From an uncultured Holophagaceae bacterium (GTDB lineage Bacteria > Acidobacteriota > Holophagae > Holophagales > Holophagaceae), in assembly GCA_903913215.1 (NCBI GenBank), contig CAIWKE010000012.1, positions 62,001 through 126,000 of the forward strand: a stretch of 64,000 nucleotides of DNA. The letters are read 5' to 3'. A program made the position numbers and the translations under genes. This document shows positions 1-64,000 of the stretch, in pieces (positions within the stretch are counted from its first letter, which is position 1; every line of letters starts with the position of its first letter). Under the pieces are notes generated by a model. It was not told where the DNA came from, made no database searches, and saw nothing but the letters and a program-made list of their open reading frames with translations.

Positions 1-908
1 ACGCGGGCATCCACCGGGCGGGCGCGGGCCAGGGTGGCCAGGTAGACGAGGGTCCAGGCGGTCTTGCCCTCCAGATCGCGGCGGGCATCCAGCAGCTTTT
101 CCGAAGCCGACAGCACCAGCACCGCCAGGGCGTCCCCCTGGCCCAGGCCGCCCTCCAGCCGCGCCGTCAAATGGTCCAGGATGCCCACCAGACCTTCGTC
201 GCAGATCACCCGCACCAGGGCGTCCTGCTCAACCTCGCTCAAGACCGGCGCTGCCTGGGACACCAGCACCGGCGCTTCGCCCAGGCGCTTTGCGGCGCGC
301 CGAGCCCAGAAGCTGTCCTCGGGGGTGGCCAGCAGCCAGGCGGCCAGGCCCAGGAGGCGCCGCCCCGTGGCCTTGGGCTGGCCCAACAGCTCCTGCAGAT
401 CCGCCAGCTGATCGCAGGCCACAGCCTTGTGGCCCACGTTGGCCATGTCCAGCCAGGCCAGCTTGGCCAAGGGCTGGAAGTCAGCTGCGCTGGGCTCTGC
501 CACACCCTGGGCCTCAGCGAAGGCCAAGGCCGGGCGCCTCGCCTGCACGTAGGCCACCAGGTTTCGCGCCAACCCACTGCCCTTGGCCGAGCGAACTTGG
601 GCCAGCAGCGCCGGACTGCGGCGACCCTCGTGCGCGGCCATGTGCAGCTGCGCGGCCAGTGCCCGCAGGAACTCGGCCTCCGGCAGCAGCGGACGCAGCC
701 GCAGAACCGCGCGCAGCCCAAGGACACCGTGGGGCAGGTGCGGCAGGTAGGCTTCCCAGTCGATGCAGGGAACCAGCGTCTTTATCGCCTCCCGCACCGC
801 ATCTCGAACACCTTCCGGCTCCGCGATCTGCGCCGCGAAAGCCGGGAAGAAGCCCTCCGTGGGCCGTTCCAATTCTTCGATCCACTTTTCCGAACTGCTC
901 ATGGCCAT
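1..908 (-). CDS. Hypothetical protein, 3' part cut off by window edge
   Basis: The frame is open from an ATG at 908 to the window edge, so about 302 residues are seen and the C-terminus is missing. An AGGA sits 7 bases before this ATG; a second in-frame ATG at 902 is possible. The protein is rich in Ala and Leu and looks all-helical. It has a stretch with several His and Asp residues around LHMAAHEGRR and a WLDMANVGHKAV segment, but no motif I can name. A questin-oxidase- or heme-oxygenase-like helical fold is only a guess. It is followed on the same strand side by two other unknown genes, with about 90 bases between. Codon use matches the neighbours. Function is unknown. Confidence 0.6.
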   Translation of the reverse strand, partial: MAMSSSEKWIEELERPTEGFFPAFAAQIAEPEGVRDAVREAIKTLVPCIDWEAYLPHLPHGVLGLRAVLRLRPLLPEAEFLRALAAQLHMAAHEGRRSPALLAQVRSAKGSGLARNLVAYVQARRPALAFAEAQGVAEPSAADFQPLAKLAWLDMANVGHKAVACDQLADLQELLGQPKATGRRLLGLAAWLLATPEDSFWARRAAKRLGEAPVLVSQAAPVLSEVEQDALVRVICDEGLVGILDHLTARLEGGLGQGDALAVLVLSASEKLLDARRDLEGKTAWTLVYLATLARARPVDAR

Positions 909-957
909 CCAATTTTCCTAAAGCATCGGGGCCCAGGGCCCCTTCCTTCTACCGCTT

Positions 958-984
958 TTCTTCGTGTCTTCGTGCCTTCGTGGT
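958..984. repeat. Three 8-bp tandem units of TTCGTGNN
   Basis: Units at 961-968, 969-976 and 977-984 each begin TTCGTG, preceded by TTC. The stretch lies in the 93-base gap between two minus-strand unknown genes and reads as CACGAA-type repeats on the minus strand. It resembles the short CACGAAG-like intergenic repeats I recall from many environmental bacteria. Whether it is dispersed in this genome cannot be seen from one window. Confidence 0.5.
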
Positions 985-1001
985 GGATCAGTGTTCTTTT
1001 T

Positions 1002-1625
1002 TCAACCCCCATCCAGCGGCAGCTTCCAAGCGGCGCCCACGAGGCGCGCCCAGTGGTGGGACCAGGCCCGCTTCCAGACCAGGCTGCCCTCCTTCATGTC
1101 GGATGCCTCCAGGCGCTGGCGCAGCTCTGTGCGCAGGGCCTCAGCGCCGCTGCCCAGGACCGTCTCGGCCAAGGCCAGCAGGGCGGCCCGAGCCTCCCGC
1201 TCCTGGTCATGATGGGCCAGGTAGCCGGCGGACTCAGGCGAAGGCACTGAAAGCCTCAGGCGCTGCCAGGCCTCGAAGGCCGCCTTGGCGGCGGGATCGT
1301 CGCGCAAGGGGGCCTGAACCTGTTCCCAGCCCTTGCCCAGGTCCAGGGCGGGCCCAGCCCGCACGATGGCCTCGCGCAGCTTCACAGCCTTGGCCACATC
1401 GCGGTCCAGGTGCTTGAGGGCCACGAAGGTGCGGGGTTTCTCCTTCTGTTCGCGGCGATCGAAAAAAGCGTTGAGAGCCGAGACCACCAGGTCCATGGGC
1501 ACCTCGGCGGCCTCCCAGCTGAGGACCTGCCGGTAGTCATCGGTACTGAGCAGCCCCGCGCGGCCCCAGGCCCGGAAGGCCCATTCCCGCTCCAGCCAGT
1601 CCTTCTCCTCCCGCGTGTAGGCCAT
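1002..1625 (-). CDS. Conserved-looking hypothetical protein
   Basis: This 207-residue protein starts at ATG 1625, which overlaps the stop of the preceding lipoprotein gene as ATGA, so the two are translationally coupled. It is mostly helical and highly charged. The N-terminus (YTREEKDWLEREWAFRAWG) is followed by a segment with FFDRREQKEKPRTFVALKHL, and the C-terminus contains Trp-rich WKRAWSHHWARLVGAAWK. No signal peptide or membrane segment is visible. I do not recognise a family. Coupling to a small lipoprotein suggests a shared role, but the function is unknown. It reads as a real gene because its codon use is typical of the window and it tiles exactly with its neighbour. Confidence 0.7.
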   Translation of the reverse strand: MAYTREEKDWLEREWAFRAWGRAGLLSTDDYRQVLSWEAAEVPMDLVVSALNAFFDRREQKEKPRTFVALKHLDRDVAKAVKLREAIVRAGPALDLGKGWEQVQAPLRDDPAAKAAFEAWQRLRLSVPSPESAGYLAHHDQEREARAALLALAETVLGSGAEALRTELRQRLEASDMKEGSLVWKRAWSHHWARLVGAAWKLPLDGG

Positions 1626-1966
1626 CAGCGCGTCACGGTGGCTTCAGGCACCAACCAGGTACCGTCCTTGAGTTGCAGGGCCCCGTTCTCCCAACCCAGC
1701 ACCTCTTCGGCGGAGAGGTCCGCCTTGGCGAAGCCCCGCAGACGGAAGGTGCCGCCCCCGAGGCGCTGGCCCTGGCGGTCCCAGACTTCCAGCTGCCAGA
1801 GGGTGCCCTGATGCGCCCCCACCTGGAGGAACACACCGCGCTTGCCCTGGCCGCCCCAGGTTGCCCTGGGGGGCACCCCGGCGGGTCGGGCGGGTGGGCG
1901 GCCACAGCCCGCGAGCAGGGCTCCCAGGACCAGGGCCATCCATAGATTCTTCGTTGCGAGCGCCAT
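1625..1966 (-). CDS. Small putative lipoprotein
   Basis: A 113-residue protein with a hydrophobic N-terminal segment (MALVLGALLAGC) ending in a lipobox LLAGC at about residues 17-21, so it is probably a lipid-anchored envelope protein. The mature part is Pro/Arg-rich at first and then predicted beta-strand (FLQVGAHQGTLWQLEVWDRQGQ). It is the first gene of a two-gene unit with the gene at 1002-1625, which it overlaps by ATGA. The start lies close to and diverges from map, so the 47-base space must hold both promoters. No family is recognised. Confidence 0.7.
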   Translation of the reverse strand: MALATKNLWMALVLGALLAGCGRPPARPAGVPPRATWGGQGKRGVFLQVGAHQGTLWQLEVWDRQGQRLGGGTFRLRGFAKADLSAEEVLGWENGALQLKDGTWLVPEATVTR

Positions 1967-2013
1967 GCCGACATTCTACCCGTTAGACTGGAGTCTATGA
2001 GGAGGGCCTCGCC

Positions 2014-2805
2014 CTGATTCGCGAACAGATCCGCTACAAGAGCCGCAAAGAGATCGACAAGCTGCGTGAGGCCTGCCGCGTGGCGGCCAATGCCCTGCGC
2101 ATCGCCGCCCGGGCGGCCCGGCCCGGCGTGAGCCTGCTGGACCTGGACCGCATCGCCGAGACCTACATTCGCCAGCAGGGCGCCACCCCCAGCTTCAAGG
2201 GGTACCACGGCTTCCCGGGCACCCTCTGCACCTCCGTGAACGATCGGGTGGTCCACGGGATCCCCTCGAAATACGTGCTTCAGGAGGGCGACGTCATCGC
2301 CATCGACTGCGGCGCCAAGTTGGACGGCTTCCACGGCGACACCTGCCTCACGGTGGGTGTGGGCCAGATCAGCGAGGAGGCCCGGCGGCTCATCCAGACC
2401 GCGCAGCTGGCCATGTACCTCGGCATAGATCACTGCCGGCCAGGCCTGCGCCTGGGCGACATGGCCACCGCCGTGCAGAACTTCGCTGAGGAGCGGGGCT
2501 ACTCCGTGGTCCGCGAATACATCGGCCATGGCCTGGGCCGGGACCTGCATGAAGATCCCCAGGTGCTCTTCGCGGAGCAGGCGCCCGGTACCGGCTTCCG
2601 CATGGAGCCGGGCATGACCATCACCATCGAGCCCATCCTGAATACCGGCAGCCACAAGTGCCTTGTGGAGCCCGACGGCTGGACCGTGCGCACCAAGGAC
2701 GGCGGCCTCTCGGCCCAGTTCGAACACGACATCGCCATCACCCGCAATGGTCCGGAGATTCTCAGCATCCCTGATGCTGAGTACGAACTGGAAGACGGGC
2801 TGTAG
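2014..2805 (+). CDS. map: Methionine aminopeptidase, type I
   Basis: This enzyme removes the initiator methionine from nascent cytosolic proteins. The metal ligands are visible: Asp in VIAIDCGA, Asp in FHGDT, His in GHGLGRDLHE, Glu in TIEPI and Glu in FEHDIA, plus the substrate His in RVVHGIP. No ATG, GTG or TTG lies in frame upstream of GTG 2080, yet the family N-terminus (IRYKSRKEIDKLREAC) is encoded before it. The best start is CTG at 2014, with AGGAGGG seven bases before it, giving 263 residues, the usual length. An ATG at 1997 opens only a six-codon frame whose TGA overlaps the CTG. Identity is sure; the start codon is inferred. Confidence 0.93.
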   Translation: MIREQIRYKSRKEIDKLREACRVAANALRIAARAARPGVSLLDLDRIAETYIRQQGATPSFKGYHGFPGTLCTSVNDRVVHGIPSKYVLQEGDVIAIDCGAKLDGFHGDTCLTVGVGQISEEARRLIQTAQLAMYLGIDHCRPGLRLGDMATAVQNFAEERGYSVVREYIGHGLGRDLHEDPQVLFAEQAPGTGFRMEPGMTITIEPILNTGSHKCLVEPDGWTVRTKDGGLSAQFEHDIAITRNGPEILSIPDAEYELEDGL

Positions 2806-2910
2806 GCGAGTCCTGCTTTTTTAACCGTTCCTCACCGGCTCCATGACCTCCCGCTTTGGTATTGGCCTCGGCCGCTTAAAGTCCTAGGCTGAGGTGCCCA
2901 AGTTAGCTAC

Positions 2911-3414
2911 TCAGCCCTCAGCCCAGCGCCGAAGATCTTCCGAGGGCGGCAGGTCCAGCCCAGCGTAGCCCATCTGGTCCAGCACCTCGGCGATGGCCAC
3001 GTTGCCGTCCTTGCCGCGGAACAGGGCCCGGACGACTCCCTCGGCGGCCAGCTCGCCCCCACCCTTGATAAAGCGCTGCTCCAGGTAGAACCACTTGGCG
3101 TCCCAGCCCAGCAGCCGGGTGTGCAGCTCGTAGGCCTCGAAGGGATCCAGGCTGCGGCGGTAGCGGATGGTGACACCACCCACCAGGGGCATCCAGCGGT
3201 TGCGCAGCATCGCCTTCCCCAACCCCGTGCGGAAGGTGAGGTCGAAGCGGCCCAGGTCCATGACGCTGAGGAAGCGGCCATTGTTCATGTGGATGTTCAC
3301 ATCGAGGTCATTGGGCCAGACTCGAAAGGCCAGGACCGAGGTGCCCAGCGCCTCCAGGGGTGGGCGCAACCGCAGGGTGAGGGCCTTCCAGAGGGTGCGG
3401 AGCAGCAGAACCAT
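2911..3414 (-). CDS. Hotdog-fold acyl-CoA thioesterase (4HBT/THEM6-like)
   Basis: A 167-residue protein of the hotdog thioesterase superfamily. The hallmark is VWPNDLDVNIHMNNGRFLSV at about residues 32-51, with the Asp and the HMNNGR segment typical of 4-hydroxybenzoyl-CoA thioesterase-like and THEM6-like proteins. Two later strands (VTIRYRRSLDPFEAYEL and KWFYLEQRFIKGGGELAAEG) fit the fold. It probably hydrolyses an acyl-CoA thioester in the cytoplasm; the acyl group cannot be predicted. It is convergent with map and divergent from ispE. Some family members act on acyl-ACP instead. Confidence 0.8.
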   Translation of the reverse strand: MVLLLRTLWKALTLRLRPPLEALGTSVLAFRVWPNDLDVNIHMNNGRFLSVMDLGRFDLTFRTGLGKAMLRNRWMPLVGGVTIRYRRSLDPFEAYELHTRLLGWDAKWFYLEQRFIKGGGELAAEGVVRALFRGKDGNVAIAEVLDQMGYAGLDLPPSEDLRRWAEG

Positions 3415-3452
3415 CCGATCAGCCTAACGGCCCACTGCGTTAACGTGGAGCC

Positions 3453-4289
3453 ATGGTTTACACGATCCAGGCTCCCGCCAAGCTGAACCGATTCCTGGCC
3501 GTACTGGGCCGCCGGGCCGATGGCTTCCATGACCTGGAGCTGGTCACCACAGTCCTGAACGGCGTGCCAGAGCTCACAGACACGCTGAGCGCCGAGCCCG
3601 GGATGGAACTGAGCCTGGCCATCTCCGGCCCCACGGGCGAAGGCCTGGTGCCTGACGACTCCAACCTAGTGCTTCGGGCCTGGCACCTGCTGGAGGAGGC
3701 CGCAGGTCATCCTCTGCCGGCCGCCCTGCACCTGGAGAAGCGCATCCCTCATGGGGCGGGCCTGGGGGGCGGCAGCAGCGACGCCGCCGCCGCGCTGCGT
3801 CTCGGCAATCAGCTCTTCGGCCTGGATCTGCCTGATGACCTGCTCCTGCGCCAGGCTGCGCGGCTGGGCAGCGATGTGCCCCTTTTCCTCCTGGGTGGCA
3901 CGGTGCTGGGCCTGGGCCGGGGCGAGCGGGTCTTTCCGTTGCGGCCCATCCCGCTGGAACCCCTGCTCCTGGTCCACCCGGGCCTGCACGTGGGCACGCC
4001 CAGCGTGTACCGGGCGCTCCAGAGCGTCGGCTATCCCTTCCCTGAAGCCCTGGCCTCCCTGCCCGCGGGAGCGATTCCGCCCTGGCGAAATGACCTCACG
4101 GGCGCCGCCCTCTGGGTCTGCCCACTCCTGGCCGAAGTGCGCGAGGCTTTGCGGGACAGCGGCGGTGAGCCCCTGCTCTGCGGCTCCGGCAGTTGCTGGG
4201 TGGCGAGGTACCCGACAGCCGCAGGCCGCGATGCGGCCCGCACCCAGATCGAGGGTCTCGGCAAGCCCTGGTCTGTCTGGGCTGTCTAA
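3453..4289 (+). CDS. ispE: 4-diphosphocytidyl-2-C-methyl-D-erythritol kinase
   Basis: IspE phosphorylates the 2-hydroxyl of CDP-methylerythritol in the MEP route to isopentenyl diphosphate. This 278-residue protein shows the GHMP-kinase order: N-terminal APAKLNRFL with catalytic Lys, RRADGFHDLE, the glycine-rich ATP loop PHGAGLGGGSSDAAA near residues 98-112, and GSDVPLFLLGGT near residue 145. A GGAG-like site precedes the ATG. It stands alone here, with no ispD, ispF or prs next to it. The MEP rather than the mevalonate route is therefore expected in this organism. Confidence 0.95.
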   Translation: MVYTIQAPAKLNRFLAVLGRRADGFHDLELVTTVLNGVPELTDTLSAEPGMELSLAISGPTGEGLVPDDSNLVLRAWHLLEEAAGHPLPAALHLEKRIPHGAGLGGGSSDAAAALRLGNQLFGLDLPDDLLLRQAARLGSDVPLFLLGGTVLGLGRGERVFPLRPIPLEPLLLVHPGLHVGTPSVYRALQSVGYPFPEALASLPAGAIPPWRNDLTGAALWVCPLLAEVREALRDSGGEPLLCGSGSCWVARYPTAAGRDAARTQIEGLGKPWSVWAV

Positions 4290-4334
4290 ACAACCACCGC
4301 ACACTCGGGCATGATGGAAGGTTCTGAGGTGTTC

Positions 4335-5255
4335 ATGACCGGCCCCGCCCTTCGCATCCGCGGTCTGCGGAAATCCTTCCCCAAGGTCCTCGCCGTCGAC
4401 GGCGTGGAGCTGGAGGTGGCCCGGGGCGAGGTCTTCGGCCTCCTGGGGCCCAACGGCGCGGGCAAGACCACCACCCTGGAGATCATCGAGGGCATCACCC
4501 CGGCCGATTCGGGTGAGATCGAGCTCCTGGGCCTGAACTGGCACCAGCACGCTGCGGAGATCCGCTCCCGTATCGGCGTACAGCTCCAGAGCACCAGCCT
4601 CTTCAACAAGATCACGCCCCGCGAGGCCCTGGAGCTCTACGGCAGCTACTACCCCAAGTCCCGCTCCGCAGCGGACCTGCTGGCCCTGGTGCAGCTGGAA
4701 GAGAAGGCTGACGCCTACCACATCACCCTCAGCGGCGGGCAGCAGCAACGCCTGGCCCTGGCTCTGGCCCTCGTGAACGACCCGGAGCTGGTCTTCCTCG
4801 ATGAGCCCACCACGGGCCTGGATCCCCAGGCCCGGCGCAGCCTCTGGGACGTGGTGGAGAAGATGAAGGGCGAGGGTCGCACCGTGATGCTCACCACTCA
4901 CTACATGGACGAGGCCGAGGCCCTCTGCGACCGTTTGGCGATCATGGACCACGGCCAGGTCATCGCCACAGGCACGCCCGCCTCGCTCATCGCCAACCTG
5001 GAGATCCCCAGTGTGGTCGAGTTGACCTTCCAGGACGCGGCGCCGGATCCCACGGCCTTCGCCGCCCGCCTGGGACAGGCCGTGACCTGCCGCGGCGACC
5101 TCTGGGAGATCCCCACGCCGGATCCCAAGGCCCTGTTGCCCCGCCTCCTGGAGGCCGCCGAGGCTGCCAGCGTCCCCTTCCAACAGGTCCATGTGCGAAG
5201 GGCCACCCTGGAGGATGTCTTCCTCCACCGCACGGGCCGGAGCCTGAGGGAGTAG
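4335..5255 (+). CDS. ABC transporter ATP-binding protein (ABC-2 exporter type)
   Basis: The nucleotide-binding subunit of an ABC-2 exporter, 306 residues from ATG 4335, chosen because GAGG lies five bases before it; ATGs at 4311 and 4314 lack a site. Visible motifs are Walker A GPNGAGKTTT, Q-loop LQSTSLF, signature LSGGQQQRLALAL, Walker B LVFLDEPTTGLD and the H-loop LTTHYMDEAEAL. The C-terminal extension beyond residue 220 is typical of CcmA/NatA/DrrA-like subunits. The permease gene follows after four bases, so the two form one transporter. The substrate is unknown: drugs, lipids or ions are all possible for this class. Confidence 0.92.
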   Translation: MTGPALRIRGLRKSFPKVLAVDGVELEVARGEVFGLLGPNGAGKTTTLEIIEGITPADSGEIELLGLNWHQHAAEIRSRIGVQLQSTSLFNKITPREALELYGSYYPKSRSAADLLALVQLEEKADAYHITLSGGQQQRLALALALVNDPELVFLDEPTTGLDPQARRSLWDVVEKMKGEGRTVMLTTHYMDEAEALCDRLAIMDHGQVIATGTPASLIANLEIPSVVELTFQDAAPDPTAFAARLGQAVTCRGDLWEIPTPDPKALLPRLLEAAEAASVPFQQVHVRRATLEDVFLHRTGRSLRE

Positions 5256-5259
5256 GCCG

Positions 5260-6318
5260 ATGATGCTCTGGCGGCAGTTCGCGATGGAATGGCGGCTCTA
5301 CAGCCGGGACCGGGTGGCCATGTTCTGGACCCTGGCCTTCCCGGTGGTGTTGCTGCTGGGCTTCGGCACCATGTTCCGCGACAGCGGAGGCCCCAAGCTT
5401 TCGGTGGTGCGGGTGCTGACCCCCGCGCCCACGGCCCGGGATGCGGCCTTTGACCAGGCCCTGACGGATCAGCAACTCAACGTGCAGCTCCTCTCCAAGG
5501 CCGAGGCCGAGGCCCGCTGGTCCCGGGGCGAGACCGCCGCCCAGGTGGAGCCCAGCGGCGACGGCTACCGCCTGCGCCTGAACAGCTACCTCATGGCCCA
5601 GGGCGGCGCTGCAGCGGGATTGGTGAACCAGGCCTGGCTGGTGGCCCAGGCCCGGCTCAGCGGTGGGCCCGAACCCCTGCGCATTCCCGTACAGGTGGAG
5701 AGTCCCGGGCACCGGCGCGCCACCAACTACGTCTCCTTCCTGCTGCCAGGCCTCCTGGGGCTGAACCTCGTGAGCATGGGCCTCTTCAGCGTGGGCATGG
5801 TGAACGTCTCCTACCGGGAAAAGGGGAAGTTCCGTCGGCTGGCGGTGACCCCCCTGCCCAAATGGATCTTTCTCCTGGGTCAGGTCCTCCACCGACTCAC
5901 CCTCACCATCCTCCAGGCGGCCATCCTGCTGCTGGTGGGGCGCCTGGTCTTCGGCATCCAGAACCAGGGCTCCTTCTCCCTGCTGCTGCTGGTCATGGCC
6001 CTGGGCACAGGCTGCTTCATGGCCTTCGGCTTCGCCCTGTGCAGCTTTGCCGACACCTCCGAAGGCTATGCCGCCATCTCCAATCTGGTCTTCCTTCCCC
6101 TCATGCTGCTCAGCGGGGTCTACTTCACCCTGGACTCCGCTCCGGGCTGGCTCCAGCACACCGTGGCCCTGCTGCCTCTGGCCCCCTTCATCCGGGCCCT
6201 GCGGGCGGTCTTCAACGACGGCGCCAGCCTGGCGGGCCATGGATTGGGCCTCGGCATCGTGGCGGCCTGGGGTTTCGCGGCCTTCTTGCTGGCCTTGCGC
6301 AGATTTCGGTGGTCCTGA
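5260..6318 (+). CDS. ABC-2 type membrane permease
   Basis: The integral-membrane partner of the ATPase just upstream, 352 residues. It has one N-terminal membrane segment (TLAFPVVLLLGFGTMF), an extracytoplasmic loop of about 120 residues, and a C-terminal block of about five segments starting at YVSFLLPGLLGLNLVS, which is the ABC2_membrane_3 layout. The LTPAPTARDAAFDQAL region belongs to the large loop. FLPLMLLSGVYFTLDSAPG is the typical conserved hairpin of the family. It probably works as a homodimer with two ATPases. No substrate clue comes from the neighbours. Confidence 0.9.
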   Translation: MMLWRQFAMEWRLYSRDRVAMFWTLAFPVVLLLGFGTMFRDSGGPKLSVVRVLTPAPTARDAAFDQALTDQQLNVQLLSKAEAEARWSRGETAAQVEPSGDGYRLRLNSYLMAQGGAAAGLVNQAWLVAQARLSGGPEPLRIPVQVESPGHRRATNYVSFLLPGLLGLNLVSMGLFSVGMVNVSYREKGKFRRLAVTPLPKWIFLLGQVLHRLTLTILQAAILLLVGRLVFGIQNQGSFSLLLLVMALGTGCFMAFGFALCSFADTSEGYAAISNLVFLPLMLLSGVYFTLDSAPGWLQHTVALLPLAPFIRALRAVFNDGASLAGHGLGLGIVAAWGFAAFLLALRRFRWS

Positions 6319-6363
6319 GCACCAATAGCTAAGCTCTGGCCGACTCTGGTCGATAATCAGGAC

Positions 6364-9201
6364 ATGGCAGAGCCCCTGCAGCCCGACGACCTCCAGGAGG
6401 TCCAGTCCTCTACTGGCCTCAGTGCTGGAGAGGCCGTGGCCCAGACCCAGCAGGCCACCTACCGCATCGCCGAGGCGGCCCTGCAGTCTCGGGATACCGG
6501 GGATCTGTTTGAGAAGGTCCACGGCATCGTGCGGGATCTCATGCCTGCGGAATGCGCCTACATCGCCCTCTGGGACCAAGCATCCGACACAGTCTCCTTC
6601 CCCTACTGGGTGGACACCCAGGACCCCCGGCCCGAGCCCCGCAGGCTGCGACGGGGGCTCACGGAATACGTCCTCCACAGCGGGAAGCCCCTCCTGGTTG
6701 ACGGGCCGGCCCTGACCCAGCTGCAGGCCAACGGAGAGGTGGAATCCTTCGGTAGCCTGTCCCTCCACTGGCTGGGGGTGCCGCTTTGCAGCCAGAACGG
6801 CGTGTTCGGTATTCTGGCGGTGCAAAGCTACCAAGGTGGCCACGAATACACTCGGGCGGACCGGGACCTGCTGGCCTTTGTGGGCAGCCAGGTGGCCCTG
6901 GCCATCGAGCGGACCCGGGCCCAGACCGAACAGCGCATCCTCTTGGCCGCCATGGACCAGGCCGTGGATCCCATCTTCGGCATCGGCGTCGAGGGTTCCT
7001 TTGTCTTTGTGAACCGGGCCGCCTGCACCACCCTCGGCTATGACCAGGCAGAGCTGCTGGAATTGCACGTGTGGGATGTGGATCCGGACATCAGCGAGGC
7101 CCAGTGGCCAAACCGGTGGCAGGCCACCCTTGCGCAGGGCTACCACCGCCATGAGGCCACCCATCGCCGGAGGGATGGCAGCACTTTTCCCGTGGAGATC
7201 AGCAGCAGCCTGGTGGCCTCCCAGGGGCGGGAGGTCATCTTTTCCAATGTCCGGGACATCAGTTCTCGTCGCAGCTCCGACGAGGCCCTCCGGGCCAGCG
7301 AGGTCAAGTTCTCCAAGGCCTTCCACGCCAGCCCCGATGCCATCAACATCACCCGGCTGGCCGATGGCACGTATCTGGATGTGAGCGAGGGCTTCACCAA
7401 GCTCACGGGCTGGACGCGGGAGGAGGTGCAGGGCCGGGCTTCCACCAGCCTCGATATCTGGGTCGATTTGGAGGACCGCCTCCGGGCCGTGGCCCTCATC
7501 CAGCAATACGGGGAGTTCACGAGCCAGGAATTCCGGTTCCGCCGCAAGGACGGAAGTGTCCTCACGGGCATCATGTCCGGCAAGGTCATGGAGATGAATG
7601 GGGAGCCCTGTCTCTTGAGCATCACCCGGGACATCTCCGACCGGAAGGCGGCCGTGGCCGCTCTGGAGGCCGAGCGCGGCCTCTTTGTGGGGGGACCGGT
7701 CATGATGGTCCGCTGGGTGGCCACCTCCGAAGGCTGGCCCACGAACTACGTGAGCCCCAACGTCGAGGCCCTTCTGGGCTTCACACCCGAGGACCTGACC
7801 TCGGGGCGGGTTTCCTTTCACGCCCTGGTCCACCCCGATGACCTGGAACGCACCAGGGGTGAGGCCCAAGCCCTGCGGGCCAAGGGCATTGAACGCTACG
7901 AGCAGCAGTACCGCCTGCGCAATGCCGCAGGCGAATATCGCTGGTTCCACGACTTCACGGTGCCCGGAGAGGTGAGCCCCGAGGGGCCCACTTACCTGGG
8001 CTACATGCTGGATATCACGGAGCGACGCCAGGCGGAGGATGCGCTCCGCCAGGCCCAGAAGCTGGAGAGCCTGGGCATCCTCGCAGGGGGCATCGCCCAC
8101 GACTTCAACAATCTGCTCACCATCATCATGGGGAACCTCAACCTGGCCCAACTGCAGCTGCCAGATCCTTCTCCGGCCCAGCGCTACCTGGCCAACCTTG
8201 AGGCCACGGTACTGCGGGCCACGGAGCTGACCAAGCAGATGCTGGCCTACTCGGGACGGGGCCACTTCATCGTGAAGCCGCAGGACCTCAACCAGGCCGT
8301 TCAGGAAGTGACCCACCTCCTGAAGGTTTCAATCCCCAAGAAGATCGTCCTGAACCTCGACCTGGAGCCGGGCCTGCCCGCCGTGCAGGCGGACGCAGCC
8401 CAGATCCAGCAGGTGGTGATGAATCTGGTGACCAATGCGGCGGATGCCATCGGTTCGAAGGTGGGCGCCATCCACCTCTCCACCACCCTGGCCACCCTGG
8501 ACGAAGAAGAACTGCGGACCTGGTACCGGGGCCAGAACCTGCTCCCGGGGCGCTACGTGCTCCTGGAGATCGTGGATACAGGTTGCGGCATGTCCCCAGA
8601 CATCCTGGCGCGCATCTTCGATCCCTTCTTCACCACCAAGACCAAGGGCCGGGGCCTGGGCCTCTCGGCCATGCTGGGCATTCTCCGGGGTCACGGGGCG
8701 GGTCTGCACATCCAGAGCGAGCCCCTGCGCGGCAGCGCCTTCCGCATCTGCTTCCCGGCCACGGACCACCCGGCCCCCCAGGACTCCCGGACCGCCGTGG
8801 CTCCCTCCAGTCATGCCCTCAAGGGCCGGGTGCTCCTGGTGGACGATGAGGAACTCATCCTCCAGACCATAGGTGCGGCTTTGCAGTCCATGGGGCTCGA
8901 AGTGACCACAGCCGCAGACGGCCTGGAGGCGGTGACGCTCTTCAAGGAAGCCCTGCCCCGGCCGGATCTGGTGCTCATGGACCTCACCATGCCCCGCATG
9001 GACGGCCGGGAGGCCTTCCAGGCCATCCACGACCTGGACCCCGGCGTGCCCGTGGTGCTCAGCAGCGGCTTCAGTGAGCAGGACTCGCTGCGGACCCTGT
9101 CCGGACACGGTCCTGCGGCCTTCATGCAGAAGCCCTACCGGATCAAGGAACTGCGGGAGCTGCTCCAGCGCCTGTTGGAGAAGGGCCCCAGCAGCTCCTA
9201 G
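6364..9201 (+). CDS. Hybrid sensor histidine kinase (GAF-PAS-PAS-PAS-HisKA-HATPase-REC)
   Basis: A 945-residue soluble hybrid kinase without membrane segments. A GAF domain covers about residues 30-190. PAS/PAC domains follow at about 195-310, 310-430 and 430-560, each ending in a ...DIS or DITERR-type linker. The HisKA box is GGIAHDFNNLLTII with phospho-His near residue 579. The ATPase domain shows NLVTNAADAI, DTGCGMS and GRGLGLSAMLGI. A C-terminal receiver has VLLVDDE and the phospho-acceptor Asp at about 873 in LMDLTMPRMDG. The HDFNN box is that of the hybrid PAS kinases that autophosphorylate and pass phosphate to their own REC. No output-domain regulator is adjacent, so the target is unknown. 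Confidence 0.93.
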   Translation: MAEPLQPDDLQEVQSSTGLSAGEAVAQTQQATYRIAEAALQSRDTGDLFEKVHGIVRDLMPAECAYIALWDQASDTVSFPYWVDTQDPRPEPRRLRRGLTEYVLHSGKPLLVDGPALTQLQANGEVESFGSLSLHWLGVPLCSQNGVFGILAVQSYQGGHEYTRADRDLLAFVGSQVALAIERTRAQTEQRILLAAMDQAVDPIFGIGVEGSFVFVNRAACTTLGYDQAELLELHVWDVDPDISEAQWPNRWQATLAQGYHRHEATHRRRDGSTFPVEISSSLVASQGREVIFSNVRDISSRRSSDEALRASEVKFSKAFHASPDAINITRLADGTYLDVSEGFTKLTGWTREEVQGRASTSLDIWVDLEDRLRAVALIQQYGEFTSQEFRFRRKDGSVLTGIMSGKVMEMNGEPCLLSITRDISDRKAAVAALEAERGLFVGGPVMMVRWVATSEGWPTNYVSPNVEALLGFTPEDLTSGRVSFHALVHPDDLERTRGEAQALRAKGIERYEQQYRLRNAAGEYRWFHDFTVPGEVSPEGPTYLGYMLDITERRQAEDALRQAQKLESLGILAGGIAHDFNNLLTIIMGNLNLAQLQLPDPSPAQRYLANLEATVLRATELTKQMLAYSGRGHFIVKPQDLNQAVQEVTHLLKVSIPKKIVLNLDLEPGLPAVQADAAQIQQVVMNLVTNAADAIGSKVGAIHLSTTLATLDEEELRTWYRGQNLLPGRYVLLEIVDTGCGMSPDILARIFDPFFTTKTKGRGLGLSAMLGILRGHGAGLHIQSEPLRGSAFRICFPATDHPAPQDSRTAVAPSSHALKGRVLLVDDEELILQTIGAALQSMGLEVTTAADGLEAVTLFKEALPRPDLVLMDLTMPRMDGREAFQAIHDLDPGVPVVLSSGFSEQDSLRTLSGHGPAAFMQKPYRIKELRELLQRLLEKGPSSS

Positions 9202-9335
9202 GCTCGCGCCCCCTCACCTGTCATGGGAGCTGTGACATAAATCGAGGTGAGGGCTCGCTTTGCGCCGACCGCGCCCCCGCTTCACCGCCCTGGGAACAGC
9301 CCTCCTCGGGCTACACTGGGGGGCTGGAGAGCCCC

Positions 9336-10604
9336 ATGCAGTCTTCGCAACGCGCCCGGATGGCCATCTTCCTCACGGTCTTCGTCGACCTTTTGGGCTT
9401 TGGCATCGTCATCCCGATCCTTCCACTCTACGCCCAGGCCATCGCCGATCACCCCAGCGCCTGGATGGCCGGCGTGAACAACTTTCTGGGTCTGGGCGGC
9501 ACGGGCACCACGCCCGGCGCCTTCTGGGCCGGCGTGGGCTTCCTCAGCTACAGCGTCATGCAGTTCATCGCCTCGCCCATCCTGGGCCGAATCTCGGACA
9601 AGGTCGGCCGCAAGCCGGTGCTCTGGGTGAGCCTGGTGGGCTCGGCCTTCGGCTACCTCATGCTGGCCCTCACCAGCCGCTTCGAGTGGATGCTGGCGGC
9701 CCGGATCCTGGACGGCATCACCGGCGGCAACATCTCCGTGGCCCAGGCGGCCATGGCGGATGGCTCCAAGCCTGAGGAGCGCTCCAAGGTCCTGGGCATG
9801 ATCGGGGCCGCCTTCGGCCTGGGCTTCGTGCTGGGTCCCGCCCTGGCAGGGGTGCTCAGCGGCAGCCACTTCGGCCATGAGCTGTTGGCCACCCGGGGCT
9901 GGCACTTGCCCTTCTTCGTCGCGGGCGGCCTCTCCCTGCTGGCCTCGCTGATGGTGCTGCTCTGGCTGCCTGAGACGCTCACACCTGAGGTCCGCGCCCG
10001 GTCCCGGGCCCATGAGAGCCGCGGTCATGCTCTGGTGAAAGCCATGAAGATCCCCGGCATGGCCCAGCTGCTCATGGTCTCCCTGCTGGCCATGGCGGGC
10101 TTCGCCATGATGGAAGGCACCTTCGCCCTGCTGGTCCACCAGCGCTTCAACTTCCACCAGCGGGAGGTGGGCTTCCTCTTCGCAGGGATCGGCGTGCTCA
10201 TGGTGATCTACCAGGGCGGCCTGGTCCGAGTGGTGGCCAAGCGAATTCCCGAGCGGATCGCCCTCATCACGGGGCTGATCCTCATGGGCCTCACCCTGCC
10301 CCTCATGCCCAAGGCCGCCTGGATGTGGCCCTTCGTCCTGCTATTCATCCCCCTGGCCTGGGGCAGCGGCATGGGCAACACCGCCGGCTCGGCCCTGGCC
10401 AGCCAGCTGACACCCCCAGAGGACCAGGGCGCCCTCTTTGGCGTCATGAATGCCATGAGCGGCGTGGGCCGCATCGTGGGCCCCGCCGTGGGCACCTTCA
10501 CCTTTGCCCGCTGGGGCGGCCAGTCCACCTACACAGTCGCGGGCCTCACCCTGGGCATGGCCCTGGTGCTGGCCCTCACCCTCAAGCCCAAGGAAGCCGT
10601 ATGA
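9336..10604 (+). CDS. MFS transporter (TetA-like drug:H+ antiporter family)
   Basis: A 422-residue major facilitator protein with 12 predicted membrane segments. The N-terminus FLTVFVDLLGFGIVIPILPLY matches the TetA/DHA1 class. The loop 2-3 motif A is GRISDKVGRKPVLW, and motif C-like GAAFGLGFVLGPALAG occurs in helix 5. GGAG lies before the ATG. It overlaps hutH by ATGA, so the two are co-translated. That pairing could mean it moves histidine, urocanate or a related compound, but the sequence class is that of drug exporters; the substrate is not decided. Confidence 0.88.
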   Translation: MQSSQRARMAIFLTVFVDLLGFGIVIPILPLYAQAIADHPSAWMAGVNNFLGLGGTGTTPGAFWAGVGFLSYSVMQFIASPILGRISDKVGRKPVLWVSLVGSAFGYLMLALTSRFEWMLAARILDGITGGNISVAQAAMADGSKPEERSKVLGMIGAAFGLGFVLGPALAGVLSGSHFGHELLATRGWHLPFFVAGGLSLLASLMVLLWLPETLTPEVRARSRAHESRGHALVKAMKIPGMAQLLMVSLLAMAGFAMMEGTFALLVHQRFNFHQREVGFLFAGIGVLMVIYQGGLVRVVAKRIPERIALITGLILMGLTLPLMPKAAWMWPFVLLFIPLAWGSGMGNTAGSALASQLTPPEDQGALFGVMNAMSGVGRIVGPAVGTFTFARWGGQSTYTVAGLTLGMALVLALTLKPKEAV

Positions 10605-12091
10605 TCCGCCTCGATGGACAGTCCCTCACCGCCCCGCTGCTGGCGCGCATCGCCGCCGGTGAAGGCGTGGTCCTGGACGAGGCCGCCCTCGCTGTGGTGG
10701 CCGAGAATCGGGGGGTGGTGGACCGAATCGTGGCCGAGGGCCGCACGGTCTACGGCATCAACACGGGCTTCGGCCAGTTCGCCACGGTGGTCATCGCACC
10801 GGATCAACTGCAACTGCTCCAGCTGAACCTCATCCGCAGCCACGCCGCGGGCGTGGGTGACCCGCTGCCCAAGCACCAGACCCGTGCCCTCATGGCCGCC
10901 CGCATCAACTGCCTGCTGAAGGGCCACAGCGGCATCCGCCCGGAGCCCATCCGCCTGCTCACCGCCTGTCTCAACCAGGACGTGGTCCCCGTGGTGCCCA
11001 GCCAGGGCAGCGTAGGCGCCAGCGGCGATCTGGCCCCCCTGGCCCACATGGCCCTGCTGCTGGTGGGTGAGGGCCTGGCCTGGCAGGGCGATGCCCAGGT
11101 GCCCGGGGGTGTGGCCTTGGCCGCGGCCGGCCTCCATCCCGTGACCCTCCAGGCCAAGGAGGGGCTGGCGCTCATCAACGGCACCCAGCTCATCACCGCC
11201 CTTGGCAATCTGGCGCTGGAGAAATTCAACCGCCTGGCCAGCCTGGCGGACGCGATTGCCGGACTCTCGCTGGAGGCCCTGCGCGGCACCCGGGCCGCCT
11301 TTGACCCCCGCATCCACGCGGCCCGCCCCCACCCGGGCCAGATCGCCGTGGCTGCCCACATGCGCGAGCTGCTGGGCCCATCCAGCGCCATCTCCGACAG
11401 CCACCAGGACTGCCACCGGGTCCAGGATGCCTACAGCCTCCGCTGCATCCCCCAGGTGCACGGAGTCACCCGGGATGCCCTGGGCTTCGCAGGCGCCATC
11501 CTGGAGCGGGAGCTGAACGCCGCCACGGACAACCCCATGATCTTCACGGACACTCAGGAGTCCCGCTCCGGCGGCAACTTCCACGGCCAGTATCCGGCCT
11601 TCGCCTGCGACCTGCTGGCCATTGCCGCCGCGGACCTGGCCAGCATCTCCGAGCGGCGCCAGGAGCGCCTGGTGAACCCCGCCTACTCGGACCTGCCCGC
11701 CTTCCTCACCCAGAACGGCGGCCTGGAGTCCGGGTTCATGATGGCCCACGTGACCTCTGCAGCCCTGGTGAGCGAGATGAAGGGCTGGGCCCACCCCGCC
11801 TGCGTGGATAGCATCCCCACCAGCGCCGGCAAGGAGGACCATGTGAGCATGGGCCCCATCGCCGCCCGCAAGCTGCTGCGCTCCGTGGACGCCCTGGAGC
11901 AGGTGCTGGCCATCGAGGCCCGCATGGCCCTGGAGGGCCTGCGCATCATCGGCCTGGCCCCCGCCTCGGGCCTTCAGCCCTTGATGGATGCACTAGCCAA
12001 GGCTTGCGCTCCCTGGTCAGATCGCGCCATGTTTGTGGAACTGCAAGCTGCCCTCGACGCCCTTCGCGCCTATCAGGAAGCCCACCCATGA
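10601..12091 (+). CDS. hutH: Histidine ammonia-lyase
   Basis: HutH deaminates L-histidine to urocanate, the first step of histidine breakdown. The 496-residue length is normal. The Ala-Ser-Gly triad that cyclises to the MIO cofactor is at 140-142 in GSVGASGDLAPLAH, and YGINTGFG with the catalytic Tyr is near residue 51. FTDTQESRSGGNFHGQ is also a family segment. Start ATG 10601 overlaps the MFS stop, and the stop overlaps the HD gene start, both as ATGA. No hutU, hutI or hutG is nearby, so either the pathway is split or the lyase works on its own here. Phenylalanine or tyrosine ammonia-lyases are related but less likely. Confidence 0.9.
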   Translation: MIRLDGQSLTAPLLARIAAGEGVVLDEAALAVVAENRGVVDRIVAEGRTVYGINTGFGQFATVVIAPDQLQLLQLNLIRSHAAGVGDPLPKHQTRALMAARINCLLKGHSGIRPEPIRLLTACLNQDVVPVVPSQGSVGASGDLAPLAHMALLLVGEGLAWQGDAQVPGGVALAAAGLHPVTLQAKEGLALINGTQLITALGNLALEKFNRLASLADAIAGLSLEALRGTRAAFDPRIHAARPHPGQIAVAAHMRELLGPSSAISDSHQDCHRVQDAYSLRCIPQVHGVTRDALGFAGAILERELNAATDNPMIFTDTQESRSGGNFHGQYPAFACDLLAIAAADLASISERRQERLVNPAYSDLPAFLTQNGGLESGFMMAHVTSAALVSEMKGWAHPACVDSIPTSAGKEDHVSMGPIAARKLLRSVDALEQVLAIEARMALEGLRIIGLAPASGLQPLMDALAKACAPWSDRAMFVELQAALDALRAYQEAHP

Positions 12092-12768
12092 CCTTGCCCA
12101 CCCCCTGGCGAGAGGCCTGTGAACAAGCGCTGCGGCGCTTCTCGGATGCAGATGCCATCCGGTTCTGGGGCATCGGCCATGAGGTGGACGGCAGCTACCA
12201 GCCCATCTTCAACTACCGTTTCGAGCACACCTACGGGGCAGTGCTCCTGGCCCGCTGGCTGGCCCCCCTCACGGGCGCGGATGCCGAAATCCTGGAGTGC
12301 GCCGCCTGGCTCCACGATGTGGCCAAGCGCCTGAAGGATCCCCACACCAAGGACACCCACGCCCAGGACGCTTCGGCCCTGGTGCCGGAACTGCTCGCGG
12401 GCACAGACTTCCCCCCGGAGAAGTTCGCCGCCGTGCGCCACGCCATCGAGCACCATGTGGGCCTGCGCCTGTCGAAACCCCTGGAGCCCCTGGAGACCGC
12501 CTGCCTCTGGGACTGCGACAAGCTCAGCAAGATCGGGGCAGCCAGCCTCATCCACTTTGGCTGCATCAGCGGCGCCTTCCAGCCCATCACCACTGCCGAG
12601 ATCCTGCGTCGGGGCGTGGCCTGGCTGGACCTGGCCAGAGGGATCACCGCCAGCTTCAATACGGAACCCGCTCGCGAAGAGGGCCGGCGCCGCCTGGCTT
12701 TCATCGAGGCCCACTACGCCCAGCTGGGACGGGAGTGGTCAGACCCCATGGAGATGACACCGCCATGA
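12088..12768 (+). CDS. HD-domain phosphohydrolase
   Basis: A 226-residue protein of the HD metal-dependent phosphohydrolase superfamily. The metal ligands appear as FEHTYGAVLLARWL (His), AAWLHDVAKR (HD), AIEHHVGLRL (His pair) and WDCDKLSKIG (distal Asp). The start was set at ATG 12088 because it overlaps the hutH stop by ATGA; the end overlaps the HEAT gene in the same way. The substrate may be a nucleotide or phosphate ester; nothing points to GYP-type c-di-GMP activity. Its placement between hutH and a HEAT-repeat/kinase pair is unusual and may link it to signalling. Confidence 0.82.
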   Translation: MTLPTPWREACEQALRRFSDADAIRFWGIGHEVDGSYQPIFNYRFEHTYGAVLLARWLAPLTGADAEILECAAWLHDVAKRLKDPHTKDTHAQDASALVPELLAGTDFPPEKFAAVRHAIEHHVGLRLSKPLEPLETACLWDCDKLSKIGAASLIHFGCISGAFQPITTAEILRRGVAWLDLARGITASFNTEPAREEGRRRLAFIEAHYAQLGREWSDPMEMTPP

Positions 12769-15176
12769 GCAGCTTCCTGCAGGTCGCCCAGAGCCTGACC
12801 GTGGCCCTCAAAGCGCTGCAGATGTACACCGCTGCCCATCCCCGGGCCCAGCAGTCGCTGAGCATGGCTCAGATCGCGCTGGAGGATTGGCTCGAGCACA
12901 CGCTCCAACTACAGTTCGTAGCCACTGGAGCCAAGGCCTTCGTGGACGGCGAGCTCCTGGATACGAAGGTTCCGCAGATCGCCAACCTGGCCAAGCTGGT
13001 GACCGAGCGGGCCATCAGCGGCTTCATCGTGGAACGTGGCGTCACCGAGGAGGACCTGCTCTCCTTCCTCCAAGGCCTGGCCCTCAAACCCCAGCGTCTG
13101 GAGGAGGCTGGCGGCTTCGAGGCCTTCCTCCGCACGGCCGGGGTCCGCCACATCAAGGTCTCCCAGACCCGCTACCAGGAGATCAGCGAAGGCGAACACG
13201 CCGCCAAGGGCCAGGAGAAGGCCCCCCTCTTCAATCCCGCCGCCCCTGCCAAGGCCCCCGGGTCCCAGGCCAAGGTTGGCGGCGCCGATGCCAAGCCCGG
13301 CGCCGGACCCAAGGCCGGGGAGGGCCAGACTGGTGCCGATGGCAAGGTTGCTGCTAACGCCGCGGCCAAGGCCACACCCAAGGCCCACCTCACGGCCGAA
13401 GCTCTCCTGAAGCTCTTCCAGGACGCCGTGCAGATCTCCCCGGACCTGGACTTGGGGCCCGCCAACCCGAGCTATGGCGAAGACGATGGCGTCCTGGGCT
13501 TTCTCAAGCGGGTCAGCCCCGCGGACCTCAGCGGGCTTGGCCCCATGGGGCGGGAGCTGGGCCTGGGCGAAGGCATGCCCACCCCGGCCCAGCTCGGCAC
13601 CCTCCGGCAGGCCCTCATGGGTCTCAGCCCCGAGGTGCAGATGAACCTACTGGCGGGCCTCTCGAGCCTGCCTGGCCAGCCCGCGGGTCTGGCCATGGGC
13701 CTGAAGGCCCTGGCAGGCGAAGTGCTGGCCTCCGCCGCCAGCACGGCCATGGCCAAGGGGGCCACCTGGGCCCAACTCCGGGGCCCCATCAAAGACATCC
13801 TGCGGCCCCTGGCCAACCGCGACACCATGGTTCGGACCCTGGCCGCCCGCTTGCACGCGGCGGGCCTGGACTCTGCCCAAGCGGACTTCCTCCTGCGGCA
13901 ACTGGAGTGGGAGGATCTCAGCCTCGAAGCCAAGCTGGTGAAGGTCCTCGACGGGGGCGAACTGCTGGAATTGAGCCAGGAGCAGCGGCTGGCCCTGCTA
14001 CGCGAGCTGTTGGACACCCGCCGCTTCGATGATTTCATGCGGGTCCAGGAGGTATTGCTGCACATGCTCGGCCACGAGCAGCCCGCCTACCGCATCAAGG
14101 CTGTCCAGACCCTCGCGGGCATTGCCCGCTGGGCCCAGGACCCGGGCCTGCCCAGGGAGGCCGAGGGTTCCCTGTCCGAAGGCCTCCGGGCCAACTTCGC
14201 CTGGGAACCAGATCCCCCCATCCATCGCTGGACCACGGAGGCGCTGGAGTTCCTGCTGACCTCCCTCGTGGAACGGGGCGAGTTTGGCCATGTCATGGCG
14301 GACCTCCAGGAACTGGAGGATCTCACCACCTTCCTGGAGGAGCAGCACCCCTGGCGGAACCAGGCCATCGATCAGCTGCGCCAGGCGCTCACACGACCCC
14401 TCCTGCTGGATGCCGTGATCGACCACATCTTCACCATGCCCCGCGAGCAGGCCATCGAGCAGATCTACCCCTATCTGGACTTCCTGAACGAGCCCATGGC
14501 GCTGCATCTGGTGGACCGACTGGGCAGTGAGAAAGACCGCACCCATCGAGGCCGCCTGGTGGAGGCCGCGCGGAGCCTGGGCCCCGTGGCCCTGCCAGCC
14601 CTCATGTCGGCCCTGGACGCCTCTGCCTGGTTCCTGGTCCGCAACGCCCTGACCATCCTCTCTGACCTGGGCGACGCGGGCTGCGTGCCGGCCATCATCC
14701 CCCTCCTGCGCCACCCGGAACCCCGGGTCCGCCGCACGGCGGTGCGAGCCCTCTACAAGCTGGGAGGCCCCGTGGCGGAGCCTCACCTCGTGGCCCGCAT
14801 CAAAGACACGGATGGCGACACGCTCCAGGAGATCCTCTTCGTGCTGGCCCAACTCCGCTCGGAGTCCAGCCTCGCCCCCGTGGCGGAGCTGGCCCAGGAC
14901 AAGCGGGTGGTGGAGAAGCTCCGCATCCAGGCCCTGGATACGCTGGCCCACATCGCCTCACCCCGGGCCCTGCCCGTCATCATGGAATGCCTGAAGCGCA
15001 AGACCTTCTTCAGCGCCGGGGAATCCCCGGCCATCCGCCTGGCCGCGGCCAAGGCCCTGGCCGCCTTGGCAACGCCTGAGGCCCGGGCCGCCTTCAAGAA
15101 GCTGGTGGACTCAGAACCCAAGGGTGAGGCGCGGGAGGCCATGCTCCGATTTCTGGATCAGCCGGTGCAGCCGTGA
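12765..15176 (+). CDS. Large HEAT-repeat protein with N-terminal helical domain
   Basis: An 803-residue soluble protein. Residues 1-145 form a compact domain beginning FLQVAQSLTVALKALQMYTA, which resembles a helical domain I recall at the start of some bacterial signalling proteins. Residues about 145-215 are a low-complexity Ala/Lys/Gly/Pro linker. The middle is helical and Leu-rich. About residues 590-800 hold five or six HEAT repeats (for example PEPRVRRTAVRALYKLG). HEAT arrays usually bind protein partners. Start ATG 12765 overlaps the HD gene stop, and the end overlaps the kinase start as GTGA. The function is unknown, but tight coupling to a histidine kinase suggests it is a partner or sensor input. 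Confidence 0.85.
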   Translation: MSSFLQVAQSLTVALKALQMYTAAHPRAQQSLSMAQIALEDWLEHTLQLQFVATGAKAFVDGELLDTKVPQIANLAKLVTERAISGFIVERGVTEEDLLSFLQGLALKPQRLEEAGGFEAFLRTAGVRHIKVSQTRYQEISEGEHAAKGQEKAPLFNPAAPAKAPGSQAKVGGADAKPGAGPKAGEGQTGADGKVAANAAAKATPKAHLTAEALLKLFQDAVQISPDLDLGPANPSYGEDDGVLGFLKRVSPADLSGLGPMGRELGLGEGMPTPAQLGTLRQALMGLSPEVQMNLLAGLSSLPGQPAGLAMGLKALAGEVLASAASTAMAKGATWAQLRGPIKDILRPLANRDTMVRTLAARLHAAGLDSAQADFLLRQLEWEDLSLEAKLVKVLDGGELLELSQEQRLALLRELLDTRRFDDFMRVQEVLLHMLGHEQPAYRIKAVQTLAGIARWAQDPGLPREAEGSLSEGLRANFAWEPDPPIHRWTTEALEFLLTSLVERGEFGHVMADLQELEDLTTFLEEQHPWRNQAIDQLRQALTRPLLLDAVIDHIFTMPREQAIEQIYPYLDFLNEPMALHLVDRLGSEKDRTHRGRLVEAARSLGPVALPALMSALDASAWFLVRNALTILSDLGDAGCVPAIIPLLRHPEPRVRRTAVRALYKLGGPVAEPHLVARIKDTDGDTLQEILFVLAQLRSESSLAPVAELAQDKRVVEKLRIQALDTLAHIASPRALPVIMECLKRKTFFSAGESPAIRLAAAKALAALATPEARAAFKKLVDSEPKGEAREAMLRFLDQPVQP

Positions 15177-16252
15177 CAGGCGCCCAGCCCCATCCAGATC
15201 CCCGCCAGCTCCTGGAGGCCTTCGAGGCATTCACCGCCGCATCGGAGCACCTGCAGACCCGCTACGAGGCCCTGCAGGCCCAGCTCGGGCAGCTCCAGGG
15301 CGAGTTGCAGACGGTGCTGGAGGCCGTACCCTTCGCCATCTGGGTGCTGGCCGAGGACGGCTCGCTGCGCTTCACCAACCGGCCCCAGGGCCTTGAGGGC
15401 CGCTTCCTTGAGAATCCGCCCCCCTGGGAGGCGGGTAGCCCAGGCGGCCAGCGCCGCTTCCAGACCCAGGAAGGCCGCGAGCTGATCTTTGAGGAAGAGC
15501 GGCGCTCGGCCCCCCATGGCGGCGCCATCGTCACCCTGCGGGACGTCACGGAGGCCGTGCTCAAGGCCCAGCAGGCCACCCGAGAGGACCGCCTCTCGGC
15601 CATGGGCCGCATGGCTGCGGAGCTGGCCCACGAAATCCGCAATCCACTTGGAAGCCTGGCCCTCTTCTCCGGGATGCTCGTTGAGGATCTGGCGGAACAG
15701 GAGGGCCCCCTGGATCTGGCCCGCAAGATGCAGGAAGGGGTCGGCCGCCTCAACCGCGTCGTGGGCAACACCCTGGCCTTCAGCCGGGATCTGCGACCCA
15801 AGCTGGGCGTGGTCACCCTGCGCCCCTTCTGGGAAGAGGTGCTGCGGAACGCCCCCCTCACGGAGGCGGTGCCCTGGGAGAACCAGATTCCCAAGCAGGC
15901 CACCTGGATCGGTGACCCGGATCTGCTGCGCCAGGTGGCGCAGAACCTCGTGCAGAACGCCAACCGGGCCCTGGAGGACCAGGAGAACCCGCACCTGGTG
16001 CTGGCGGCCGTGAAAGAGCGCCTGGAGGATCGGCCCTGCTGGCATCTCACCCTCTCGGACAACGGTTGTGGCATTCCCCAGGAGGCCCTGGCCAAGGTAT
16101 TCGATCCCTTTTTCAGCACCTTCGGGGGTGGCACGGGCCTGGGCCTGGCGGTCTGCCACCGCATCATCGTGGCCCATGAGGGCCTGCTCTTCATCGAGAG
16201 CCAGGTGGGCCGGGGCACCACCGTGCACCTGCGCCTGGCCGCAGCCCAATAG
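15173..16252 (+). CDS. Sensor histidine kinase (PAS-HisKA-HATPase), soluble
   Basis: A 359-residue cytoplasmic kinase. An N-terminal helical segment leads to a PAS-like domain at about residues 45-130 (VLEAVPFAIWVLAEDGSLRF). HisKA follows with LAHEIRNPLGSLALF and phospho-His 153, then HATPase with NLVQNANRAL, LSDNGCGIP and GTGLGLAVCHRI. The layout resembles FleS/AtoS-type kinases that pair with NtrC-like regulators. The GTG start at 15173 overlaps the HEAT gene stop (GTGA). No response regulator is adjacent, so it is an orphan in gene order. The last gene of the coupled MFS-hutH-HD-HEAT-kinase run. Confidence 0.9.
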   Translation: MTGAQPHPDPRQLLEAFEAFTAASEHLQTRYEALQAQLGQLQGELQTVLEAVPFAIWVLAEDGSLRFTNRPQGLEGRFLENPPPWEAGSPGGQRRFQTQEGRELIFEEERRSAPHGGAIVTLRDVTEAVLKAQQATREDRLSAMGRMAAELAHEIRNPLGSLALFSGMLVEDLAEQEGPLDLARKMQEGVGRLNRVVGNTLAFSRDLRPKLGVVTLRPFWEEVLRNAPLTEAVPWENQIPKQATWIGDPDLLRQVAQNLVQNANRALEDQENPHLVLAAVKERLEDRPCWHLTLSDNGCGIPQEALAKVFDPFFSTFGGGTGLGLAVCHRIIVAHEGLLFIESQVGRGTTVHLRLAAAQ

Positions 16253-16327
16253 AATCCTGGCCCACGCTTGAGCCCAGCGTGACGCTGGTCACAGAACCTG
16301 CGAGGATGGAGAGATCGAGGAGCTTCC

Positions 16328-16852
16328 ATGTCCCTGGCCCATCTCACCCCTGGAAACCAGGCGCCGGAAATCGTGAACGCCATCGTGGAGATTCCCACAG
16401 GCTCCCGCATCAAGTATGAGATCGACCACCACACAGGCCTGGTCCACGTGGATCGTGTGCTCTTCTCCCCCTTCCACTACCCGGCTGAGTACGGCTTCAT
16501 CCCAGGCACCCTGGCCGAGGACGGCGATCCCGCGGACGTGCTGGTGCTCATCAATGGCTCCACCTATCCGGGCGTGGTGATCCGCGCCCGGCCCATCGCC
16601 ATCCTGCGCATGAGCGACGAGAAGGGACGCGATCAGAAGGTCCTGGCCGTGGCCACGGACGATCCCACCTATGCCCACGTGACCTCCCGTACGGACCTGC
16701 CCCCCCACTTCCTGCTGGAGGTGGAGCACTTCTTCCTCACCTACAAGGATCTGGAGCGCAAGACCGTCTCCAGCGATGGCTGGGGCGGCAAGGCCGAGGC
16801 CCACGAGTTCGTCCGGGCCTCCGTGGAGGCCTACAAGAAGGCCAATGGGTAG
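16328..16852 (+). CDS. ppa: Inorganic pyrophosphatase, family I
   Basis: Ppa hydrolyses cytosolic pyrophosphate and so pulls biosynthetic reactions forward. The 174-residue length is standard for bacterial soluble enzymes. The signature EDGDPADVLVL carries the metal-binding Asp residues. EIDHHTGLVHVDRVL and FHYPAEYGFIPGTL match conserved substrate-binding strands. GAGGAG lies five bases before ATG. A HAD phosphatase follows after six bases, so the two are probably co-transcribed. Confidence 0.95.
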   Translation: MSLAHLTPGNQAPEIVNAIVEIPTGSRIKYEIDHHTGLVHVDRVLFSPFHYPAEYGFIPGTLAEDGDPADVLVLINGSTYPGVVIRARPIAILRMSDEKGRDQKVLAVATDDPTYAHVTSRTDLPPHFLLEVEHFFLTYKDLERKTVSSDGWGGKAEAHEFVRASVEAYKKANG

Positions 16853-16858
16853 CGCGGC

Positions 16859-17566
16859 GTGACGGCACCGGAATCAGCCCCAGGGCTGGTCTGCTTTGAC
16901 CTGGACGGGACCCTGGTGGACCCGCTGCTGGGTGTGCGGAACTGCCTGGCCAAGACCTGCGCGGCCTTCGATCTGGCCCTGCCGGACGAGGCCACGGTGC
17001 GGGACTGGATCGGCTTCGGCATGCGGGAATCCCTGAGCACCCTTAAGGGCCTGGAGGAGCCCGCCCGGCTGGAGGCGGCGCTGGAGTTCTACTGGGAGCG
17101 CTACCGCGAGGACGGCGTCTTCGAGCACGAGCTCTATCCGGGCGTCTTCCACTTGCTGCACCGCCTCAAGCGCCAGGGGCACCGCATCTACATCGTGTCC
17201 GCCAAGCCCAGCATCTTCGCCCGCCGCATCGCCTACCAGTTCGACCTGAACCTCATCTTCGACGATATCTTCGGCAGCAGCCTGAAGGGGCGCTGGCAGC
17301 CCAAGACTGAAGTCATCGCGGGTCTGGTTCAGCGGGGCACGGTCTGGGCCGGCGGGGTCTTCATCGGCGACCGCGGCGTGGACATGGTGGCCGCCCGGGA
17401 TCACGGCCTGGAGGCCATCGGCGTGGGCTGGGGCTACGGCAGCCTGGAGGAACTCCAGGGCGCAGGGGCCGAGCGCATTTTCCCATCGGTGGCCGACCTG
17501 GATGCCTGGCTGAAGGTACGCTTCCCGCAGCCAGAACGCTTCGACGCCTTCAGCCGGTCGGAGTAG
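16859..17566 (+). CDS. HAD-superfamily phosphatase (Gph-like)
   Basis: A 235-residue HAD hydrolase. Motif I is CFDLDGTLVDPLLG, with both catalytic Asp residues. The alpha-helical cap (about residues 25-100) is of the phosphoglycolate-phosphatase type. Motif II lies in IYIVSAKP, and motif IV is GDRGVDMVAARDHGLEAIGV. It starts with GTG 16859 right after ppa. Its 3' end runs 17 bases into the convergent LolA-like gene. Phosphoglycolate is the most common substrate for this subfamily, but pyrophosphatase or nucleotidase activity is possible. Confidence 0.85.
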   Translation: MTAPESAPGLVCFDLDGTLVDPLLGVRNCLAKTCAAFDLALPDEATVRDWIGFGMRESLSTLKGLEEPARLEAALEFYWERYREDGVFEHELYPGVFHLLHRLKRQGHRIYIVSAKPSIFARRIAYQFDLNLIFDDIFGSSLKGRWQPKTEVIAGLVQRGTVWAGGVFIGDRGVDMVAARDHGLEAIGVGWGYGSLEELQGAGAERIFPSVADLDAWLKVRFPQPERFDAFSRSE

Positions 17567-18131
17567 CCCAGCGGGTGCCCGTAGGCAGGTTGGGGCGGAA
17601 GGTACTGGGGGGCTGGGCGGCGGGCACCTTGGCATCCAGCAGTTCCAGTTTCTGCTTGGCTCCGCTGGTATCGGTCCACTCCACCGTATGCAGCAGGCCG
17701 CCCCGCCCTGTGGCTCTCAGCTCGGGCAGTCCCGTCTCCCGTGGCAGCAGGCGCAAACCCTCGCCGCCGAAGGCTTCGACGCGGTAGAGCCGCTCCAGCC
17801 GGGCCGGCTCCAGGAGGATGCCCAACAAAGGGAAATCCCGCACGGCCCGGGCCAGTTCCACGCGCTGGGCCGTGCGCGTGTCGGGATCGTACTGCACCAG
17901 ACTGCGGCCATCGCAGGTGACCGTGAGGCCGCCCGCGTAGCTGACCTTGAGGCGCCCGCCAGGGGCCAGAAGGAGCTGGCCCTCCCGCTTGAGCTTGCCG
18001 AAGACCAGGCTCTCACTCTCCTGACGGAACCGGGACTCCAGCGCGGGCTTGCGCGAGAACGTGTTCCACCAGCCCGGCAGAGCCGCCAGCAAGGGGGCCA
18101 CGGCCAGGACTGCCACCAGCAGGGGACGCAA
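17550..18131 (-). CDS. LolA-like outer-membrane lipoprotein carrier family protein
   Basis: A 193-residue exported protein. A signal peptide (LLVAVLAVAPLLAALPG) is followed by LESRFRQESESLVFGKLKREGQLLL and GRLKVSY. This is the beta-sheet pattern of LolA, which shuttles lipoproteins across the periplasm. DGRSLVQYDPDTRTAQ also fits LolA. The start is TTG 18131, one base past the stop of the GTPase gene, with GGAA upstream. No lolB or lolCDE is nearby. LolA paralogues serve glycolipid or other lipid export in some bacteria, so the exact cargo is open. The 3' end overlaps the HAD gene by 17 bases. Confidence 0.75.
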   Translation of the reverse strand: MRPLLVAVLAVAPLLAALPGWWNTFSRKPALESRFRQESESLVFGKLKREGQLLLAPGGRLKVSYAGGLTVTCDGRSLVQYDPDTRTAQRVELARAVRDFPLLGILLEPARLERLYRVEAFGGEGLRLLPRETGLPELRATGRGGLLHTVEWTDTSGAKQKLELLDAKVPAAQPPSTFRPNLPTGTRWATPTG

Positions 18132-18132
18132 C

Positions 18133-19443
18133 TCAGTTCCGCTTCATTTCAACGCTGAGCTTTGCCGTGCTGCCCTTGACCGGGGCAGGCCGGTGGATCT
18201 GGCCCTCGCTCACCACCACGCCCCGGTGGCGCAGTTGGACCACAACCTCCAGCTCGCCATCCAACTCGGCTGGCACCTCCAGGCGCAGCACCGAGGGAGC
18301 GCCGGAGCGGCCCGCGAGGGTCAGCTCGCCCAGCAGAGAGTTGATCGCATCGCTGGCCTCATGGCCCCTGGGCTTCAGGACGGGCTTGCGGACCTCCTGG
18401 TGCAGCGAGGAGGCCAGTCCAGCCAGTGGATCCATCCGTGGCCCGGTCTTGGGGCGCGGGGCGACTGGAAGGGGCGCCGGGGGAGGCTCGTGGACGGGTT
18501 CGGATTCTTGAGTGGGCTCAGGCTCTGGAGTGTGTTCGGGCTCTGGAACGTGTTCGATGACGGGTTCAGGCGCCGGTGGATTGAACTCCTCCATGAAGGC
18601 CTGGCTTGGCGTTGGGTCAGCTTCCATCAGGAAGCCCAGCTCCTCCGAGACAGGCTCCGGAGGTTCAGGCAGGATGGGGGCCTCGATGAGGAAGCCGATG
18701 TCGTCATCGTCGTCAGCCAGGGGCTCAGCAGGTGGGGCGGCAGGAGCGGGCTCCTCAAGATCCAGCAAGTCCGACACGGAAGGCAGATCCGAAAGGGTGA
18801 GCGCCGCCGGGGCTGGGCGGACGGGGGCGGGCACCTGGGTCGCAGCCCCCTCCTCCAGCACGTGAGCCTTGATGTGCGAAAGCGCCAGCTTGGTGATGCC
18901 ACGCAGGGTTTCAAAAACCCCCGTGCCATCCGAAGCCACGGATTGGAAGCTCGGCAGTCCCCGGGGGTTGAAGGTGCTCTCCAGTTGGTCGATGGAGACG
19001 ACGTTCTTGAGGTCCCGCTTGTTCCACTGGAAGACCGTGGGAATCTCACCCAGCACCAGGCCCAGTTCCCGGAGGTTTTCCTCGAGGTTCAGGTAGCTCT
19101 CCCGGCAGGCATCGACCATGGCGGTCTGGCTGTCCACCACGAAGACAATGCCGTCCACACCCTTGAGCACGAGCTTGCGGGTGCTGTTGTAGAAGACCTG
19201 GCCCGGCACTGTGTAGAGCTGGAGTTTGGTCTTGAAGCCACCCACCATGCCCACGTCCAGGGGCAGGAGGTCGAAGAAGAGGGTTCGATCGGTCTCGGTG
19301 TTGAGGCTCACCATCTCGCCCCGGGCCTTCTGGCTGGTGCTGCCGTAGATGGTGTTGAGGTTGGTGGTCTTGCCGCACAGACCGGGCCCGTAGTAGACGA
19401 TTTTCGTCGTCATCTGCCGGGTGGCATGATTGAAGAACACCAT
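18133..19443 (-). CDS. MglA-like Ras-family GTPase with long C-terminal tail
   Basis: Residues 1-195 form a bacterial small GTPase of the MglA/gliding group. G1 is GPGLCGKTTNL and G3 is the MglA-type TVPGQVFYN. G4 is NKRD. MglA switches cell polarity and type IV pilus or gliding machinery. The protein has 436 residues instead of about 195. The extra tail starts with a Pro/Ala/Glu-rich region holding two similar patches, DIGFLIEAP and ELGFLMEAD. A Glu-Pro repeat segment follows, and a final domain of about 60 residues (SVLRLEVPAELDGELEVVVQ) looks like beta-sandwich. It is the first gene of a pair with the LolA-like gene. No MglB is nearby. Confidence 0.88.
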   Translation of the reverse strand: MVFFNHATRQMTTKIVYYGPGLCGKTTNLNTIYGSTSQKARGEMVSLNTETDRTLFFDLLPLDVGMVGGFKTKLQLYTVPGQVFYNSTRKLVLKGVDGIVFVVDSQTAMVDACRESYLNLEENLRELGLVLGEIPTVFQWNKRDLKNVVSIDQLESTFNPRGLPSFQSVASDGTGVFETLRGITKLALSHIKAHVLEEGAATQVPAPVRPAPAALTLSDLPSVSDLLDLEEPAPAAPPAEPLADDDDDIGFLIEAPILPEPPEPVSEELGFLMEADPTPSQAFMEEFNPPAPEPVIEHVPEPEHTPEPEPTQESEPVHEPPPAPLPVAPRPKTGPRMDPLAGLASSLHQEVRKPVLKPRGHEASDAINSLLGELTLAGRSGAPSVLRLEVPAELDGELEVVVQLRHRGVVVSEGQIHRPAPVKGSTAKLSVEMKRN

Positions 19444-19514
19444 TTCATGACCTTTCGGGAACCCTGAAGTCTAGCCCGGAAGCTCAGTCGACTCAATGCA
19501 AATGCTAGAAATGC

Positions 19515-20027
19515 CTAGGACATTCCCTTCAGGAACCCAAGCACCTGCCGGTCGTGCTCCTGGGTCTGGACGTCCGTGAGGACCTTGCGCACGATGCCCT
19601 GGCGATCGATGAGGAACGTGACCCGCTTGGCGAAGCCCACAATGGGCATCTTCACCCCGTAGGCCTCGATGATGCGCTTGTCTGGGTCCGCCAGAATGCT
19701 GAAAGGCAGATGGTATTTCTCGGCGAAGGCCTTGTGGCTGAGGCCCGTGTCGGCGCTCACACCCAACACCACGGCACCTGCGGCCTGGAGGGTGGCAAAG
19801 CCGTCCCGCAGGCTGCAGGCCTCGGCGGTGCAGCCCGGCGTGTCGTCCTTGGGGTAGAAGTAGAGAATCACCTTCGCCTTGCCCTGGTAGTCCGCCAGCC
19901 GCACCTGGGCCCCGTGCTGGTCCTGAGCCTCGAAGGCTGGGGCCTTCATCCCCTCCCGCACCTCTGCGGCTGAAGCCAAGCCAAGCATCGCCATGATCCC
20001 CACGCCTATCCTCCAGTTCCTTCTCAT
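19515..20027 (-). CDS. Periplasmic peroxiredoxin (PrxQ/BCP type)
   Basis: A 170-residue thiol peroxidase of the AhpC/TSA superfamily. It reduces hydroperoxides by means of a peroxidatic Cys. The active-site segment YPKDDTPGCTAEACSLRD places the peroxidatic Cys at 66 and the PrxQ-type resolving Cys at 71. ATG 20027 is preceded by GGAGA and gives a signal peptide (MRRNWRIGVGIMAMLGLASA), so export is likely, which is unusual for PrxQ. The frame is open further upstream, but that extension would remove the signal peptide from the N-terminus and overlap the leuB-like gene. It is divergent from that gene. Confidence 0.88.
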   Translation of the reverse strand: MRRNWRIGVGIMAMLGLASAAEVREGMKAPAFEAQDQHGAQVRLADYQGKAKVILYFYPKDDTPGCTAEACSLRDGFATLQAAGAVVLGVSADTGLSHKAFAEKYHLPFSILADPDKRIIEAYGVKMPIVGFAKRVTFLIDRQGIVRKVLTDVQTQEHDRQVLGFLKGMS

Positions 20028-20087
20028 GCCAGTCTCCGTGAAGGGGTGGATTGTGGCACCATCGCCATAGAAACGGGAGATTGAGAT

Positions 20088-21116
20088 TTGGACAATTCCA
20101 CGCGCATCGCCCTCCTGCCGGGCGACGGGGTTGGCCCCGAAGTCATGGACGAGGTCCGGCCCTGCCTGGCTTGGGCCGAGGCCCGGGGGCGCCGCCTGGT
20201 GCTCCTCGACCTGCCCCACGGGGCAGACCACTGCCTGGCCACCGGCGAAACCCTGTCCGAGGCGGTCTTCCTGGAGTTGCGGGATCGCTGTGATGCCATC
20301 CTTTTCGGCGCGGTGGGTGATCCCCGCCTCCCCGATGGCCGCCATGCGGAGCAGATCCTGCTCCGCCTGCGCCAGGACCTGGAACTCACCGTGAACTTCC
20401 GGCCCTGCCGCCCGGTGGTGGTGGGCTCAGACCCGACCATCGACATCGAGGTCTTCCGCGAGAACACCGAAGGGCCCTATTGCCTGCAGGGCACCACGGA
20501 ACCGGGCCGGGCCGTGGACTTCGCCATCCACACGGAGCCCGCGGTCCGGCGCCTCCTGGAGGCGGCCTTCCAGCGCGCCGCGGCCCGGGGGCACAGCCTC
20601 ACCCTGGCTCACAAAGCCAACGTGCTCAAGCACGGCCACGGGCTCTGGATGCGGGTCTTCGGAGACCTGCTGGCCCTGTACCCCCAGGTGGTCGCCAAGG
20701 CGCTGCACGCGGATGCCCTGCTCTGCGCCCTGGTGCAGGATCCGCGGGCCTTCGGCCTCATCGCCGCAGACAACTACCTGGGCGATCTCATCAGCGACCT
20801 CACGGCCGCCTACAACGGGGGCATGGGTGTGGCGCCCTCACTCAGCTGGGCCCCTCACCACCCATTCCGTTGCAACGCCCTGGCGGAGCCCGTCCATGGC
20901 TCCGCACCGGACATCGCGGGCCAGGGTCTGGCCAACCCCGTGGGCATGTTCCTCAGCACCGCCCTGCTCTTCCGCCACCTGGCCTGGGAGGCGGAAGCCC
21001 TCGCCCTGGAAGACGCCGTAGCAGGTGCCCTGAAGGCCGGTGCAGCCACACGGGATCTGGGCGGGCAACTCAGCACCAAGGCCATGGGCGAGGCAGTCCG
21101 GGCGAGGCTGAGCTGA
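20088..21116 (+). CDS. leuB: 3-isopropylmalate/isocitrate dehydrogenase family protein
   Basis: An NAD(P)-dependent beta-decarboxylating dehydrogenase, 342 residues. Family marks are LLPGDGVGPEVMDEV, LFGAVGDPRLPDG, the substrate-binding RQDLELTVNFRPCRP and FRENTEGPY. ADNYLGDLISDL supplies metal ligands, and EPVHGSAPDIAGQGLANP is the NAD-binding end. The RLRQDLEL pattern favours 3-isopropylmalate dehydrogenase (leucine synthesis) of the actinobacterial/archaeal-like branch over isocitrate or tartrate dehydrogenase. The start is TTG 20088. No leuA, leuC or leuD is adjacent, so the specific substrate stays an inference. Confidence 0.85.
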   Translation: MDNSTRIALLPGDGVGPEVMDEVRPCLAWAEARGRRLVLLDLPHGADHCLATGETLSEAVFLELRDRCDAILFGAVGDPRLPDGRHAEQILLRLRQDLELTVNFRPCRPVVVGSDPTIDIEVFRENTEGPYCLQGTTEPGRAVDFAIHTEPAVRRLLEAAFQRAAARGHSLTLAHKANVLKHGHGLWMRVFGDLLALYPQVVAKALHADALLCALVQDPRAFGLIAADNYLGDLISDLTAAYNGGMGVAPSLSWAPHHPFRCNALAEPVHGSAPDIAGQGLANPVGMFLSTALLFRHLAWEAEALALEDAVAGALKAGAATRDLGGQLSTKAMGEAVRARLS

Positions 21117-21245
21117 AAGAAATTTCAAAGCCGGGAAGACCATGAAGGAAGAGAAGGCTCAGAATTCGCGAGGAACCCTTCTGTCTTCAGTGTCCGTGGT
21201 ATTCCTGTCTCCATGGTTGGTTATTGTTCGCCGTGCACAAGCGGA

Positions 21246-21911
21246 CTAGCAGCTCCGCATGACGCCCACGAGGACGCCCTGGATGTCGATGCGCTGGGGC
21301 GGGTAGCAATGGGGCTGGAGCTCGGTGTTGTGGGGGATGAGCCAGACGCCCTTGGTGTCCCGGCGAAACTCCTTGAGGGTGACCTCCTCCTGATCTATGA
21401 GGGCCACGACGCGGTCGCCGTTGCGATAGTCGCCCTTGCGCTGCAGCACCACCAGGTCGCCGTCGAGGATGGCGTCGTCGATCATGGAGTCACCCCGCAC
21501 CCGCAGGACGAAGAGCTCCTCCCGCTGGCGGTGGATGCTGTTGGGCACCTCGATGGGCAGAGCGCGGCTCTCGGGCAGGATGGGTGAGCCCGCAGCCACA
21601 TCGCCGCAGAAGGGGAAGATCCGCACTGAGGTGGGAAGCTCGGCCCGGGATTCCTGACGGGCGGTCTGGAGGGGAGTGATTCCAGGCTCAGCTTCCGCTG
21701 CCACGACCAGATTGTTCCCCTTTCCGTGGCTGCGCACGAGGAAGCCCTTGTCCATAAGGTGCTGGACGTGCTTGTGGATGGTGGAGACGGCACTGGAGCC
21801 CACCCCCTTGGCAATTTCGGCCAGGGTGGGGCTACGCCCTTCGTCTTCCACGAATACGCGGATGAACTTCAGGACGGCCTGTTGGCGTTTGGTGAGATCG
21901 CTGGCTTTCAT
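21246..21911 (-). CDS. lexA: LexA repressor, SOS regulator
   Basis: LexA represses SOS genes and cleaves itself when RecA filaments form. This 221-residue protein has a winged-helix N-terminus (LTKRQQAVLKFIRVF, RSPTLAEIAKGVG, STIHKHVQHLMDKGFL). The self-cleavage site Ala107-Gly108 lies in CGDVAAGSP, and the catalytic Ser142 (RGDSMID) and Lys180 (EVTLKEF) are present. The start was set at ATG 21911 (MKASDLTK); an upstream in-frame start would add residues unlike the family. A TTGACG/TACCTT promoter ends about 7 bases before the ATG. Confidence 0.95.
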   Translation of the reverse strand: MKASDLTKRQQAVLKFIRVFVEDEGRSPTLAEIAKGVGSSAVSTIHKHVQHLMDKGFLVRSHGKGNNLVVAAEAEPGITPLQTARQESRAELPTSVRIFPFCGDVAAGSPILPESRALPIEVPNSIHRQREELFVLRVRGDSMIDDAILDGDLVVLQRKGDYRNGDRVVALIDQEEVTLKEFRRDTKGVWLIPHNTELQPHCYPPQRIDIQGVLVGVMRSC

Positions 21912-21918
21912 GGGTTCC

Positions 21919-21947
21919 AAGGTAGGTGTGGAGGCCCAGGTCGTCAA
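21919..21947 (-). promoter_or_regulatory. Predicted lexA promoter with very short leader
   Basis: On the minus strand, TTGACG (21947-21942) and TACCTT (21924-21919) are spaced by 17 bases. Only GGAACCC separates the -10 from the ATG, so transcription should start at or within a few bases of the start codon. No clear LexA operator is recognised, since the box of this phylum is not known to me. Confidence 0.5.
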
Positions 21948-22123
21948 TCCCTTTTTTTTCGCTTTATTTCAGACATCCATTTCCTCAGCCTCAAGACCTG
22001 AGATGGAACCCGGCTCCGGGCTCTGCCATACTGAAAAACGGCCTTGAGGGTCAATGATTTACGCCCCCTTCGTCATCTTTCCGCCTGCTGCAATTCCCCG
22101 TCCGGAATCAGAAAGGAGTCCCC

Positions 22124-23947
22124 ATGGCTGTCAGCCAGATCGCCCCTACCCCCACAGGAGGAGCGAAAACCAGGATCAACGATTTTTCCATCCAGGTGGC
22201 TACGGTCAATGGATCGGGGTCCCAGACGGCCAATACCGTGCTCCTGCGCGCCATCTTCCAGATGGGTGTCTTCGTGAGCGGCAAGAACCTCTTCCCCTCC
22301 AATATCGCGGGGCTTCCCACCTGGTTCACCATTCGCGCCAGTGCCAAGGGCTATGTGGCCCGCAAGGCCAGCAACGAGATGCTGATCCTCATGAATGCCG
22401 AGACCGCCAAGGAGGACGTCGCCAAGGCGGATGTCGGCGCCCTGGTGATCTACGATGAGCCCCTGCAGCTGGACAAGCTCCGTGAGGATCTGGTCTTCGT
22501 GCCCGTACCATTCCAGAAGCTGGTGACCGCCTCCTGCCCTGAGCCCAAGCTGCACAAGCTGGTGAAGAACATGATCTACGTGGGCGTGGCCGCGCGCCTG
22601 CTGAGCGTGGACATGGCCGAGGTCAAGAAGGCCATCGCCAAGCAGCTCAAGGGCAAGGCCAAGGCCATCGAGATCAACCAGGCCGCCGCCGACGCGGGCT
22701 ACGACTGGGCCATGGAGCACCTGCAGGACCAGGACCACATCAAGGTCGTGCGCGACAACAAGACCCAGGGCCTCATCATCGTAGACGGCAACGAGGCCTG
22801 TGCCCTGGGCGCCATCTTCGCTGGCGTCACCGTAGTGGGCTGGTATCCCATCACCCCCGCCTCCAGCCTGGTCGAGACCTTCATCGAGTACGCCGAGGAG
22901 TACCGCAAGGATCCCGAGACCGGGAAGTCCACGGTGGCCATCGTGCAGATGGAAGATGAGCTGGCCTCCGCCGGTGTGGTGCTGGCCGCTGGCTGGGCCG
23001 GGGCCCGCTCCATGACCTCCACCGCAGGTCCTGGCGTCTCCCTCATGAGCGAGTTCATCGGTTTGGGCTACTACGTGGAGGCCCCGGGCGTCTTCTTCAA
23101 CGTGGCCCGCACCGGCCCCAGCACGGGCCTGCCCACGCGCACCCAGCAGTCGGATGTGGAACTCTGCGCCAAGTGCAGCCATGGCGACACCCAGCACATC
23201 AACCTCTACCCCGGGACCATGGAGGAATGCTTCCAGTTCTCCTATGACGCCTTCGACCTGGCCGAGCTCTTCCAGACCCCCATCTTCGTGGTGACGGACC
23301 TGGACCTGGGCATGCAGAACTGGTCCTCCAAGCCCTTCGCCTATCCCACCAAGCCCTACAACCGCGGCAAGGTCCTCAACCAACAGCAGCTGGCCGAGGC
23401 CAAGGACTGGGGCCGGTACAAGGACGTGGACGGCGATGGCATCTGCTACCGTTCCCTGCCCGGCACCCCTGGTGGCAAGGGCGCCTATTTCACCCGCGGT
23501 TCCGGCCATAACGCCTACGCCCAGTATTCCGAGAAGCCCGAGGACTACCTGGAAGTGGTGGACCGTCTCCGGCGCAAGTATGAAAACGCCAAGACCCACG
23601 TGCCAGTCCCGGTCTTCCGGAATCTGGGCTCTGCCAAGGGCGTCCTGGCCTTCGGCTCCAGTGATCCCGCTGTCATCGAGGCCCAGGACATCCTGGCCGA
23701 GGGCGGGCTCAAGACCGACTACCTGCGCCTGCGGGCCCTGCCCTTCACCGCCGAGGTGGATGCCTTCGTGAAGGAGAAGCAAGTGGTCTACGTGGTGGAG
23801 CAGAACCGCGACGGGCAGATGGCCAACATCTTCCGCGAGACCTACCCCGAGTACGCCACCAAATTCAAGAGCGTGCTCCACTACGACGGTCATGCCATCG
23901 CTGCCAAGAGCATCGTGGACCAGATCACCGCCTTCGAGCAGAAGTAA
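22124..23947 (+). CDS. korA: 2-oxoacid:ferredoxin oxidoreductase, fused gamma-alpha subunit
   Basis: The alpha subunit of a 2-oxoglutarate (or other 2-oxoacid):ferredoxin oxidoreductase, 607 residues. The N-terminal part (about 20-200) is the gamma domain (QVATVNGSGSQTANTVLLRA). A linker leads to the alpha domain at about 220, with GNEACALGAIFAGVTVVGWYPITPASS, the TPP-facing segment. MTSTAGPGVSLMSEF and RTGPSTGLPT are KorA hallmarks. AAAGGAG lies five bases before the ATG. korB follows after 12 bases. The pair makes succinyl-CoA and reduced ferredoxin from 2-oxoglutarate, as in anaerobic TCA cycles. Confidence 0.92.
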   Translation: MAVSQIAPTPTGGAKTRINDFSIQVATVNGSGSQTANTVLLRAIFQMGVFVSGKNLFPSNIAGLPTWFTIRASAKGYVARKASNEMLILMNAETAKEDVAKADVGALVIYDEPLQLDKLREDLVFVPVPFQKLVTASCPEPKLHKLVKNMIYVGVAARLLSVDMAEVKKAIAKQLKGKAKAIEINQAAADAGYDWAMEHLQDQDHIKVVRDNKTQGLIIVDGNEACALGAIFAGVTVVGWYPITPASSLVETFIEYAEEYRKDPETGKSTVAIVQMEDELASAGVVLAAGWAGARSMTSTAGPGVSLMSEFIGLGYYVEAPGVFFNVARTGPSTGLPTRTQQSDVELCAKCSHGDTQHINLYPGTMEECFQFSYDAFDLAELFQTPIFVVTDLDLGMQNWSSKPFAYPTKPYNRGKVLNQQQLAEAKDWGRYKDVDGDGICYRSLPGTPGGKGAYFTRGSGHNAYAQYSEKPEDYLEVVDRLRRKYENAKTHVPVPVFRNLGSAKGVLAFGSSDPAVIEAQDILAEGGLKTDYLRLRALPFTAEVDAFVKEKQVVYVVEQNRDGQMANIFRETYPEYATKFKSVLHYDGHAIAAKSIVDQITAFEQK

Positions 23948-23959
23948 GAGGAGCCGACC

Positions 23960-24997
23960 ATGACCACCGCCACTCCCTCCGCTCCCACCAACAAGCTCGG
24001 CTTCACCAAGCAGGACTACGTGGGCTCCAAGTCCACACTCTGCGCAGGTTGCGGCCACGACGCCATCACAGCCCAGATCATCAATGCCGCCTTCGAGTCC
24101 AACATCGAGGGCTACCGGGTCACCAAGTATTCCGGCATCGGCTGCTCCTCCAAGACCCCGGCCTACTTCATCAACCAGGGCTGGGGCTTCAACAGCGTCC
24201 ACGGCCGCATGCCCTCCCTGGCCACCGGCGCCTCGCTAGCCAACCGCAACCTCATCAACATTGGCGTCTCCGGCGATGGTGATTCCATGTCCATCGGCAT
24301 GGGCCAGTTCGTCCATGCCGTGCGCCGCAACGTGCCGATGATCTACATCATCGAGGACAACGGCGTTTACGGCCTCACCAAGGGCCAGTTCTCGGCCACC
24401 GCCGACCAAGGCGCCCACCTCAAGACCGGCGCCGTGAACAACCTCCCTCCCGTGGATCCCTGCACCCTGGCCATCGAGCTGGGCTGCGGATTCGTGGCCC
24501 GCTGTTTCTCGGGCAACCCCAAGCAGCTGGGCGCCATCCTCAAAGCCGCCTTCGCCTACGAGGGCACCGTGGTGCTGGACATCATCAGTCCCTGCGTCAC
24601 CTTCAACAACCACGATGCCTCCACGCGCTCCTACAAGCACGTGAAGGACCATGACTTCCCCCTCCACGACCTAGGCTTCATCCAGTACTCCGAGGTGGAG
24701 GATGTGGACATCGCCGCCGGCGCCACCGAGCACGTCACCTTCCCGGACGGGTCCAAGGTGGCCATCAAGGCCATCCACGACTCCTACGACCCCACGGACC
24801 GTTTTGGTGCCATGAAGGCCATCCACGAATCCATGGCCAAGGGCGAGTTCCTCACGGGCCTGCTCTACATCAACCCCACCCAGCCCACCCTTACGGACGT
24901 GCTGAATCTGGTGGACGAGCCCCTGGCCACCCTGCCCGAGAGCCGCGTCAAGCCAAGCGCAGCCGTGCTGGAAGAGATCATGCAAGGTTTGATGTAG
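23960..24997 (+). CDS. korB: 2-oxoacid:ferredoxin oxidoreductase, beta (TPP-binding) subunit
   Basis: The 345-residue beta subunit that binds thiamine diphosphate and an iron-sulfur cluster. TLCAGCGHDAI near residue 29 supplies Cys ligands. GIGCSSKTPAYF supplies another. The TPP motif runs GDGDSMSIGMGQFVHAV to IEDNGVYGLTKGQFS. SPCVTFNNHD near residue 215 is typical of KorB. GAGG lies before the ATG. It forms one enzyme with KorA. No ferredoxin or delta subunit gene is next to it, so the ferredoxin partner must come from elsewhere. A strong terminator follows. Confidence 0.92.
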   Translation: MTTATPSAPTNKLGFTKQDYVGSKSTLCAGCGHDAITAQIINAAFESNIEGYRVTKYSGIGCSSKTPAYFINQGWGFNSVHGRMPSLATGASLANRNLINIGVSGDGDSMSIGMGQFVHAVRRNVPMIYIIEDNGVYGLTKGQFSATADQGAHLKTGAVNNLPPVDPCTLAIELGCGFVARCFSGNPKQLGAILKAAFAYEGTVVLDIISPCVTFNNHDASTRSYKHVKDHDFPLHDLGFIQYSEVEDVDIAAGATEHVTFPDGSKVAIKAIHDSYDPTDRFGAMKAIHESMAKGEFLTGLLYINPTQPTLTDVLNLVDEPLATLPESRVKPSAAVLEEIMQGLM

Positions 24998-25015
24998 ATC
25001 GTCTGTCGTTCCTCT

Positions 25016-25044
25016 GCAAAAGGCCGCCTCTGGCGGCCTTTTGC
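25016..25044 (+). terminator. Rho-independent terminator after korB
   Basis: A perfect 13-bp stem (GCAAAAGGCCGCC paired with GGCGGCCTTTTGC) has a TCT loop. The 3' arm carries TTTT. It lies 19 bases after the korB stop and separates it from the tRNA-Ala promoter. Confidence 0.85.
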
Positions 25045-25058
25045 ATGGGGCTGCGCCA

Positions 25059-25086
25059 TTGACGCGGTACCCCATCCCGATAGACT
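25059..25086 (+). promoter_or_regulatory. Predicted tRNA-Ala promoter
   Basis: TTGACG (25059-25064) and TAGACT (25081-25086) have a 16-base spacer, with the tRNA starting 11 bases after the -10. The same TAGACT element recurs before other genes in this window. Confidence 0.6.
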
Positions 25087-25096
25087 GGAGCTTCGT

Positions 25097-25172
25097 GGGC
25101 CTGTAGCTCAGCTGGGAGAGCGCTGCGTTCGCAATGCAGAGGTCGTCAGTTCGATCCTGATCAGGTCCACCA
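25097..25172 (+). tRNA. tRNA-Ala (CGC)
   Basis: The 76 bases fold into a full cloverleaf. The acceptor stem GGGCCTG pairs with CAGGTCC (one G-T). The D-arm is GCTC...GAGC. The anticodon stem CTGCG/TGCAG holds the loop TTCGCAA with anticodon CGC, which reads GCG alanine codons. The T-arm is GTCAG TTCGATC CTGAT. A CCA end is encoded. The T-loop-to-end part and the next 58 bases are repeated downstream at 25315-25392. Confidence 0.95.
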
Positions 25173-25230
25173 ACCAGTGTGAGCGGCGGTCTTCGGGCCG
25201 CCGTTCTCGCGTCCTGGACGACCTCACCGA
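25153..25230 (+). repeat. Direct repeat copy 1: tRNA-Ala 3' end plus trailer hairpin
   Basis: 78 bases from the tRNA T-loop through the CCA end and a trailer hairpin (GCGGCGG/CCGCCG around TTCGG). It matches the copy at 25315-25392 at 72 of 78 positions by my count. This copy contains the functional tRNA 3' end. Confidence 0.85.
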
Positions 25231-25259
25231 TTTCTAAATGGGTCGTCATCCCGCCTATC

Positions 25260-25280
25260 GAAGGCCCCACTGGGGCCTTC
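25260..25280 (+). terminator. Hairpin terminator between the two repeat copies
   Basis: A perfect 9-bp stem GAAGGCCCC/GGGGCCTTC with an ACT loop. It is followed by a short pyrimidine run but no long T-tract. It lies between the tRNA trailer and the second repeat copy and could end tRNA transcription on either strand. Confidence 0.55.
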
Positions 25281-25314
25281 TCCCGCTCGCTGCGCGGGCG
25301 GAGGCGGGCCCCTT

Positions 25315-25392
25315 GATCCTGATCAGATCCACCAACCAGTGTGAGCGGGGTTCTTCGGGCCGCCGTTCTCGCACCGTGGACGACCTCACCGA
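25315..25392 (+). repeat. Direct repeat copy 2: orphan tRNA 3' end
   Basis: A 78-base near-copy of 25153-25230 that starts in the T-loop sequence and carries CCA but lacks the rest of a tRNA, so it is a tRNA fragment. The six differences include one in the acceptor strand (CAGATCC for CAGGTCC) and two in the hairpin. The region from 25173 to 25633 holds no gene besides these repeats, the hairpin and a promoter. Confidence 0.85.
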
Positions 25393-25531
25393 CAGGAACG
25401 CGCAGATTGGGTTCCAGGACCCGGGCAGGCTAGTCCGGTATGCGCCAGTCGGCCATTCCTCCCTTTAGGCATCGACATTGTTTGGTCTAGGTGCTTCTGG
25501 GGAGGGCTCCGATATTTCATTCACGATCTTC

Positions 25532-25559
25532 TTGTCATGTACGGAAAATAGGGTAAAAA
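25532..25559 (+). promoter_or_regulatory. Predicted promoter of the CoA-transferase gene
   Basis: TTGTCA (25532-25537) and TAAAAA (25554-25559) have a 16-base spacer in a locally AT-rich patch. They lie 74 bases before the predicted start codon. Nothing else gene-like is seen in 25393-25633. Confidence 0.45.
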
Positions 25560-25633
25560 TTTCCCTTGTCAGTGGTCAGACCAGACCGGCATGCCGCGGT
25601 CCTGTCTCCGATCACCACCCCACGGGAGCCCCC

Positions 25634-27133
25634 ATGTCCATGCCCTTTCCTGTCATGACTGCCGCCGAAGCTGCGGAGCTCATCGGCCATGGCCAGACCA
25701 TCGGCTTCAGCGGCTTCACGGCTGCAGGGGCGGCGAAGGATGTGCCCGCCGCACTGGCGGAAAGGGCCAAGCGTGAACATGCCGCCGGGCGCCCCTTCAA
25801 GGTGGGTGTCCTCACCGGAGCCTCTACTGGCAAGAGCCTGGATGGCGCCCTGGCCGAAGCCGAAGCCATCAGTTTCCGCGCCCCCTACCAGTCCGACTCC
25901 ACCCTGCGGAAGCAGATCAACGCGGGGCAGGTACGCTTCGTGGACATGCACCTCTCCGTGGTGCCCCAGAACGCTCGCTATGGCTTCCTGGGACCCATCC
26001 ATTTCGCCGTGGTGGAGGCCAGTGATATCACCGCCGGTGGCGGCATCGTGCTCAGCACTTCCGTGGGCGCCTCCAACACCTACCTGCGCCTGGCCGATAA
26101 GGTCATCATCGAACTCAACGAGAGTCTGCCGCCAACCATGCTGGGCATGCACGACCTCTTCGAACCCCAGGATCCCCCGACCCGGGCCGAGATCCCCGTC
26201 TTCGGAGTTGCGGACCGCATCGGCTCCCCCATCTGCACCGTAGATCCCAGGAAGATCGTGGCCGTGGTGCGCACAAATCGGCCCGACGAAACCGGCGCCT
26301 TTGACAAGCCCACTCCCGTCACCGACCAGATCGGCGACAATGTGGCCCGTTTCCTGGTGGCTGAAATGAAGACAGGCCGCATCCCCGCCACCTTCCTGCC
26401 CCTCCAGTCCGGCGTGGGCAACATCGCCAATGCTGTATTGGCGGCCCTGGGCGAGAGCAAGGACATTCCCCCCTTCGAGATGTATACCGAGGTGCTGCAG
26501 GATTCCGTGGTGCCCCTGCTGGAAAATGGCCGCTGCACCTTCGCCTCCACTTGCGCGCTGACGCTGTCGCTGGACGCCCGCAACAAGGTCATGCAGAACC
26601 TCGATTTTTACAAACAGCACATCCTGCTGCGCCCCCAGGAGATCAGCAATCACCCGGAAATCGTGCGACGCATCGGCATCGTCTCCATGAACACGGCCAT
26701 CGAAGTGGACCTGGGCGGCAACGTCAACAGTACCCATGTGATGGGCAGCACCATGATGAACGGCATCGGCGGTTCGGGCGATTTCACGCGCAACGCCTAC
26801 CTGTCCATCTTCTCCTGTCCCTCCACCGCCAAGGACGGCATGATCTCAGCCATCGTTCCCATGGTCAGCCACATGGACCACAGCGAACACTCGGTGCAGG
26901 TGATCGTCACCGAACAGGGCGTGGCCGACCTGCGCGGCAAGGATCCCCACGAGCGCGCCCGGCTCATCATCGAGAACTGCGCCCACCCCGCCTACCGCCA
27001 GCAACTGCGCGATTACCTCAAACTCACCCGGGCCGGCCATGCGCCCCTCTCGCTGGCCCTCAGCCTCGCCATGCATCGTGAATTCCTCGCCACCGGTGAC
27101 ATGCGCCGCACCGATTGGGCGGCTTATCAGTAA
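25634..27133 (+). CDS. Acetyl-CoA hydrolase/transferase (succinyl-CoA:acetate CoA-transferase type)
   Basis: A 499-residue class I CoA-transferase of the AarC/Cat1/Ach1 group. It moves CoA between succinyl-CoA or acetyl-CoA and acetate. The glycine-rich segment GQTIGFSGFTAAGAAKDVP, the catalytic-Glu region EMYTEVLQDSVVPL and the motif GSTMMNGIGGSGDFTRNAYL are all characteristic. The start was set at ATG 25634 with GGGAG upstream; a longer upstream frame has no family match. With korAB 0.6 kb upstream it suits an anaerobic TCA cycle in which acetate is activated by succinyl-CoA. Plain acetyl-CoA hydrolase activity cannot be excluded. Confidence 0.9.
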   Translation: MSMPFPVMTAAEAAELIGHGQTIGFSGFTAAGAAKDVPAALAERAKREHAAGRPFKVGVLTGASTGKSLDGALAEAEAISFRAPYQSDSTLRKQINAGQVRFVDMHLSVVPQNARYGFLGPIHFAVVEASDITAGGGIVLSTSVGASNTYLRLADKVIIELNESLPPTMLGMHDLFEPQDPPTRAEIPVFGVADRIGSPICTVDPRKIVAVVRTNRPDETGAFDKPTPVTDQIGDNVARFLVAEMKTGRIPATFLPLQSGVGNIANAVLAALGESKDIPPFEMYTEVLQDSVVPLLENGRCTFASTCALTLSLDARNKVMQNLDFYKQHILLRPQEISNHPEIVRRIGIVSMNTAIEVDLGGNVNSTHVMGSTMMNGIGGSGDFTRNAYLSIFSCPSTAKDGMISAIVPMVSHMDHSEHSVQVIVTEQGVADLRGKDPHERARLIIENCAHPAYRQQLRDYLKLTRAGHAPLSLALSLAMHREFLATGDMRRTDWAAYQ

Positions 27134-27142
27134 CTGCGTGAA

Positions 27143-27168
27143 GGGCTTGCCACCCGGTGGTCAAGCCC
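27143..27168 (+). terminator. Hairpin after the CoA-transferase gene
   Basis: GGGCTTG/CAAGCCC outer stem plus CCAC/GTGG inner stem with one bulged T, starting 9 bases after the stop codon. There is no T-tract, so it may instead be an mRNA-stabilising hairpin. Confidence 0.5.
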
Positions 27169-27327
27169 CAAGGTGATTGACGATAAATCAATCATCTACA
27201 CAATCTGCCCTATAGATGCCTGGTGACCCGAGGCCCTATATTTGGCCTGTGCTGATACAAGTTAAAGGTGTTTTTCCGTGGTTGAGACTTTTCGGTCACG
27301 GACTAATCGGACTCACAGTCAGTTTTC

Positions 27328-27347
27328 CCAACCGGCCTGCCGGTTGG
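27328..27347 (+). promoter_or_regulatory. Hairpin at the ribosome-binding site of the protease gene
   Basis: A perfect 8-bp stem CCAACCGG/CCGGTTGG with a CCTG loop ends two bases before the GGGGGA ribosome-binding site of the gene at 27358. Upstream, 27169-27327 contains further small inverted repeats and a TATAGAT box at 27211 without a good -35. It could tune translation; no known riboswitch family is recognised. Confidence 0.4.
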
Positions 27348-27357
27348 TGGGGGACCC

Positions 27358-30300
27358 ATGCCCAGGATTTCAGCTCTCAGCACCACTCTCTGTCTGCCCT
27401 TGATCCTGGGCGCGGGGCTGCTCTGGGGTCAGGCCCCGGCGGAAGCCACGCCGACCCCTGAGGCGGTCCTCCACCTCATGGCCAGGCGCGATGCCCTGGG
27501 GCTGGATGCGGACCATGCCTTCCGCATCCGGCACGCCCACTCCGATCACCTCGGCCAGTCCCACAGCCATGTCCGGCAGTTCTATCAGGGCGTGCGAGTC
27601 TGGGGTGGAGAGGCCATTACACACCAGGACAGGCGCGGCCTGATGCAGCCCATCACCAACGCCCTCTACGACAACATCCAGCTGAACGTGCGGCCCTCCA
27701 TGGGAGAGAACGAGGCCCTCCACATCGCCCAGCTGGATCTGAATCCCAAGGGCGCCTTCGCCCTGACGCCCACTGTGGAACTGGTCGTCTACCCCGAACC
27801 AGGGAAGGACGTTCATCCGGCCCTGTTTCAGTTCCTGGAAGAGGACCCGGAGGCCCCGCCCAGTCGCAGCAGGGTCGGCCGCTATGCTCTGGCCTACCAC
27901 CTGCACACAGAACTCGACAATGCCCAGGACGGCCTCCGGCACACCGACTTCCTTGTGGACGCCCACACCGGTGCCATCCTGAAGCGGTGGGAGACCCTGC
28001 ACACCACCGCCACCTCGGGCACTGGCAAGAGCCAATACTCCGGCGTTGTGGCCCTGGATGCCAACGCCACCGGCAGTGGTTTCGAGCTTCGGGATCTGAG
28101 CCGGGGCAAAGGCGGCACCTTCGGCAATAACGTGGTGACCGATCTGGCCCACGGCTCCACCTCCAGCACGTCCTCAGGCCAGATCTACACCAGTTCCGGC
28201 AGCACCTGGGGGGATGGGACCAACTACATCAAGGGTGGCCCCACCACCAGCGCCAACGGCCAGACAGCCGCTGTGGACGCCATGTACGGCCTGATGAAAG
28301 CCTGGGATTTCTACAAGTTCGTCATGGGGCGGAACGGCATCGATGGCCTGGGCACGGCCACCTACGCCCGCGTGCATGTGGGGGTCGGCTACGACAACGC
28401 CTACTGGTCCGACAGCTGCTTCTGCATGACCTACGGCGACGGCACGCAGTTCACGACCCTCACCGCCCTCGACGTGGCGGGCCATGAGATCAGCCACGGG
28501 GTCTGTGCAGCGACAGCGGACCTGAACTACGAGGGGGAGTCGGGCGGCCTCAACGAGGCCAACTCCGACATTTTCGGAACCCTGGTGGAGTTCTACGCCC
28601 GGGGCGGCTCCGGAACCACCATCGGCAATGCTGGTGGCAATTGGACGATCGGAGAGCAGCTCCGCGCCAAGCCGCTGCGTTACATGTACAAACCCAGCCT
28701 GGATGGGATCTCGCCCGATGCGTGGTCCCCCAACCTTGGGAGCCTGGACGTCCATTACTCCAGCGGGCCCATGAACCGCTGCTTCTACTTCCTCAGTCAG
28801 GGGGCCACCCCCACGGGCCAGACCAGCTCCAGCTACCTGCCCAACGGCATGGCCGGCATGGGCAATGACCAGGCCGCTGCCATCTGGTACCGGGCCCTCA
28901 CCACCTACCTGACCTCTCGCTCCGACTACGCTGCGGCACGCGCCGCGGCCATCCGGGCCGCCAGGGACCTCTACGGGGTGGGCAGCCCTCAGGAGCAGGT
29001 GGTGTGGAACGCCTTTGCGGCCATCCATGTCGGCTCCCCCTGGGCTGACGCCTCCCCCGCCATCCTCACCCAGCCGGCCGACCAGGCCGTCCCCATCGGC
29101 AAGTCGGCCCAGTTCACGGTCAGCGCCGTGGGAACGGGCCCTCTGGCCTATCAGTGGAAGCGGAACGGCCTGGCTATCCCGAGCGCAAAGGCTGCCTTCT
29201 ATGCGACCCCAGCCACCACCGCCGCCGACAACGAGAGCACCTATTCCGTCACCATCACCAACAGCTTGGGTTACGTCACCAGCGCCAGCGCCCGACTCCG
29301 GGTCGGGTATGCCCCGGCCATCACGGGCCAGCCGACCAGCGCCCTGGCACTTCTGGGCCGCACAGCCACCTTCAAGGTTTCGGGCACAGGCACCGGGCCC
29401 CTCTCCTTCCAGTGGAAACGGGATGGCCTGGCCCTGGCTGGAGCCAACACACCCAGCTACACGACCCCGCCCGTCACAACCACCGATACCGGTGCCAGCT
29501 TTCTGGCAGAGGTCTCAAATGACTTCGGAACCTGCACCAGCACGCCCGCCCTGCTCAGCGTCGGCTGGTCCCCCACCATCTCGACAGAGCCTGCGGACCT
29601 GGCAGTCCTACTGGGTAGCCCGGCCACCTTCACGGTCCTGGCTACAGGTAGTGGGGCACTGAGCTACCAGTGGCGGAAGAACGGCGTGGCCATCCCCGGT
29701 GCCACCTCGGCCACCTACACCACCCCGGCGAACCGGCTCCTGGACAGTGGCAGCACCTATTACGTCGTCATCGCCAACACCATTGGCACCATTTCCAGCC
29801 GGAGCGCCACCCTCAGCGTGGGGACCGCCCCCCTCATCACCACCCAGCCCACGGGCGTGCTTGGGCTCATCGGCAGGACCGCCGCCTTCTCAGTGACGGC
29901 AACCGGCACTGGCACCCTGAGCTACCAGTGGCTGCGAAACAGCGTCGCCCTGCCCGGAGCCACCTCGCCCACCTACATCACCCCGACCCTCACCGCCAGC
30001 GACAATGGCGCCTGCTATACCGTCACCGTCCGGAACGCCTACGGCACCGCGAACAGCGCCATGGGCCAGCTGATCCTCGGCTATGTCCCGGTCATCACGA
30101 GCCAGCCCGCCAACGCGTGGGCCAGCGTGGGTCGACCCGCCCTTTTCGGAGTCACCGTCAACGGCACCGGGACTGTGACCTACCAGTGGATGAAGAACGG
30201 CGTGGCCATTCCCGGTGCCACCTCGGCCACTTACACCACGCCTGGGACCACCCTAGCGGACCACGGCAGTTCCTTCTGCGTGAACGTCTCCAACAGCCTG

Positions 30301-31122
30301 GGCACCCTTCCCAGCAAGACCGCCATCCTGAACGTCGGTACCGCTCCTACCATCACCGCCCAACCCCTCAATGCCCTGGTTCTGGCCGGACGGACCGCCA
30401 CCTACTCTGTGTCGGTCTCAGGCAGCGGCCCCCTGAGCTACCAGTGGCAACGCAACGGCATGGCCATTTCCGGCGCCACCCTGCCCACCTACACCACACC
30501 CGCCCTGGTAGCCACGGATGGCGGCTGCTATTTCCTGGTGACGATCAGCAACGGCTTCGGCACGGTCACCAGCACCATGGCTCAGCTTGGCATCGGCTCT
30601 GCCCCCAGCCTCACGACCCAGCCCATGAACGCCTGGCTGTCCGTGGGCAGAACCCTCCTCCTCGGCGCCACGGCCACCGGCACCGGCCCCCTGGGCTACC
30701 AGTGGTCGAAGAATGGCAAGTCCATCCCCGGTGCCACCGCGTCGACCTACCTGACCCCGGCGGCCACCCTCGCGGATCAGGGCTGCACCTACGCGGTCAC
30801 CATCTCCAACAGCCTGGGCACCGCTTCCGGCACCATCGCAAACATGAACATCGGCTCTGCGCCCACCATCACCCAGCAGCCAGCCAACGCCCTGGCCCCC
30901 GTCGGCGGGAAGGCCACCTACTCCGTCACCTGTGCCGGCAGTGGAACCATGAGCTACCAGTGGTCCAGAAATGGCGTGGCCATCCCCGGCGCCACCCTGC
31001 CCACCTACACCACTCCGGCCCTCAAACCCACCGATGCCGGTTGCTACTTCCTCGTCACCATCACGAATGGGTTCGGCGCCGTCACCAGCACCATGGCCCA
31101 GTTGAGGGTCGGTCCCGCCTAA
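27358..31122 (+). CDS. Secreted M4 (thermolysin-family) metalloprotease with eight Ig-like repeats
   Basis: A 1254-residue secreted zinc protease. A signal peptide (TTLCLPLILGAGLLWG) is followed by an FTP/PepSY-type propeptide to about residue 215. The M4 catalytic domain has the zinc motif HEISH at 376-380 and the third ligand Glu400 in GGLNEANSDIFG. Its C-terminal half ends with NGMAGMGNDQAAAIWYRALTTYL near residue 515. Residues 560-1254 are eight tandem Ig-like modules of about 86 residues (each with Y/FQW and a TPxxxxxDxG segment), probably for cell-surface or substrate binding. It likely degrades extracellular protein. It stands alone between the CoA-transferase gene and a convergent operon. 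Confidence 0.92.
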   Translation: MPRISALSTTLCLPLILGAGLLWGQAPAEATPTPEAVLHLMARRDALGLDADHAFRIRHAHSDHLGQSHSHVRQFYQGVRVWGGEAITHQDRRGLMQPITNALYDNIQLNVRPSMGENEALHIAQLDLNPKGAFALTPTVELVVYPEPGKDVHPALFQFLEEDPEAPPSRSRVGRYALAYHLHTELDNAQDGLRHTDFLVDAHTGAILKRWETLHTTATSGTGKSQYSGVVALDANATGSGFELRDLSRGKGGTFGNNVVTDLAHGSTSSTSSGQIYTSSGSTWGDGTNYIKGGPTTSANGQTAAVDAMYGLMKAWDFYKFVMGRNGIDGLGTATYARVHVGVGYDNAYWSDSCFCMTYGDGTQFTTLTALDVAGHEISHGVCAATADLNYEGESGGLNEANSDIFGTLVEFYARGGSGTTIGNAGGNWTIGEQLRAKPLRYMYKPSLDGISPDAWSPNLGSLDVHYSSGPMNRCFYFLSQGATPTGQTSSSYLPNGMAGMGNDQAAAIWYRALTTYLTSRSDYAAARAAAIRAARDLYGVGSPQEQVVWNAFAAIHVGSPWADASPAILTQPADQAVPIGKSAQFTVSAVGTGPLAYQWKRNGLAIPSAKAAFYATPATTAADNESTYSVTITNSLGYVTSASARLRVGYAPAITGQPTSALALLGRTATFKVSGTGTGPLSFQWKRDGLALAGANTPSYTTPPVTTTDTGASFLAEVSNDFGTCTSTPALLSVGWSPTISTEPADLAVLLGSPATFTVLATGSGALSYQWRKNGVAIPGATSATYTTPANRLLDSGSTYYVVIANTIGTISSRSATLSVGTAPLITTQPTGVLGLIGRTAAFSVTATGTGTLSYQWLRNSVALPGATSPTYITPTLTASDNGACYTVTVRNAYGTANSAMGQLILGYVPVITSQPANAWASVGRPALFGVTVNGTGTVTYQWMKNGVAIPGATSATYTTPGTTLADHGSSFCVNVSNSLGTLPSKTAILNVGTAPTITAQPLNALVLAGRTATYSVSVSGSGPLSYQWQRNGMAISGATLPTYTTPALVATDGGCYFLVTISNGFGTVTSTMAQLGIGSAPSLTTQPMNAWLSVGRTLLLGATATGTGPLGYQWSKNGKSIPGATASTYLTPAATLADQGCTYAVTISNSLGTASGTIANMNIGSAPTITQQPANALAPVGGKATYSVTCAGSGTMSYQWSRNGVAIPGATLPTYTTPALKPTDAGCYFLVTITNGFGAVTSTMAQLRVGPA
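29053..31119 (+). repeat. Eight tandem ~258-bp repeats encoding Ig-like modules
   Basis: Module starts recur about every 258 bases, near 29056, 29314, 29573, 29830, 30088, 30346, 30604 and 30862. Short blocks such as GCCATCCCCGGTGCCACC are nearly identical among several units, so the array probably grew by duplication and may recombine. Confidence 0.8.
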
Positions 31123-31152
31123 GAGGAAATCAATACCTCGGTGAGCATGACC

Positions 31153-31623
31153 TCAGTCGAGGTGGGTGACGATCCGAGACATCCGGCGGTGCTCTGATAG
31201 ATCCCAGATGTAGGCGGACCACTTGGTGTAGTCCTTGTTCGACTCGAACTCGACCTTGTAGGTCCGGCCGGGCCTCGCGTCAAAGGACAGATCAAACTCA
31301 TCGTAGCGCTGGGTCCGATTTTTCAGCTGATCCTTGTGGAACCGCAGGCTCAAGGTCTGTACGCCGGGCGCCAACTCAAGGAGGGACACACCCCCCTTGA
31401 ATGGGTGTTCATTGATCTTCGCCACATACAAGACACCTGTGTTGTCGAGTTGGAGCGCGGCCATATCGGGGGCGGAACGGACCGGGGCCGCGACAGGGGC
31501 AGCGACTGGGGTGGTGACCGGCTTGGGCTTGGGTTTGAATTTCAGCAGAAGGGGGGCACAGCCCGAGAGGCCTACCAGGGCCAAGCTTGTGATCAATCCG
31601 GCGATGGGGCGCCTTGGGGACAT
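31153..31623 (-). CDS. Putative lipoprotein
   Basis: A 156-residue protein with an N-terminal signal and lipobox LVGLSGC, so lipidation at Cys22 is expected. A Lys/Pro- then Val/Ala-rich linker (about 27-50) precedes a beta-rich domain (GVLYVAKINEHPFKGGVSLL, YKVEFESNKDYTKWSAYIW). The domain resembles short PEGA-like or DUF2057-like envelope domains, but I cannot assign it. It lies 12 bases after the STAS gene on the same strand, so it is the last gene of the MCP-STAS-lipoprotein operon. Confidence 0.7.
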   Translation of the reverse strand: MSPRRPIAGLITSLALVGLSGCAPLLLKFKPKPKPVTTPVAAPVAAPVRSAPDMAALQLDNTGVLYVAKINEHPFKGGVSLLELAPGVQTLSLRFHKDQLKNRTQRYDEFDLSFDARPGRTYKVEFESNKDYTKWSAYIWDLSEHRRMSRIVTHLD

Positions 31624-31635
31624 GGAGGATCCTTC

Positions 31636-31944
31636 CTAAGGCAGGATGCTGATGAGCCGATCGAAGTTCACCACCTTGAGCACCGTGGCCACCTGAGGCG
31701 AGGGGCGAATGATGGCCAGGGTCTTCTTGGCGAGGTCAGCCTTCTGCTTGAAGTGCAGGATCATGCCCAGGGCGCTGGAGTCCATGTAGTCCAGGGCGGA
31801 CATGTCCAGGTGGATCACCTGCACTTCGGGCAGGTCCAGGGCGGACATGGTGGCGGCACGGAAGTCTGGGTAGCTGCCGAAGGCCAAGCGACCTTCCAGG
31901 AACACCGTGGCGCACTGATGGTCGACCTGCATACGGAATCCCAT
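31636..31944 (-). CDS. STAS-domain protein (anti-sigma factor antagonist family)
   Basis: A 102-residue single STAS domain of the SpoIIAA/RsbV type. The core FLEGRLAFGSYPDFRAA leads to IHLDMSALDYMDSSALGMIL, where the DSSALG Ser is the expected phosphorylation site. Start ATG 31944 has AGGT upstream; a longer frame is open but unrelated to the family. Such proteins release partners from anti-sigma factors or bind stressosome and MCP complexes. It is translated seven bases after a soluble MCP-like protein and has no RsbW kinase or sigma factor beside it, so the partner is unclear. Confidence 0.85.
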   Translation of the reverse strand: MGFRMQVDHQCATVFLEGRLAFGSYPDFRAATMSALDLPEVQVIHLDMSALDYMDSSALGMILHFKQKADLAKKTLAIIRPSPQVATVLKVVNFDRLISILP

Positions 31945-31951
31945 GGTTACC

Positions 31952-33022
31952 TCAGAAGAGTTCAACATCGCCGGATTGCATGGACGCGGCCTTGACCGAA
32001 TCATGCTCGTCCTGGGCAAAGACCAGGAAGTCCCGGGTGGCCTGCACCAGCAGAGCCTCCAGGGGCTGGGTGCCACTGGCCACGGCCTCGGCCAGGCTCC
32101 GGGTCCGAAGGGCGAAGGTGCTCAAGTGCTCGGAACCCTGGGTCACTCTCAGCAGGATCTGGCGCACCATGTCCTCGAACTGCAGAGCCTGGATGGAGCG
32201 CGCCACCTGGTCCTTCACGTCCCTGCCGATGGCCTCCATTTGGACCACCAGCTGCTGGGCCCGGAGCTCGCTCTGGCTGATGGCACTCACCATGCGCTGG
32301 GCCAGCTGCTTGGATCGGATGATCTCGTTGAGGTCCTTGGACGCTATGATCTCTACTTGTGTGTTGGTGCGGTTCAGGGCCGCCTCGGTCTCCCGCACCT
32401 GGAGGGCCAGCTGGTCGCTGATCCGCCCACTGCGATCCGCCAGCTTCTGCACTTCCCCGGCCACCACAGAGAAACCCGCCCCGTATTGGCGGGCGTGGGC
32501 GGCCTCGATGCTGGCGTTGAGGGCCAGCATCTGGGTACGCTGGGCCACCTCGGCCAGCTCGCCCAGGGAACTGACCATGGACTCGGACGTGGCGCGGATG
32601 CCGTCCATCTCCTCCACCAGCTGGAAGCTGGACTGCCCGATTTCGAGCATGGCCTGCACGAAGAGGTCCAGGGTCCCCAGGATGGTGGCGGTGAACTGCT
32701 CTACCGACTGAGTGCCATCCTCGCCATCCAACTTCACCTCGAGCACCGTGCGGAGCTCCATGGAAAGGCCGTACTGCTCCCGGGCCAGGCTGTCGAGCTT
32801 CCGCAATGAGCCGCCAAAGCCTTCCACGGCCTCGGCCATGAGCAGCTCTGCCTGTTTCAGCTTCAGTCCCTGGTCCTTGGCCGCGCCTTCCAGCACGGAG
32901 GCCTGGGCCATGAGGAGGTCCGCAAGCACCGGATTCACATCAGCCACGGACGATGTAGTTTCCAGGCCAATGGAAGGTGTCGTCCCCTCGGTGGGCTTGC
33001 CCCAGCTGAACACACCTGCCAC
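31952..33022 (-). CDS. Cytoplasmic methyl-accepting chemotaxis-like protein
   Basis: A 356-residue protein with no membrane segment and no HAMP domain. The second half contains the MCP signalling tip, LNASIEAAHARQYGAGFSVV followed by AGEVQKLADRSG. An N-terminal helical domain (about 1-150) could be the sensor. A C-terminal region past the tip ends with Asp/Ser-rich residues. The start is GTG 33022 with AAGGAG six bases before it. No CheA/CheW pentapeptide tail is seen. It is the first gene of an operon with a STAS protein and a lipoprotein, and diverges from ruvA. Confidence 0.82.
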   Translation of the reverse strand: MAGVFSWGKPTEGTTPSIGLETTSSVADVNPVLADLLMAQASVLEGAAKDQGLKLKQAELLMAEAVEGFGGSLRKLDSLAREQYGLSMELRTVLEVKLDGEDGTQSVEQFTATILGTLDLFVQAMLEIGQSSFQLVEEMDGIRATSESMVSSLGELAEVAQRTQMLALNASIEAAHARQYGAGFSVVAGEVQKLADRSGRISDQLALQVRETEAALNRTNTQVEIIASKDLNEIIRSKQLAQRMVSAISQSELRAQQLVVQMEAIGRDVKDQVARSIQALQFEDMVRQILLRVTQGSEHLSTFALRTRSLAEAVASGTQPLEALLVQATRDFLVFAQDEHDSVKAASMQSGDVELF

Positions 33023-33179
33023 TCCACACTCCTTAAATGTCAGCGCACACCGGACCAGGGGCCGGGAACGCTCCTCCTTCCGGTATCGGGCCCGAAAGCA
33101 GGTGACTTGAATGCCGCGCAGTTCTTGAATCCTGGACAAAAGGAACCTGCATGCCCCGGCGCTTTTGTATGCTGGAGAC

Positions 33180-33767
33180 ATGATTGGACGACTGCGCGGG
33201 GAACTCATCCAGAAACTGCCCAACCTGGCCCTCGTGGAATGTGGCGGCGTGGGTTATGCCGCAGCCATCAGCCTCTCCACCTACGGCCTGCTGCCGGAGG
33301 TAGGCACACAGGTGGTGCTCCACACGGAGCTGCTGGTGCGGGAGAACGAGATCAGCCTCCTGGGGTTCTACACCACCCAGGAGCGGGAGCTGCACCGCCT
33401 CCTGGTGAAGGTGGATGGTGTGGGGCCCAAGCTGGCCCTGGCGGCCCTGGGCGCCCTCTCCCTGGAGGATCTGGTCCAGGCCATCCGGGGTCGGGATGTG
33501 AAGGCCCTCACGCGCATCCCGGGCGTGGGCAAGAAAACTGCAGAAAAGATCTGCTTCGAGCTGTCGGAAAAGCTGGGGGGCCTCACGGGCCTCGATGGCC
33601 TCTCTGGCATCCCCAGCGGCGATCCCTGGGAGGAGAGCCTGCGCTCCGCCCTCACCAACCTTGGCTTCAAAGAAGACGTGGTGCTGCCAGTGGTGGCCGA
33701 GCTCCGCGCCGCGAAGCCGCCCCTGGCGGAGGCCATCCGGCAAGCTTTGAAAGCCCTGCAGCGATGA
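33180..33767 (+). CDS. ruvA: Holliday junction branch migration protein RuvA
   Basis: RuvA binds Holliday junctions and loads the RuvB helicase. The 195-residue protein has an OB-fold domain I (MIGRLRGELIQKLPNLALVE), the HhH domain II (LVKVDGVGPKLALAALGALS and LTRIPGVGKKTAEKICFEL), and domain III at the C-terminus (ALTNLGFKEDVVLPVV). ATG 33180 begins with the family's MIGRLRG; a TTG five codons earlier is less likely. ruvB and ruvC are not adjacent. The stop overlaps the dehydrogenase start by ATGA. Confidence 0.95.
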   Translation: MIGRLRGELIQKLPNLALVECGGVGYAAAISLSTYGLLPEVGTQVVLHTELLVRENEISLLGFYTTQERELHRLLVKVDGVGPKLALAALGALSLEDLVQAIRGRDVKALTRIPGVGKKTAEKICFELSEKLGGLTGLDGLSGIPSGDPWEESLRSALTNLGFKEDVVLPVVAELRAAKPPLAEAIRQALKALQR

Positions 33768-34699
33768 GCACCCGCATTCTCTCCACATCTCCCCTGGTGG
33801 GCCCTGCCCTGAGTGAACTGGCCACCCGTTTCCCGGACCTGCTCCTGGCGCCCTTCCGCTCCCCGGCGTGGAACTCGGCCCTGGCCGAGGCCGAGGCCCT
33901 GGTGGTGGTGCTATCCAATCCCATCACCGAGGCCGATCTGACCGCAGCGCCGCACCTGAAGGTCATCGGCACCCTCTCCGTGGGCGTGAACCACCTGCCG
34001 GTGGCCGCCTGTCAGGCCCGGGGCATCGCCATTGTGAGCACCCCTGGCGTCCTGACAGACGCCACCGCCGACATCGCCCTGACCCTGCTCCTGGCCCTCA
34101 CCCGACGCGTGGCCGAGGGCGAGGCCCTGGTGCGCTCAGGCCAATGGCAGGGCTGGGCCCCAGATCAGCTTCTGGGCCCTGCTCTGGCGGGCAAGGCCTG
34201 CGGCATCCTCGGCAGCGGCCCCATCGGCCTGGCCTTCGCACATCGCGTCTGGGCCCTGGGTATGACCCCGCTGTTCTGGGATCGCGACGGCTCTGGCGGT
34301 ACCGTGTACTTCGGCGGTGGTCAAGCCCCCCGGCTGCCCCTGGCGGAGCTGCTGCCCCGCTCCGCAGTGTTATCCCTGCACTGCCCCCTCACCGAGCAGA
34401 CCCGCGGCCTGCTGGACCGAGCCCACCTGGAGCAGCTCCCCGCGGGCGCCGTGCTCATCAATACCGCCCGGGGCGGCATCTTCGACGAGCACGCCGCCAT
34501 GGACCTGCTGGACTCTGGTCGGCTGGGCGGCGTGGGCCTCGATGTCTACGAGGGCGAGCCCAAGCTCAATCCCCGTTGGCTCCAGGCCCCGCGCACCGTG
34601 CTGCTGCCCCATCTGGGCTCCGCCACCGTGGAGACCCGGGAGGCCATGGCCCAGATGCTTTGTGATGGGCTGGCCAAGGCATTGACCACCTGCCGGTGA
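33764..34699 (+). CDS. D-2-hydroxyacid dehydrogenase (glyoxylate/hydroxypyruvate reductase-like)
   Basis: A 311-residue NAD(P)-dependent D-2-hydroxyacid dehydrogenase. The substrate loop is TLSVGVNHLP. The Rossmann glycine motif is GILGSGPIGLAFAHRV near residue 147. The catalytic Arg is in NTARGGIFD, Glu in DVYEGEP, and His in LLPHLGSATVETRE. The pattern is closest to glyoxylate/hydroxypyruvate reductases rather than SerA, which has a C-terminal ACT domain that is absent here. It is coupled to ruvA by ATGA, a likely chance operon partner. The exact substrate is unknown. Confidence 0.88.
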   Translation: MSTRILSTSPLVGPALSELATRFPDLLLAPFRSPAWNSALAEAEALVVVLSNPITEADLTAAPHLKVIGTLSVGVNHLPVAACQARGIAIVSTPGVLTDATADIALTLLLALTRRVAEGEALVRSGQWQGWAPDQLLGPALAGKACGILGSGPIGLAFAHRVWALGMTPLFWDRDGSGGTVYFGGGQAPRLPLAELLPRSAVLSLHCPLTEQTRGLLDRAHLEQLPAGAVLINTARGGIFDEHAAMDLLDSGRLGGVGLDVYEGEPKLNPRWLQAPRTVLLPHLGSATVETREAMAQMLCDGLAKALTTCR

Positions 34700-34727
34700 T
34701 ACCCTGAGGGTCATCACGAGGCATCCC

Positions 34728-36269
34728 ATGGCACGTCCCTGGCTCAAGTTGTTAGATCCCGCTTTGACGGCCCTCAGGGCCGCCGCAGGCACCTCCTTCG
34801 AAGATCGCCTGGTGCTGGCCCGGGCACTCAATGGCCGGGCCCGCCACCTGGAGGCCCAGGAGATCCTCGATCAGCTGCTGGCCGAAGATCGCGCCCACGT
34901 GGATGCCTGGTTCGAGCGCCTGCTCTGCTTCAGCAACCACGATGGCGACGAAGAAGGCGCCGAGCTGCTGGCGCAGCTGGAGTCCCTCCACGATGAGAAC
35001 CCCACTGAGAGTGGCCACCTCCGCAACCTCGGCTACCTGCTTCTACTGCGGCAGGATCCCGATGGCGCCGAAACAGACCTGCAGGAATCCCTGGCCCTGA
35101 ATGGCCAGGATCCCAAGACACTGGAGCTGATAGGGCTCGTGCAGCTGCACCTGAACCACCCCGCCGAGGCCAAGGCCTGGCTGCTGAAGGCCCTCAGCCT
35201 TAATCCAAAGGATCCCCGCACCTTGCGCCTGATGGCCATTGCCATGGAACAGCTTGGCGATCTGGCCGGGGCCGAGACCCAGCTGGTGGCGGCCCTCAGC
35301 GCCGAACAAAACTACTACTGGGGCTGGCATGCCCTGGGCGAGCTGCTGCTCAAGCGTGGCGATCTGGCCGAGGGCCTGCGCTGCATCCAGCGGGCCCGCA
35401 GTCTGCATGTGGCGGATCCCGCCAGCTATTTCATTCTCGCGGAGATCTTCAGCGAGCAGGGGCATCTGGAACTGGCCCAGGGCCAACTGCACACCCTTAT
35501 GCTGCTGGTGCCCGCTGTGCCAGTGCTGGCTGAGGCCCAGGCCCTGCTGGGCGAGCTGAAGCTCGACATGGGTGACCGGGACGGCGCCGTCTCCTACTTC
35601 ACACTGGCCGCGGAGACCGACCCTGATGCCTCCAACCCGTGGGCCGCCCTCGGTGACATGGCTCGCGAAGAAGGTCGCTGGGATGACGCGCTCCGCTGCT
35701 ACCGCGAGGCCCTCATGCGCGAACCCGATGCCGCGGACCTCCAGGTCCAGTTGGGCTACGTGCTGGTGGAGACCCGTCAGGGTCCCGCCGCCGAGGCCGC
35801 CTTCCTCCAGGCTCTGGATCTGGATCCGGGCGAATACAGCGCCTATCTGGGCCTCTCCGAGGTCCACCGCTTTGCCAACCGCCGCGAGGAACAGATGGCG
35901 ATGGTCGACAAGGCCATGGCCCTGGCTCCCCAGGATGCAGATGTCTGGAACGCCAAGGGCGTGGCCCTGGAAGTGACCAAGCAGTGGAAGGAAGCCACCG
36001 AGGCGTACTACCGGGCCCTGGAGCTGGAGCCACACCACCGCAAGGCTGCCAACAATCTGGGCTTCGTACTTGAGAAGCGCATGAACAACGGAGAACCGGA
36101 ACTGCGGGCCCTGGCCACCGAGGCCTGGAAACAGCGGCTCCTGATCTGTCGCGAAGAAGGCCAGAGCCTCAAGATGGCCACCGAGCATTTGTCCCAACTC
36201 GGCGTCAGCGACGACACCATCCGGGAGTGGCTGCGGCCGGAATTCCTCCTGGCGGAATCCCAGGGCTAA
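34728..36269 (+). CDS. TPR-repeat protein
   Basis: A 513-residue soluble protein made almost wholly of tetratricopeptide repeats (about 12 units from residue 30 to 470, e.g. NPKDPRTLRLMAIAMEQLGDLAGAE). The N-terminus has no signal peptide. The C-terminal 60 residues (TEHLSQLGVSDDTIREWL) are not TPR and may be a separate helix pair. TPR arrays mediate protein-protein contacts, and no partner is indicated by neighbours. It starts 28 bases after the dehydrogenase stop and may be in the same transcript as ruvA. Confidence 0.88.
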   Translation: MARPWLKLLDPALTALRAAAGTSFEDRLVLARALNGRARHLEAQEILDQLLAEDRAHVDAWFERLLCFSNHDGDEEGAELLAQLESLHDENPTESGHLRNLGYLLLLRQDPDGAETDLQESLALNGQDPKTLELIGLVQLHLNHPAEAKAWLLKALSLNPKDPRTLRLMAIAMEQLGDLAGAETQLVAALSAEQNYYWGWHALGELLLKRGDLAEGLRCIQRARSLHVADPASYFILAEIFSEQGHLELAQGQLHTLMLLVPAVPVLAEAQALLGELKLDMGDRDGAVSYFTLAAETDPDASNPWAALGDMAREEGRWDDALRCYREALMREPDAADLQVQLGYVLVETRQGPAAEAAFLQALDLDPGEYSAYLGLSEVHRFANRREEQMAMVDKAMALAPQDADVWNAKGVALEVTKQWKEATEAYYRALELEPHHRKAANNLGFVLEKRMNNGEPELRALATEAWKQRLLICREEGQSLKMATEHLSQLGVSDDTIREWLRPEFLLAESQG

Positions 36270-36626
36270 AAACTCGTTCCAGCTACGTCACAGCCCTGTT
36301 TCTAGGTAGTTACATCGATGACCTTTGGGTATGTGGAAAAGCCTGTGGATTGGCCCTCTCGGCTGGCCCTAAATCCTGTCCAGAGATGGATTTCCCGGTT
36401 CGGCGGGAAGGGATTGTCATCAATGGATGTTTATTGTTTCCAATATTTAAATTAATGCTTATTGCCGAATGTACCGACCTGGCCCCAGTCCTAGGTTTTC
36501 CACATTTTCCATTTTCTTTCGCTTGACAAGAAAAAAGCCCTTGAAGCATGGGCGAGCCGAGGCGAAAACAGTTCCGTCAACCCTTTTCGTCACGAAATTG
36601 TCTCGACAAAATGGCTAGCCAAAACC
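36270..36626. other. AT-rich convergent intergenic region with DnaA-box-like sites
   Basis: A 357-base gap between the convergent TPR and smc genes with no credible gene. It holds TGTGGAAAA (36332-36340), TGTGGATTG (36344-36352) and TTTTCCACA (36496-36504), each close to the DnaA box TTATNCACA or its complement. Between them is a strongly AT-rich tract around 36429-36465. The minus-strand smc terminator also lies here. Two flanking genes converge, so the AT-richness is not explained by promoters. Confidence 0.5.
36531..36554 (-). terminator. Likely smc terminator
   Basis: Read on the minus strand, GCCC, a nine-base loop and GGGC are followed by TTTTTT, about 75 bases past the smc stop. The 4-bp stem is short, so the call is tentative. 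Confidence 0.4.
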
Positions 36627-39600
36627 TCAGACCAGAGCCTCGGCCTCGCGAAGTTGGACACTGACCAGGCGAGAGCAGCCAGCCTCCTCCATGGTCACCC
36701 CATAGAGGGTGTCGGCAGCGATCATGGTGGGCTTCTGGTGCGTGATGACGATGAACTGGGTATCCACCTTCATCTTCTGCACCATGGCTGCGAAGCGGCC
36801 CACGTTGGCCTCATCCAGGGGCGCGTCCACCTCATCCAGCACGCAGAAGGGGCTCGGCTTGAAGTGGAAAATGGCGAACAGGAGTGAGATGGCCGTGAGG
36901 GCTTTCTCACCGCCACTGAGCAGGGTGAGGGCCTTGGCCGTCTTGCCCGGGGGCTGGGCCGTGATCTCGATGCCGCACTCCAGGAGGTTCTTGGGATCCT
37001 CCAAGCTGAGGTGGGCATTGCCGCCGCCGAAGGCCTCGCGGAAGACTTCCTGGAAACGGCTGTTCACGAAGTCGAAGGCCTCGCGGAACCGTTCTTCGCT
37101 GGTGAGGTTGATTTCCTGGATGGTGGATTCCAGGTTGCCGATGGCGGCAGTGACATCGGCCCGCTGCTCATCCATGAAAGCCAGACGCGTCTCCGCTTCT
37201 TCCAGTTCCTGAATGGCCAGAGGGTTCACGCCCCCCAGGTCCATCCGCCGACCCTGCAACTCGTTCAGGCGGGTCTGGTGGACCAGTTCGCCCTCCACCC
37301 AGGCCTCCCGCTCCGATTCGCTGATGCCCACCAGGAAGGCCGGGATCTCCAGGCCCAGAGCCAGCTCCACTTCCTTGGACAGAGCCTCCTGGCTGCCCTG
37401 CACCTGGGCGCCATGCAGCAACACCTCTTGATGCTGGGACCGAGCATTCTCCAGGGCCTGCTGATATTCGCGGGCCGCGCGTTCCTGGACGCGCAGGGTC
37501 TCCTGCTCCAGCTCCAGCCGGGGTTGGGCCTCCACGGCCTGAAGATGCACCCCTTCCCGTTCCCGGAGGAGGGTCTGGGCATCGGCTTCCAGCTCCGCCA
37601 GCCGCTTCACGCAAACCTCCACCCGCTCCACCTGCTCGCGGGATTCGTCTTCCAGCCGCTGGCGCTCGGCTTCCAGATCGAAACGACCCCGCTGGGCCAG
37701 CTGCAGGTGGCGATCATGGCCGTCCCGCTCGGCCCAGGCCGCGTCCCGGGCACGGGCGGCCTCGTGGCGCTGGTCCCGGCACTGGTCCAGGTGCAGGCGG
37801 GCCTCCCTGACCTTCTGTTCGCCCTCGGCGAGGCTGGCCTCCAGGGCGGCATCCAGGGCCTCCTCTGGATGCTGATCCAGCTCCCGTAGCAGGGCCTGCA
37901 GCCGCTTGATCTCGGCCTCGATCTGCTCCCACAGGGTGTCCGCACGCTCGCTGGCCGCATGGATCTCACTGAGCTGGGTGCCGAGGGCGGTCCGCTGGGC
38001 CCTCAGGCTGTCGCTGCGTCGGCGCAGTACCCGCAGGTCCTCTTCAATTTCCCGGGAGCGATCCAGGGCGGCCCGGGTCTCATCGCCACCTCGGGCGCGC
38101 TTGGTCTCCAGCTCCTCCAGGCGGTCCAGGAGGGCTTCGCGGGTGCCCCGGGCCTCCTCCTGCTCGGCGCGCAGTTTCAGGGGCGAAGCAGCGGGGGCGG
38201 AGATGCCCAGCTGCAGGGGACCGAAGGGCAGGCGGATGAAGGCAGGCGAGACGAAGGCGAGGTCGGGGTGGGCCTGGGCCAGGGCTGGCAGCGCCTCGTC
38301 GGAGCAGCGGAAGGCCCGATCCAGGAGGGCGCCCAGGGGGTGCTCAAGGCCGGCCCACTTGAGGTGGGCGTTGAAGGGCGTGCAGCCCTCGGGCGTGGGC
38401 GGCACCGCGCTGGTGCCTTCCAGGGCCAGCAGCAGGTGGCCCACGCCCCCGGCGGCCATCTGGGCCAACGCCGCATCGGCGGACAGGGTCTGGAGCCAGA
38501 CACCCAGGAGCCGCTCCAGGTCGGGCCGCAGGGTCTCGTCCACAGTGAGCAACTCGACCAGGGTCAGGGGCCGGGCGCCTTGCTCCTTGAGCCAGGTGAG
38601 GCCTTTCTGCAGCTCCACGTCGCCGAAGCTCTTGGCCAGGAGATCTGCGATCTGGCGGAGGCGCCGCTCGGAGGCGTCCAGCTCGGATTCCGCCCGGTGG
38701 TGGTCTTGCGCCAGCGTGCGCTGGGTCTCCTCCAAGACCTCCGCCCGGCGGCGCTGGTCGAGGGCGGCCTCCTCGGCCTGGTCCAACTGGGCATTCAGCC
38801 CCTCCAGGGTGCGATCGATCTGGGCAGCCTCGGCCTGGAGGCTTTCCAGCCGGGGGGCCCGCACAGATTCCTCATGGTTGAGGCCGTCGAGGCGGCCTTC
38901 CAACTGGGCGATCTGGCTCTGGAAGGCCAGTCGTTGCTTCTGGCGATTCAGGGCCTCTTTCTGGCTCTCGGCCTTGCGCTCCCGCAGGTTCTGCAGCTCG
39001 GCCTCATGGTGGCGCAGGGAACCCTGGGCCAGGGCCACGATCTCCTCGACCTTGGCCAGGTCCGCTTCCTTCTCCCCCAGCTTCCCCGCCGCTTCCAGCA
39101 GCAGGGACTCCAAGGCCGAAAAGGAGGTGCCTGTTTCCGACAACCGTTCGGCCAGGGCCTGGATGCGCTCCCAGAGCCGATTCCGCTGCTCCAGTCCCTC
39201 GGTGCGGCGCTCCTCCTGGAAGCTGCGCTCCTGCTCCGCGAGCTGGAGGCGTTGATCCAACCCCAGCATGGCACTGGCACGCTTGGCCTGGGCCTGCTGC
39301 TGCTCGTCTACCGAGAGGCGCAACGTCTCAACCTCGGAGGCCTTCTCAGAGACCTGGGCCGTGAGTTCGGCCACCCGTCGCTCGGTCTGGTCCAACTGAT
39401 CCAGGATCCGCTGCTTGGCTGCCTCCAGTTCCACGGCCTTGCCCGCCAGCAGAATGCGCTGGGTGGCCTTGATGTCCGTGTCCAGCTCTTTGGCCTTGCG
39501 GGCCCGGGAGGCCTGGCGGCGCAGGGAATCCATCTGCTTGTTCAGCTCGAAGAGGATGTCGTCCAGGCGCTGGAGGTTCAACTTGGTCTCGTCCAGGCGC

Positions 39601-40136
39601 TTCTCCGCGTCGGCCCGGCGCAGCTTGTAGCGGGTGATGCCCGCGGCCTCCTCCAGAAGCAGGCGACGGTCCTTGGGTTTGCTGCTGAGGATAAGATCGA
39701 TCTGGCCCTGCTGGATGAAGCTGTAGGCCCGGGTTCCCATGCCCGTATCCATGAGCAGATCCTGCACATCCTTGAGGCGCGCCTCGCGACCGTTGATGCG
39801 GTATTCACTGCCGGTGTCGCGGTAGAGCCGGCGGGAAATCACCACTTCCCGCGTGGCGCCCGGCAGGTTGGGATCCGGCATCTCCAGGACCAGCTTCACC
39901 TCGGCCAGCCCCATGGGACGCCGGTGGGCCGTGCCCGCGAAGATCACGTCAGCCATCTCTGCACCGCGCAGCATGGAAGCCCGCTGCTCGCCCAGCACCC
40001 AGGCCAGGCTGTCAGAGATATTGGACTTGCCGCAGCCATTGGGTCCCACGACCGCAGTCATGCCACCCGGAAAGCTCAGCTTCTGGGCATCGGCAAAGGA
40101 CTTGAAGCCATGGAGTTCAAGTGAGATCAGGCGCAC
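36627..40136 (-). CDS. smc: Chromosome segregation ATPase SMC
   Basis: SMC is the core of condensin and organises and separates chromosomes with ScpAB. The 1169-residue length is standard. The N-terminal Walker A is VGPNGCGKSNI near residue 31, with QGQIDLILSS (Q-loop) following. Two long coiled coils (about 165-500 and 670-1010) flank a hinge rich in Gly and Pro. The C-terminus has the signature LLSGGEKALTAISLLFA and Walker B FCVLDEVDAPLDEAN. GTG 40136 was chosen because the family begins MRLxxLELxGFKSFA; its GGAG lies 11 bases away, so an upstream start in the same frame is possible. It diverges from the pilus operon. Confidence 0.95.
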   Translation of the reverse strand: MRLISLELHGFKSFADAQKLSFPGGMTAVVGPNGCGKSNISDSLAWVLGEQRASMLRGAEMADVIFAGTAHRRPMGLAEVKLVLEMPDPNLPGATREVVISRRLYRDTGSEYRINGREARLKDVQDLLMDTGMGTRAYSFIQQGQIDLILSSKPKDRRLLLEEAAGITRYKLRRADAEKRLDETKLNLQRLDDILFELNKQMDSLRRQASRARKAKELDTDIKATQRILLAGKAVELEAAKQRILDQLDQTERRVAELTAQVSEKASEVETLRLSVDEQQQAQAKRASAMLGLDQRLQLAEQERSFQEERRTEGLEQRNRLWERIQALAERLSETGTSFSALESLLLEAAGKLGEKEADLAKVEEIVALAQGSLRHHEAELQNLRERKAESQKEALNRQKQRLAFQSQIAQLEGRLDGLNHEESVRAPRLESLQAEAAQIDRTLEGLNAQLDQAEEAALDQRRRAEVLEETQRTLAQDHHRAESELDASERRLRQIADLLAKSFGDVELQKGLTWLKEQGARPLTLVELLTVDETLRPDLERLLGVWLQTLSADAALAQMAAGGVGHLLLALEGTSAVPPTPEGCTPFNAHLKWAGLEHPLGALLDRAFRCSDEALPALAQAHPDLAFVSPAFIRLPFGPLQLGISAPAASPLKLRAEQEEARGTREALLDRLEELETKRARGGDETRAALDRSREIEEDLRVLRRRSDSLRAQRTALGTQLSEIHAASERADTLWEQIEAEIKRLQALLRELDQHPEEALDAALEASLAEGEQKVREARLHLDQCRDQRHEAARARDAAWAERDGHDRHLQLAQRGRFDLEAERQRLEDESREQVERVEVCVKRLAELEADAQTLLREREGVHLQAVEAQPRLELEQETLRVQERAAREYQQALENARSQHQEVLLHGAQVQGSQEALSKEVELALGLEIPAFLVGISESEREAWVEGELVHQTRLNELQGRRMDLGGVNPLAIQELEEAETRLAFMDEQRADVTAAIGNLESTIQEINLTSEERFREAFDFVNSRFQEVFREAFGGGNAHLSLEDPKNLLECGIEITAQPPGKTAKALTLLSGGEKALTAISLLFAIFHFKPSPFCVLDEVDAPLDEANVGRFAAMVQKMKVDTQFIVITHQKPTMIAADTLYGVTMEEAGCSRLVSVQLREAEALV

Positions 40137-40252
40137 GCGGTCAGCAACTCCAGGAAAACAGATGGGAACATCTCCCTCCATCATTCCACACCACGCGTAG
40201 GATCCGAGCAACGGAGCCCGCCCAAAGTAATCCAGCCATGTGGCGGGTCCCC

Positions 40253-40281
40253 TTGGGAAACCGCAGGAAGCCCGATAGACT
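40253..40281 (+). promoter_or_regulatory. Predicted promoter of the PilMNOPQ-like operon
   Basis: TTGGGA (40253-40258) and TAGACT (40276-40281) have a 17-base spacer, 136 bases before the first start codon. The 280-base divergent gap 40137-40416 holds no other recognised element. Confidence 0.45.
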
Positions 40282-40416
40282 CAGTTCTTCCATGGCCACT
40301 CAGGAGTCACCTTTGCCGCCCCCTTCAGCCATCTCGCGTGATCCCCAAGCCCAGGGCCCCTCGCGAAGCTGTGGGCACTCGTGCCCGGGCCTTCAGTCTG
40401 CCACTGGGAACCGAAC

Positions 40417-41148
40417 GTGAAACTTTCCCTGCTCGCCCCCCCTGAAGCCTCCCTGCTCTGGCTGGAGGCCCACCGGGTTCTGGCCGGAACCTACCGGCAG
40501 CCGCTCCAGGGTGAGCCCGGAGAGGCCCAGCTCAGCCAAGCTCTGGCCGCCCTGCCCCAGGGACCCACCCGCTGGGTCGTGGATGACCTCTGGACCCCCT
40601 CCGTCCTCCTGCGCGACCTCACGGAGCTGCCCCGGGCCGCCGAGGCCCAGGAGGCCTTCTTCCGCTGGCGCTTCACCCAGGCCCTGGCCCTGGAGCAGCC
40701 CCACTTTGTGCAGGCCCTGGAAGTGGAGCCTGGCGCTTGGCTGGCCTCGGGCATCCGGGAGGACTTCCGGGACACCCTGCTGCAGTTGGGCACGAAGCTG
40801 GAACGGAACCTCCACGCCCTCACGCCCCGCTGGCTGCACCTCTACAACCTGCTGGCCCCCTCGCTGGCCCTGCCGGGTATGCTGCTTTCGCTCAGTCCCG
40901 TGGAGCCCGGCCTCTACGCCGGCACCCTGGTGGCCTGGGGCCGCACCCTGTGCCTGCTCCGCCAGTGGTCCGAACCCCTGAGCCCCGAAGCCTGGCAGGA
41001 GGAACGCCTGGCCCCGAGCGCAGCCTTCCTGCAGCGGGAATCCAGGACACCTCAACAGCTGCTGGTCTACGGTGCCCGGACCTGGCCCGCCGGGGAGATC
41101 CCCCTGCGCCTCCTGGACGATCGCTTTGCCTTGGGTGAGGGGCACTGA
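40417..41148 (+). CDS. PilM/GspL-like protein, reduced
   Basis: A 243-residue protein in the position of pilM, directly before PilN- and PilO-like genes. The segment VDDLWTPSVLLRDLTELPRA and the later FFRWRFTQAL resemble the actin-like cytoplasmic domain of PilM/GspL. It is about 100 residues shorter than PilM (about 350). I do not see the actin-type ATP-binding phosphate loops, so it may not bind ATP. GTG 40417 has GGGAA upstream. It overlaps the next gene by TGATG. PilM normally links the inner-membrane PilNO complex to the cytoplasm. Confidence 0.6.
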   Translation: MKLSLLAPPEASLLWLEAHRVLAGTYRQPLQGEPGEAQLSQALAALPQGPTRWVVDDLWTPSVLLRDLTELPRAAEAQEAFFRWRFTQALALEQPHFVQALEVEPGAWLASGIREDFRDTLLQLGTKLERNLHALTPRWLHLYNLLAPSLALPGMLLSLSPVEPGLYAGTLVAWGRTLCLLRQWSEPLSPEAWQEERLAPSAAFLQRESRTPQQLLVYGARTWPAGEIPLRLLDDRFALGEGH

Positions 41149-41951
41149 TGTCCGTTCCAGTTCTCAGCCTCAACCTGGCCCCCCGGCCGAGCCTCTGGCG
41201 GCAGCGCCACCAGGTCCTGGGTTGGTCTGCCCTGGGTTGTGGCCTCTTGGTGCTGGTGGGCTCCATCGGCTTCACCTGGCGTGCCTACCACCAGGCCAGC
41301 CGGGCTGGGCGGGATGCTGTCAGCTACACAGAGGAGACCCGCCGCGCCGCCCGCCAGGAGCAGCAGCTCCAGGCCTCCCTCCAGGACATGGACGCCGGCC
41401 GGGAGCAGTCCCGCTGGAAGCTGGCGGAGCACATCCTGCAGGAGCGGAGCCTCCCCTGGTCCCGCCTCACGACGGAATTGGAGCAGTGCATGGTGCCGGA
41501 CATGCGCCTCAAGGCCATCCAGCGCGCCCGCAGCAACACCCAGCAGGTGGTGATGAAGCTCAAGGGCGAGGCCCGCACGCGGGAGGCCGAAGCCGCCTTC
41601 GTGGAAGCCCTTCGTTCCGCCCCCGTATTCGCCCAGGTGGTCCTGGAGCGGGAAGCTGAGCGCAATGGCGGCGGCTGGGACTTCGAGCTGAGCCTGCCCG
41701 CTGCCACGATTCCGCCGCCCTTCAAGGCGAAGGCCATCATCCAGGGACCCGCCAAGGCCGCCTCAGCCCCTGCACCGGCCCCGATCAAGGCCCTGCCCAA
41801 GCCGCCCCCCCCGAGCCCGACCCATCGAGAACCCCAGGCCCAGCCGGGCCCCCCCCAATACCACCCCGTTGTCCCACCCCCCGAGGAACCGGTCCGGCGT
41901 CGCCCTGGTCGCGCCCGCGTCCGCCCGAACGATGAGAGGGACCCCGAATGA
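41148..41951 (+). CDS. PilN-like type IV pilus/T2SS inner-membrane protein
   Basis: A 267-residue protein with a short N-terminal stretch (SLNLAPRPSLWRQRHQVLGW, as in PilN) and one membrane segment at about 27-47. A coiled coil leads to a periplasmic ferredoxin-like domain (VPDMRLKAIQRARSNTQQVV). The last 65 residues are a Pro/Ala/Arg-rich tail not usual for PilN. PilN dimerises with PilO to build the alignment complex between inner membrane and secretin. It overlaps the flanking genes by TGATG and ATGA. Confidence 0.8.
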   Translation: MSVPVLSLNLAPRPSLWRQRHQVLGWSALGCGLLVLVGSIGFTWRAYHQASRAGRDAVSYTEETRRAARQEQQLQASLQDMDAGREQSRWKLAEHILQERSLPWSRLTTELEQCMVPDMRLKAIQRARSNTQQVVMKLKGEARTREAEAAFVEALRSAPVFAQVVLEREAERNGGGWDFELSLPAATIPPPFKAKAIIQGPAKAASAPAPAPIKALPKPPPPSPTHREPQAQPGPPQYHPVVPPPEEPVRRRPGRARVRPNDERDPE

Positions 41952-42529
41952 GCAGTCCCCTCCGCACGAGCCGCCTCCGGCTCATCCTCGGCAGCCTGGC
42001 TACGGCCGTGGGCCTGGGCGTGGCCCTCTTCCTTCTCCCGGACGCCTCCCAGCAGCTCAACCAGAAACTAAAATCCAAGCGCGAGGCCGAGTCCAACCGC
42101 AACCAGCAGCTCCGGCAGCTGCAGGAACTCCAGCTGCTGGCGGACCGCCTGCACCGGGGGCAGAACACCCTGGCCAACCTGGAGGCCCGCCTGCCCAAGG
42201 GCAGCGCCGGCCAGCTGCAGTGGGACCTCAGCAAGACTCTGCATGCCCTGGCCAAGAAGAATGGCCTCCGGCTGCAGTCCGTGAAATACGGCCTGCCCAG
42301 CCGGGAAGGAGCCCGGGGCACGGACCTGGAGGCCATCGAGGTCGAGTTCGTGGCCCTGGGCATATACGCGAACCACAAGGCCTTCATGCTGGACCTGGAG
42401 GGTTCGGGCCTGCCTTTCGCCGTTCGGGATGGCCGCCTGGAGGAGAGCCCCGAAGGGGCCCGGCTGAACATCGTCCTGCGCGCCTTCCGCAAGGCCGGCG
42501 CGCCCGCGGCTGAGGAGGGCGAGGCATGA
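41948..42529 (+). CDS. PilO-like type IV pilus/T2SS inner-membrane protein
   Basis: A 193-residue protein with one N-terminal membrane segment (LILGSLATAVGLGVALFLL). A coiled coil follows at about 35-75 (SREAESNRNQQLRQLQELQ-like composition), then a ferredoxin-like periplasmic domain (LHALAKKNGLRLQSVKYGL). This is the PilO order. It overlaps the PilN-like gene by ATGA, and its stop overlaps the PilP-like start in the same way. It probably pairs with the PilN-like protein in the inner-membrane alignment complex. Confidence 0.8.
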   Translation: MSSPLRTSRLRLILGSLATAVGLGVALFLLPDASQQLNQKLKSKREAESNRNQQLRQLQELQLLADRLHRGQNTLANLEARLPKGSAGQLQWDLSKTLHALAKKNGLRLQSVKYGLPSREGARGTDLEAIEVEFVALGIYANHKAFMLDLEGSGLPFAVRDGRLEESPEGARLNIVLRAFRKAGAPAAEEGEA

Positions 42530-43179
42530 GCGCTCCCAACAGCGGTTTCGACTTCCAGGCCATGGGCCACGAGCTGCGGACCAACCACAAGACCCAGGCG
42601 GCCCTGGTGGGTATGGTCCTGGTCCTCGGCTTCATGGCCTACACGCTGTTCGGCTCCGATGCCCCCAAGGGCCGTCGTCCGGTGGACACCAAGACCGGTG
42701 TCAGCCTCGATGCCCGCCAGCTCCAGGGCCTGCGCAAACTGCCCGACCTGGCGGCCCTGGACAAGGCCGGCCAGCTGCCGCCCCTGGCCAAGGTCCAGCG
42801 GGACCTCTTCATGTTCGAGGCCCCTGCCCCGCCCCCACCGCCAGTGAAGGTCGTGGTGCCCCCACCCCCCCCGCCGCCCACAGCCGAGCAGCTCGCGGCC
42901 CAGCAGCTGGCCCAGGCCAAAGCCGCCAACTTTGCCACCCGGCCCCAGGACCTGCGCTACCTGGGCTACTTCAAGGGGGATCCATCCGGCACCATCGGCG
43001 CCTTCATGAAGGGCGAGGAACCCCTGACCCTCGTCCAGGGCTCCGTGACCCCCCAGGGTTGGAAGCTGGTGACTGTCCTCGACACCCGGGCGGAGTTCCA
43101 GAGCACCAAGTATCCAGATCTGCGACAGGTCCTGGAGGTCCGCGAGGCCACCGGCGGCGTGGCGACGAACCAATTCTGA
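42526..43179 (+). CDS. PilP-like protein
   Basis: A 217-residue protein with one N-terminal membrane segment (AALVGMVLVLGFMAYTLFG) rather than PilP's lipobox. A Pro-rich linker (PPPPPVKVVVPPPPPPP) precedes a beta-rich C-terminal domain with LRYLGYFKGDPSGTIGAFMK and LVQGSVTPQGWKLVTVLD, typical of the PilP/GspC homology region. That region contacts the secretin N-domains. It sits just before the secretin, separated by 16 bases, in the usual pilP position. Confidence 0.78.
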   Translation: MSAPNSGFDFQAMGHELRTNHKTQAALVGMVLVLGFMAYTLFGSDAPKGRRPVDTKTGVSLDARQLQGLRKLPDLAALDKAGQLPPLAKVQRDLFMFEAPAPPPPPVKVVVPPPPPPPTAEQLAAQQLAQAKAANFATRPQDLRYLGYFKGDPSGTIGAFMKGEEPLTLVQGSVTPQGWKLVTVLDTRAEFQSTKYPDLRQVLEVREATGGVATNQF

Positions 43180-43195
43180 TCCGAAGGACGCCCCG

Positions 43196-45553
43196 ATGCC
43201 CAATTCATCCTTCGCCCTCCTCCGCAAGAGTGTCCTGCTCGTGGCCGTGCTTGTCCTGGCACTGGGCTGCAGCCTGCACAAGGCCAACAAGGCCTATGAC
43301 GAGGGGCGCTACGACGACGCCGTGGCCGAATACCGGGCGGCGCTGCGCCACGATCCCACCAACCCCAAGGCCAAGATCGGCATCCAGCGGGCCTCCACAC
43401 GGGCCGCCGAATCCCACCTGAACCTAGCGCGCAAGGCCGAGGCCCGGGGCTCCACGGACACGGTGCTGAACGAGGTGCGCAAGGCCCTCATCCTGGACCC
43501 GGACAATCAGGTGGCCCAGGACTGGCTGTACAAGCTGGAGCAGAAGCTCGCCAAGGACAGGGCAGAGGCTGATACCGCCGATGACCTGGAGCTCATGAAG
43601 GTCAAAGCCGACGCCACGAATGCCGTCCAGCTCAACCCCCGCACCATCGATGGCATCGATCTGAATTTCAGCCGGAAGACCAGCCTGCGGGAGATCCTGG
43701 CGACCCTCAGCAAGGCCTCCGGCGTGAACATCATTCCGCACATGTCCTTCCAGGATCAGAGCATCTCCATCGACCTGCGGGGGCTGCCCTTCCAGCGCAT
43801 TCTCGACACACTCATGATCCAGAACGACCTGTTCTACAAGGTCATCGACAAGAACACCATCATGGTCTTCAAGAACACGCCCCAGTTCCGGGACCAGTAC
43901 GAGAACCAGATCCTCAAGACCTACTACCTCTCCTACGCGGATCCCAACGACCTCAAGCAGACCATCTCGTCCATCAATGCCCTCATCAAGGTCTACATGG
44001 ACAAGCGGGTGAACGCCCTCATCGTCAAGGCCAAGCCCCTGGACTTGGCTGTGGTGGATCAGGTGATCCGCACCCTGGACAAGCCCAAGGCCGAGGTCAT
44101 GGTCTATTTCGAGCTCATGGAAGTGACCGAGAACAGCCTGGAGCAAGTGGGCCTGATGCCCGTGCTCAATGCCACAGACACCTCCGGGACCTACCGCATC
44201 GGCGCCACCACGGTGAACAACACCTCCGGCATGAACACCAACTCCGGCTTCACCAAGATCCACACAGCCGACATCCGCATGCTCTTCCCCAACCTCGCCC
44301 TGGACTTCCTCAAAAGCAACGGCGATGCGCGCCTGGTGGCCAGCCCCAACGTGCGCGTGCTCTCCGGTGAAACCGGCGAGGTCAACATAGGCGAGAAGAT
44401 CTCCACCACCCAAAGCTCCCTGTCCCTGCCCACCACCGCCACAGCAGGCACCAACGCCTCTTCGCTGCTGAGCGGGGTCGGTCAGACCTCCTACTCCTAC
44501 GAGGATGTGGGCGTGAAGATCAAGGTGGAACCTCGGGTCCACAACAATGGCGAGATCAACCTCAAGATCGAAAGCCTTGTGACCACCCTGAAGTCCGGGT
44601 CCACGCCGGGTCGCCCTGACCTGGGCAAGCGGGAGATCAAGACCATGGCCCGCCTGCGGGATGGTGAGACCGTCATCTTCGGCGGCTTGCTGAAGGATGA
44701 AGAGCAGAAGAGCCTTCAGGGCATCTGGGGCCTTTCGGACATCCCCCTCATCGGACGCCTGATCGGCAACACGAACACCACCAAAGCCAAGACCGATGTA
44801 CTGCTCACCATCCGCGCCGTCCTGGTCCGCAGGCCCGTCATTTCCGAACAGGACATGGCCCCCTTCAATCCCGAAGACTCCGCGGCGAAGACAGGCCCCT
44901 TCTCCTCGCCAGCCGTGAAGAAGGCTCCAGTCGCACCCGCGCCGGCGCCCGGTCCCCAGACCCCGGCCACAGCCCCCAAGGTCGCACCCACGACGGCTCC
45001 TGCTTCAACGCCCGCCACTCAGCCAGTTCCAACCCCTGTCCCAAGCACCGCTCCGCTTCAGCCTGAACCGCCCGCGGCAGCCCAACCTCCGACGGCCACG
45101 CCCGGGATCGAGGCCTCCCCGGACAAGAAACCCACTGTCCCAGACGCAGCCCCCGCCCCCTCGGACCTGGTCATCTTCATGTCCCCGGTGGCCACGGAGA
45201 TCAAGGTGGGCGGCATCGCCCGCATCAGCCTAACCGTGAGCGGAGGCCAGGGGCTCAGCTCCGGCACCATGGAACTGCGCCTGCCCCCCGGGCTGAAGCT
45301 GAAATCCGTGGTGCCCGGAGAATTCATCACCGCCGAGAACGGTGGCCTGGAGAACTATCCAGGCAAGGACGGCTCTCTCCGGCTCGTCTTCCGGCGCAGC
45401 CCCACCGGGGCGGACAGTGGCCCCTTCGCCACGCTGGAAGTGGAAGGCGTCAGCAACGGCAATGCGCCGGTGCTCATCCAGAGCGGCCAGTTCATGACCG
45501 GCAACACCGCCATCTCTGGGCGCTGGTCCAACGCCCTCGTGACGGTGCAGTGA
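43196..45553 (+). CDS. Secretin (PilQ/GspD-like) with N-terminal TPR and C-terminal cohesin-like domain
   Basis: A 785-residue outer-membrane secretin. A signal sequence ends in the lipobox LALGC (Cys25). TPR-like helices span about 35-105. Secretin N-domains follow at about 145-330 (ILDTLMIQNDLFYKVIDKN). The secretin core at about 335-545 includes VRVLSGETGEVNIGEK and the end motif VIFGGLLKDEEQKSLQGIWG. After a Pro/Ala linker (about 565-650) there is a cohesin-like beta domain to residue 785 (FMSPVATEIKVGGIARISL). The channel would let pili or proteins cross the outer membrane. TPR and cohesin additions are atypical for PilQ. Confidence 0.88.
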   Translation: MPNSSFALLRKSVLLVAVLVLALGCSLHKANKAYDEGRYDDAVAEYRAALRHDPTNPKAKIGIQRASTRAAESHLNLARKAEARGSTDTVLNEVRKALILDPDNQVAQDWLYKLEQKLAKDRAEADTADDLELMKVKADATNAVQLNPRTIDGIDLNFSRKTSLREILATLSKASGVNIIPHMSFQDQSISIDLRGLPFQRILDTLMIQNDLFYKVIDKNTIMVFKNTPQFRDQYENQILKTYYLSYADPNDLKQTISSINALIKVYMDKRVNALIVKAKPLDLAVVDQVIRTLDKPKAEVMVYFELMEVTENSLEQVGLMPVLNATDTSGTYRIGATTVNNTSGMNTNSGFTKIHTADIRMLFPNLALDFLKSNGDARLVASPNVRVLSGETGEVNIGEKISTTQSSLSLPTTATAGTNASSLLSGVGQTSYSYEDVGVKIKVEPRVHNNGEINLKIESLVTTLKSGSTPGRPDLGKREIKTMARLRDGETVIFGGLLKDEEQKSLQGIWGLSDIPLIGRLIGNTNTTKAKTDVLLTIRAVLVRRPVISEQDMAPFNPEDSAAKTGPFSSPAVKKAPVAPAPAPGPQTPATAPKVAPTTAPASTPATQPVPTPVPSTAPLQPEPPAAAQPPTATPGIEASPDKKPTVPDAAPAPSDLVIFMSPVATEIKVGGIARISLTVSGGQGLSSGTMELRLPPGLKLKSVVPGEFITAENGGLENYPGKDGSLRLVFRRSPTGADSGPFATLEVEGVSNGNAPVLIQSGQFMTGNTAISGRWSNALVTVQ

Positions 45554-46008
45554 AGCGACAGAGCGGCTTCACCCTGATGGAGCTGGTGGTCACGGCCACC
45601 GTGCTCATGATCCTGGCCTCTGTGGTCGTGCCCCTGGCCAGGAACGGCCTCAAGCGCCAGCACGAGCTGGAGCTTCGCAGAGATCTGCGCGAGATGCGGA
45701 TGGCCATCGATGACTACCGCCGGCAGGCGGAGACTCAAAAGATCAAGGCCCCTCCAGTGGAGGCCAACTTCTGCCCTGAGAGTCTGCAGCTCCTGGTGGA
45801 GGGGGTGCCCGCCACGGGTTCCCTCAGCCGGAAGGTCCGCTTCCTGCGCCGCATCCCCATCGACCCTTTCACCGGCAAGGCCGAATGGGGACTGCGCAGC
45901 ACCACAGACGAGGCCAACAGCACCAGCTGGGGCGGCGGGCATGTCTATGATGTGTACAGCCTCTCCAACGGCATCGGCATGAACGGCGTCCCCTATCGCG
46001 AGTGGTAG
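45550..46008 (+). CDS. Type IV pilin-like/T2SS pseudopilin (GspG-like)
   Basis: A 152-residue pseudopilin. After a short leader, GFTLMELVVTATVLMILASV is the class III signal that prepilin peptidase cuts before Phe, with the conserved Glu at position 5 of the mature form (Met-Glu). It is followed by a long N-terminal helix and a small C-terminal domain with RRIPIDPFTGKAEWG, close to GspG. The GTG start at 45550 overlaps the secretin stop (GTGA). It is the last gene of the operon. GspG is the major pseudopilin of T2SS, so this operon may serve secretion rather than surface pili. Confidence 0.85.
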   Translation: MKRQSGFTLMELVVTATVLMILASVVVPLARNGLKRQHELELRRDLREMRMAIDDYRRQAETQKIKAPPVEANFCPESLQLLVEGVPATGSLSRKVRFLRRIPIDPFTGKAEWGLRSTTDEANSTSWGGGHVYDVYSLSNGIGMNGVPYREW

Positions 46009-46030
46009 GCGCGAGTGATGAGAAACGCGG

Positions 46031-46059
46031 TTGCCACGGAACCTGGTTCGCGCTAGTCT
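46031..46059 (+). promoter_or_regulatory. Predicted tRNA-Leu promoter
   Basis: TTGCCA (46031-46036) and TAGTCT (46054-46059) have a 17-base spacer, 48 bases before the tRNA. Confidence 0.5.
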
Positions 46060-46107
46060 TGGAATTCGGCACATCCGGAACCTGCGGGACCCGGACTGTT
46101 CTTTCAA

Positions 46108-46193
46108 GCGGATATGGCGGAATTGGTAGACGCGCTAGTTTCAGGTACTAGTGTTCACAAGACGTGGGGGTTCGAGTCCCTCTATCCGCACCA
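46108..46193 (+). tRNA. tRNA-Leu (CAG)
   Basis: An 86-base class II tRNA with a long variable arm. The acceptor stem GCGGATA pairs with TATCCGC. The anticodon stem CTAGT/ACTAG holds TTCAGGT with anticodon CAG, which reads CUG leucine codons. The T-arm is GGGGG TTCGAGT CCCTC and CCA is encoded. A small TTCGGC/GCCGAA inverted repeat follows at 46198-46212. Confidence 0.95.
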
Positions 46194-46332
46194 TTTTTCG
46201 GCCTTGCCGAAGAATGGTCAGCCAAAAGCAGATCAAGTTTGACAAAGGTGCCCGGCCTTTTTCCGGGATCGACCCACTCTTGGTACGGGACTGAGAATCG
46301 GGTGACGGGCGAACCCCCGAAAAGGAGCCTCC

Positions 46333-46602
46333 ATGGCCCTCAATGTGGAACAGAAGAAGATCATCATCGACGACTACAAGCAGCACGAGTCGGACACGGG
46401 TTCGCCCGAGGTGCAGGTGGCCATCCTGACCAAGCGTATCAACGACCTGACCGAGCACTTCAAGACCCACACCAAGGACTACCACAGCCGCCGCGGCCTC
46501 ATGATCATGGTCGGCCAGCGCCGCCGCCTGCTGGACTACCTTAAGAAGAAGAGCAAAGAGCGCTACGCCAAGCTGATCGAGCGTTTGGGCCTGCGCCGCT
46601 AA
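46333..46602 (+). CDS. rpsO: 30S ribosomal protein S15
   Basis: The 89-residue S15 binds 16S rRNA early in 30S assembly. The sequence is typical: [40 protein letters not shown] and [28 protein letters not shown] precedes ATG by five bases. A TTGACA box at 46239-46244 has no clear -10. In many bacteria pnp follows rpsO, but here a strong terminator and a NUDIX gene follow. Confidence 0.97.
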
Positions 46603-46618
46603 GCTGTTTTTCACTCCC

Positions 46619-46644
46619 AAAACGCCCGCGCAAGCGGGCGTTTT
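46619..46644 (+). terminator. Rho-independent terminator after rpsO
   Basis: An 11-bp stem AAAACGCCCGC/GCGGGCGTTTT with a GCAA tetraloop, ending in TTTT, 16 bases after the rpsO stop. Confidence 0.88.
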
Positions 46645-46658
46645 GCTATGTTCAGAGG

Positions 46659-47333
46659 ATGGATTTGCAGCCCCTTCCCTGTCCTAAACATCCGGACCCC
46701 TACACCGTCCTGGACCGCCGCCTGCTCTATGAGTCGCCCTGGGTGCGGCTACGGGAGGATCGCTTCCAGCACCGGCGTGGGGCCCAGGGTCAGTACGTGG
46801 TCTGTGGCTTCCTGCGCACGGCCTGCGGTGTCGTGGCCCTGGACGAGCAGGACCGCGTGGTGCTCGTGGGACAGTGGCGCTACCCCCTGGAACGCTACTC
46901 CTGGGAGCTGCCCGAGGGCGGCGGCGATGCCACGGAGAGCCCCTACGAGGCCATCCGCCGGGAACTGGCCGAAGAGGCTGGCCTGACAGCCAAGGTCTGG
47001 GAGCCCCTGGCCTTCTTCCATCCGAGCAATTCCTCGACGGAGGAGGAAGCCTTCCTCTTCCTGGCCACGGAACTGAGTCCCTCGGAGGGGCACCACGCCG
47101 AGGATGACGAGGAACTGCTGCTCCACCGTGAACCTTTCCAGGACTGCCTTCGTCGCATCCTCAGCGGGGAGATCACAGACAGCCTCACGGTCATGGCCCT
47201 GCTGGCCCTCCAGGCCCGCCGCAGCGGCATCCGGGCCCCCCTGGACGCGGCCCTGGCCGAGCGCTTCTTCCAACGCCCCGCAGAACACCCCGCCGCGGGC
47301 CGCGCCCGCTGGGAGACCCTGGACCGGCCATGA
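46659..47333 (+). CDS. NUDIX hydrolase (ADP-ribose pyrophosphatase-like)
   Basis: A 224-residue NUDIX enzyme. The Nudix box GGGDATESPYEAIRRELAEE, completed by AGL, fits Gx5Ex7REUxEExGU exactly. The N-terminal half (YVVCGFLRTACGVVALDEQDRVVLVGQWRYPLE) matches ADP-sugar pyrophosphatases. It would cleave ADP-ribose or a nucleoside diphosphate sugar to two monophosphates. The stop overlaps the TsaC-like start by ATGA. Position right after the rpsO terminator means it needs its own promoter. Confidence 0.88.
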   Translation: MDLQPLPCPKHPDPYTVLDRRLLYESPWVRLREDRFQHRRGAQGQYVVCGFLRTACGVVALDEQDRVVLVGQWRYPLERYSWELPEGGGDATESPYEAIRRELAEEAGLTAKVWEPLAFFHPSNSSTEEEAFLFLATELSPSEGHHAEDDEELLLHREPFQDCLRRILSGEITDSLTVMALLALQARRSGIRAPLDAALAERFFQRPAEHPAAGRARWETLDRP

Positions 47334-47935
47334 TCATCACCCTGCATCCCGACACCCCACAGGTGCGCCACCTCGAGCGCATCGCGGAGCTGTTGCGGAA
47401 GGACGGCGTGATCGCCTACCCCACCGACACCCTCTTCGGGCTCGGCTGCCTGGCCAGCCGCAAGAAGGCCGTGGACCGGGTGCTCCAGATCAAGCCCAGG
47501 GATCCCAAGAAGCCCATGTCCATCCTCTGCTCGGACATGGAGATGTTCTGCCGCTATACCCGACACTTGGACACGCCCACCTTCCGCATCCTCAAGCAGA
47601 TGATGCCCGGCCCCTACACAGTGCTGCTGCCCGCCAGCCGCGAGGTGCCCCGCTACCTCCAGAACAAGCAGCAGGTGGTGGGTCTCCGCATCCCCGACAA
47701 CGCCTTCTGCCGCGCCCTCGTGGCCCTGCTTGGTGAGCCCATCATCACCACCAGCGTGGCCCTGCCGGAGCAACCGGTACTGAACACCGCCTGGGAGATC
47801 GAGGAAGAGCAGGGCCACGCCCTCGACCTAGTGGTGGACTGCGGTCAGCCCGAAGGGACGCCCAGCACGATCGTGGACCTCACCGGGGATGAGCCCGTTC
47901 TGGTGCGCCAGGGCGCCGGCGTCTGGCCACTCTGA
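47330..47935 (+). CDS. TsaC/Sua5/YrdC-family protein (threonylcarbamoyl-AMP synthase-like)
   Basis: A 201-residue YrdC-fold protein. The signature GVIAYPTDTLFGLGCLA, KKAVDRVLQIKPRDPKKPMS and MMPGPYTVLLPAS are all characteristic. TsaC/Sua5 make threonylcarbamoyl-AMP from threonine, bicarbonate and ATP for t6A tRNA modification. The KPRDPKKPMSILC variant (rather than KxRxxxxPL) is like the YciO subgroup, whose function is less clear. It overlaps the NUDIX gene by ATGA. Confidence 0.85.
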   Translation: MIITLHPDTPQVRHLERIAELLRKDGVIAYPTDTLFGLGCLASRKKAVDRVLQIKPRDPKKPMSILCSDMEMFCRYTRHLDTPTFRILKQMMPGPYTVLLPASREVPRYLQNKQQVVGLRIPDNAFCRALVALLGEPIITTSVALPEQPVLNTAWEIEEEQGHALDLVVDCGQPEGTPSTIVDLTGDEPVLVRQGAGVWPL

Positions 47936-47948
47936 GCGGATTTTTCAG

Positions 47949-48689
47949 CTAGTGCACCTTGGCAGCTGCCTTCTGCTTCAGGGCAAGGGCATCAGCCTCG
48001 CTGAGTAGGCCGTCCCGTTGGAGCCCCTCGATGCGGCGCAGCGCGCCCTCCAGGTCGAAGGCGGGTTTGGGCAGTGGAACCACTGGCACAGGCTTCGTCG
48101 CCGAGGCCGACTCCACCAGGGGCGCCGTGGCGGGGGCCAGGGCCCGGCCCACCTGCTCGCACCACCGCTTGTACTGCAGGCCCAACACGTCCGCATCCCC
48201 GCCCTCCAGAGTCTCGTGGAAGGCTGCCAACAGCTCTCCGGTATCCCCGTCCACCAGCTTCAGGTCCAGGCTGAGGCTCACCCGGCCCATGGTGATGCCA
48301 TCCTCCTCGAGGCCCACAGCGTCCGCCACCCGGCCCACCAGCTGCAGATCCCCCTCACTCAGGGACACCGGCAGGCTGGTCTTCAGGACCCGCTTGAGTT
48401 CCTTGGCCAGGTTCGACACCAACTGCGGCTCCAGGCGGCCCAGCAGCAGCTCATCCTTGGTCTTGCGCTTCCCCAGCACCCAGGCCGTGGGCTCAAAGGC
48501 CTGCACCCGGATCGAGCGCCGCCGCAGATCCAACCCCAGCTTCAGCCACTGGAAGCCCAACTGCTTCGAGGGCTGGAACACCACCGTTGGACCAAACCAA
48601 CCCGCATCCAGCCGCCCCTCATCCAGCACCGGCGTCTGGGCCGAAAGCAGGGCGGGCAGCATCAACAACAAACCCAAGTGGCGCATCAT
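47949..48689 (-). CDS. Exported protein with C-terminal SHOCT-like helix pair
   Basis: A 246-residue protein with a signal peptide (LGLLLMLPALLSAQ). The middle (LGLDLRRRSIRVQAFEP, VSLSLDLKLVDGDTGELLAAF) looks like the beta-alpha fold of periplasmic DUF3313-type proteins. An Ala/Pro/Val linker precedes a C-terminal ALRRIEGLQRDGLLSEADAL, which resembles SHOCT. No enzyme motif is visible. It is convergent with the TsaC-like gene and lies upstream of nothing on its strand except nadB at 76 bases. The function is unknown. Confidence 0.75.
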   Translation of the reverse strand: MMRHLGLLLMLPALLSAQTPVLDEGRLDAGWFGPTVVFQPSKQLGFQWLKLGLDLRRRSIRVQAFEPTAWVLGKRKTKDELLLGRLEPQLVSNLAKELKRVLKTSLPVSLSEGDLQLVGRVADAVGLEEDGITMGRVSLSLDLKLVDGDTGELLAAFHETLEGGDADVLGLQYKRWCEQVGRALAPATAPLVESASATKPVPVVPLPKPAFDLEGALRRIEGLQRDGLLSEADALALKQKAAAKVH

Positions 48690-48765
48690 GACCCCTCCTT
48701 TTTTCTAACTCAGCGCGGCACCGGCACACCACAAGCTACCGCACCCTGAGCCGCGCTGAGCCCCT

Positions 48766-50337
48766 TCAATCCACCCGATAGTGACAACCCCGACTCTCAG
48801 GATTCTGCAAGGCCGCCTTCAGGATCAGCCGGGCGCAAAGGATGCCGCTGCGCAGTTCCAGCAGCTCCTGGCTGAGGGAGGCCTCGTGGTAGAAGCGCTC
48901 GATGCGGTGGGCCAGGTAGTCCAGGTCCGCCTTGGCCCGCTGCAGCCGGGCGCCGGTGCGCACGATGCCCGCGTAGTTCCAAAGGGTGCTGCGGATGAGG
49001 CCCCAGTCCTGGTCGATGAGCAGGGGATCCGTCGGCTCGGGCGCCTCGGGCATGCGCCACTGGGCCAAGTCCGTGAGATCTGAGCAGGGGCCCTCGCCCA
49101 ATTCCCGCACCACGGCCTCGGCACCGCGGAAGCCCCACAGCAGGCCCTCCAGCAGGCTGGTGGAGGCCAGGCGGTTGGCGCCGTGGAGGCCCGTGCAGGC
49201 CACCTCCCCGGCGGCGAAGAGGCCCGGCAGGCTGGTGTGGCCATCCAGGTCCACCAGTACGCCGCCGCAGAAGTAGTGCGCCGCTGGCACCACGGGGATG
49301 GGCTGGCGGTGGGGATCCAGGCCCTCGGCGCGGCAGGCGGCCATCACCGTAGGGAAGTGGGAGTCCAGGTCCAGCTTGGCGGCCAGGGGGACCAGGTCCA
49401 GGTAGACGCTGGCCTCGCCGCTGGCGGCCATCTCCTGGAAGATGGCCCGGCTCACCACATCGCGGGGGGCCAGTTCCAGCTGCTCCGGGGCGAACTTGGT
49501 CATGAAGCGCTCGCCCTTCCGGTTCACCAGGCGGGCCCCCTCGCCCCGCAGGGCCTCTGTGAGCAGGGTCCGGGGCTTGCCGGGCACATAGAGGGCCGTG
49601 GGGTGGAACTGCACGTATTCGCAGTTCACAATGCGGGCATTGGCCCGGTAGGCCGCCGCCAGCCCGTCCCCGGTGGCGCTGGGGGGATTGGTGGTGTGCA
49701 GGTAGAGGTAGCCCAGGCCCCCGGTGGCCAGCAGGGTCCGCCGGGCCAGGGCCGCCTCCACCTGCCCCGTGGTGGGATCGAGGAGGAAGGCGCCATGCAC
49801 CTGGATGGGGTCATAGACCCGGACCGGGCTGAGGCAGTGGTGGGGGCTCGTGATGAGGTCCACGAGGCAGAGCCCCTCCCGCACCTGGATGCGGGGGTGG
49901 GCCCGCACGGCCTGAGTGAGGGCGGACTGGATGGCCAGGCCCGTGGCGTCCTTGGCGTGGTAGATGCGACGGGCGCTGTGGGCAGCCTCGGCCGTGGGGT
50001 CGGGGCTGCCACTGGGGGCCAGGTCGAAGGGCACACCCAGGCGCTCCCAGAGGAAGGAACGGCAGAGCTTCGGTCCCTCCTCCGCCAGCAGCCGGGCCGC
50101 CTCGGGACGACAGAGGCCCGCGCCAGCCCGCTCGATGTCCGCCGCCAGGAGTTCTGGGGAATCGCCCGCTTCGGGCGGAGCCAGCCCGATGATGCCGCCC
50201 TGTGCCCAGGCAGTGTTGGAGCCACCCAGGTCATCCTTGGCCACCAGCACCACACTGGCGCCCAGATCCGCGGCGCGCAGGGCCGCCGAACAGCCTGCGA
50301 TGCCCGCACCCAGGACCAGCAGATCAACCGTCGTCAT
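48766..50337 (-). CDS. nadB: L-aspartate oxidase
   Basis: NadB oxidises L-aspartate to iminoaspartate, the first step of NAD synthesis. The 523-residue flavoprotein starts at ATG 50337 with the FAD-binding VLGAGIAGCSAALRA. Other conserved segments are GGSNTAWAQGGI, VQFHPTALY, TEALRGEGARLVN, AHYFCGGVLVDLDG and GLFAAGEVACTGLHGANRLA. The C-terminal helical domain is present. It is the last gene of a five-gene operon and overlaps the DUF309 stop by ATGA. nadA and nadC are not nearby, so the rest of the pathway is elsewhere. A fumarate reductase/succinate dehydrogenase subunit is excluded by length and motifs. Confidence 0.93.
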   Translation of the reverse strand: MTTVDLLVLGAGIAGCSAALRAADLGASVVLVAKDDLGGSNTAWAQGGIIGLAPPEAGDSPELLAADIERAGAGLCRPEAARLLAEEGPKLCRSFLWERLGVPFDLAPSGSPDPTAEAAHSARRIYHAKDATGLAIQSALTQAVRAHPRIQVREGLCLVDLITSPHHCLSPVRVYDPIQVHGAFLLDPTTGQVEAALARRTLLATGGLGYLYLHTTNPPSATGDGLAAAYRANARIVNCEYVQFHPTALYVPGKPRTLLTEALRGEGARLVNRKGERFMTKFAPEQLELAPRDVVSRAIFQEMAASGEASVYLDLVPLAAKLDLDSHFPTVMAACRAEGLDPHRQPIPVVPAAHYFCGGVLVDLDGHTSLPGLFAAGEVACTGLHGANRLASTSLLEGLLWGFRGAEAVVRELGEGPCSDLTDLAQWRMPEAPEPTDPLLIDQDWGLIRSTLWNYAGIVRTGARLQRAKADLDYLAHRIERFYHEASLSQELLELRSGILCARLILKAALQNPESRGCHYRVD

Positions 50338-51113
50338 GCCAACTCCCAGGTGGGGCGATCCAGGGCCCAGAGGGTCTCGAAGACCGCCGCATCGTCCGTG
50401 TTCCTGCTTCCATCCTCCAGCCGCCGGGCCGTGAGGTCCAGTGCCGCCTCGACCCGCACCTCGCCCCAGGGGGTGGGTACGCGGCCACCACAGGCCTGGA
50501 GCCGCTCCAGGGCTTCCTTCCAGACCGCACGCAGTCCTGGCAAGTTGTGAAGCTGCAGGTGGTGGTAGCCCGCCGCCAGGAGGATGAGTCCCTGGAGCTG
50601 GTTCTTGAGGGCGCCACTGGCGTGATCCCACAGGGGCTCCAGGGCGTCGTGGCACTCGTGATAGAGCCCGTGGTTGAACAGCGACACCCCGCAGGCCAGG
50701 GCATAGCCTTCGCCCAGGGGCAGGGGCGTCAGGGCCGCCAGCAGCCAGCCACAGCGCAGGCTCAGCAAGGGCCCCCAGGCTCCCCAGACCGGGCTGGGGA
50801 GCCAGCCCGTGGCACCGGGTTCCCCGGTATCGGACCAGAGGGCGCGGTGGTGCTGCCAAGCGGCAGCGGGGTCGTGGTGGCCCAGGGCACTCAGCAGCCG
50901 GGCCGCGTGGTTCAGGAGAATGACCTTGGGCAGGCCTTCGGGATGGGCCTCCCGCAGGCGTGGTGCCCCCAGAATCGTGGGCCAGACCAGGTTCTGACGC
51001 GCCCCGGGATCCTCCAGGGCTGCCTCCACCCGGGCCCGCAGCCAGGCCTGAACCTCCCGGGGCAGGAGCGGCTGGCGCTGCCAGAAGGGGGTGCGGTTGC
51101 AGGCATCGCTCAA
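50334..51113 (-). CDS. DUF309-family protein
   Basis: A 259-residue protein. The segment SLFNHGLYHECHDALEPLWD continues as HASGALKNQLQGLILLAAGYHHLQLHN. It is the His/Glu-rich helical core of DUF309, a family of unknown function often found near tRNA or cofactor genes. The N-terminal half (about 1-130) is lineage-specific. The start is TTG 51113, which overlaps the yaaA stop as TTGA and has GGAGGTGA four bases before it, the strongest site in the operon. The function is not predicted. Confidence 0.8.
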   Translation of the reverse strand: MSDACNRTPFWQRQPLLPREVQAWLRARVEAALEDPGARQNLVWPTILGAPRLREAHPEGLPKVILLNHAARLLSALGHHDPAAAWQHHRALWSDTGEPGATGWLPSPVWGAWGPLLSLRCGWLLAALTPLPLGEGYALACGVSLFNHGLYHECHDALEPLWDHASGALKNQLQGLILLAAGYHHLQLHNLPGLRAVWKEALERLQACGGRVPTPWGEVRVEAALDLTARRLEDGSRNTDDAAVFETLWALDRPTWELA

Positions 51114-51832
51114 GGGGTCACCTCCAGGCGAAGGACCTGGCCACCCCAGACATTGTCCTGGATTCCAGCCCAGCGGCAGCCGGGAATGCGGCCCTTGAGC
51201 ACCTGGCGGGGCTCGCCCTGCTGGTGGCCCAGGAGCCAGCGGGCCACATGGCCGCGGTACAGCTTCGAGAAGTGGCTGATGGCCCTGCCCCTGGTGTCAA
51301 AGATCTCCACAGTGTGCCGGGGTCGCTCCCAGCCCTTGAGGAGGTCCGCGGCCTCGCCGGGCAGCAGCTCCCAGAGGGGACCGGTGGGCAGGGCCGCCAG
51401 CTGGGGCGCCAGGGCCTTGCGCCAGTGGGCCTTCAGGCCGGGGATGGCAGCCAGCTTGAGTTTGTAGGGGGGCAGCAGTTCATCACCCCGCACCAGGCCC
51501 CGCAGGTTGGAAAGGATGAAGACCTGGGTCCAGGTATCGGGCGGCAGGGTAGCCGCGTCCAGGGCCTGGAAGGCCACGCCGGTGTAGCGGGCCAGGGCCG
51601 GCAGCAGCGGCACGCGGCCTCCTAGGGCCTGGGCCTCAGCACGGGCCTTGGCCAGAGCCAGATCCTTCACGTCGAAGGCCTTCTTCAGGGCCTCAGGGCT
51701 GCCGCTGCGGGCCAGCTCCACCAAGCGCTCCCGCACCCAGGCCTGGTCGGCGCTCTCGGGCAGGCGTCCAGGCGCACCGCCACCGGCCTTGTCCTCAGAG
51801 GGCGCCAGTAGAATGAGGGGCAAAGTCTTCAT
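51110..51832 (-). CDS. yaaA: YaaA-family peroxide-response protein (DUF328)
   Basis: A 240-residue YaaA/DUF328 protein. YaaA lowers free iron during hydrogen-peroxide stress in E. coli and has a DNA-binding fold. Family marks are ILLAPSEDK at the start, AFDVKDLALAKA, RYTGVAFQALDAATL and RGRAISHFSKLYRGHVARWL. The start is ATG 51832, overlapping the deacetylase stop by ATGA; the end overlaps the DUF309 start as TTGA. The length is close to E. coli YaaA (258). Confidence 0.85.
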   Translation of the reverse strand: MKTLPLILLAPSEDKAGGGAPGRLPESADQAWVRERLVELARSGSPEALKKAFDVKDLALAKARAEAQALGGRVPLLPALARYTGVAFQALDAATLPPDTWTQVFILSNLRGLVRGDELLPPYKLKLAAIPGLKAHWRKALAPQLAALPTGPLWELLPGEAADLLKGWERPRHTVEIFDTRGRAISHFSKLYRGHVARWLLGHQQGEPRQVLKGRIPGCRWAGIQDNVWGGQVLRLEVTP

Positions 51833-52647
51833 TGATCCGCCACCCAAGTCTCCAGGCTCGTGAGCTGGAAGCCATCCAGGAGATCCCGCAGGTGACCCTG
51901 GTAGCCCGGCAGCCCAGCGCAGTGGGTGAAGCGGTGGCCCAGGCTGACGCCCCGCAGCCGGGGCTGCGCTGGGTCCAGCTCCCAGGGGTGCAGCACCAGG
52001 GGTGTGCCTGCATCCTCCAGGGCCAGCTCCTCCAGGGCCCGACGCACCAGGCTGAAAGGCAGAACCCGGGGGCCCCAGCCCCACAGGGGCATACGCACGG
52101 GGCCTGACCAGAGCACCGGGGGCGGCAGCTCCCAGAAGTCACCGCTGAGCCGGTGAGGACGGCGCGGCAGGGTGGGATCGCCGATGACTGAGAGCGGCAC
52201 CCGGCTGGAGTCGTAGCGGAAGCCCAAGTCCGGCAGCTCCTGCCACCAGTCCAGCGCCGCCCCCCGAAGGCTCCACTCCGGGGCCCGGTAGCCCGACACA
52301 GAGCTGCCGCTGAGGTCCTCCAGCAGGGCCTTGCCGTCCCGTACCGAGGCCACCCAGGCGACGCGATCCTGGTCGAAGACCCGGCGGTGGCTGAGACCAT
52401 GGAGGCCGATGGCGTGGCCCGCAGCGGCAATGCGCCTGAGCAGCTCCGGGTGGCGACGGGCCTGATCCCCCAGACAGAACCAGGTGGCCTGGGCGCCCAG
52501 CTCAGTGCAGAGCTCCAGGGCCCGCTCCGTGACCAGAGGCAGGCGGCACTCGAACTGGTCCAGGGCCTCGGGCTGGTCGTAGGGCGGGCAACAGAGCTGA
52601 AACCAGTCCTCCCAGTCGAGGGAGAGGGGCAGCCGCCGCAGGCTCAG
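51829..52647 (-). CDS. Polysaccharide deacetylase (XrtA/PEP-CTERM-associated type)
   Basis: A 272-residue NodB-fold carbohydrate deacetylase. The catalytic Asp is in LSLDWEDWFQ, the metal His pair in GLHGLSHRRV, and GYRAPEWSLR and GFRYDSS follow, with a late His in LHPWELDP. This is the pattern of deacetylases in exopolysaccharide loci. The frame is closed by a stop at 52658 and has no ATG, GTG or TTG before the family N-terminus. The best start is CTG 52647, which overlaps the tolQ-like stop as CTGA, like the ATGA joints elsewhere. No glycosyltransferase or exosortase is nearby. Confidence 0.87.
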   Translation of the reverse strand: MSLRRLPLSLDWEDWFQLCCPPYDQPEALDQFECRLPLVTERALELCTELGAQATWFCLGDQARRHPELLRRIAAAGHAIGLHGLSHRRVFDQDRVAWVASVRDGKALLEDLSGSSVSGYRAPEWSLRGAALDWWQELPDLGFRYDSSRVPLSVIGDPTLPRRPHRLSGDFWELPPPVLWSGPVRMPLWGWGPRVLPFSLVRRALEELALEDAGTPLVLHPWELDPAQPRLRGVSLGHRFTHCAGLPGYQGHLRDLLDGFQLTSLETWVADQ

Positions 52648-53339
52648 GTGAAGTTCCGCTCGGAGAGGCTAATGAACTCCAGCGAGAAGTCATCCAGCTC
52701 CGTCTGGAACTGCTTCAGCTGGCCCTGGAAGAAGTTGTAGGCCATGAGGGCTGGAATGGCCGCCACCAGGCCAATGGCCGTGGCCACCAGGGCCTCGGAG
52801 ATGCCGGGGGCCACCGTGGCCAGGTTGGCGTTGCCCGTGGCGCCGATGCCCCGGAAGGCGTCGATGATGCCCCAGACAGTGCCGAAAAGGCCGATGAAGG
52901 GGCTCACAGCCGCCACCGTGGCCAGACCGCCCAGGGAGCGCTCCAGGCGCCCCATCTCCACCACGCTGGCCCGCTGGAGGCTGCGTTCCACGGCCTCCAT
53001 GCTGCGCAGCTGGGCCTTGCCATCCTGGCCCACCTGCCGCAGCTGGTAGGTCACTTCCCCATAGCCCGCCACGAAAAGGCCCACCAGGGGGCTGATGGCG
53101 AACTTCTCCAGCTGCCCCTTCAGCTCCCGCCAGTCCGTGGCCCGCTTGAAGGCGCCCCGGAACTGCTCGGACATGCGACGGCTGCGCATGAAGAGCAGGC
53201 TCTTGCGGATGATCACTACCCAGCTCAGTAAGGAGAAGGTCATCAGGATCACCAGCACAGCCTTGGAGACCGGACCCGCGTGGAGCATGACCTCCAGCAG
53301 ATTGACCTCGTTGCCTGTGGGTGTCGCCAGGATTGCCAT
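52644..53339 (-). CDS. tolQ: MotA/TolQ/ExbB-family proton channel protein
   Basis: A 231-residue TolQ/ExbB-type inner-membrane protein. Three membrane segments are seen: about 27-47 (AVLVILMTFSLLSWVVII), about 137-160 (LGGLATVAAVSPFIGLFGTVWG) and about 180-205 (ISEALVATAIGLVAAIPALMAYNFF). The segment GLFGTVWGIIDAF and EALVATAIGL are hallmarks. GGAGGAGG lies before the ATG at 53339. TolQ normally works with TolR/ExbD; none follows here. Instead a deacetylase gene is coupled by CTGA. Outer-membrane energy transfer is likely, but the partner must be encoded elsewhere. Confidence 0.85.
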   Translation of the reverse strand: MAILATPTGNEVNLLEVMLHAGPVSKAVLVILMTFSLLSWVVIIRKSLLFMRSRRMSEQFRGAFKRATDWRELKGQLEKFAISPLVGLFVAGYGEVTYQLRQVGQDGKAQLRSMEAVERSLQRASVVEMGRLERSLGGLATVAAVSPFIGLFGTVWGIIDAFRGIGATGNANLATVAPGISEALVATAIGLVAAIPALMAYNFFQGQLKQFQTELDDFSLEFISLSERNFT

Positions 53340-53406
53340 GCCACCTCCTCCAGGCATGATACCAAGCGGCGATGTGGCTACACTGACTCCTTTGCGTGAG
53401 GGCTCC

Positions 53407-54762
53407 ATGCAGGTGCTAGTGATTGGTTCGGGATACGTGGGCCTCGTGGCTGCCGCCTGCTTCGCAGAAGCTGGGCACCGCATTCTCGGAGTGGACGTGG
53501 ATGCCGCCAAGGTGGCCACCCTCTCCCGCGGCGAGTCCCCGATCTTCGAGCCAGGATTGGACGAGCTGCTCGTGAAGCACTTGGCCTCTGGTGCGCTGCG
53601 CTTCACCACGGACCTCAATGCAGGCATCGCCGAGGCCGATGCAGCCTTCATCTGCGTGGGCACACCCCAGAGCGAAGACGGCAGCGCCGATATGAAGTAC
53701 GTCCTGGCGGTGGCCGCCCAGCTGGGCCGCGCCATGGCCCTGCGTGCCGCGGACGCCAAACCCCTCATCGTGGTGGACAAGAGCACGGTGCCCGTGGGCA
53801 CGGCGGCCCGGGTCCACGCAGAGATCGCCGCTCACACGGACCGCGCCTTTGAGGTGGTGAGCAATCCCGAGTTCCTGCGCGAGGGCTCGGCCATCCTGGA
53901 CTTCTTGGAACCGGACCGCGTGGTGGTGGGCTGCCGCACGGACCACGCCGAGACCATCATGAAGGGCCTCTACCAGAGCTTCCTGGACCGCAGTGGCGGC
54001 AAGTGGTTCCGCATGGACCCCCCCAGTGCCGAGCTGACCAAGTACGCCGCCAACGCCATGCTGGCCTTGCGCATCAGCTTCATCAACGAGATCGCCAACC
54101 TGGCGGAGGCCGTGGGCGCTGATGTAGACCACGTGAAGGTGGCCATCGGCGCGGACCACCGCATCGGCCCCGCCTTCCTCAACCCCGGTCCCGGCTTCGG
54201 CGGCTCCTGCTTCCCCAAGGACCTCCAGGCCCTGCTCAAGGTGGGCCGGGAACAGGGCCAGCCCCTCATGACCTTGGCGGCCACGGTGGAAGCCAACCGC
54301 CACCAGAAGCAGGTACTGCTGCGCAAGGTGAAGGCCCACTTCGGCGTGCAGTCCGGGGTGCCCGCGCCCCTGAAGGGCCGCCGCTTCGCCCTCTGGGGCC
54401 TGGCCTTCAAGGCGGACACCGACGACATCCGGGAAAGCATGGCGCTGGAACTCATCGAGGGTCTGGTGAATCTGGGCGCCCAGGTGGTGGTCCACGATTT
54501 CGCCGCCATGGATGCTGTACGGGCTCGCATTGGCGACAAGGTCATCTACGCGGCCACCCCTCTGGAAGCCTGCGAGGGCGCCGATGCCCTGCTCATCGCC
54601 ACTGAGTGGGCCCAGTACCGCCAGGCTGACCTGGAGGCCGTGGGCCGGGCCCTCAAGAGCCGCCGGATCTTCGACGGCCGCAACCTCTTCCGCCCCGAGG
54701 CCATGGAGGCCCAGGGCTGGACCTATCACTCCCTGGGCCGCCGCCCCGTGGCCGCAAAATGA
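53407..54762 (+). CDS. ugd: UDP-glucose 6-dehydrogenase
   Basis: Ugd oxidises UDP-glucose to UDP-glucuronate for polysaccharides and lipid A modification. The 451-residue protein has an N-terminal Rossmann motif (VLVIGSGYVGLVAAACFAEAGH), FICVGTPQSEDGSAD, and the catalytic Cys in GPGFGGSCFPKDLQALL. The C-terminal UDP-binding domain has WGLAFKADTDDIRESMAL and DGRNLF. The start was set at ATG 53407; a longer frame is open upstream but lacks family sequence. It diverges from the tolQ-like gene by 67 bases and overlaps the next gene by ATGA. UDP-N-acetylmannosamine dehydrogenases are related but less similar. Confidence 0.93.
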   Translation: MQVLVIGSGYVGLVAAACFAEAGHRILGVDVDAAKVATLSRGESPIFEPGLDELLVKHLASGALRFTTDLNAGIAEADAAFICVGTPQSEDGSADMKYVLAVAAQLGRAMALRAADAKPLIVVDKSTVPVGTAARVHAEIAAHTDRAFEVVSNPEFLREGSAILDFLEPDRVVVGCRTDHAETIMKGLYQSFLDRSGGKWFRMDPPSAELTKYAANAMLALRISFINEIANLAEAVGADVDHVKVAIGADHRIGPAFLNPGPGFGGSCFPKDLQALLKVGREQGQPLMTLAATVEANRHQKQVLLRKVKAHFGVQSGVPAPLKGRRFALWGLAFKADTDDIRESMALELIEGLVNLGAQVVVHDFAAMDAVRARIGDKVIYAATPLEACEGADALLIATEWAQYRQADLEAVGRALKSRRIFDGRNLFRPEAMEAQGWTYHSLGRRPVAAK

Positions 54763-55115
54763 CCCGGATCCACCTGGAGCAGATCGCCCACGCCCGCAGC
54801 GGCGACAAGGGCGACGGCTCCAACGTGGGTCTCATCGCCTACACGGACACTGGCTACCAGCTGCTCCGCCAAGCTCTGACCCCCCAGCGCGTGAAGGCCC
54901 ACTTTTCGCAGATCTGCCTGGGCGAAGTTGAGCGCTTCGAGTTACCTAACCTCCGGGCCCTCAATTTCATCCTGCACGACTCCCTGGGTGGGGGCGGCAG
55001 CGAAAGTGTGAAAACAGATGCCCAGGGGAAGACTCACGGCCAGGCTTTGCTTAGAATGGAGCTGGACCTGCCCGATGACCTCCCGCTGGCCGATCTAATC
55101 CCACCGACCCACTAG
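54759..55115 (+). CDS. AtuA-like ferredoxin-fold domain protein
   Basis: A 118-residue protein that matches the small C-terminal domain of AtuA-type (DUF1446) proteins: LEQIAHARSGDKGDGSNVGL, LICLGEVERFELPNLRALNF and HDSLGGGGSESVKTDAQGK. In other bacteria this domain is fused to the acyclic-terpene-utilisation AtuA protein or encoded beside it. Here it is alone and overlaps ugd by ATGA. Its role is unknown; a link to acyl-CoA or terpene catabolism is only by family name. Confidence 0.8.
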   Translation: MTRIHLEQIAHARSGDKGDGSNVGLIAYTDTGYQLLRQALTPQRVKAHFSQICLGEVERFELPNLRALNFILHDSLGGGGSESVKTDAQGKTHGQALLRMELDLPDDLPLADLIPPTH

Positions 55116-55140
55116 TTCATATCAAGCCAGGAGCACCACC

Positions 55141-55320
55141 ATGAACCTCGGACCAGGGCACCTCCTCCTCATTGGCATCGCGCTGCTGATCTTCTTCGGT
55201 CCCTCACGCCTGCCCGAGCTGGGCAAGAGCCTGGGCAAGGGCATCCAGGAGTTCAAGAAGGCGAGCCGGGAGCTGACGGATTCCGTGAAGGAAGACGCCA
55301 GCGATACGGAAAAGAAGTAG
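55141..55320 (+). CDS. tatA: Sec-independent translocase protein TatA/E
   Basis: A 59-residue TatA. The N-terminal membrane helix (HLLLIGIALLIFF) is followed by the FGPSRLPELGKSLGKGIQEF amphipathic helix and a short charged tail ending KEDASDTEKK. TatA oligomers form the export pore for folded proteins carrying twin-arginine signals. A GGAGC-type site precedes the ATG. tatC follows after a hairpin, and no tatB is seen, so a TatAC system is likely, as in many Gram-positive and deep-branching bacteria. Confidence 0.93.
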   Translation: MNLGPGHLLLIGIALLIFFGPSRLPELGKSLGKGIQEFKKASRELTDSVKEDASDTEKK

Positions 55321-55340
55321 CCCTTCCCCACCCTGAGCGG

Positions 55341-55362
55341 CCGGCCTCCCTTGGGAGGCCGG
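55341..55362 (+). terminator. Hairpin between tatA and tatC
   Basis: A perfect 10-bp stem CCGGCCTCCC/GGGAGGCCGG with a TT loop, followed by TCCATTTCC. It lies 20 bases after tatA. It may attenuate transcription so that TatA is made in excess over TatC, or mark the end of the tatA transcript. Confidence 0.6.
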
Positions 55363-55384
55363 TCCATTTCCGAGATCGAGGACC

Positions 55385-56239
55385 ATGGCGCTTCCGGCTA
55401 CGCCGCCCGACAAGATGAGCTTCTGGGAGCACCTGTCCGAGCTGCGGATGCGGATCATCCGCTCCCTCCTCATCGTGATCGGTGCCTTCACCTTCACTTA
55501 CGGCTTCCCCTTCGGCCTGCAAGACATCAGCGGGATGCAGCTTTTCGGTGTGCATCCCTTCTACTTTTTCAAGGGCATGCCCCCCTTTCGGTTCCTGCTT
55601 TGGACCTGGGCGAAGAAGCCCTTTCTGGAGGCCATGGCGCACCAGACGGGCAAGGCCATCGGCGATCTCCAGCCCTTCGCCTTCACCAACCTGGCCGAGC
55701 CCTTCTTCAGCCTCATGCGGCTGTCCCTCTGGGCCTCGGCCCTACTGGCCGCCCCCTTCCTTTTCTACCAGGTCTGGGCCTTCATCCGCCCTGGCCTGAT
55801 GCCGAAGGAGAGGCGCCTCGTCATTCCCTTCGTCTTCATCACCACCGCCTGTTTCCTGGGAGGCGTTTCCTTCGCCTACTTGAAGGCCTTCGGGTTCCTG
55901 GGGGACATCCTCTTCCAGGAGGCCGCCGCCGCCGGGCTGCGGGCCAACTTGCACGCCTCGGACTACCTGGATCTCTTCATCTACACGACCCTGCTTACCG
56001 GGGCCATGTTCGAGCTGCCAGTGCTGTTCTACTTCCTGGCCCGGTTCCGCCTGGTCACGGCCCGCTGGATGCTGAAGTACTGGCGCCAGGCCAGCGCCAT
56101 CATCGTCATCTTCAGCGCCCTGTTCACGCCCGGTGACGTGATTCTCACGGCCATCTTCTTCAGTGTGGTCCTCCTGGGCCTCTACTTCATCTCCGTCGTG
56201 GTGGCCTGGATTGCCGAACCCCGCCGGCCCAAGGAGTAA
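55385..56239 (+). CDS. tatC: Sec-independent translocase protein TatC
   Basis: The 284-residue twin-arginine receptor and translocase subunit. Six membrane segments are predicted. The conserved N-terminus SFWEHLSELRMRIIRSLL carries the Glu and the Arg residues of the signal-binding site. FTNLAEPFFSLMRLSLWASALL and FALTPGD-like FSALFTPGDVILTAIFF are typical. There is a longer than usual first periplasmic loop. It functions with TatA encoded just upstream. Confidence 0.93.
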   Translation: MALPATPPDKMSFWEHLSELRMRIIRSLLIVIGAFTFTYGFPFGLQDISGMQLFGVHPFYFFKGMPPFRFLLWTWAKKPFLEAMAHQTGKAIGDLQPFAFTNLAEPFFSLMRLSLWASALLAAPFLFYQVWAFIRPGLMPKERRLVIPFVFITTACFLGGVSFAYLKAFGFLGDILFQEAAAAGLRANLHASDYLDLFIYTTLLTGAMFELPVLFYFLARFRLVTARWMLKYWRQASAIIVIFSALFTPGDVILTAIFFSVVLLGLYFISVVVAWIAEPRRPKE

Positions 56240-56291
56240 ACGAAGGCACCGTAGAGCCTGATCGATCCCTGCACAGCAGTATGGGGATCGG

Positions 56292-57380
56292 TCAGGCCCT
56301 CAGCGCCGTGAGATCATCCAGGCACAGCGCCACGGCCCGGTTGGATTCAGGTGCTTTGGACAGCGACTGTCGCAGAGTGGCGTCGGTCATCTGGCCCCGC
56401 AGCATGTCCGCCAGCCGCTGAGTGAAATCCTGTCCCTGCTGGATCACCGTGGCCCGCCCCTCGGCAGCCATGGCCTCGGCATTCCGCAGCTGGTGATTCG
56501 CAGCGCTGGTGGGCAGCGGCACCAGGATGGCGCTCCGGCCTGCGGCCTTCAGTTCCGCGCAGGTGCTAGCGCCGGAGCGGCCCGCCACCAGGCTGGCGGC
56601 CTCCATGGCTTCATCCACCTGCGCGATGAAGGCAGTCAGCGTGTGGCGCGGGTGGCGGCTGCGGCCCTGCAGTCGCTCCAGCTCGGCAGGCCCGGTCTGG
56701 TGGAGGAGTTCCCAATCCGGCAGCGCCTCCAGCAGATCCGGGGCCAATTCCAGTAGGGCCTCGTTGAGGGCCCGGGCCCCGCCGCTGCCCCCCAGCACCA
56801 GCAACCGGAAGGGTGCACTGAGGCTCGATGCGGGCCTGAAGCTCCGCAGGAAGGCCGCCCGCACCGGCGTGCCCACCACCCGACAGGGGGCCCCGGGCAG
56901 CAGCTCTTGCACCGCCTCCATGCCGCACCAGACTCGCTGGGCCTGCTGTGCCACCAGCTTCACCAGGGCGCCCGGGGCCGCATTGCTCTCGTGCAGGAAA
57001 TAGGGGATGCCCAGTGAGCGCGCCGCCAGCAGGGCCGGGGCCGCGCCGTAGCCGCCGGTGCCGATGACGGCCCAGGGCCGCTCCCGGCGCCAGAGGGTCT
57101 TCAACTGTCCCACAGCGCGCCAGAGCTTCCAGGCGGAGCGGGCCATGCGCAGGGGTGAGCGGCCCACCACGCCCTCCACGTCCAGCAGCAGGTGCGGCCA
57201 GGGCCCCTGGGGCAACTCGCGGGCTTCGATGCCCCGGCGGGCGCCTACGAAGGCGATGGGGCGGTCAGGCCATCGGACATGTGCACCTTCAGCCAGGGCG
57301 ATGGCCGGGAAGAAATGGCCGCCCGTACCGCCCCCTGTGAGGACAAGCGAATCTTGGAATTCCGGTGTGGTGGCTCGCAT
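56292..57380 (-). CDS. murG: UDP-GlcNAc--lipid I N-acetylglucosaminyltransferase MurG
   Basis: MurG adds GlcNAc to lipid I to make lipid II for peptidoglycan. The 362-residue GT-B enzyme has LTGGGTGGHFFPAIALA, VGARRGIEARELP, GTGGYGAAPALLAARSLGIP, HESNAAPG, VLGGSGGARALNEAL and VAGRSGASTCAELKAAGRS. All are family motifs. The start was set at ATG 57380; the upstream frame lacks family sequence. It is separate from the usual murein gene cluster and is flanked by tatC and etfB, so it is transcribed alone. Confidence 0.93.
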   Translation of the reverse strand: MRATTPEFQDSLVLTGGGTGGHFFPAIALAEGAHVRWPDRPIAFVGARRGIEARELPQGPWPHLLLDVEGVVGRSPLRMARSAWKLWRAVGQLKTLWRRERPWAVIGTGGYGAAPALLAARSLGIPYFLHESNAAPGALVKLVAQQAQRVWCGMEAVQELLPGAPCRVVGTPVRAAFLRSFRPASSLSAPFRLLVLGGSGGARALNEALLELAPDLLEALPDWELLHQTGPAELERLQGRSRHPRHTLTAFIAQVDEAMEAASLVAGRSGASTCAELKAAGRSAILVPLPTSAANHQLRNAEAMAAEGRATVIQQGQDFTQRLADMLRGQMTDATLRQSLSKAPESNRAVALCLDDLTALRA

Positions 57381-57504
57381 GCTCCGTCCACCATACCTGA
57401 AGGCCGGGGGCTCCGCGCCCTGTCCGGGCGGTACCCTACCGCGGGACAGGGCCAACCTACCCGGAGACAAGCGTGATTGCTGGCAAATGGCCCTCGAGAA
57501 CGCT

Positions 57505-57534
57505 TTGTGGTGAGAGCTTTGATCAGGCTAGACT
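57505..57534 (+). promoter_or_regulatory. Predicted etfBA promoter
   Basis: TTGTGG (57505-57510) and TAGACT (57529-57534) have an 18-base spacer, 53 bases before the etfB start. The 207-base divergent gap 57381-57587 shows no other clear site. Confidence 0.4.
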
Positions 57535-57587
57535 CTTCTATCGCCTGGCCCACTGCCGGGCTGTCCATGACGCATCAGGGAGCGCAT

Positions 57588-58337
57588 ATGAAGATCCTCG
57601 TCGCCCTCAAACAGGTTCCCGACACCGAGACCAAGATCAGGGTGGCCGCCGATGGCCGCTCCCTGGATCCTGCGGACGTGAAGTGGATCACCAGCCCCTA
57701 TGATGAATACGCGCTGGAAGAGGGCATCCGCCTCAAGGAAAGCAAGGGCGCCGAAGTCGTGGCCCTCTCCGTGGGCAGCGACACCACGAAGGATGTGCTG
57801 AAGAACGCCTTGGCTCTGGGCGCGGATTCCGCAGTGCTCCTCAAGGGTGACGGCCAGGGTGATGCCTATGCCGTGGCCCAGATCATCGCCGCCTATGCCA
57901 AGGACAAGGGCTTCGACCTGATCCTCTGCGGCAACAAGGGCCTTGGGGGCGACAACGCCGCCATGGGCCCCATGCTGGCGGAGCTGCTGGGTTGGGCCCA
58001 GGCCAACGTCATCGTGAAACTGGAACTCGGCGAAGGCACCTTCCAGGCCGAGCGCGAGATTGAGGGCGGCTCCGAGATTGTGGCCGGCGCCCTGCCCGCC
58101 GTGATCACCGCCCAGAAGGGGCTCAACGAGCCCCGCTACGCCAGCCTCAAGGGGATCATGGCCGCCAAGAAGAAGACCATCGAGGAACTCGACGCAGTGC
58201 CCGTCACGGCTGGTGCCACCATCAGCGCCCTGGCCCTGCCCCCCGAGCGTCCCGCCGGCCGCAAGCTGGAGGGGGATGCCGCCGCGCAGGCCACCGCCCT
58301 GCTGCAGGCCCTCAAGGACGAAGCCAAGGTCTTCTAG
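57588..58337 (+). CDS. etfB: Electron transfer flavoprotein, beta subunit
   Basis: The 249-residue beta subunit of ETF, which accepts electrons from acyl-CoA and other dehydrogenases. MKILVALKQVPDTETKIRV is the typical start, with the AMP/FAD-binding DEYALEEGIRLKE, CGNKGLGGDNAAMGPMLAE, and TAQKGLNEPRYASLKGIM near the end. Start ATG 57588 has GGGAG upstream; earlier in-frame codons lack family sequence. etfA follows after 38 bases. The pair probably feeds electrons to the quinone pool by an ETF-quinone oxidoreductase not in this window. Confidence 0.94.
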   Translation: MKILVALKQVPDTETKIRVAADGRSLDPADVKWITSPYDEYALEEGIRLKESKGAEVVALSVGSDTTKDVLKNALALGADSAVLLKGDGQGDAYAVAQIIAAYAKDKGFDLILCGNKGLGGDNAAMGPMLAELLGWAQANVIVKLELGEGTFQAEREIEGGSEIVAGALPAVITAQKGLNEPRYASLKGIMAAKKKTIEELDAVPVTAGATISALALPPERPAGRKLEGDAAAQATALLQALKDEAKVF

Positions 58338-58375
58338 CGCCCCCTGTTTCAGCTTCCCGATTCGAAAGGACTCCC

Positions 58376-59347
58376 ATGATTCTCGTATTCTGCGAACTGA
58401 AAGATGGCCAGATCCGCAAACCCAGTGCCGAGGCCCTCAGCGAAGGCCGCCGCCTGGCGGATGCCGCTGGAAAGCAACTCGGCGCCCTCTTTGCCGGTGC
58501 CTCCTGTGCCGGTGCCGCCGAGGCTGCCAAGTATGGCGCTGACGTCATCCTCACTGCCGAGGGCCCCACCCTCGCCTCCTACTCCAGCGATGCCTACGCC
58601 CAGGTCGTGGCCGATGCCGTGAAGGCCAAGGGCGCCACGGTGCTGCTGGCCGCTGCCACCGCCGTGGGCAAGGATGTGGCGCCTCGTGCCGCAGCCCGCC
58701 TCGCGGCCGGGTACGCCTCGGATGTCACCGCCCTCTCCATGGTGGATGGCAAGCTCCAGGCCCTGCGCCCGGTCTACGCCGGAAAGGCCTTCGCCACCAC
58801 CACCTTCGCCAGCCAGGTCCAGGTTGCGACCACCCGTCCCAACGTGTTCCCCGCTGCTGAGAAGGCCGGCGCTGGCGCCACGGAGGCCCTGGCCGCCCCC
58901 ACCGGCGACTTCAAGTCCATCGTGAAGGAGATCCTCGCCAAGGCCAGCGGCAAGGTGGACCTCAGCGAGGCCAACGTCATCGTCAGCGGCGGCCGCGGCA
59001 TGAAGGACGGCGCCAACTTCCAGATCCTCGAAGCCCTGGCCGATGCCATCGGCGGCGTGGTGGGCGCCTCCCGGGCCGCCGTGGACGCGGGCTGGGGCCT
59101 GCCCCACAGCATGCAGGTGGGCCAGACCGGCAAGGTCGTGAGCCCCACCCTCTACATCGCCTGCGGCATCAGCGGCGCCATCCAGCACATCGCCGGCATG
59201 AGCGGCTCGAAGTTCATCGTGGCCATCAACAAGGATCCCGAGGCCCCCATCTTTAAGCTCGCCAGCTACGGCATTGTCGGTGACCTTTTCGAAGTTGTCC
59301 CCGAGCTCACCAAGGCTGCCAAGGCCATGGGGATTGGTTCAAACTGA
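58376..59347 (+). CDS. etfA: Electron transfer flavoprotein, alpha subunit
   Basis: The 323-residue alpha subunit that binds FAD. The C-terminal domain carries [60 protein letters not shown] and [20 protein letters not shown]. These contact the FAD. The N-terminal domain is a Rossmann-like fold. It follows etfB and ends at a strong bidirectional terminator. No acyl-CoA dehydrogenase is adjacent, so the electron donor is unknown. Confidence 0.94.
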
Positions 59348-59382
59348 TCGGTATTGGTTCCAATTCAGTTCCGTTCCCTGCT

Positions 59383-59414
59383 CCAAAAAAGCCCGGCATG
59401 CCGGGCTTTTTTGG
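59383..59414. terminator. Bidirectional terminator between etfA and DUF1569 gene
   Basis: A 32-base perfect palindrome: CCAAAAAA, GCCCGGC, ATGCCGGGC and TTTTTTGG. It has an A-tract and a T-tract, so it works for both convergent genes. Confidence 0.92.
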
Positions 59415-59428
59415 AGGTAGAGAAAGAC

Positions 59429-59878
59429 CTAAAGTCCGAATTGACGCAGGTGATGGTCGAAGTGCTTGTACATCAAGCGACCCCACTCCGCTCCACTGAG
59501 GCGGCCGAAGAAGGGGTGGATGGCCTTGGCGGCCTGGTCGGGCCCCCGCTGGATGAAGCGGTCGATGAGGGTGGCCAGGCGGGCGCGCTCGGCGTCAAAG
59601 TCCCGGGGGTCTGCCACCACGAAGGTGGGGTCCGTCGGCACGTTGCGGCTGAAGGGCTTGGGGCCGAAGACCTTGCCTCGCAGGAAGGGCGTCAGCAGTT
59701 TGCCTAGGAAAGCCTGCTTCATGGGCTCCAGCGCCATGGCGGATTCCAACCCGACGGCGCAGTGGCGCAACATCTGCGCCGGATCCATCTTGCCCCACTG
59801 CCGCGTGGCGTTTGGCTCCAGCTCAGCCAGGCGCAGGGCGATGGCATCGCGGTCCGCAGGGTTGAACATTGATTCCAT
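59429..59878 (-). CDS. DUF1569-family protein (DinB-like fold)
   Basis: A 149-residue protein. The segments NATRQWGKMDPAQMLRHCAV and AIHPFFGRLSGAEWGRLMYK with KHFDHHLRQFGL match DUF1569, a DinB-like four-helix family with a His-based metal site. The start was set at ATG 59878 with GGAG six bases before it; an ATG at 59914 is possible. The function is unknown; related DinB proteins use thiol cofactors. It lies convergent to etfA. Confidence 0.82.
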   Translation of the reverse strand: MESMFNPADRDAIALRLAELEPNATRQWGKMDPAQMLRHCAVGLESAMALEPMKQAFLGKLLTPFLRGKVFGPKPFSRNVPTDPTFVVADPRDFDAERARLATLIDRFIQRGPDQAAKAIHPFFGRLSGAEWGRLMYKHFDHHLRQFGL

Positions 59879-59940
59879 GGGTGCTCCGGTTTCTGTGCTG
59901 TTCCTGGCTCGCAAAAGTGCTTTTGCGAGAATGTGAAAGG

Positions 59941-60168
59941 CTAAATGGGTTCGAATCCTTCGTCCCGCAGAAAGTCGCGGGCGTCTTCGGGATCGCCGAA
60001 GCGGGCGATGACGGTATCGCCTTCGCGACCATCCCCATCCGCCGTATCGAGGCTGTTTCGCTCCCGGATGATGCAGGCTCCGCCGATCTCATCGAGCCCG
60101 AACTGTACCAGCTCGCGCAGGCCGCCATGCTCGTCCCGCCAAAGCTCCACATGCAGATCCGTGCCCAT
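59941..60168 (-). CDS. Small hypothetical protein (75 residues)
   Basis: A 75-residue acidic protein with no signal peptide. It has a beta-like start (HVELWRDEHGGLRELVQFGL) and a C-terminal GDPEDARDFLRDEGFEPI. The shape suggests a compact alpha/beta domain. Codon use fits the genome and it is separated by about 40 bases from the cNMP-FHA gene upstream. No family is recognised, and it may be lineage-specific. Confidence 0.6.
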   Translation of the reverse strand: MGTDLHVELWRDEHGGLRELVQFGLDEIGGACIIRERNSLDTADGDGREGDTVIARFGDPEDARDFLRDEGFEPI

Positions 60169-60206
60169 ACTTATCCCTTCACACTTTTTTCGCGCAGCGA
60201 AAAAAG

Positions 60207-60929
60207 CTAGGTCTTCTCGAAGAACAGAACCACCATCCCGAAACCCACGCGATCGCCCTGTTTCAACTCCCGGGGCTCACCGGGGAGGATGCGCTCGCCC
60301 CGCACGAAGGTGCCATTGGCCACGCCGGGCTCCTCCAGGAGGAAATAGCGCTCGTGCTCGCAAAGGATGCGGGCATGGCGCCGGGACACGCTGAGGTTGT
60401 GGTCCTCGTCCGTGAGGTCGATGTCGGGGTGGATGCCGGTGTTGGGATCGAAGCGGCCGATGAGGGAGCCGTGGGACAGAATGGGATGGGGCTTGCCGCT
60501 CAGCACCGAGACCAAGTTGGCTACCGGGGCTGTGGCAGACTTCACGGGCCGGGCGGCGTCCAGGGCCTCCATCCGCTCGCCCAGTTCCCGATGGCGCTGC
60601 ACCAGGCGCTGCATCATCTTCACAGAGACTTCCGGATTCTGCCGGATCATGCGCATGAACGTGCCGCGGTTGATGGCGATGAGGTCCGAATCCTCCAGAG
60701 CCAGGGCCGTATGCTGCCGGGGCAGAGCTTCCAGTAGGCTGCCTTCGCCGAAGAACTCGCCCTTCGCCAACTCCTCCAGCCATTCACCCTTGGGTTCATC
60801 GGAGACATAGAGCCGCACCTTGCCCGCCAAGATGATGTACATCTGCTGGGCCATCTCCCCCTTCTTGAAGATGACCTCGCCTTCGCGGAAGCGCAGCTTG
60901 CTTTGATCGATGAAGCTGGGTTCAGCCAT
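60207..60929 (-). CDS. cNMP-binding and FHA domain fusion protein
   Basis: A 240-residue cytoplasmic protein. Residues about 8-120 are a cyclic-nucleotide-binding domain (FREGEVIFKKGEMAQQMYII, GEFFGEGSLLEALPRQHTAL, the phosphate-binding cassette with Arg). Residues about 140-238 are an FHA domain (SLIGRFDPNTGIHPDIDL, SVSRRHARI, GVANGTFVRG) that binds phosphothreonine. There is no DNA-binding wing, so it is not a Crp-type regulator. It could link cAMP or another nucleotide to Ser/Thr-kinase signalling. No kinase is adjacent. Confidence 0.9.
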   Translation of the reverse strand: MAEPSFIDQSKLRFREGEVIFKKGEMAQQMYIILAGKVRLYVSDEPKGEWLEELAKGEFFGEGSLLEALPRQHTALALEDSDLIAINRGTFMRMIRQNPEVSVKMMQRLVQRHRELGERMEALDAARPVKSATAPVANLVSVLSGKPHPILSHGSLIGRFDPNTGIHPDIDLTDEDHNLSVSRRHARILCEHERYFLLEEPGVANGTFVRGERILPGEPRELKQGDRVGFGMVVLFFEKT

Positions 60930-61040
60930 GAGGGTCCCGGGGAGGATCCTAGATTAACCCATGGGAAGGGATGTATGTAACCTAACGGATTCCAACAAGG
61001 ACGGATCCCCACCGGGCAGCACCTCAGATACCCTGGACCC

Positions 61041-62072
61041 ATGTCCATCCTGCGCCTGCTTGCCGCGCCCCTGGCTCCCCTCTATGGGGCCGTGGTTCGT
61101 GCCCGGAACCGGGGCTTCGATGCCCACCCCGAGCGCTGCGCCCGGGCCGACGTGCCGGTGATCTCCGTGGGGAACCTCAGCGCCGGGGGCACAGGCAAGA
61201 CACCCATCACCCTTTTCTTGGCCGAAAGCCTGGAGCGGGCTGGCTGGGCCAATGCGGTCCTTTCCCGTGGCTACGGCGGACGCCGCCCTGTGGATCCCAT
61301 GAGCGTTGAGCCTGAATCGGACTCCCGCCAGACCGGCGACGAACCTCTGCTCATGGCCCGACGACTGGGCTCCCGGCGGGTGGTGGTGGGCCGCAAGCGT
61401 CACGCCGCTGCCCTGCGGGCCCTTTCCCAGCGGCCGGAAGTGCGTTGCCTGCTCCTGGACGACGGCTTCCAGCACCGGGCCCTGCACCGGGACCTGGACC
61501 TCCTGGTGCTGGACGGGGTGCGCCGCTGGGGGGACGGCCGCCTGCTGCCCCTGGGCGACCTGCGGGAGCCCATGGAGAGTGCCCGCCGCGCCCAGGCCCT
61601 GATCGTGACCCGCGCCGCCCGGGTGCAGGACCGGGCAGAGGTCGAGGCCTGGTGGGCCCGCCACGGCTCCGGTGGCCCCCTCTTCTGGGTGGACTTCTGC
61701 CTCGGGGGGCTGCGCCGCTTCCCAGGCGGAAACCTGGAGCCCATGCCCATCCCTGGCGGGCCCGCCTTTGCCTGGTGCGGCCTGGGCCATCCTGAGGCCT
61801 TCTATGCGGACCTGCTTCTGGCGGGGCAGCCTTGGGTGGGCTCCCATAGTTTCCCCGACCACCACCTCCCCACGGCTGCGGAACTCCGACGCCTCCAGAC
61901 CCTCGCCCGGGCCGAAGGCGCGGGCTGGCTGGTCTGCACCGAGAAGGATGCCGTGAAGTTGCAGCCTGAAGATGCCAGTACCCTGGAGCTTCCCCTCTAC
62001 GTGGCCGAGCAGCGCGTCCTGGGCGGTGAGCCGCTGCTGGCCTGGGTGGCAGGCCAGTTGGAAGGCCGGTAG
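61041..62072 (+). CDS. lpxK: Tetraacyldisaccharide 4'-kinase
   Basis: LpxK phosphorylates lipid A disaccharide at the 4' position on the inner membrane. The 343-residue protein has the P-loop region VISVGNLSAGGTGKTPITLF, VLSRGYGGRRPVDPMSV, GDEPLLMARRL, and DDGFQHRALHRDLDLLVLDG, all conserved. The N-terminal helix LRLLAAPLAPLYGAVVRARN anchors it. It is proof of LPS synthesis. It stands alone, divergent from the cNMP-FHA gene. Confidence 0.94.
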   Translation: MSILRLLAAPLAPLYGAVVRARNRGFDAHPERCARADVPVISVGNLSAGGTGKTPITLFLAESLERAGWANAVLSRGYGGRRPVDPMSVEPESDSRQTGDEPLLMARRLGSRRVVVGRKRHAAALRALSQRPEVRCLLLDDGFQHRALHRDLDLLVLDGVRRWGDGRLLPLGDLREPMESARRAQALIVTRAARVQDRAEVEAWWARHGSGGPLFWVDFCLGGLRRFPGGNLEPMPIPGGPAFAWCGLGHPEAFYADLLLAGQPWVGSHSFPDHHLPTAAELRRLQTLARAEGAGWLVCTEKDAVKLQPEDASTLELPLYVAEQRVLGGEPLLAWVAGQLEGR

Positions 62073-62161
62073 GTAATCCGCCCGCTTTCCAAATGGTCCT
62101 TGGGTCAGCTATTCTTGCGGCGACCCCACCCATCCATACCCACGGTTTCACGGAGGACACG

Positions 62162-63424
62162 ATGTTCAAGCAACTCGTCCACGGTTCGCTCCTGCTCTCG
62201 GCCCTGGGCCTGCAGGGCGGTGACACGGTCAAGATCGCCCTCACGGGACCCTTCTCCGGGGGGTCGGCCCCCATGGGCACCTCCGCCCGGGACGGCGCCA
62301 AGCTGGCCATCGCCGAGATCAACGCCGCAGGCGGCATCCAGGTGGGTGCCAAGAAGCTGAAGATCGAAGTCATCGAGCGTGATGACGAGGCCAAGAACGA
62401 GCGCGGCGCCCTCATCGCCCAGGAACTGGCCGCCATGAGCGACCTCTCTGGCGTCATCGGCACCGTGAACACCGGCGTCTGCATCGCGGGTGACAAGCAC
62501 CTGCAGGAGACGGGCATCACCAAGATCATCTGCCCCGCCGCAGGATCCGCCTCCATGACCCAGTGGAGCAAGGCCGGCGTGAAGGACAACTCCATCTTCA
62601 GGTTCGCGGCCCACGACGGCATCCAGGCCGCCATGGTTGTGGAGGAGGCCATCAACCGCAAGTTCACCAAGGTGGCCGTGGTCTTCGACTCCACCAACTA
62701 CGGGGTCTCCGGCCGGGATGACATGCTGGATCAGATCAAGAAGCAGGGCAACAAGCTGACGGTGGTTGCCCAGGAGAAGTTCAACATCGGCGACAAGGAC
62801 ATGACCGCCCAGCTGCTCAGGGCCAAGTCCGCAGGCGCCGAGGCCATCCTCATCTGGGGCATCGGCCCCGAGTTGGCCGCCATCTCCAACGGCGAGGCCA
62901 AGATCGGGATGAAGGCCCCCCTCATCGGCGGCTGGACCCTCTCCATGTCCAACTACATCGACAACGCCGGCAAGAACGGCAACGGCACCCTCATGCCCCA
63001 GACCTTCATCGAAGAGCCCATCACCCCCAAGGCCAAGGCCTTCATCGACGGCTACCACAAGACCTTCAAGGTGGGCCGTATCCCTTCCCCTGTGGCCGCT
63101 GCTCAGGGCTATGACGCCGTCTACCTCATGGCCGCCGCCGTCAAGCAGGCGGGCAGCACCGACACCCACAAGGTCAAGGAAGCGCTGGAAGACCTGAAGG
63201 AGCCCGTGAAGGGCGTCATCGCCACCTGGAACCATCCCTACGCCAAGTGGGATCCTGCGGACGTCACCACCCACGAGGCCTTCCGCCGCGAGCAGACCGT
63301 CATGGGCATGGTGAAGGATGGCCATGTGGTCTTCGGCAATGATGCCGACCGCGAGCGCCTCCGTAAGTCCGCCACCACCGCCACTCCTGCCAAGCTCAAC
63401 AAGGCCAAGGCCAAAACCAAGTAG
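62162..63424 (+). CDS. livK: Branched-chain amino acid ABC transporter substrate-binding protein
   Basis: A 420-residue periplasmic binding protein of the LivJ/LivK (Peripla_BP_6) family. A short signal region (MFKQLVHGSLLLSALGLQ) precedes VKIALTGPFSGGSAPMGTSARDGAKLAI. Later segments GTVNTGVCIAGDKHLQETGI and VAAAQGYDAVYLMAAAVKQAG are typical. The C-terminus has an Ala/Thr/Lys-rich tail. GGAGG lies five bases before ATG 62162. A permease follows after a terminator-like hairpin. Substrate class is amino acids or similar (urea or amides possible). Confidence 0.9.
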   Translation: MFKQLVHGSLLLSALGLQGGDTVKIALTGPFSGGSAPMGTSARDGAKLAIAEINAAGGIQVGAKKLKIEVIERDDEAKNERGALIAQELAAMSDLSGVIGTVNTGVCIAGDKHLQETGITKIICPAAGSASMTQWSKAGVKDNSIFRFAAHDGIQAAMVVEEAINRKFTKVAVVFDSTNYGVSGRDDMLDQIKKQGNKLTVVAQEKFNIGDKDMTAQLLRAKSAGAEAILIWGIGPELAAISNGEAKIGMKAPLIGGWTLSMSNYIDNAGKNGNGTLMPQTFIEEPITPKAKAFIDGYHKTFKVGRIPSPVAAAQGYDAVYLMAAAVKQAGSTDTHKVKEALEDLKEPVKGVIATWNHPYAKWDPADVTTHEAFRREQTVMGMVKDGHVVFGNDADRERLRKSATTATPAKLNKAKAKTK

Positions 63425-63448
63425 CTTCCAGGCCCCAAGCTGATCCTC

Positions 63449-63473
63449 GGGGGGCTTCGGCCCCCCGCTTTTT
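63449..63473 (+). terminator. Attenuator-like terminator between livK and livH
   Basis: A 7-bp G/C stem GGGGGGC/GCCCCCC with a TTCG tetraloop, then GCTTTTT. It lies 25 bases after livK and before livH. Partial termination here would make more binding protein than permease, as is common in such operons. Confidence 0.85.
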
Positions 63474-63497
63474 CACCCCTTTCGAGACAGGCCTGGC

Positions 63498-64000
63498 ATG
63501 AACGCAGCGATCATCGGGCAAATGGCGATCAGCGGTGCCCTCATGGGCCTCGTCTACGCCCTCATCGCCTACGGCTTCCAGCTCACGTACGCCACCAGCA
63601 AGAGCATCAACTTCGGCCAGGGCGAGTTGGTCATGCTGTCGGCCTTCTTCAGCCTCACCCTCACCAACCTGGGCCTCACCCACTGGGGCCTGGGCCTGTC
63701 CTACGCCCTTATGATCCCCGGCGGCCTCCTCTTCGGCGCCCTCATGGGCCTCGTGGTTGAGCGCGCCGGAGTGCGCCTGGCCCTGGAGCAGAAGAGTGAA
63801 GGCTGGATCCTGCTCACGATCATCATTGGCCTCTTCTTCTTCTCCGCTGCCGAGAACATCTGGGGCCGAGACGACCGTCCCTTCCCCACCCCCATTTCCG
63901 CTGATCCCATCCATGTCCTGGGAGTGGATGTCACCCGCCTGGAACTGTCCGTGGCCGTGGGTGTCTTCGCCATCATGGGCCTCATCGAGCTCTTCAAGCG
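63498..64000 (+). CDS. livH: Branched-chain amino acid ABC transporter permease (5' part)
   Basis: The first 167 residues of a LivH-type permease, cut by the window edge. MAISGALMGLVYALIAYGFQ and TYATSKSINFGQGELVMLSA match the start of the LivH family, with further membrane segments following. Its ATG at 63498 follows the livK terminator. It should be followed by livM, livG and livF outside the window. Confidence 0.9.
   Translation, partial: MNAAIIGQMAISGALMGLVYALIAYGFQLTYATSKSINFGQGELVMLSAFFSLTLTNLGLTHWGLGLSYALMIPGGLLFGALMGLVVERAGVRLALEQKSEGWILLTIIIGLFFFSAAENIWGRDDRPFPTPISADPIHVLGVDVTRLELSVAVGVFAIMGLIELFK

Follow-up and report, generated by a model that had tools for sequence, protein, structure and literature searches.

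A candidate FlrB/FleS-like flagellar kinase within a hutH/ppa/gph operon of Holophagaceae

The window, a stretch of 64,000 nucleotides, is part of a Geothrix genome (Acidobacteriota, Holophagaceae). It contains a compact string of genes (Table 1), in the center of which lie those for an HD-domain protein, a HEAT-repeat protein and a soluble histidine kinase (HK). These three are genuine open frames, with ATGA at the HD-HEAT joint and GTGA at the HEAT-HK joint as originally predicted; the further ATGA of that prediction is the joint between the HD gene and the preceding hutH, which ends at 12091. Every neighboring pair from the MFS gene to HK overlaps by 4 nt, the overlap of MFS and hutH being 10601-10604. 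Exact 4-nt overlaps are found in 5 of 27 same-strand neighbor pairs of the window, counted on a crude gene set that missed the hutH-HD and HD-HEAT joints. Because MFS and hutH, and hutH and HD, are joined in like manner, and such overlaps recur in the window, overlap does not single out the HD, HEAT and HK genes. That their products occur in fixed ratio, as first read from the overlaps, is a prediction. No response regulator adjoins the kinase, as had been noted.

Table 1. Genes of the overlapping string and its continuation, with the candidate partner regulator encoded elsewhere
Feature	Position	Strand	Remarks
MFS transporter gene	9336..10604	+	First of the overlapping string; open frame; order kept in Geothrix; label by sequence inspection
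hutH-like gene (histidine ammonia-lyase)	10601..12091	+	Open frame; 83-93% identical in Geothrix loci; name by inspection
HD-domain phosphohydrolase, 226 aa	12088..12768	+	PF01966, E 2.5e-9
HEAT-repeat protein, 803 aa	12765..15176	+	PF13646, E 9.5e-24; AlphaFold mean pLDDT 85.7
Soluble histidine kinase (HK), 359 aa	15173..16252	+	GTG start; HisKA and HATPase_c; proposed FlrB/FleS-like
ppa-like gene (inorganic pyrophosphatase)	16328..16852	+	Next after HK; order kept in most loci; name by inspection
gph-like HAD phosphatase gene	16859..17566	+	Last of the gene string; order kept; name by inspection
Candidate NtrC/FlrC-type response regulator	G000 contig 27, 183741-185252		Receiver, sigma54 AAA+, Fis-type HTH

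Residues H47, H76, D77, H122, H123 and D142 of the HD protein are invariant in 15 aligned relatives. The protein has the HD motif and metal-ligand pattern of the YedJ-type HD phosphohydrolases (PDB 3gw7, NCBIfam PRK10119), to which it has a weak sequence match, but at 27.8 bits it lies far under the curated cut-off of 286. The HEAT protein matches the HEAT-repeat families PF13646, PF02985 and PF03130, and both the N-terminal motif and the Ala/Lys/Gly/Pro linker described earlier are present. In its AlphaFold model there is a folded alpha/beta N-terminal domain (residues 1-133) and a helical array at about 245-800, with low confidence and likely disorder at 139-207 and 226-242; a fold search with the model returned only generic HEAT/ARM proteins.

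The cluster is a conserved feature of Holophagaceae. HD lies directly before a HEAT gene in all 40 Geothrix loci and in all 18 loci of other genera (L071-L088). The kinase follows HEAT in 32 of the 40, each time with the 4-nt overlap; among the 32 loci entered into the branch-length analysis, 29 have an HD-HEAT overlap of exactly 4 nt. The original prediction was of a single device produced as a unit: the HEAT protein would bind and control the kinase as its sensor or scaffold, and the HD enzyme would provide the input or output. Conserved order and overlaps are what this would lead one to expect, as is the adjacency of HK to a second HEAT paralogue even in genus g3 (G050 and G051), where HK has left HD. 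Against this, the parts do not stay together across genomes. HD and HEAT are kept without HK in eight flagellum-less Geothrix, which form one clade, and in genus g6, while HD and HK are kept in G021, G023 and G029 with HEAT missing between them. HEAT and the kinase have thus been lost independently. An obligate HD-HEAT-kinase machine is therefore not supported by the comparison of relatives. In compact genomes overlapping genes need not form one machine.

The relatives of the HEAT protein outside the family point the same way. The N-terminal domain and/or the HEAT array is matched in 55 of 247 sampled Acidobacteriota genomes, and 35 sampled genomes with relatives lie outside the family. These proteins have in common with ours the same N-terminal domain and/or HEAT array, but when their neighbors were tabulated, as had been proposed, none of the 21 loci examined had an HD, hutH, ppa or gph gene alongside.

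A further observation could be taken to favor control of the kinase by HEAT. On a fixed species tree, HEAT branches in the kinase-less Geothrix clade are 3.8-4.2 times as long as those of neighboring genes, in both parts of the protein. We have set this aside as a sign of a HEAT-kinase link. HEAT occurs as two types, and dS too is elevated in pairs made up of one of each; the tree of HEAT disagrees with that of the species; and HEAT is not accelerated in g6, with a ratio of 0.161 compared with 0.226 for HD and hutH. Most of the excess in Geothrix can be put down to these two types, whose grouping departs from the species tree. With the separation of the parts among relatives, this makes a HEAT scaffold controlling the kinase quite unlikely. 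HEAT is a fast-evolving, putative helical-repeat adaptor that is sometimes replaced or duplicated. It would act as an independent binding protein, perhaps in contact with the kinase in some species but dispensable to it, and the repeated occurrence of HK next to one or another HEAT paralogue hints at such a looser link.

The kinase has an N-terminal helix, a PAS-like domain, a HisKA domain with the phospho-accepting H153, and a HATPase_c domain. HisKA and HATPase_c score above cut-off; PF12860 PAS is matched only at E 0.085, and PAS-like strands are visible in the structure model. H153 and the ATPase motifs are invariant in 13 relatives, and no membrane segment is seen by eye. It is therefore a soluble kinase with the domain layout of FlrB of Vibrio and FleS of Pseudomonas. 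The best sequence match in the PDB is ZraS (E 2.4e-23), ahead of FlrB (9p6i), which is second at E 3.1e-20 over residues 45-350, from PAS to ATPase. A profile of the N-terminal part alone gave no FlrB match at E up to 10, so that similarity to FlrB is not detectable for this part by itself, and FlrB was absent among the matches listed in a fold search with the model. According to the available text of PMC12607845, 9P6I is FlrB from V. cholerae, a kinase which resides in the cytoplasm and phosphorylates FlrC.

The occurrence of the kinase follows that of the flagellum, for which FlhA was our only marker. In 77 Holophagaceae genomes both are present in 52 and neither in 18, with HK alone in four (58-81% complete) and FlhA alone in three (72-89% complete). 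Among the 48 good genomes (at least 90% complete, at most 5% contaminated) both are present in 34, neither in 14, and none is discordant. Culturable flagellate species such as G. rubra and G. limicola have both FlhA and HK. The presence of HEAT does not track the flagellum. The earlier view that no such system had been described is therefore better read as a FlrB/FleS-like kinase set among unrelated operon neighbors. A literature search found no paper that joins HEAT repeat, histidine kinase, HD domain and Acidobacteri.

Next to the FlhA gene are SRP54-GTPase, MinD/ParA and sigma70 genes, which from their order we take to be flhF, flhG and fliA. A regex scan of this flagellar region in G000 found no sigma54 protein, and we found no literature report on the motility of named Geothrix species. 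FlrB/FlrC and FleS/FleR are likewise tied to the flagellum, and FlhF/FlhG-like genes lie beside flhA in the Geothrix genome; in its available part, PMC7064773 links the FlhF/FlhG/FliA set with FlrBC-type systems in polar flagellates. Holophagaceae go unmentioned among the matches listed for the FlrB/FlrC literature.

Might the kinase instead serve an unrelated metabolic signal, such as one from the operon's histidine or pyrophosphate metabolism, its match to the flagellum being a coincidence of lineage? Judged by the overlaps it is co-transcribed with hutH, it adjoins ppa and gph, and the independent losses are effectively only two or three (the kinase-less Geothrix clade, g6 and the reduced g2). 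However, with complete concordance in the good genomes, with hutH, HD and ppa remaining in place in the eight kinase-less Geothrix, and with the similarity of the kinase to FlrB, we consider this very unlikely.

The distant regulator on contig 27 is probably the partner of the kinase. It has the domains of an FlrC-type sigma54 activator, with PF00072, PF00158 and PF02954 over cut-off and GAFTGA present in the G000 protein. Structures of FlrC are matched at E about 2e-79, and the scores against Aquifex NtrC1 and an AtoC model are higher; PDB 4l4u, 1ny5 and 3dzd are presumably Aquifex NtrC proteins. No kinase gene is seen beside it. Unlike FlrB and FlrC, the Holophagaceae kinase and regulator are encoded on different contigs, neither is found beside flagellar genes, and the kinase sits in the hutH-HD-HEAT-HK string.

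The assignment of the partner rests on shared loss and decay. The regulator is 86-92% identical in flagellate Geothrix, compared with 69-77% in the eight kinase-less genomes, in which two control regulators are unchanged at 89-91% and 91-93%. GAFTGA is intact in 8/8 flagellate orthologues and lost in 13/13 examined from genomes lacking kinase and FlhA, many of which have also lost receiver or ATPase residues. The receiver lysine has decayed in all eight kinase-less Geothrix, and the phospho-accepting aspartate in three of these and in all five g6 orthologues, as expected had phosphorylation stopped. At a threshold of 1e-100 the regulator has no match in some kinase-bearing genomes (G060, and G075, which is 92% complete), and only a paralogue is found in the flagellate, kinase-bearing G040.

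A lone NtrC-type regulator on C11 and a regulator on C28 were rejected as partners; since they are kept at normal identity in kinase-less genomes, their conservation does not depend on the flagellum. The C11 gene adjoins MglA/MglB-like and dxs-like genes, so labeled by inspection. It could be that the kinase regulates flagella through another regulator, and that the contig-27 regulator decayed independently, once the flagellar promoters were lost. The genome does encode further receiver-sigma54 proteins, on C36, C40 and C3, outside those profiled, and shared loss and decay are what the pairing is drawn from. By inspection the C36 protein is PilR-like, and the C3 gene has its own adjoining kinase gene. 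Yet decay extends beyond the GAFTGA loop to receiver residues, and the two other profiled regulators are unchanged, and we hold signaling through another regulator to be unlikely.

We therefore favor, at a probability of about 0.68, an FlrB/FleS-like flagellar kinase that has been displaced into a hutH/ppa/gph operon and signals to the unlinked regulator on contig 27, HD and HEAT being independent. What was taken for a module would then be part of a compact operon in which each component has its own task, the HD protein acting as a phosphohydrolase in its own right. The kinase gene would have moved there from among flagellar genes. As the sensor for sigma54-dependent flagellar genes, HK would autophosphorylate on H153 in response, we suggest, to an early state of flagellar assembly. 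The phosphate would pass to the receiver of the contig-27 activator, which would turn on later flagellar promoters. If this is correct, an orphan kinase gains a function open to testing and an identified partner, and a flagellar two-component pair can split, with the kinase riding in a metabolic operon.

Such a kinase and regulator are a system of known kind in an unusual setting; what is new is that the regulator has decayed in parallel. This would amount to a natural experiment, in which a sigma54 activator loses its activation machinery in parallel after loss of flagellum and kinase and retains its DNA-binding part. The available text of PMC10274813 describes NtrC-type regulators without GAFTGA, namely NtrC of Caulobacter and Rhodobacter capsulatus and VspR of V. 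cholerae, in which, as in the flagellum-less Holophagaceae, the sigma54-contacting loop is lost and the DNA-binding domain kept. Unlike the regulators as described there, the Holophagaceae orthologues have lost the loop in two lineages that also lack the flagellum and the kinase, and their receiver residues decay too. The HTH motif is kept in all 21 orthologues examined. We give even odds to the idea that, in at least two lineages without flagellum and kinase, the FlrC-type activator has been kept and re-purposed as a DNA-binding regulator independent of phosphorylation and sigma54, its HTH under strong purifying selection, probably acting with a Fis-type protein that lacks a receiver. This protein is encoded just upstream of the regulator, and is kept in 20 of 20 loci examined.

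Three consecutive genes in the window, encoding an HD-domain phosphohydrolase (HD, 226 aa), a HEAT-repeat protein (HEAT, 803 aa) and a histidine kinase (HK, 359 aa), are joined by 4-nt overlaps. The original prediction was of a translationally coupled module with HEAT as a sensor or scaffold controlling the kinase. The overlaps are confirmed, but the same 4-nt joints occur upstream at MFS-hutH and hutH-HD. The window spans positions 62001-126000 of contig 12 (C12) in a 3.9-Mb genome, and the relatives that carry names belong to Geothrix and other Holophagaceae. Neighbors were labeled (MFS, hutH, ppa, gph, lolA, MglA-like GTPase) by inspecting their sequences, without family search. The MglA-like GTPase adjoins the operon, and a second MglA/MglB-like pair adjoins a lone NtrC-type response regulator on contig 11 (L174).

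Features in and beside the operon and at the contig-27 (C27) regulator locus (L177)
Feature	Position	Strand	Domains or character
HD	window 12088-12768		Pfam: HD
HEAT	window 12765-15176		Pfam: HEAT repeats
HK	window 15173-16252		Pfam: HisKA + HATPase_c
MglA-like GTPase	window 18133-19443	minus	long C-terminal extension
Candidate regulator	C27:183741-185252 (L177:7739-9253)		receiver + AAA+ + Fis-type HTH
REC-less protein	L177:9295-10074, directly upstream of the regulator		Fis-type HTH, P-loop-like motif

We consider it probable, at roughly two chances in three, that HK belongs with the FlrB/FleS-like flagellar kinases and would have the unlinked sigma54-type regulator of contig 27 as its target, with HEAT and HD as separate passengers in the operon that would do other jobs.

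HEAT is matched in 43 of 47 Geothrix genomes and in 67 of the 77 genomes of the order, all of one family. Neighbors were tabulated for 40 HEAT-bearing Geothrix loci, including our own, and 20 loci of other genera, leaving out G024, G043 and G044 (fragments). HD lies before a HEAT gene at all 40 Geothrix loci and at 18 of the 20 others, the exceptions being a short contig (L089) and a second copy (L090). HK follows HEAT at 32 of the 40, the other eight belonging to G001, G002, G003, G004, G005, G009, G010 and G046. A second HEAT paralogue within the cluster is frequent in other genera (L072-L076, L080, L081, L084), and in genus g3 (G050, G051) HK lies, by coordinates, apart from HD-HEAT and adjoins another HEAT paralogue. 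The search of the 47 Geothrix genomes gave no HEAT match in G021, G022, G023 and G029. The three fetched HK loci from G021, G023 and G029 (L153, L154, L155) have the order hutH-HD-HK-gph, with HEAT cleanly absent between HD and HK and ppa also absent from this stretch before gph; G022 (72% complete) has neither HEAT nor HK. Conversely, no HK match at 1e-60 was found anywhere in the same eight Geothrix genomes or in all five genomes of genus g6, and HEAT is retained in every one. With HK occurring without HEAT and HEAT without HK, an obligate unit of the three is not supported.

In a phylum sample of 247 genomes, 55 have a HEAT match at 1e-20 (20 Holophagaceae and 35 others). Outside Holophagaceae we examined 21 distinct loci (L237-L256 plus L145; L139 and L237 coincide), and in none of them is HEAT adjoined by HD, hutH, ppa or gph. 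Seven have distant kinase or receiver matches only, and at L250 the HEAT query gave no BLAST match. In the structure model, HEAT begins with an alpha/beta N-domain and continues through a linker of low confidence into a helical superhelix; its fold matches are generic HEAT/ARM proteins. Within Geothrix, HEAT identities are 45-70% vs about 80-90% for HD and HK. In a species tree of 34 loci the eight kinase-less Geothrix form a single clade (support 100), which carries two HEAT types at the same locus (L049/L053/L054 vs L063-L067) with 55-58% mutual identity. These types, in closely related Geothrix, conflict with the tree and would most simply reflect gene replacement in place. Our best guess for HEAT is an adaptor that binds partners which vary.

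HK goes together with the flagellum, judged by FlhA (PF00771) as sole flagellar marker: FlhA is found in 55 and HK in 56 of the 77 Holophagaceae genomes. Both are present in 52, and neither in 18 (the eight kinase-less Geothrix, G044, G047-G049, G054 and G055-G059). HK lacks FlhA in G024, G041, G068 and G076 (58-81% complete), and FlhA lacks HK in G022, G062 and G072 (72-89% complete). Restricting the count to the 48 genomes with completeness of 90% or more and contamination of 5% or less leaves 34 with both, 14 with neither and none discordant. Because the kinase-less Geothrix form one clade, there are about three independent losses: in that clade, in g6 and in g2, a genus with reduced genomes. 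At 1e-70 the HK family occurs in 13 of the 247 phylum-sample genomes, every one Holophagaceae.

A presumed resemblance of the HK N-terminus to FleS/FlrB was the first hint, preceding the co-loss and the structural database match. Among PDB sequences HK matches ZraS best (E 2.4e-23, residues 133-355), followed by 9p6i (E 3.1e-20, residues 45-350). A PDB search with a profile of the N-terminal part alone did not find FlrB, and the top NCBIfam match, AtoS, is far under its cut-off. PMC12607845 describes 9P6I as V. cholerae FlrB, a cytoplasmic kinase that phosphorylates FlrC, with activity dependent on its PAS domain and the MS ring. FlrBC/FleSR depend on the MS ring, on the rotor and on the export apparatus, and such pairs are linked with FlhF/FlhG (PMC7064773). 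SRP54-GTPase, MinD/ParA and sigma70 genes follow flhA in our genome.

There are 14 sigma54-activator matches in this genome, ten of them strong. One of the 14 is the contig-27 regulator, and no kinase is seen beside it. In a search of 77 genomes at 1e-100, it is 86-92% identical in those flagellate (FlhA-bearing) Geothrix whose match is complete. In most of the remaining flagellate genera the figure is 75-83% (a partial match in G074 gives 66%), in the eight kinase-less Geothrix 69-77% and in g6 48-49%. No match was found in G060, G062, G075, G054 or g2, and in G040 and G044 it is at paralogue level only. Two other regulators from our genome keep normal identity in the eight kinase-less genomes (89-91% and 91-93%).

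We aligned 21 orthologues: our own, seven chosen flagellates and all 13 from kinase-less Geothrix and g6. Decay is parallel in flagellum-less Geothrix and g6 (loci L184-L196), with loss of GAFTGA and of receiver or ATPase residues and retention of the HTH. GAFTGA is present in 8/8 flagellate and 0/13 kinase-less orthologues, and the HTH motif in 21/21. The receiver Lys and the second acidic residue of Walker B are gone in all eight kinase-less Geothrix, the Lys being retained in g6. The phospho-Asp is gone in G001, G003, G004 and all five g6. By eye G009 retains Asp there, where the motif script had scored loss; the script also scored the G021 Lys missing, but solely on account of a differing neighboring residue (AKPF), and this Lys is in fact present. 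Receiver identity to our genome is 0.58-0.76 in kinase-less Geothrix vs 0.91-0.93 in three flagellate Geothrix; for the HTH it is 0.91-0.96 vs 0.89-0.96. Pairwise dN/dS, for five kinase-less Geothrix pairs vs four flagellate pairs, is 0.16-0.75 vs 0.06-0.16 in the receiver and 0.00-0.12 vs 0.00-0.16 in the HTH. Relaxation is now visible in Geothrix only, because g6 pairs are near synonymous saturation with low receiver ratios (0.05-0.07).

The DNA-binding part may have been retained because every one of the 20 loci examined keeps the upstream REC-less gene; its product is a possible partner of the regulator. A precedent for the decayed orthologues is provided by NtrC proteins that lack GAFTGA and are active at sigma70 promoters (PMC10274813). 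Several sigma54-type AAA+ proteins of our genome (L160, L165, L167) have GAFTDA or GAYTDA at the GAFTGA position. In the L167 protein a normal receiver is missing as well, and it looks FleQ-like.
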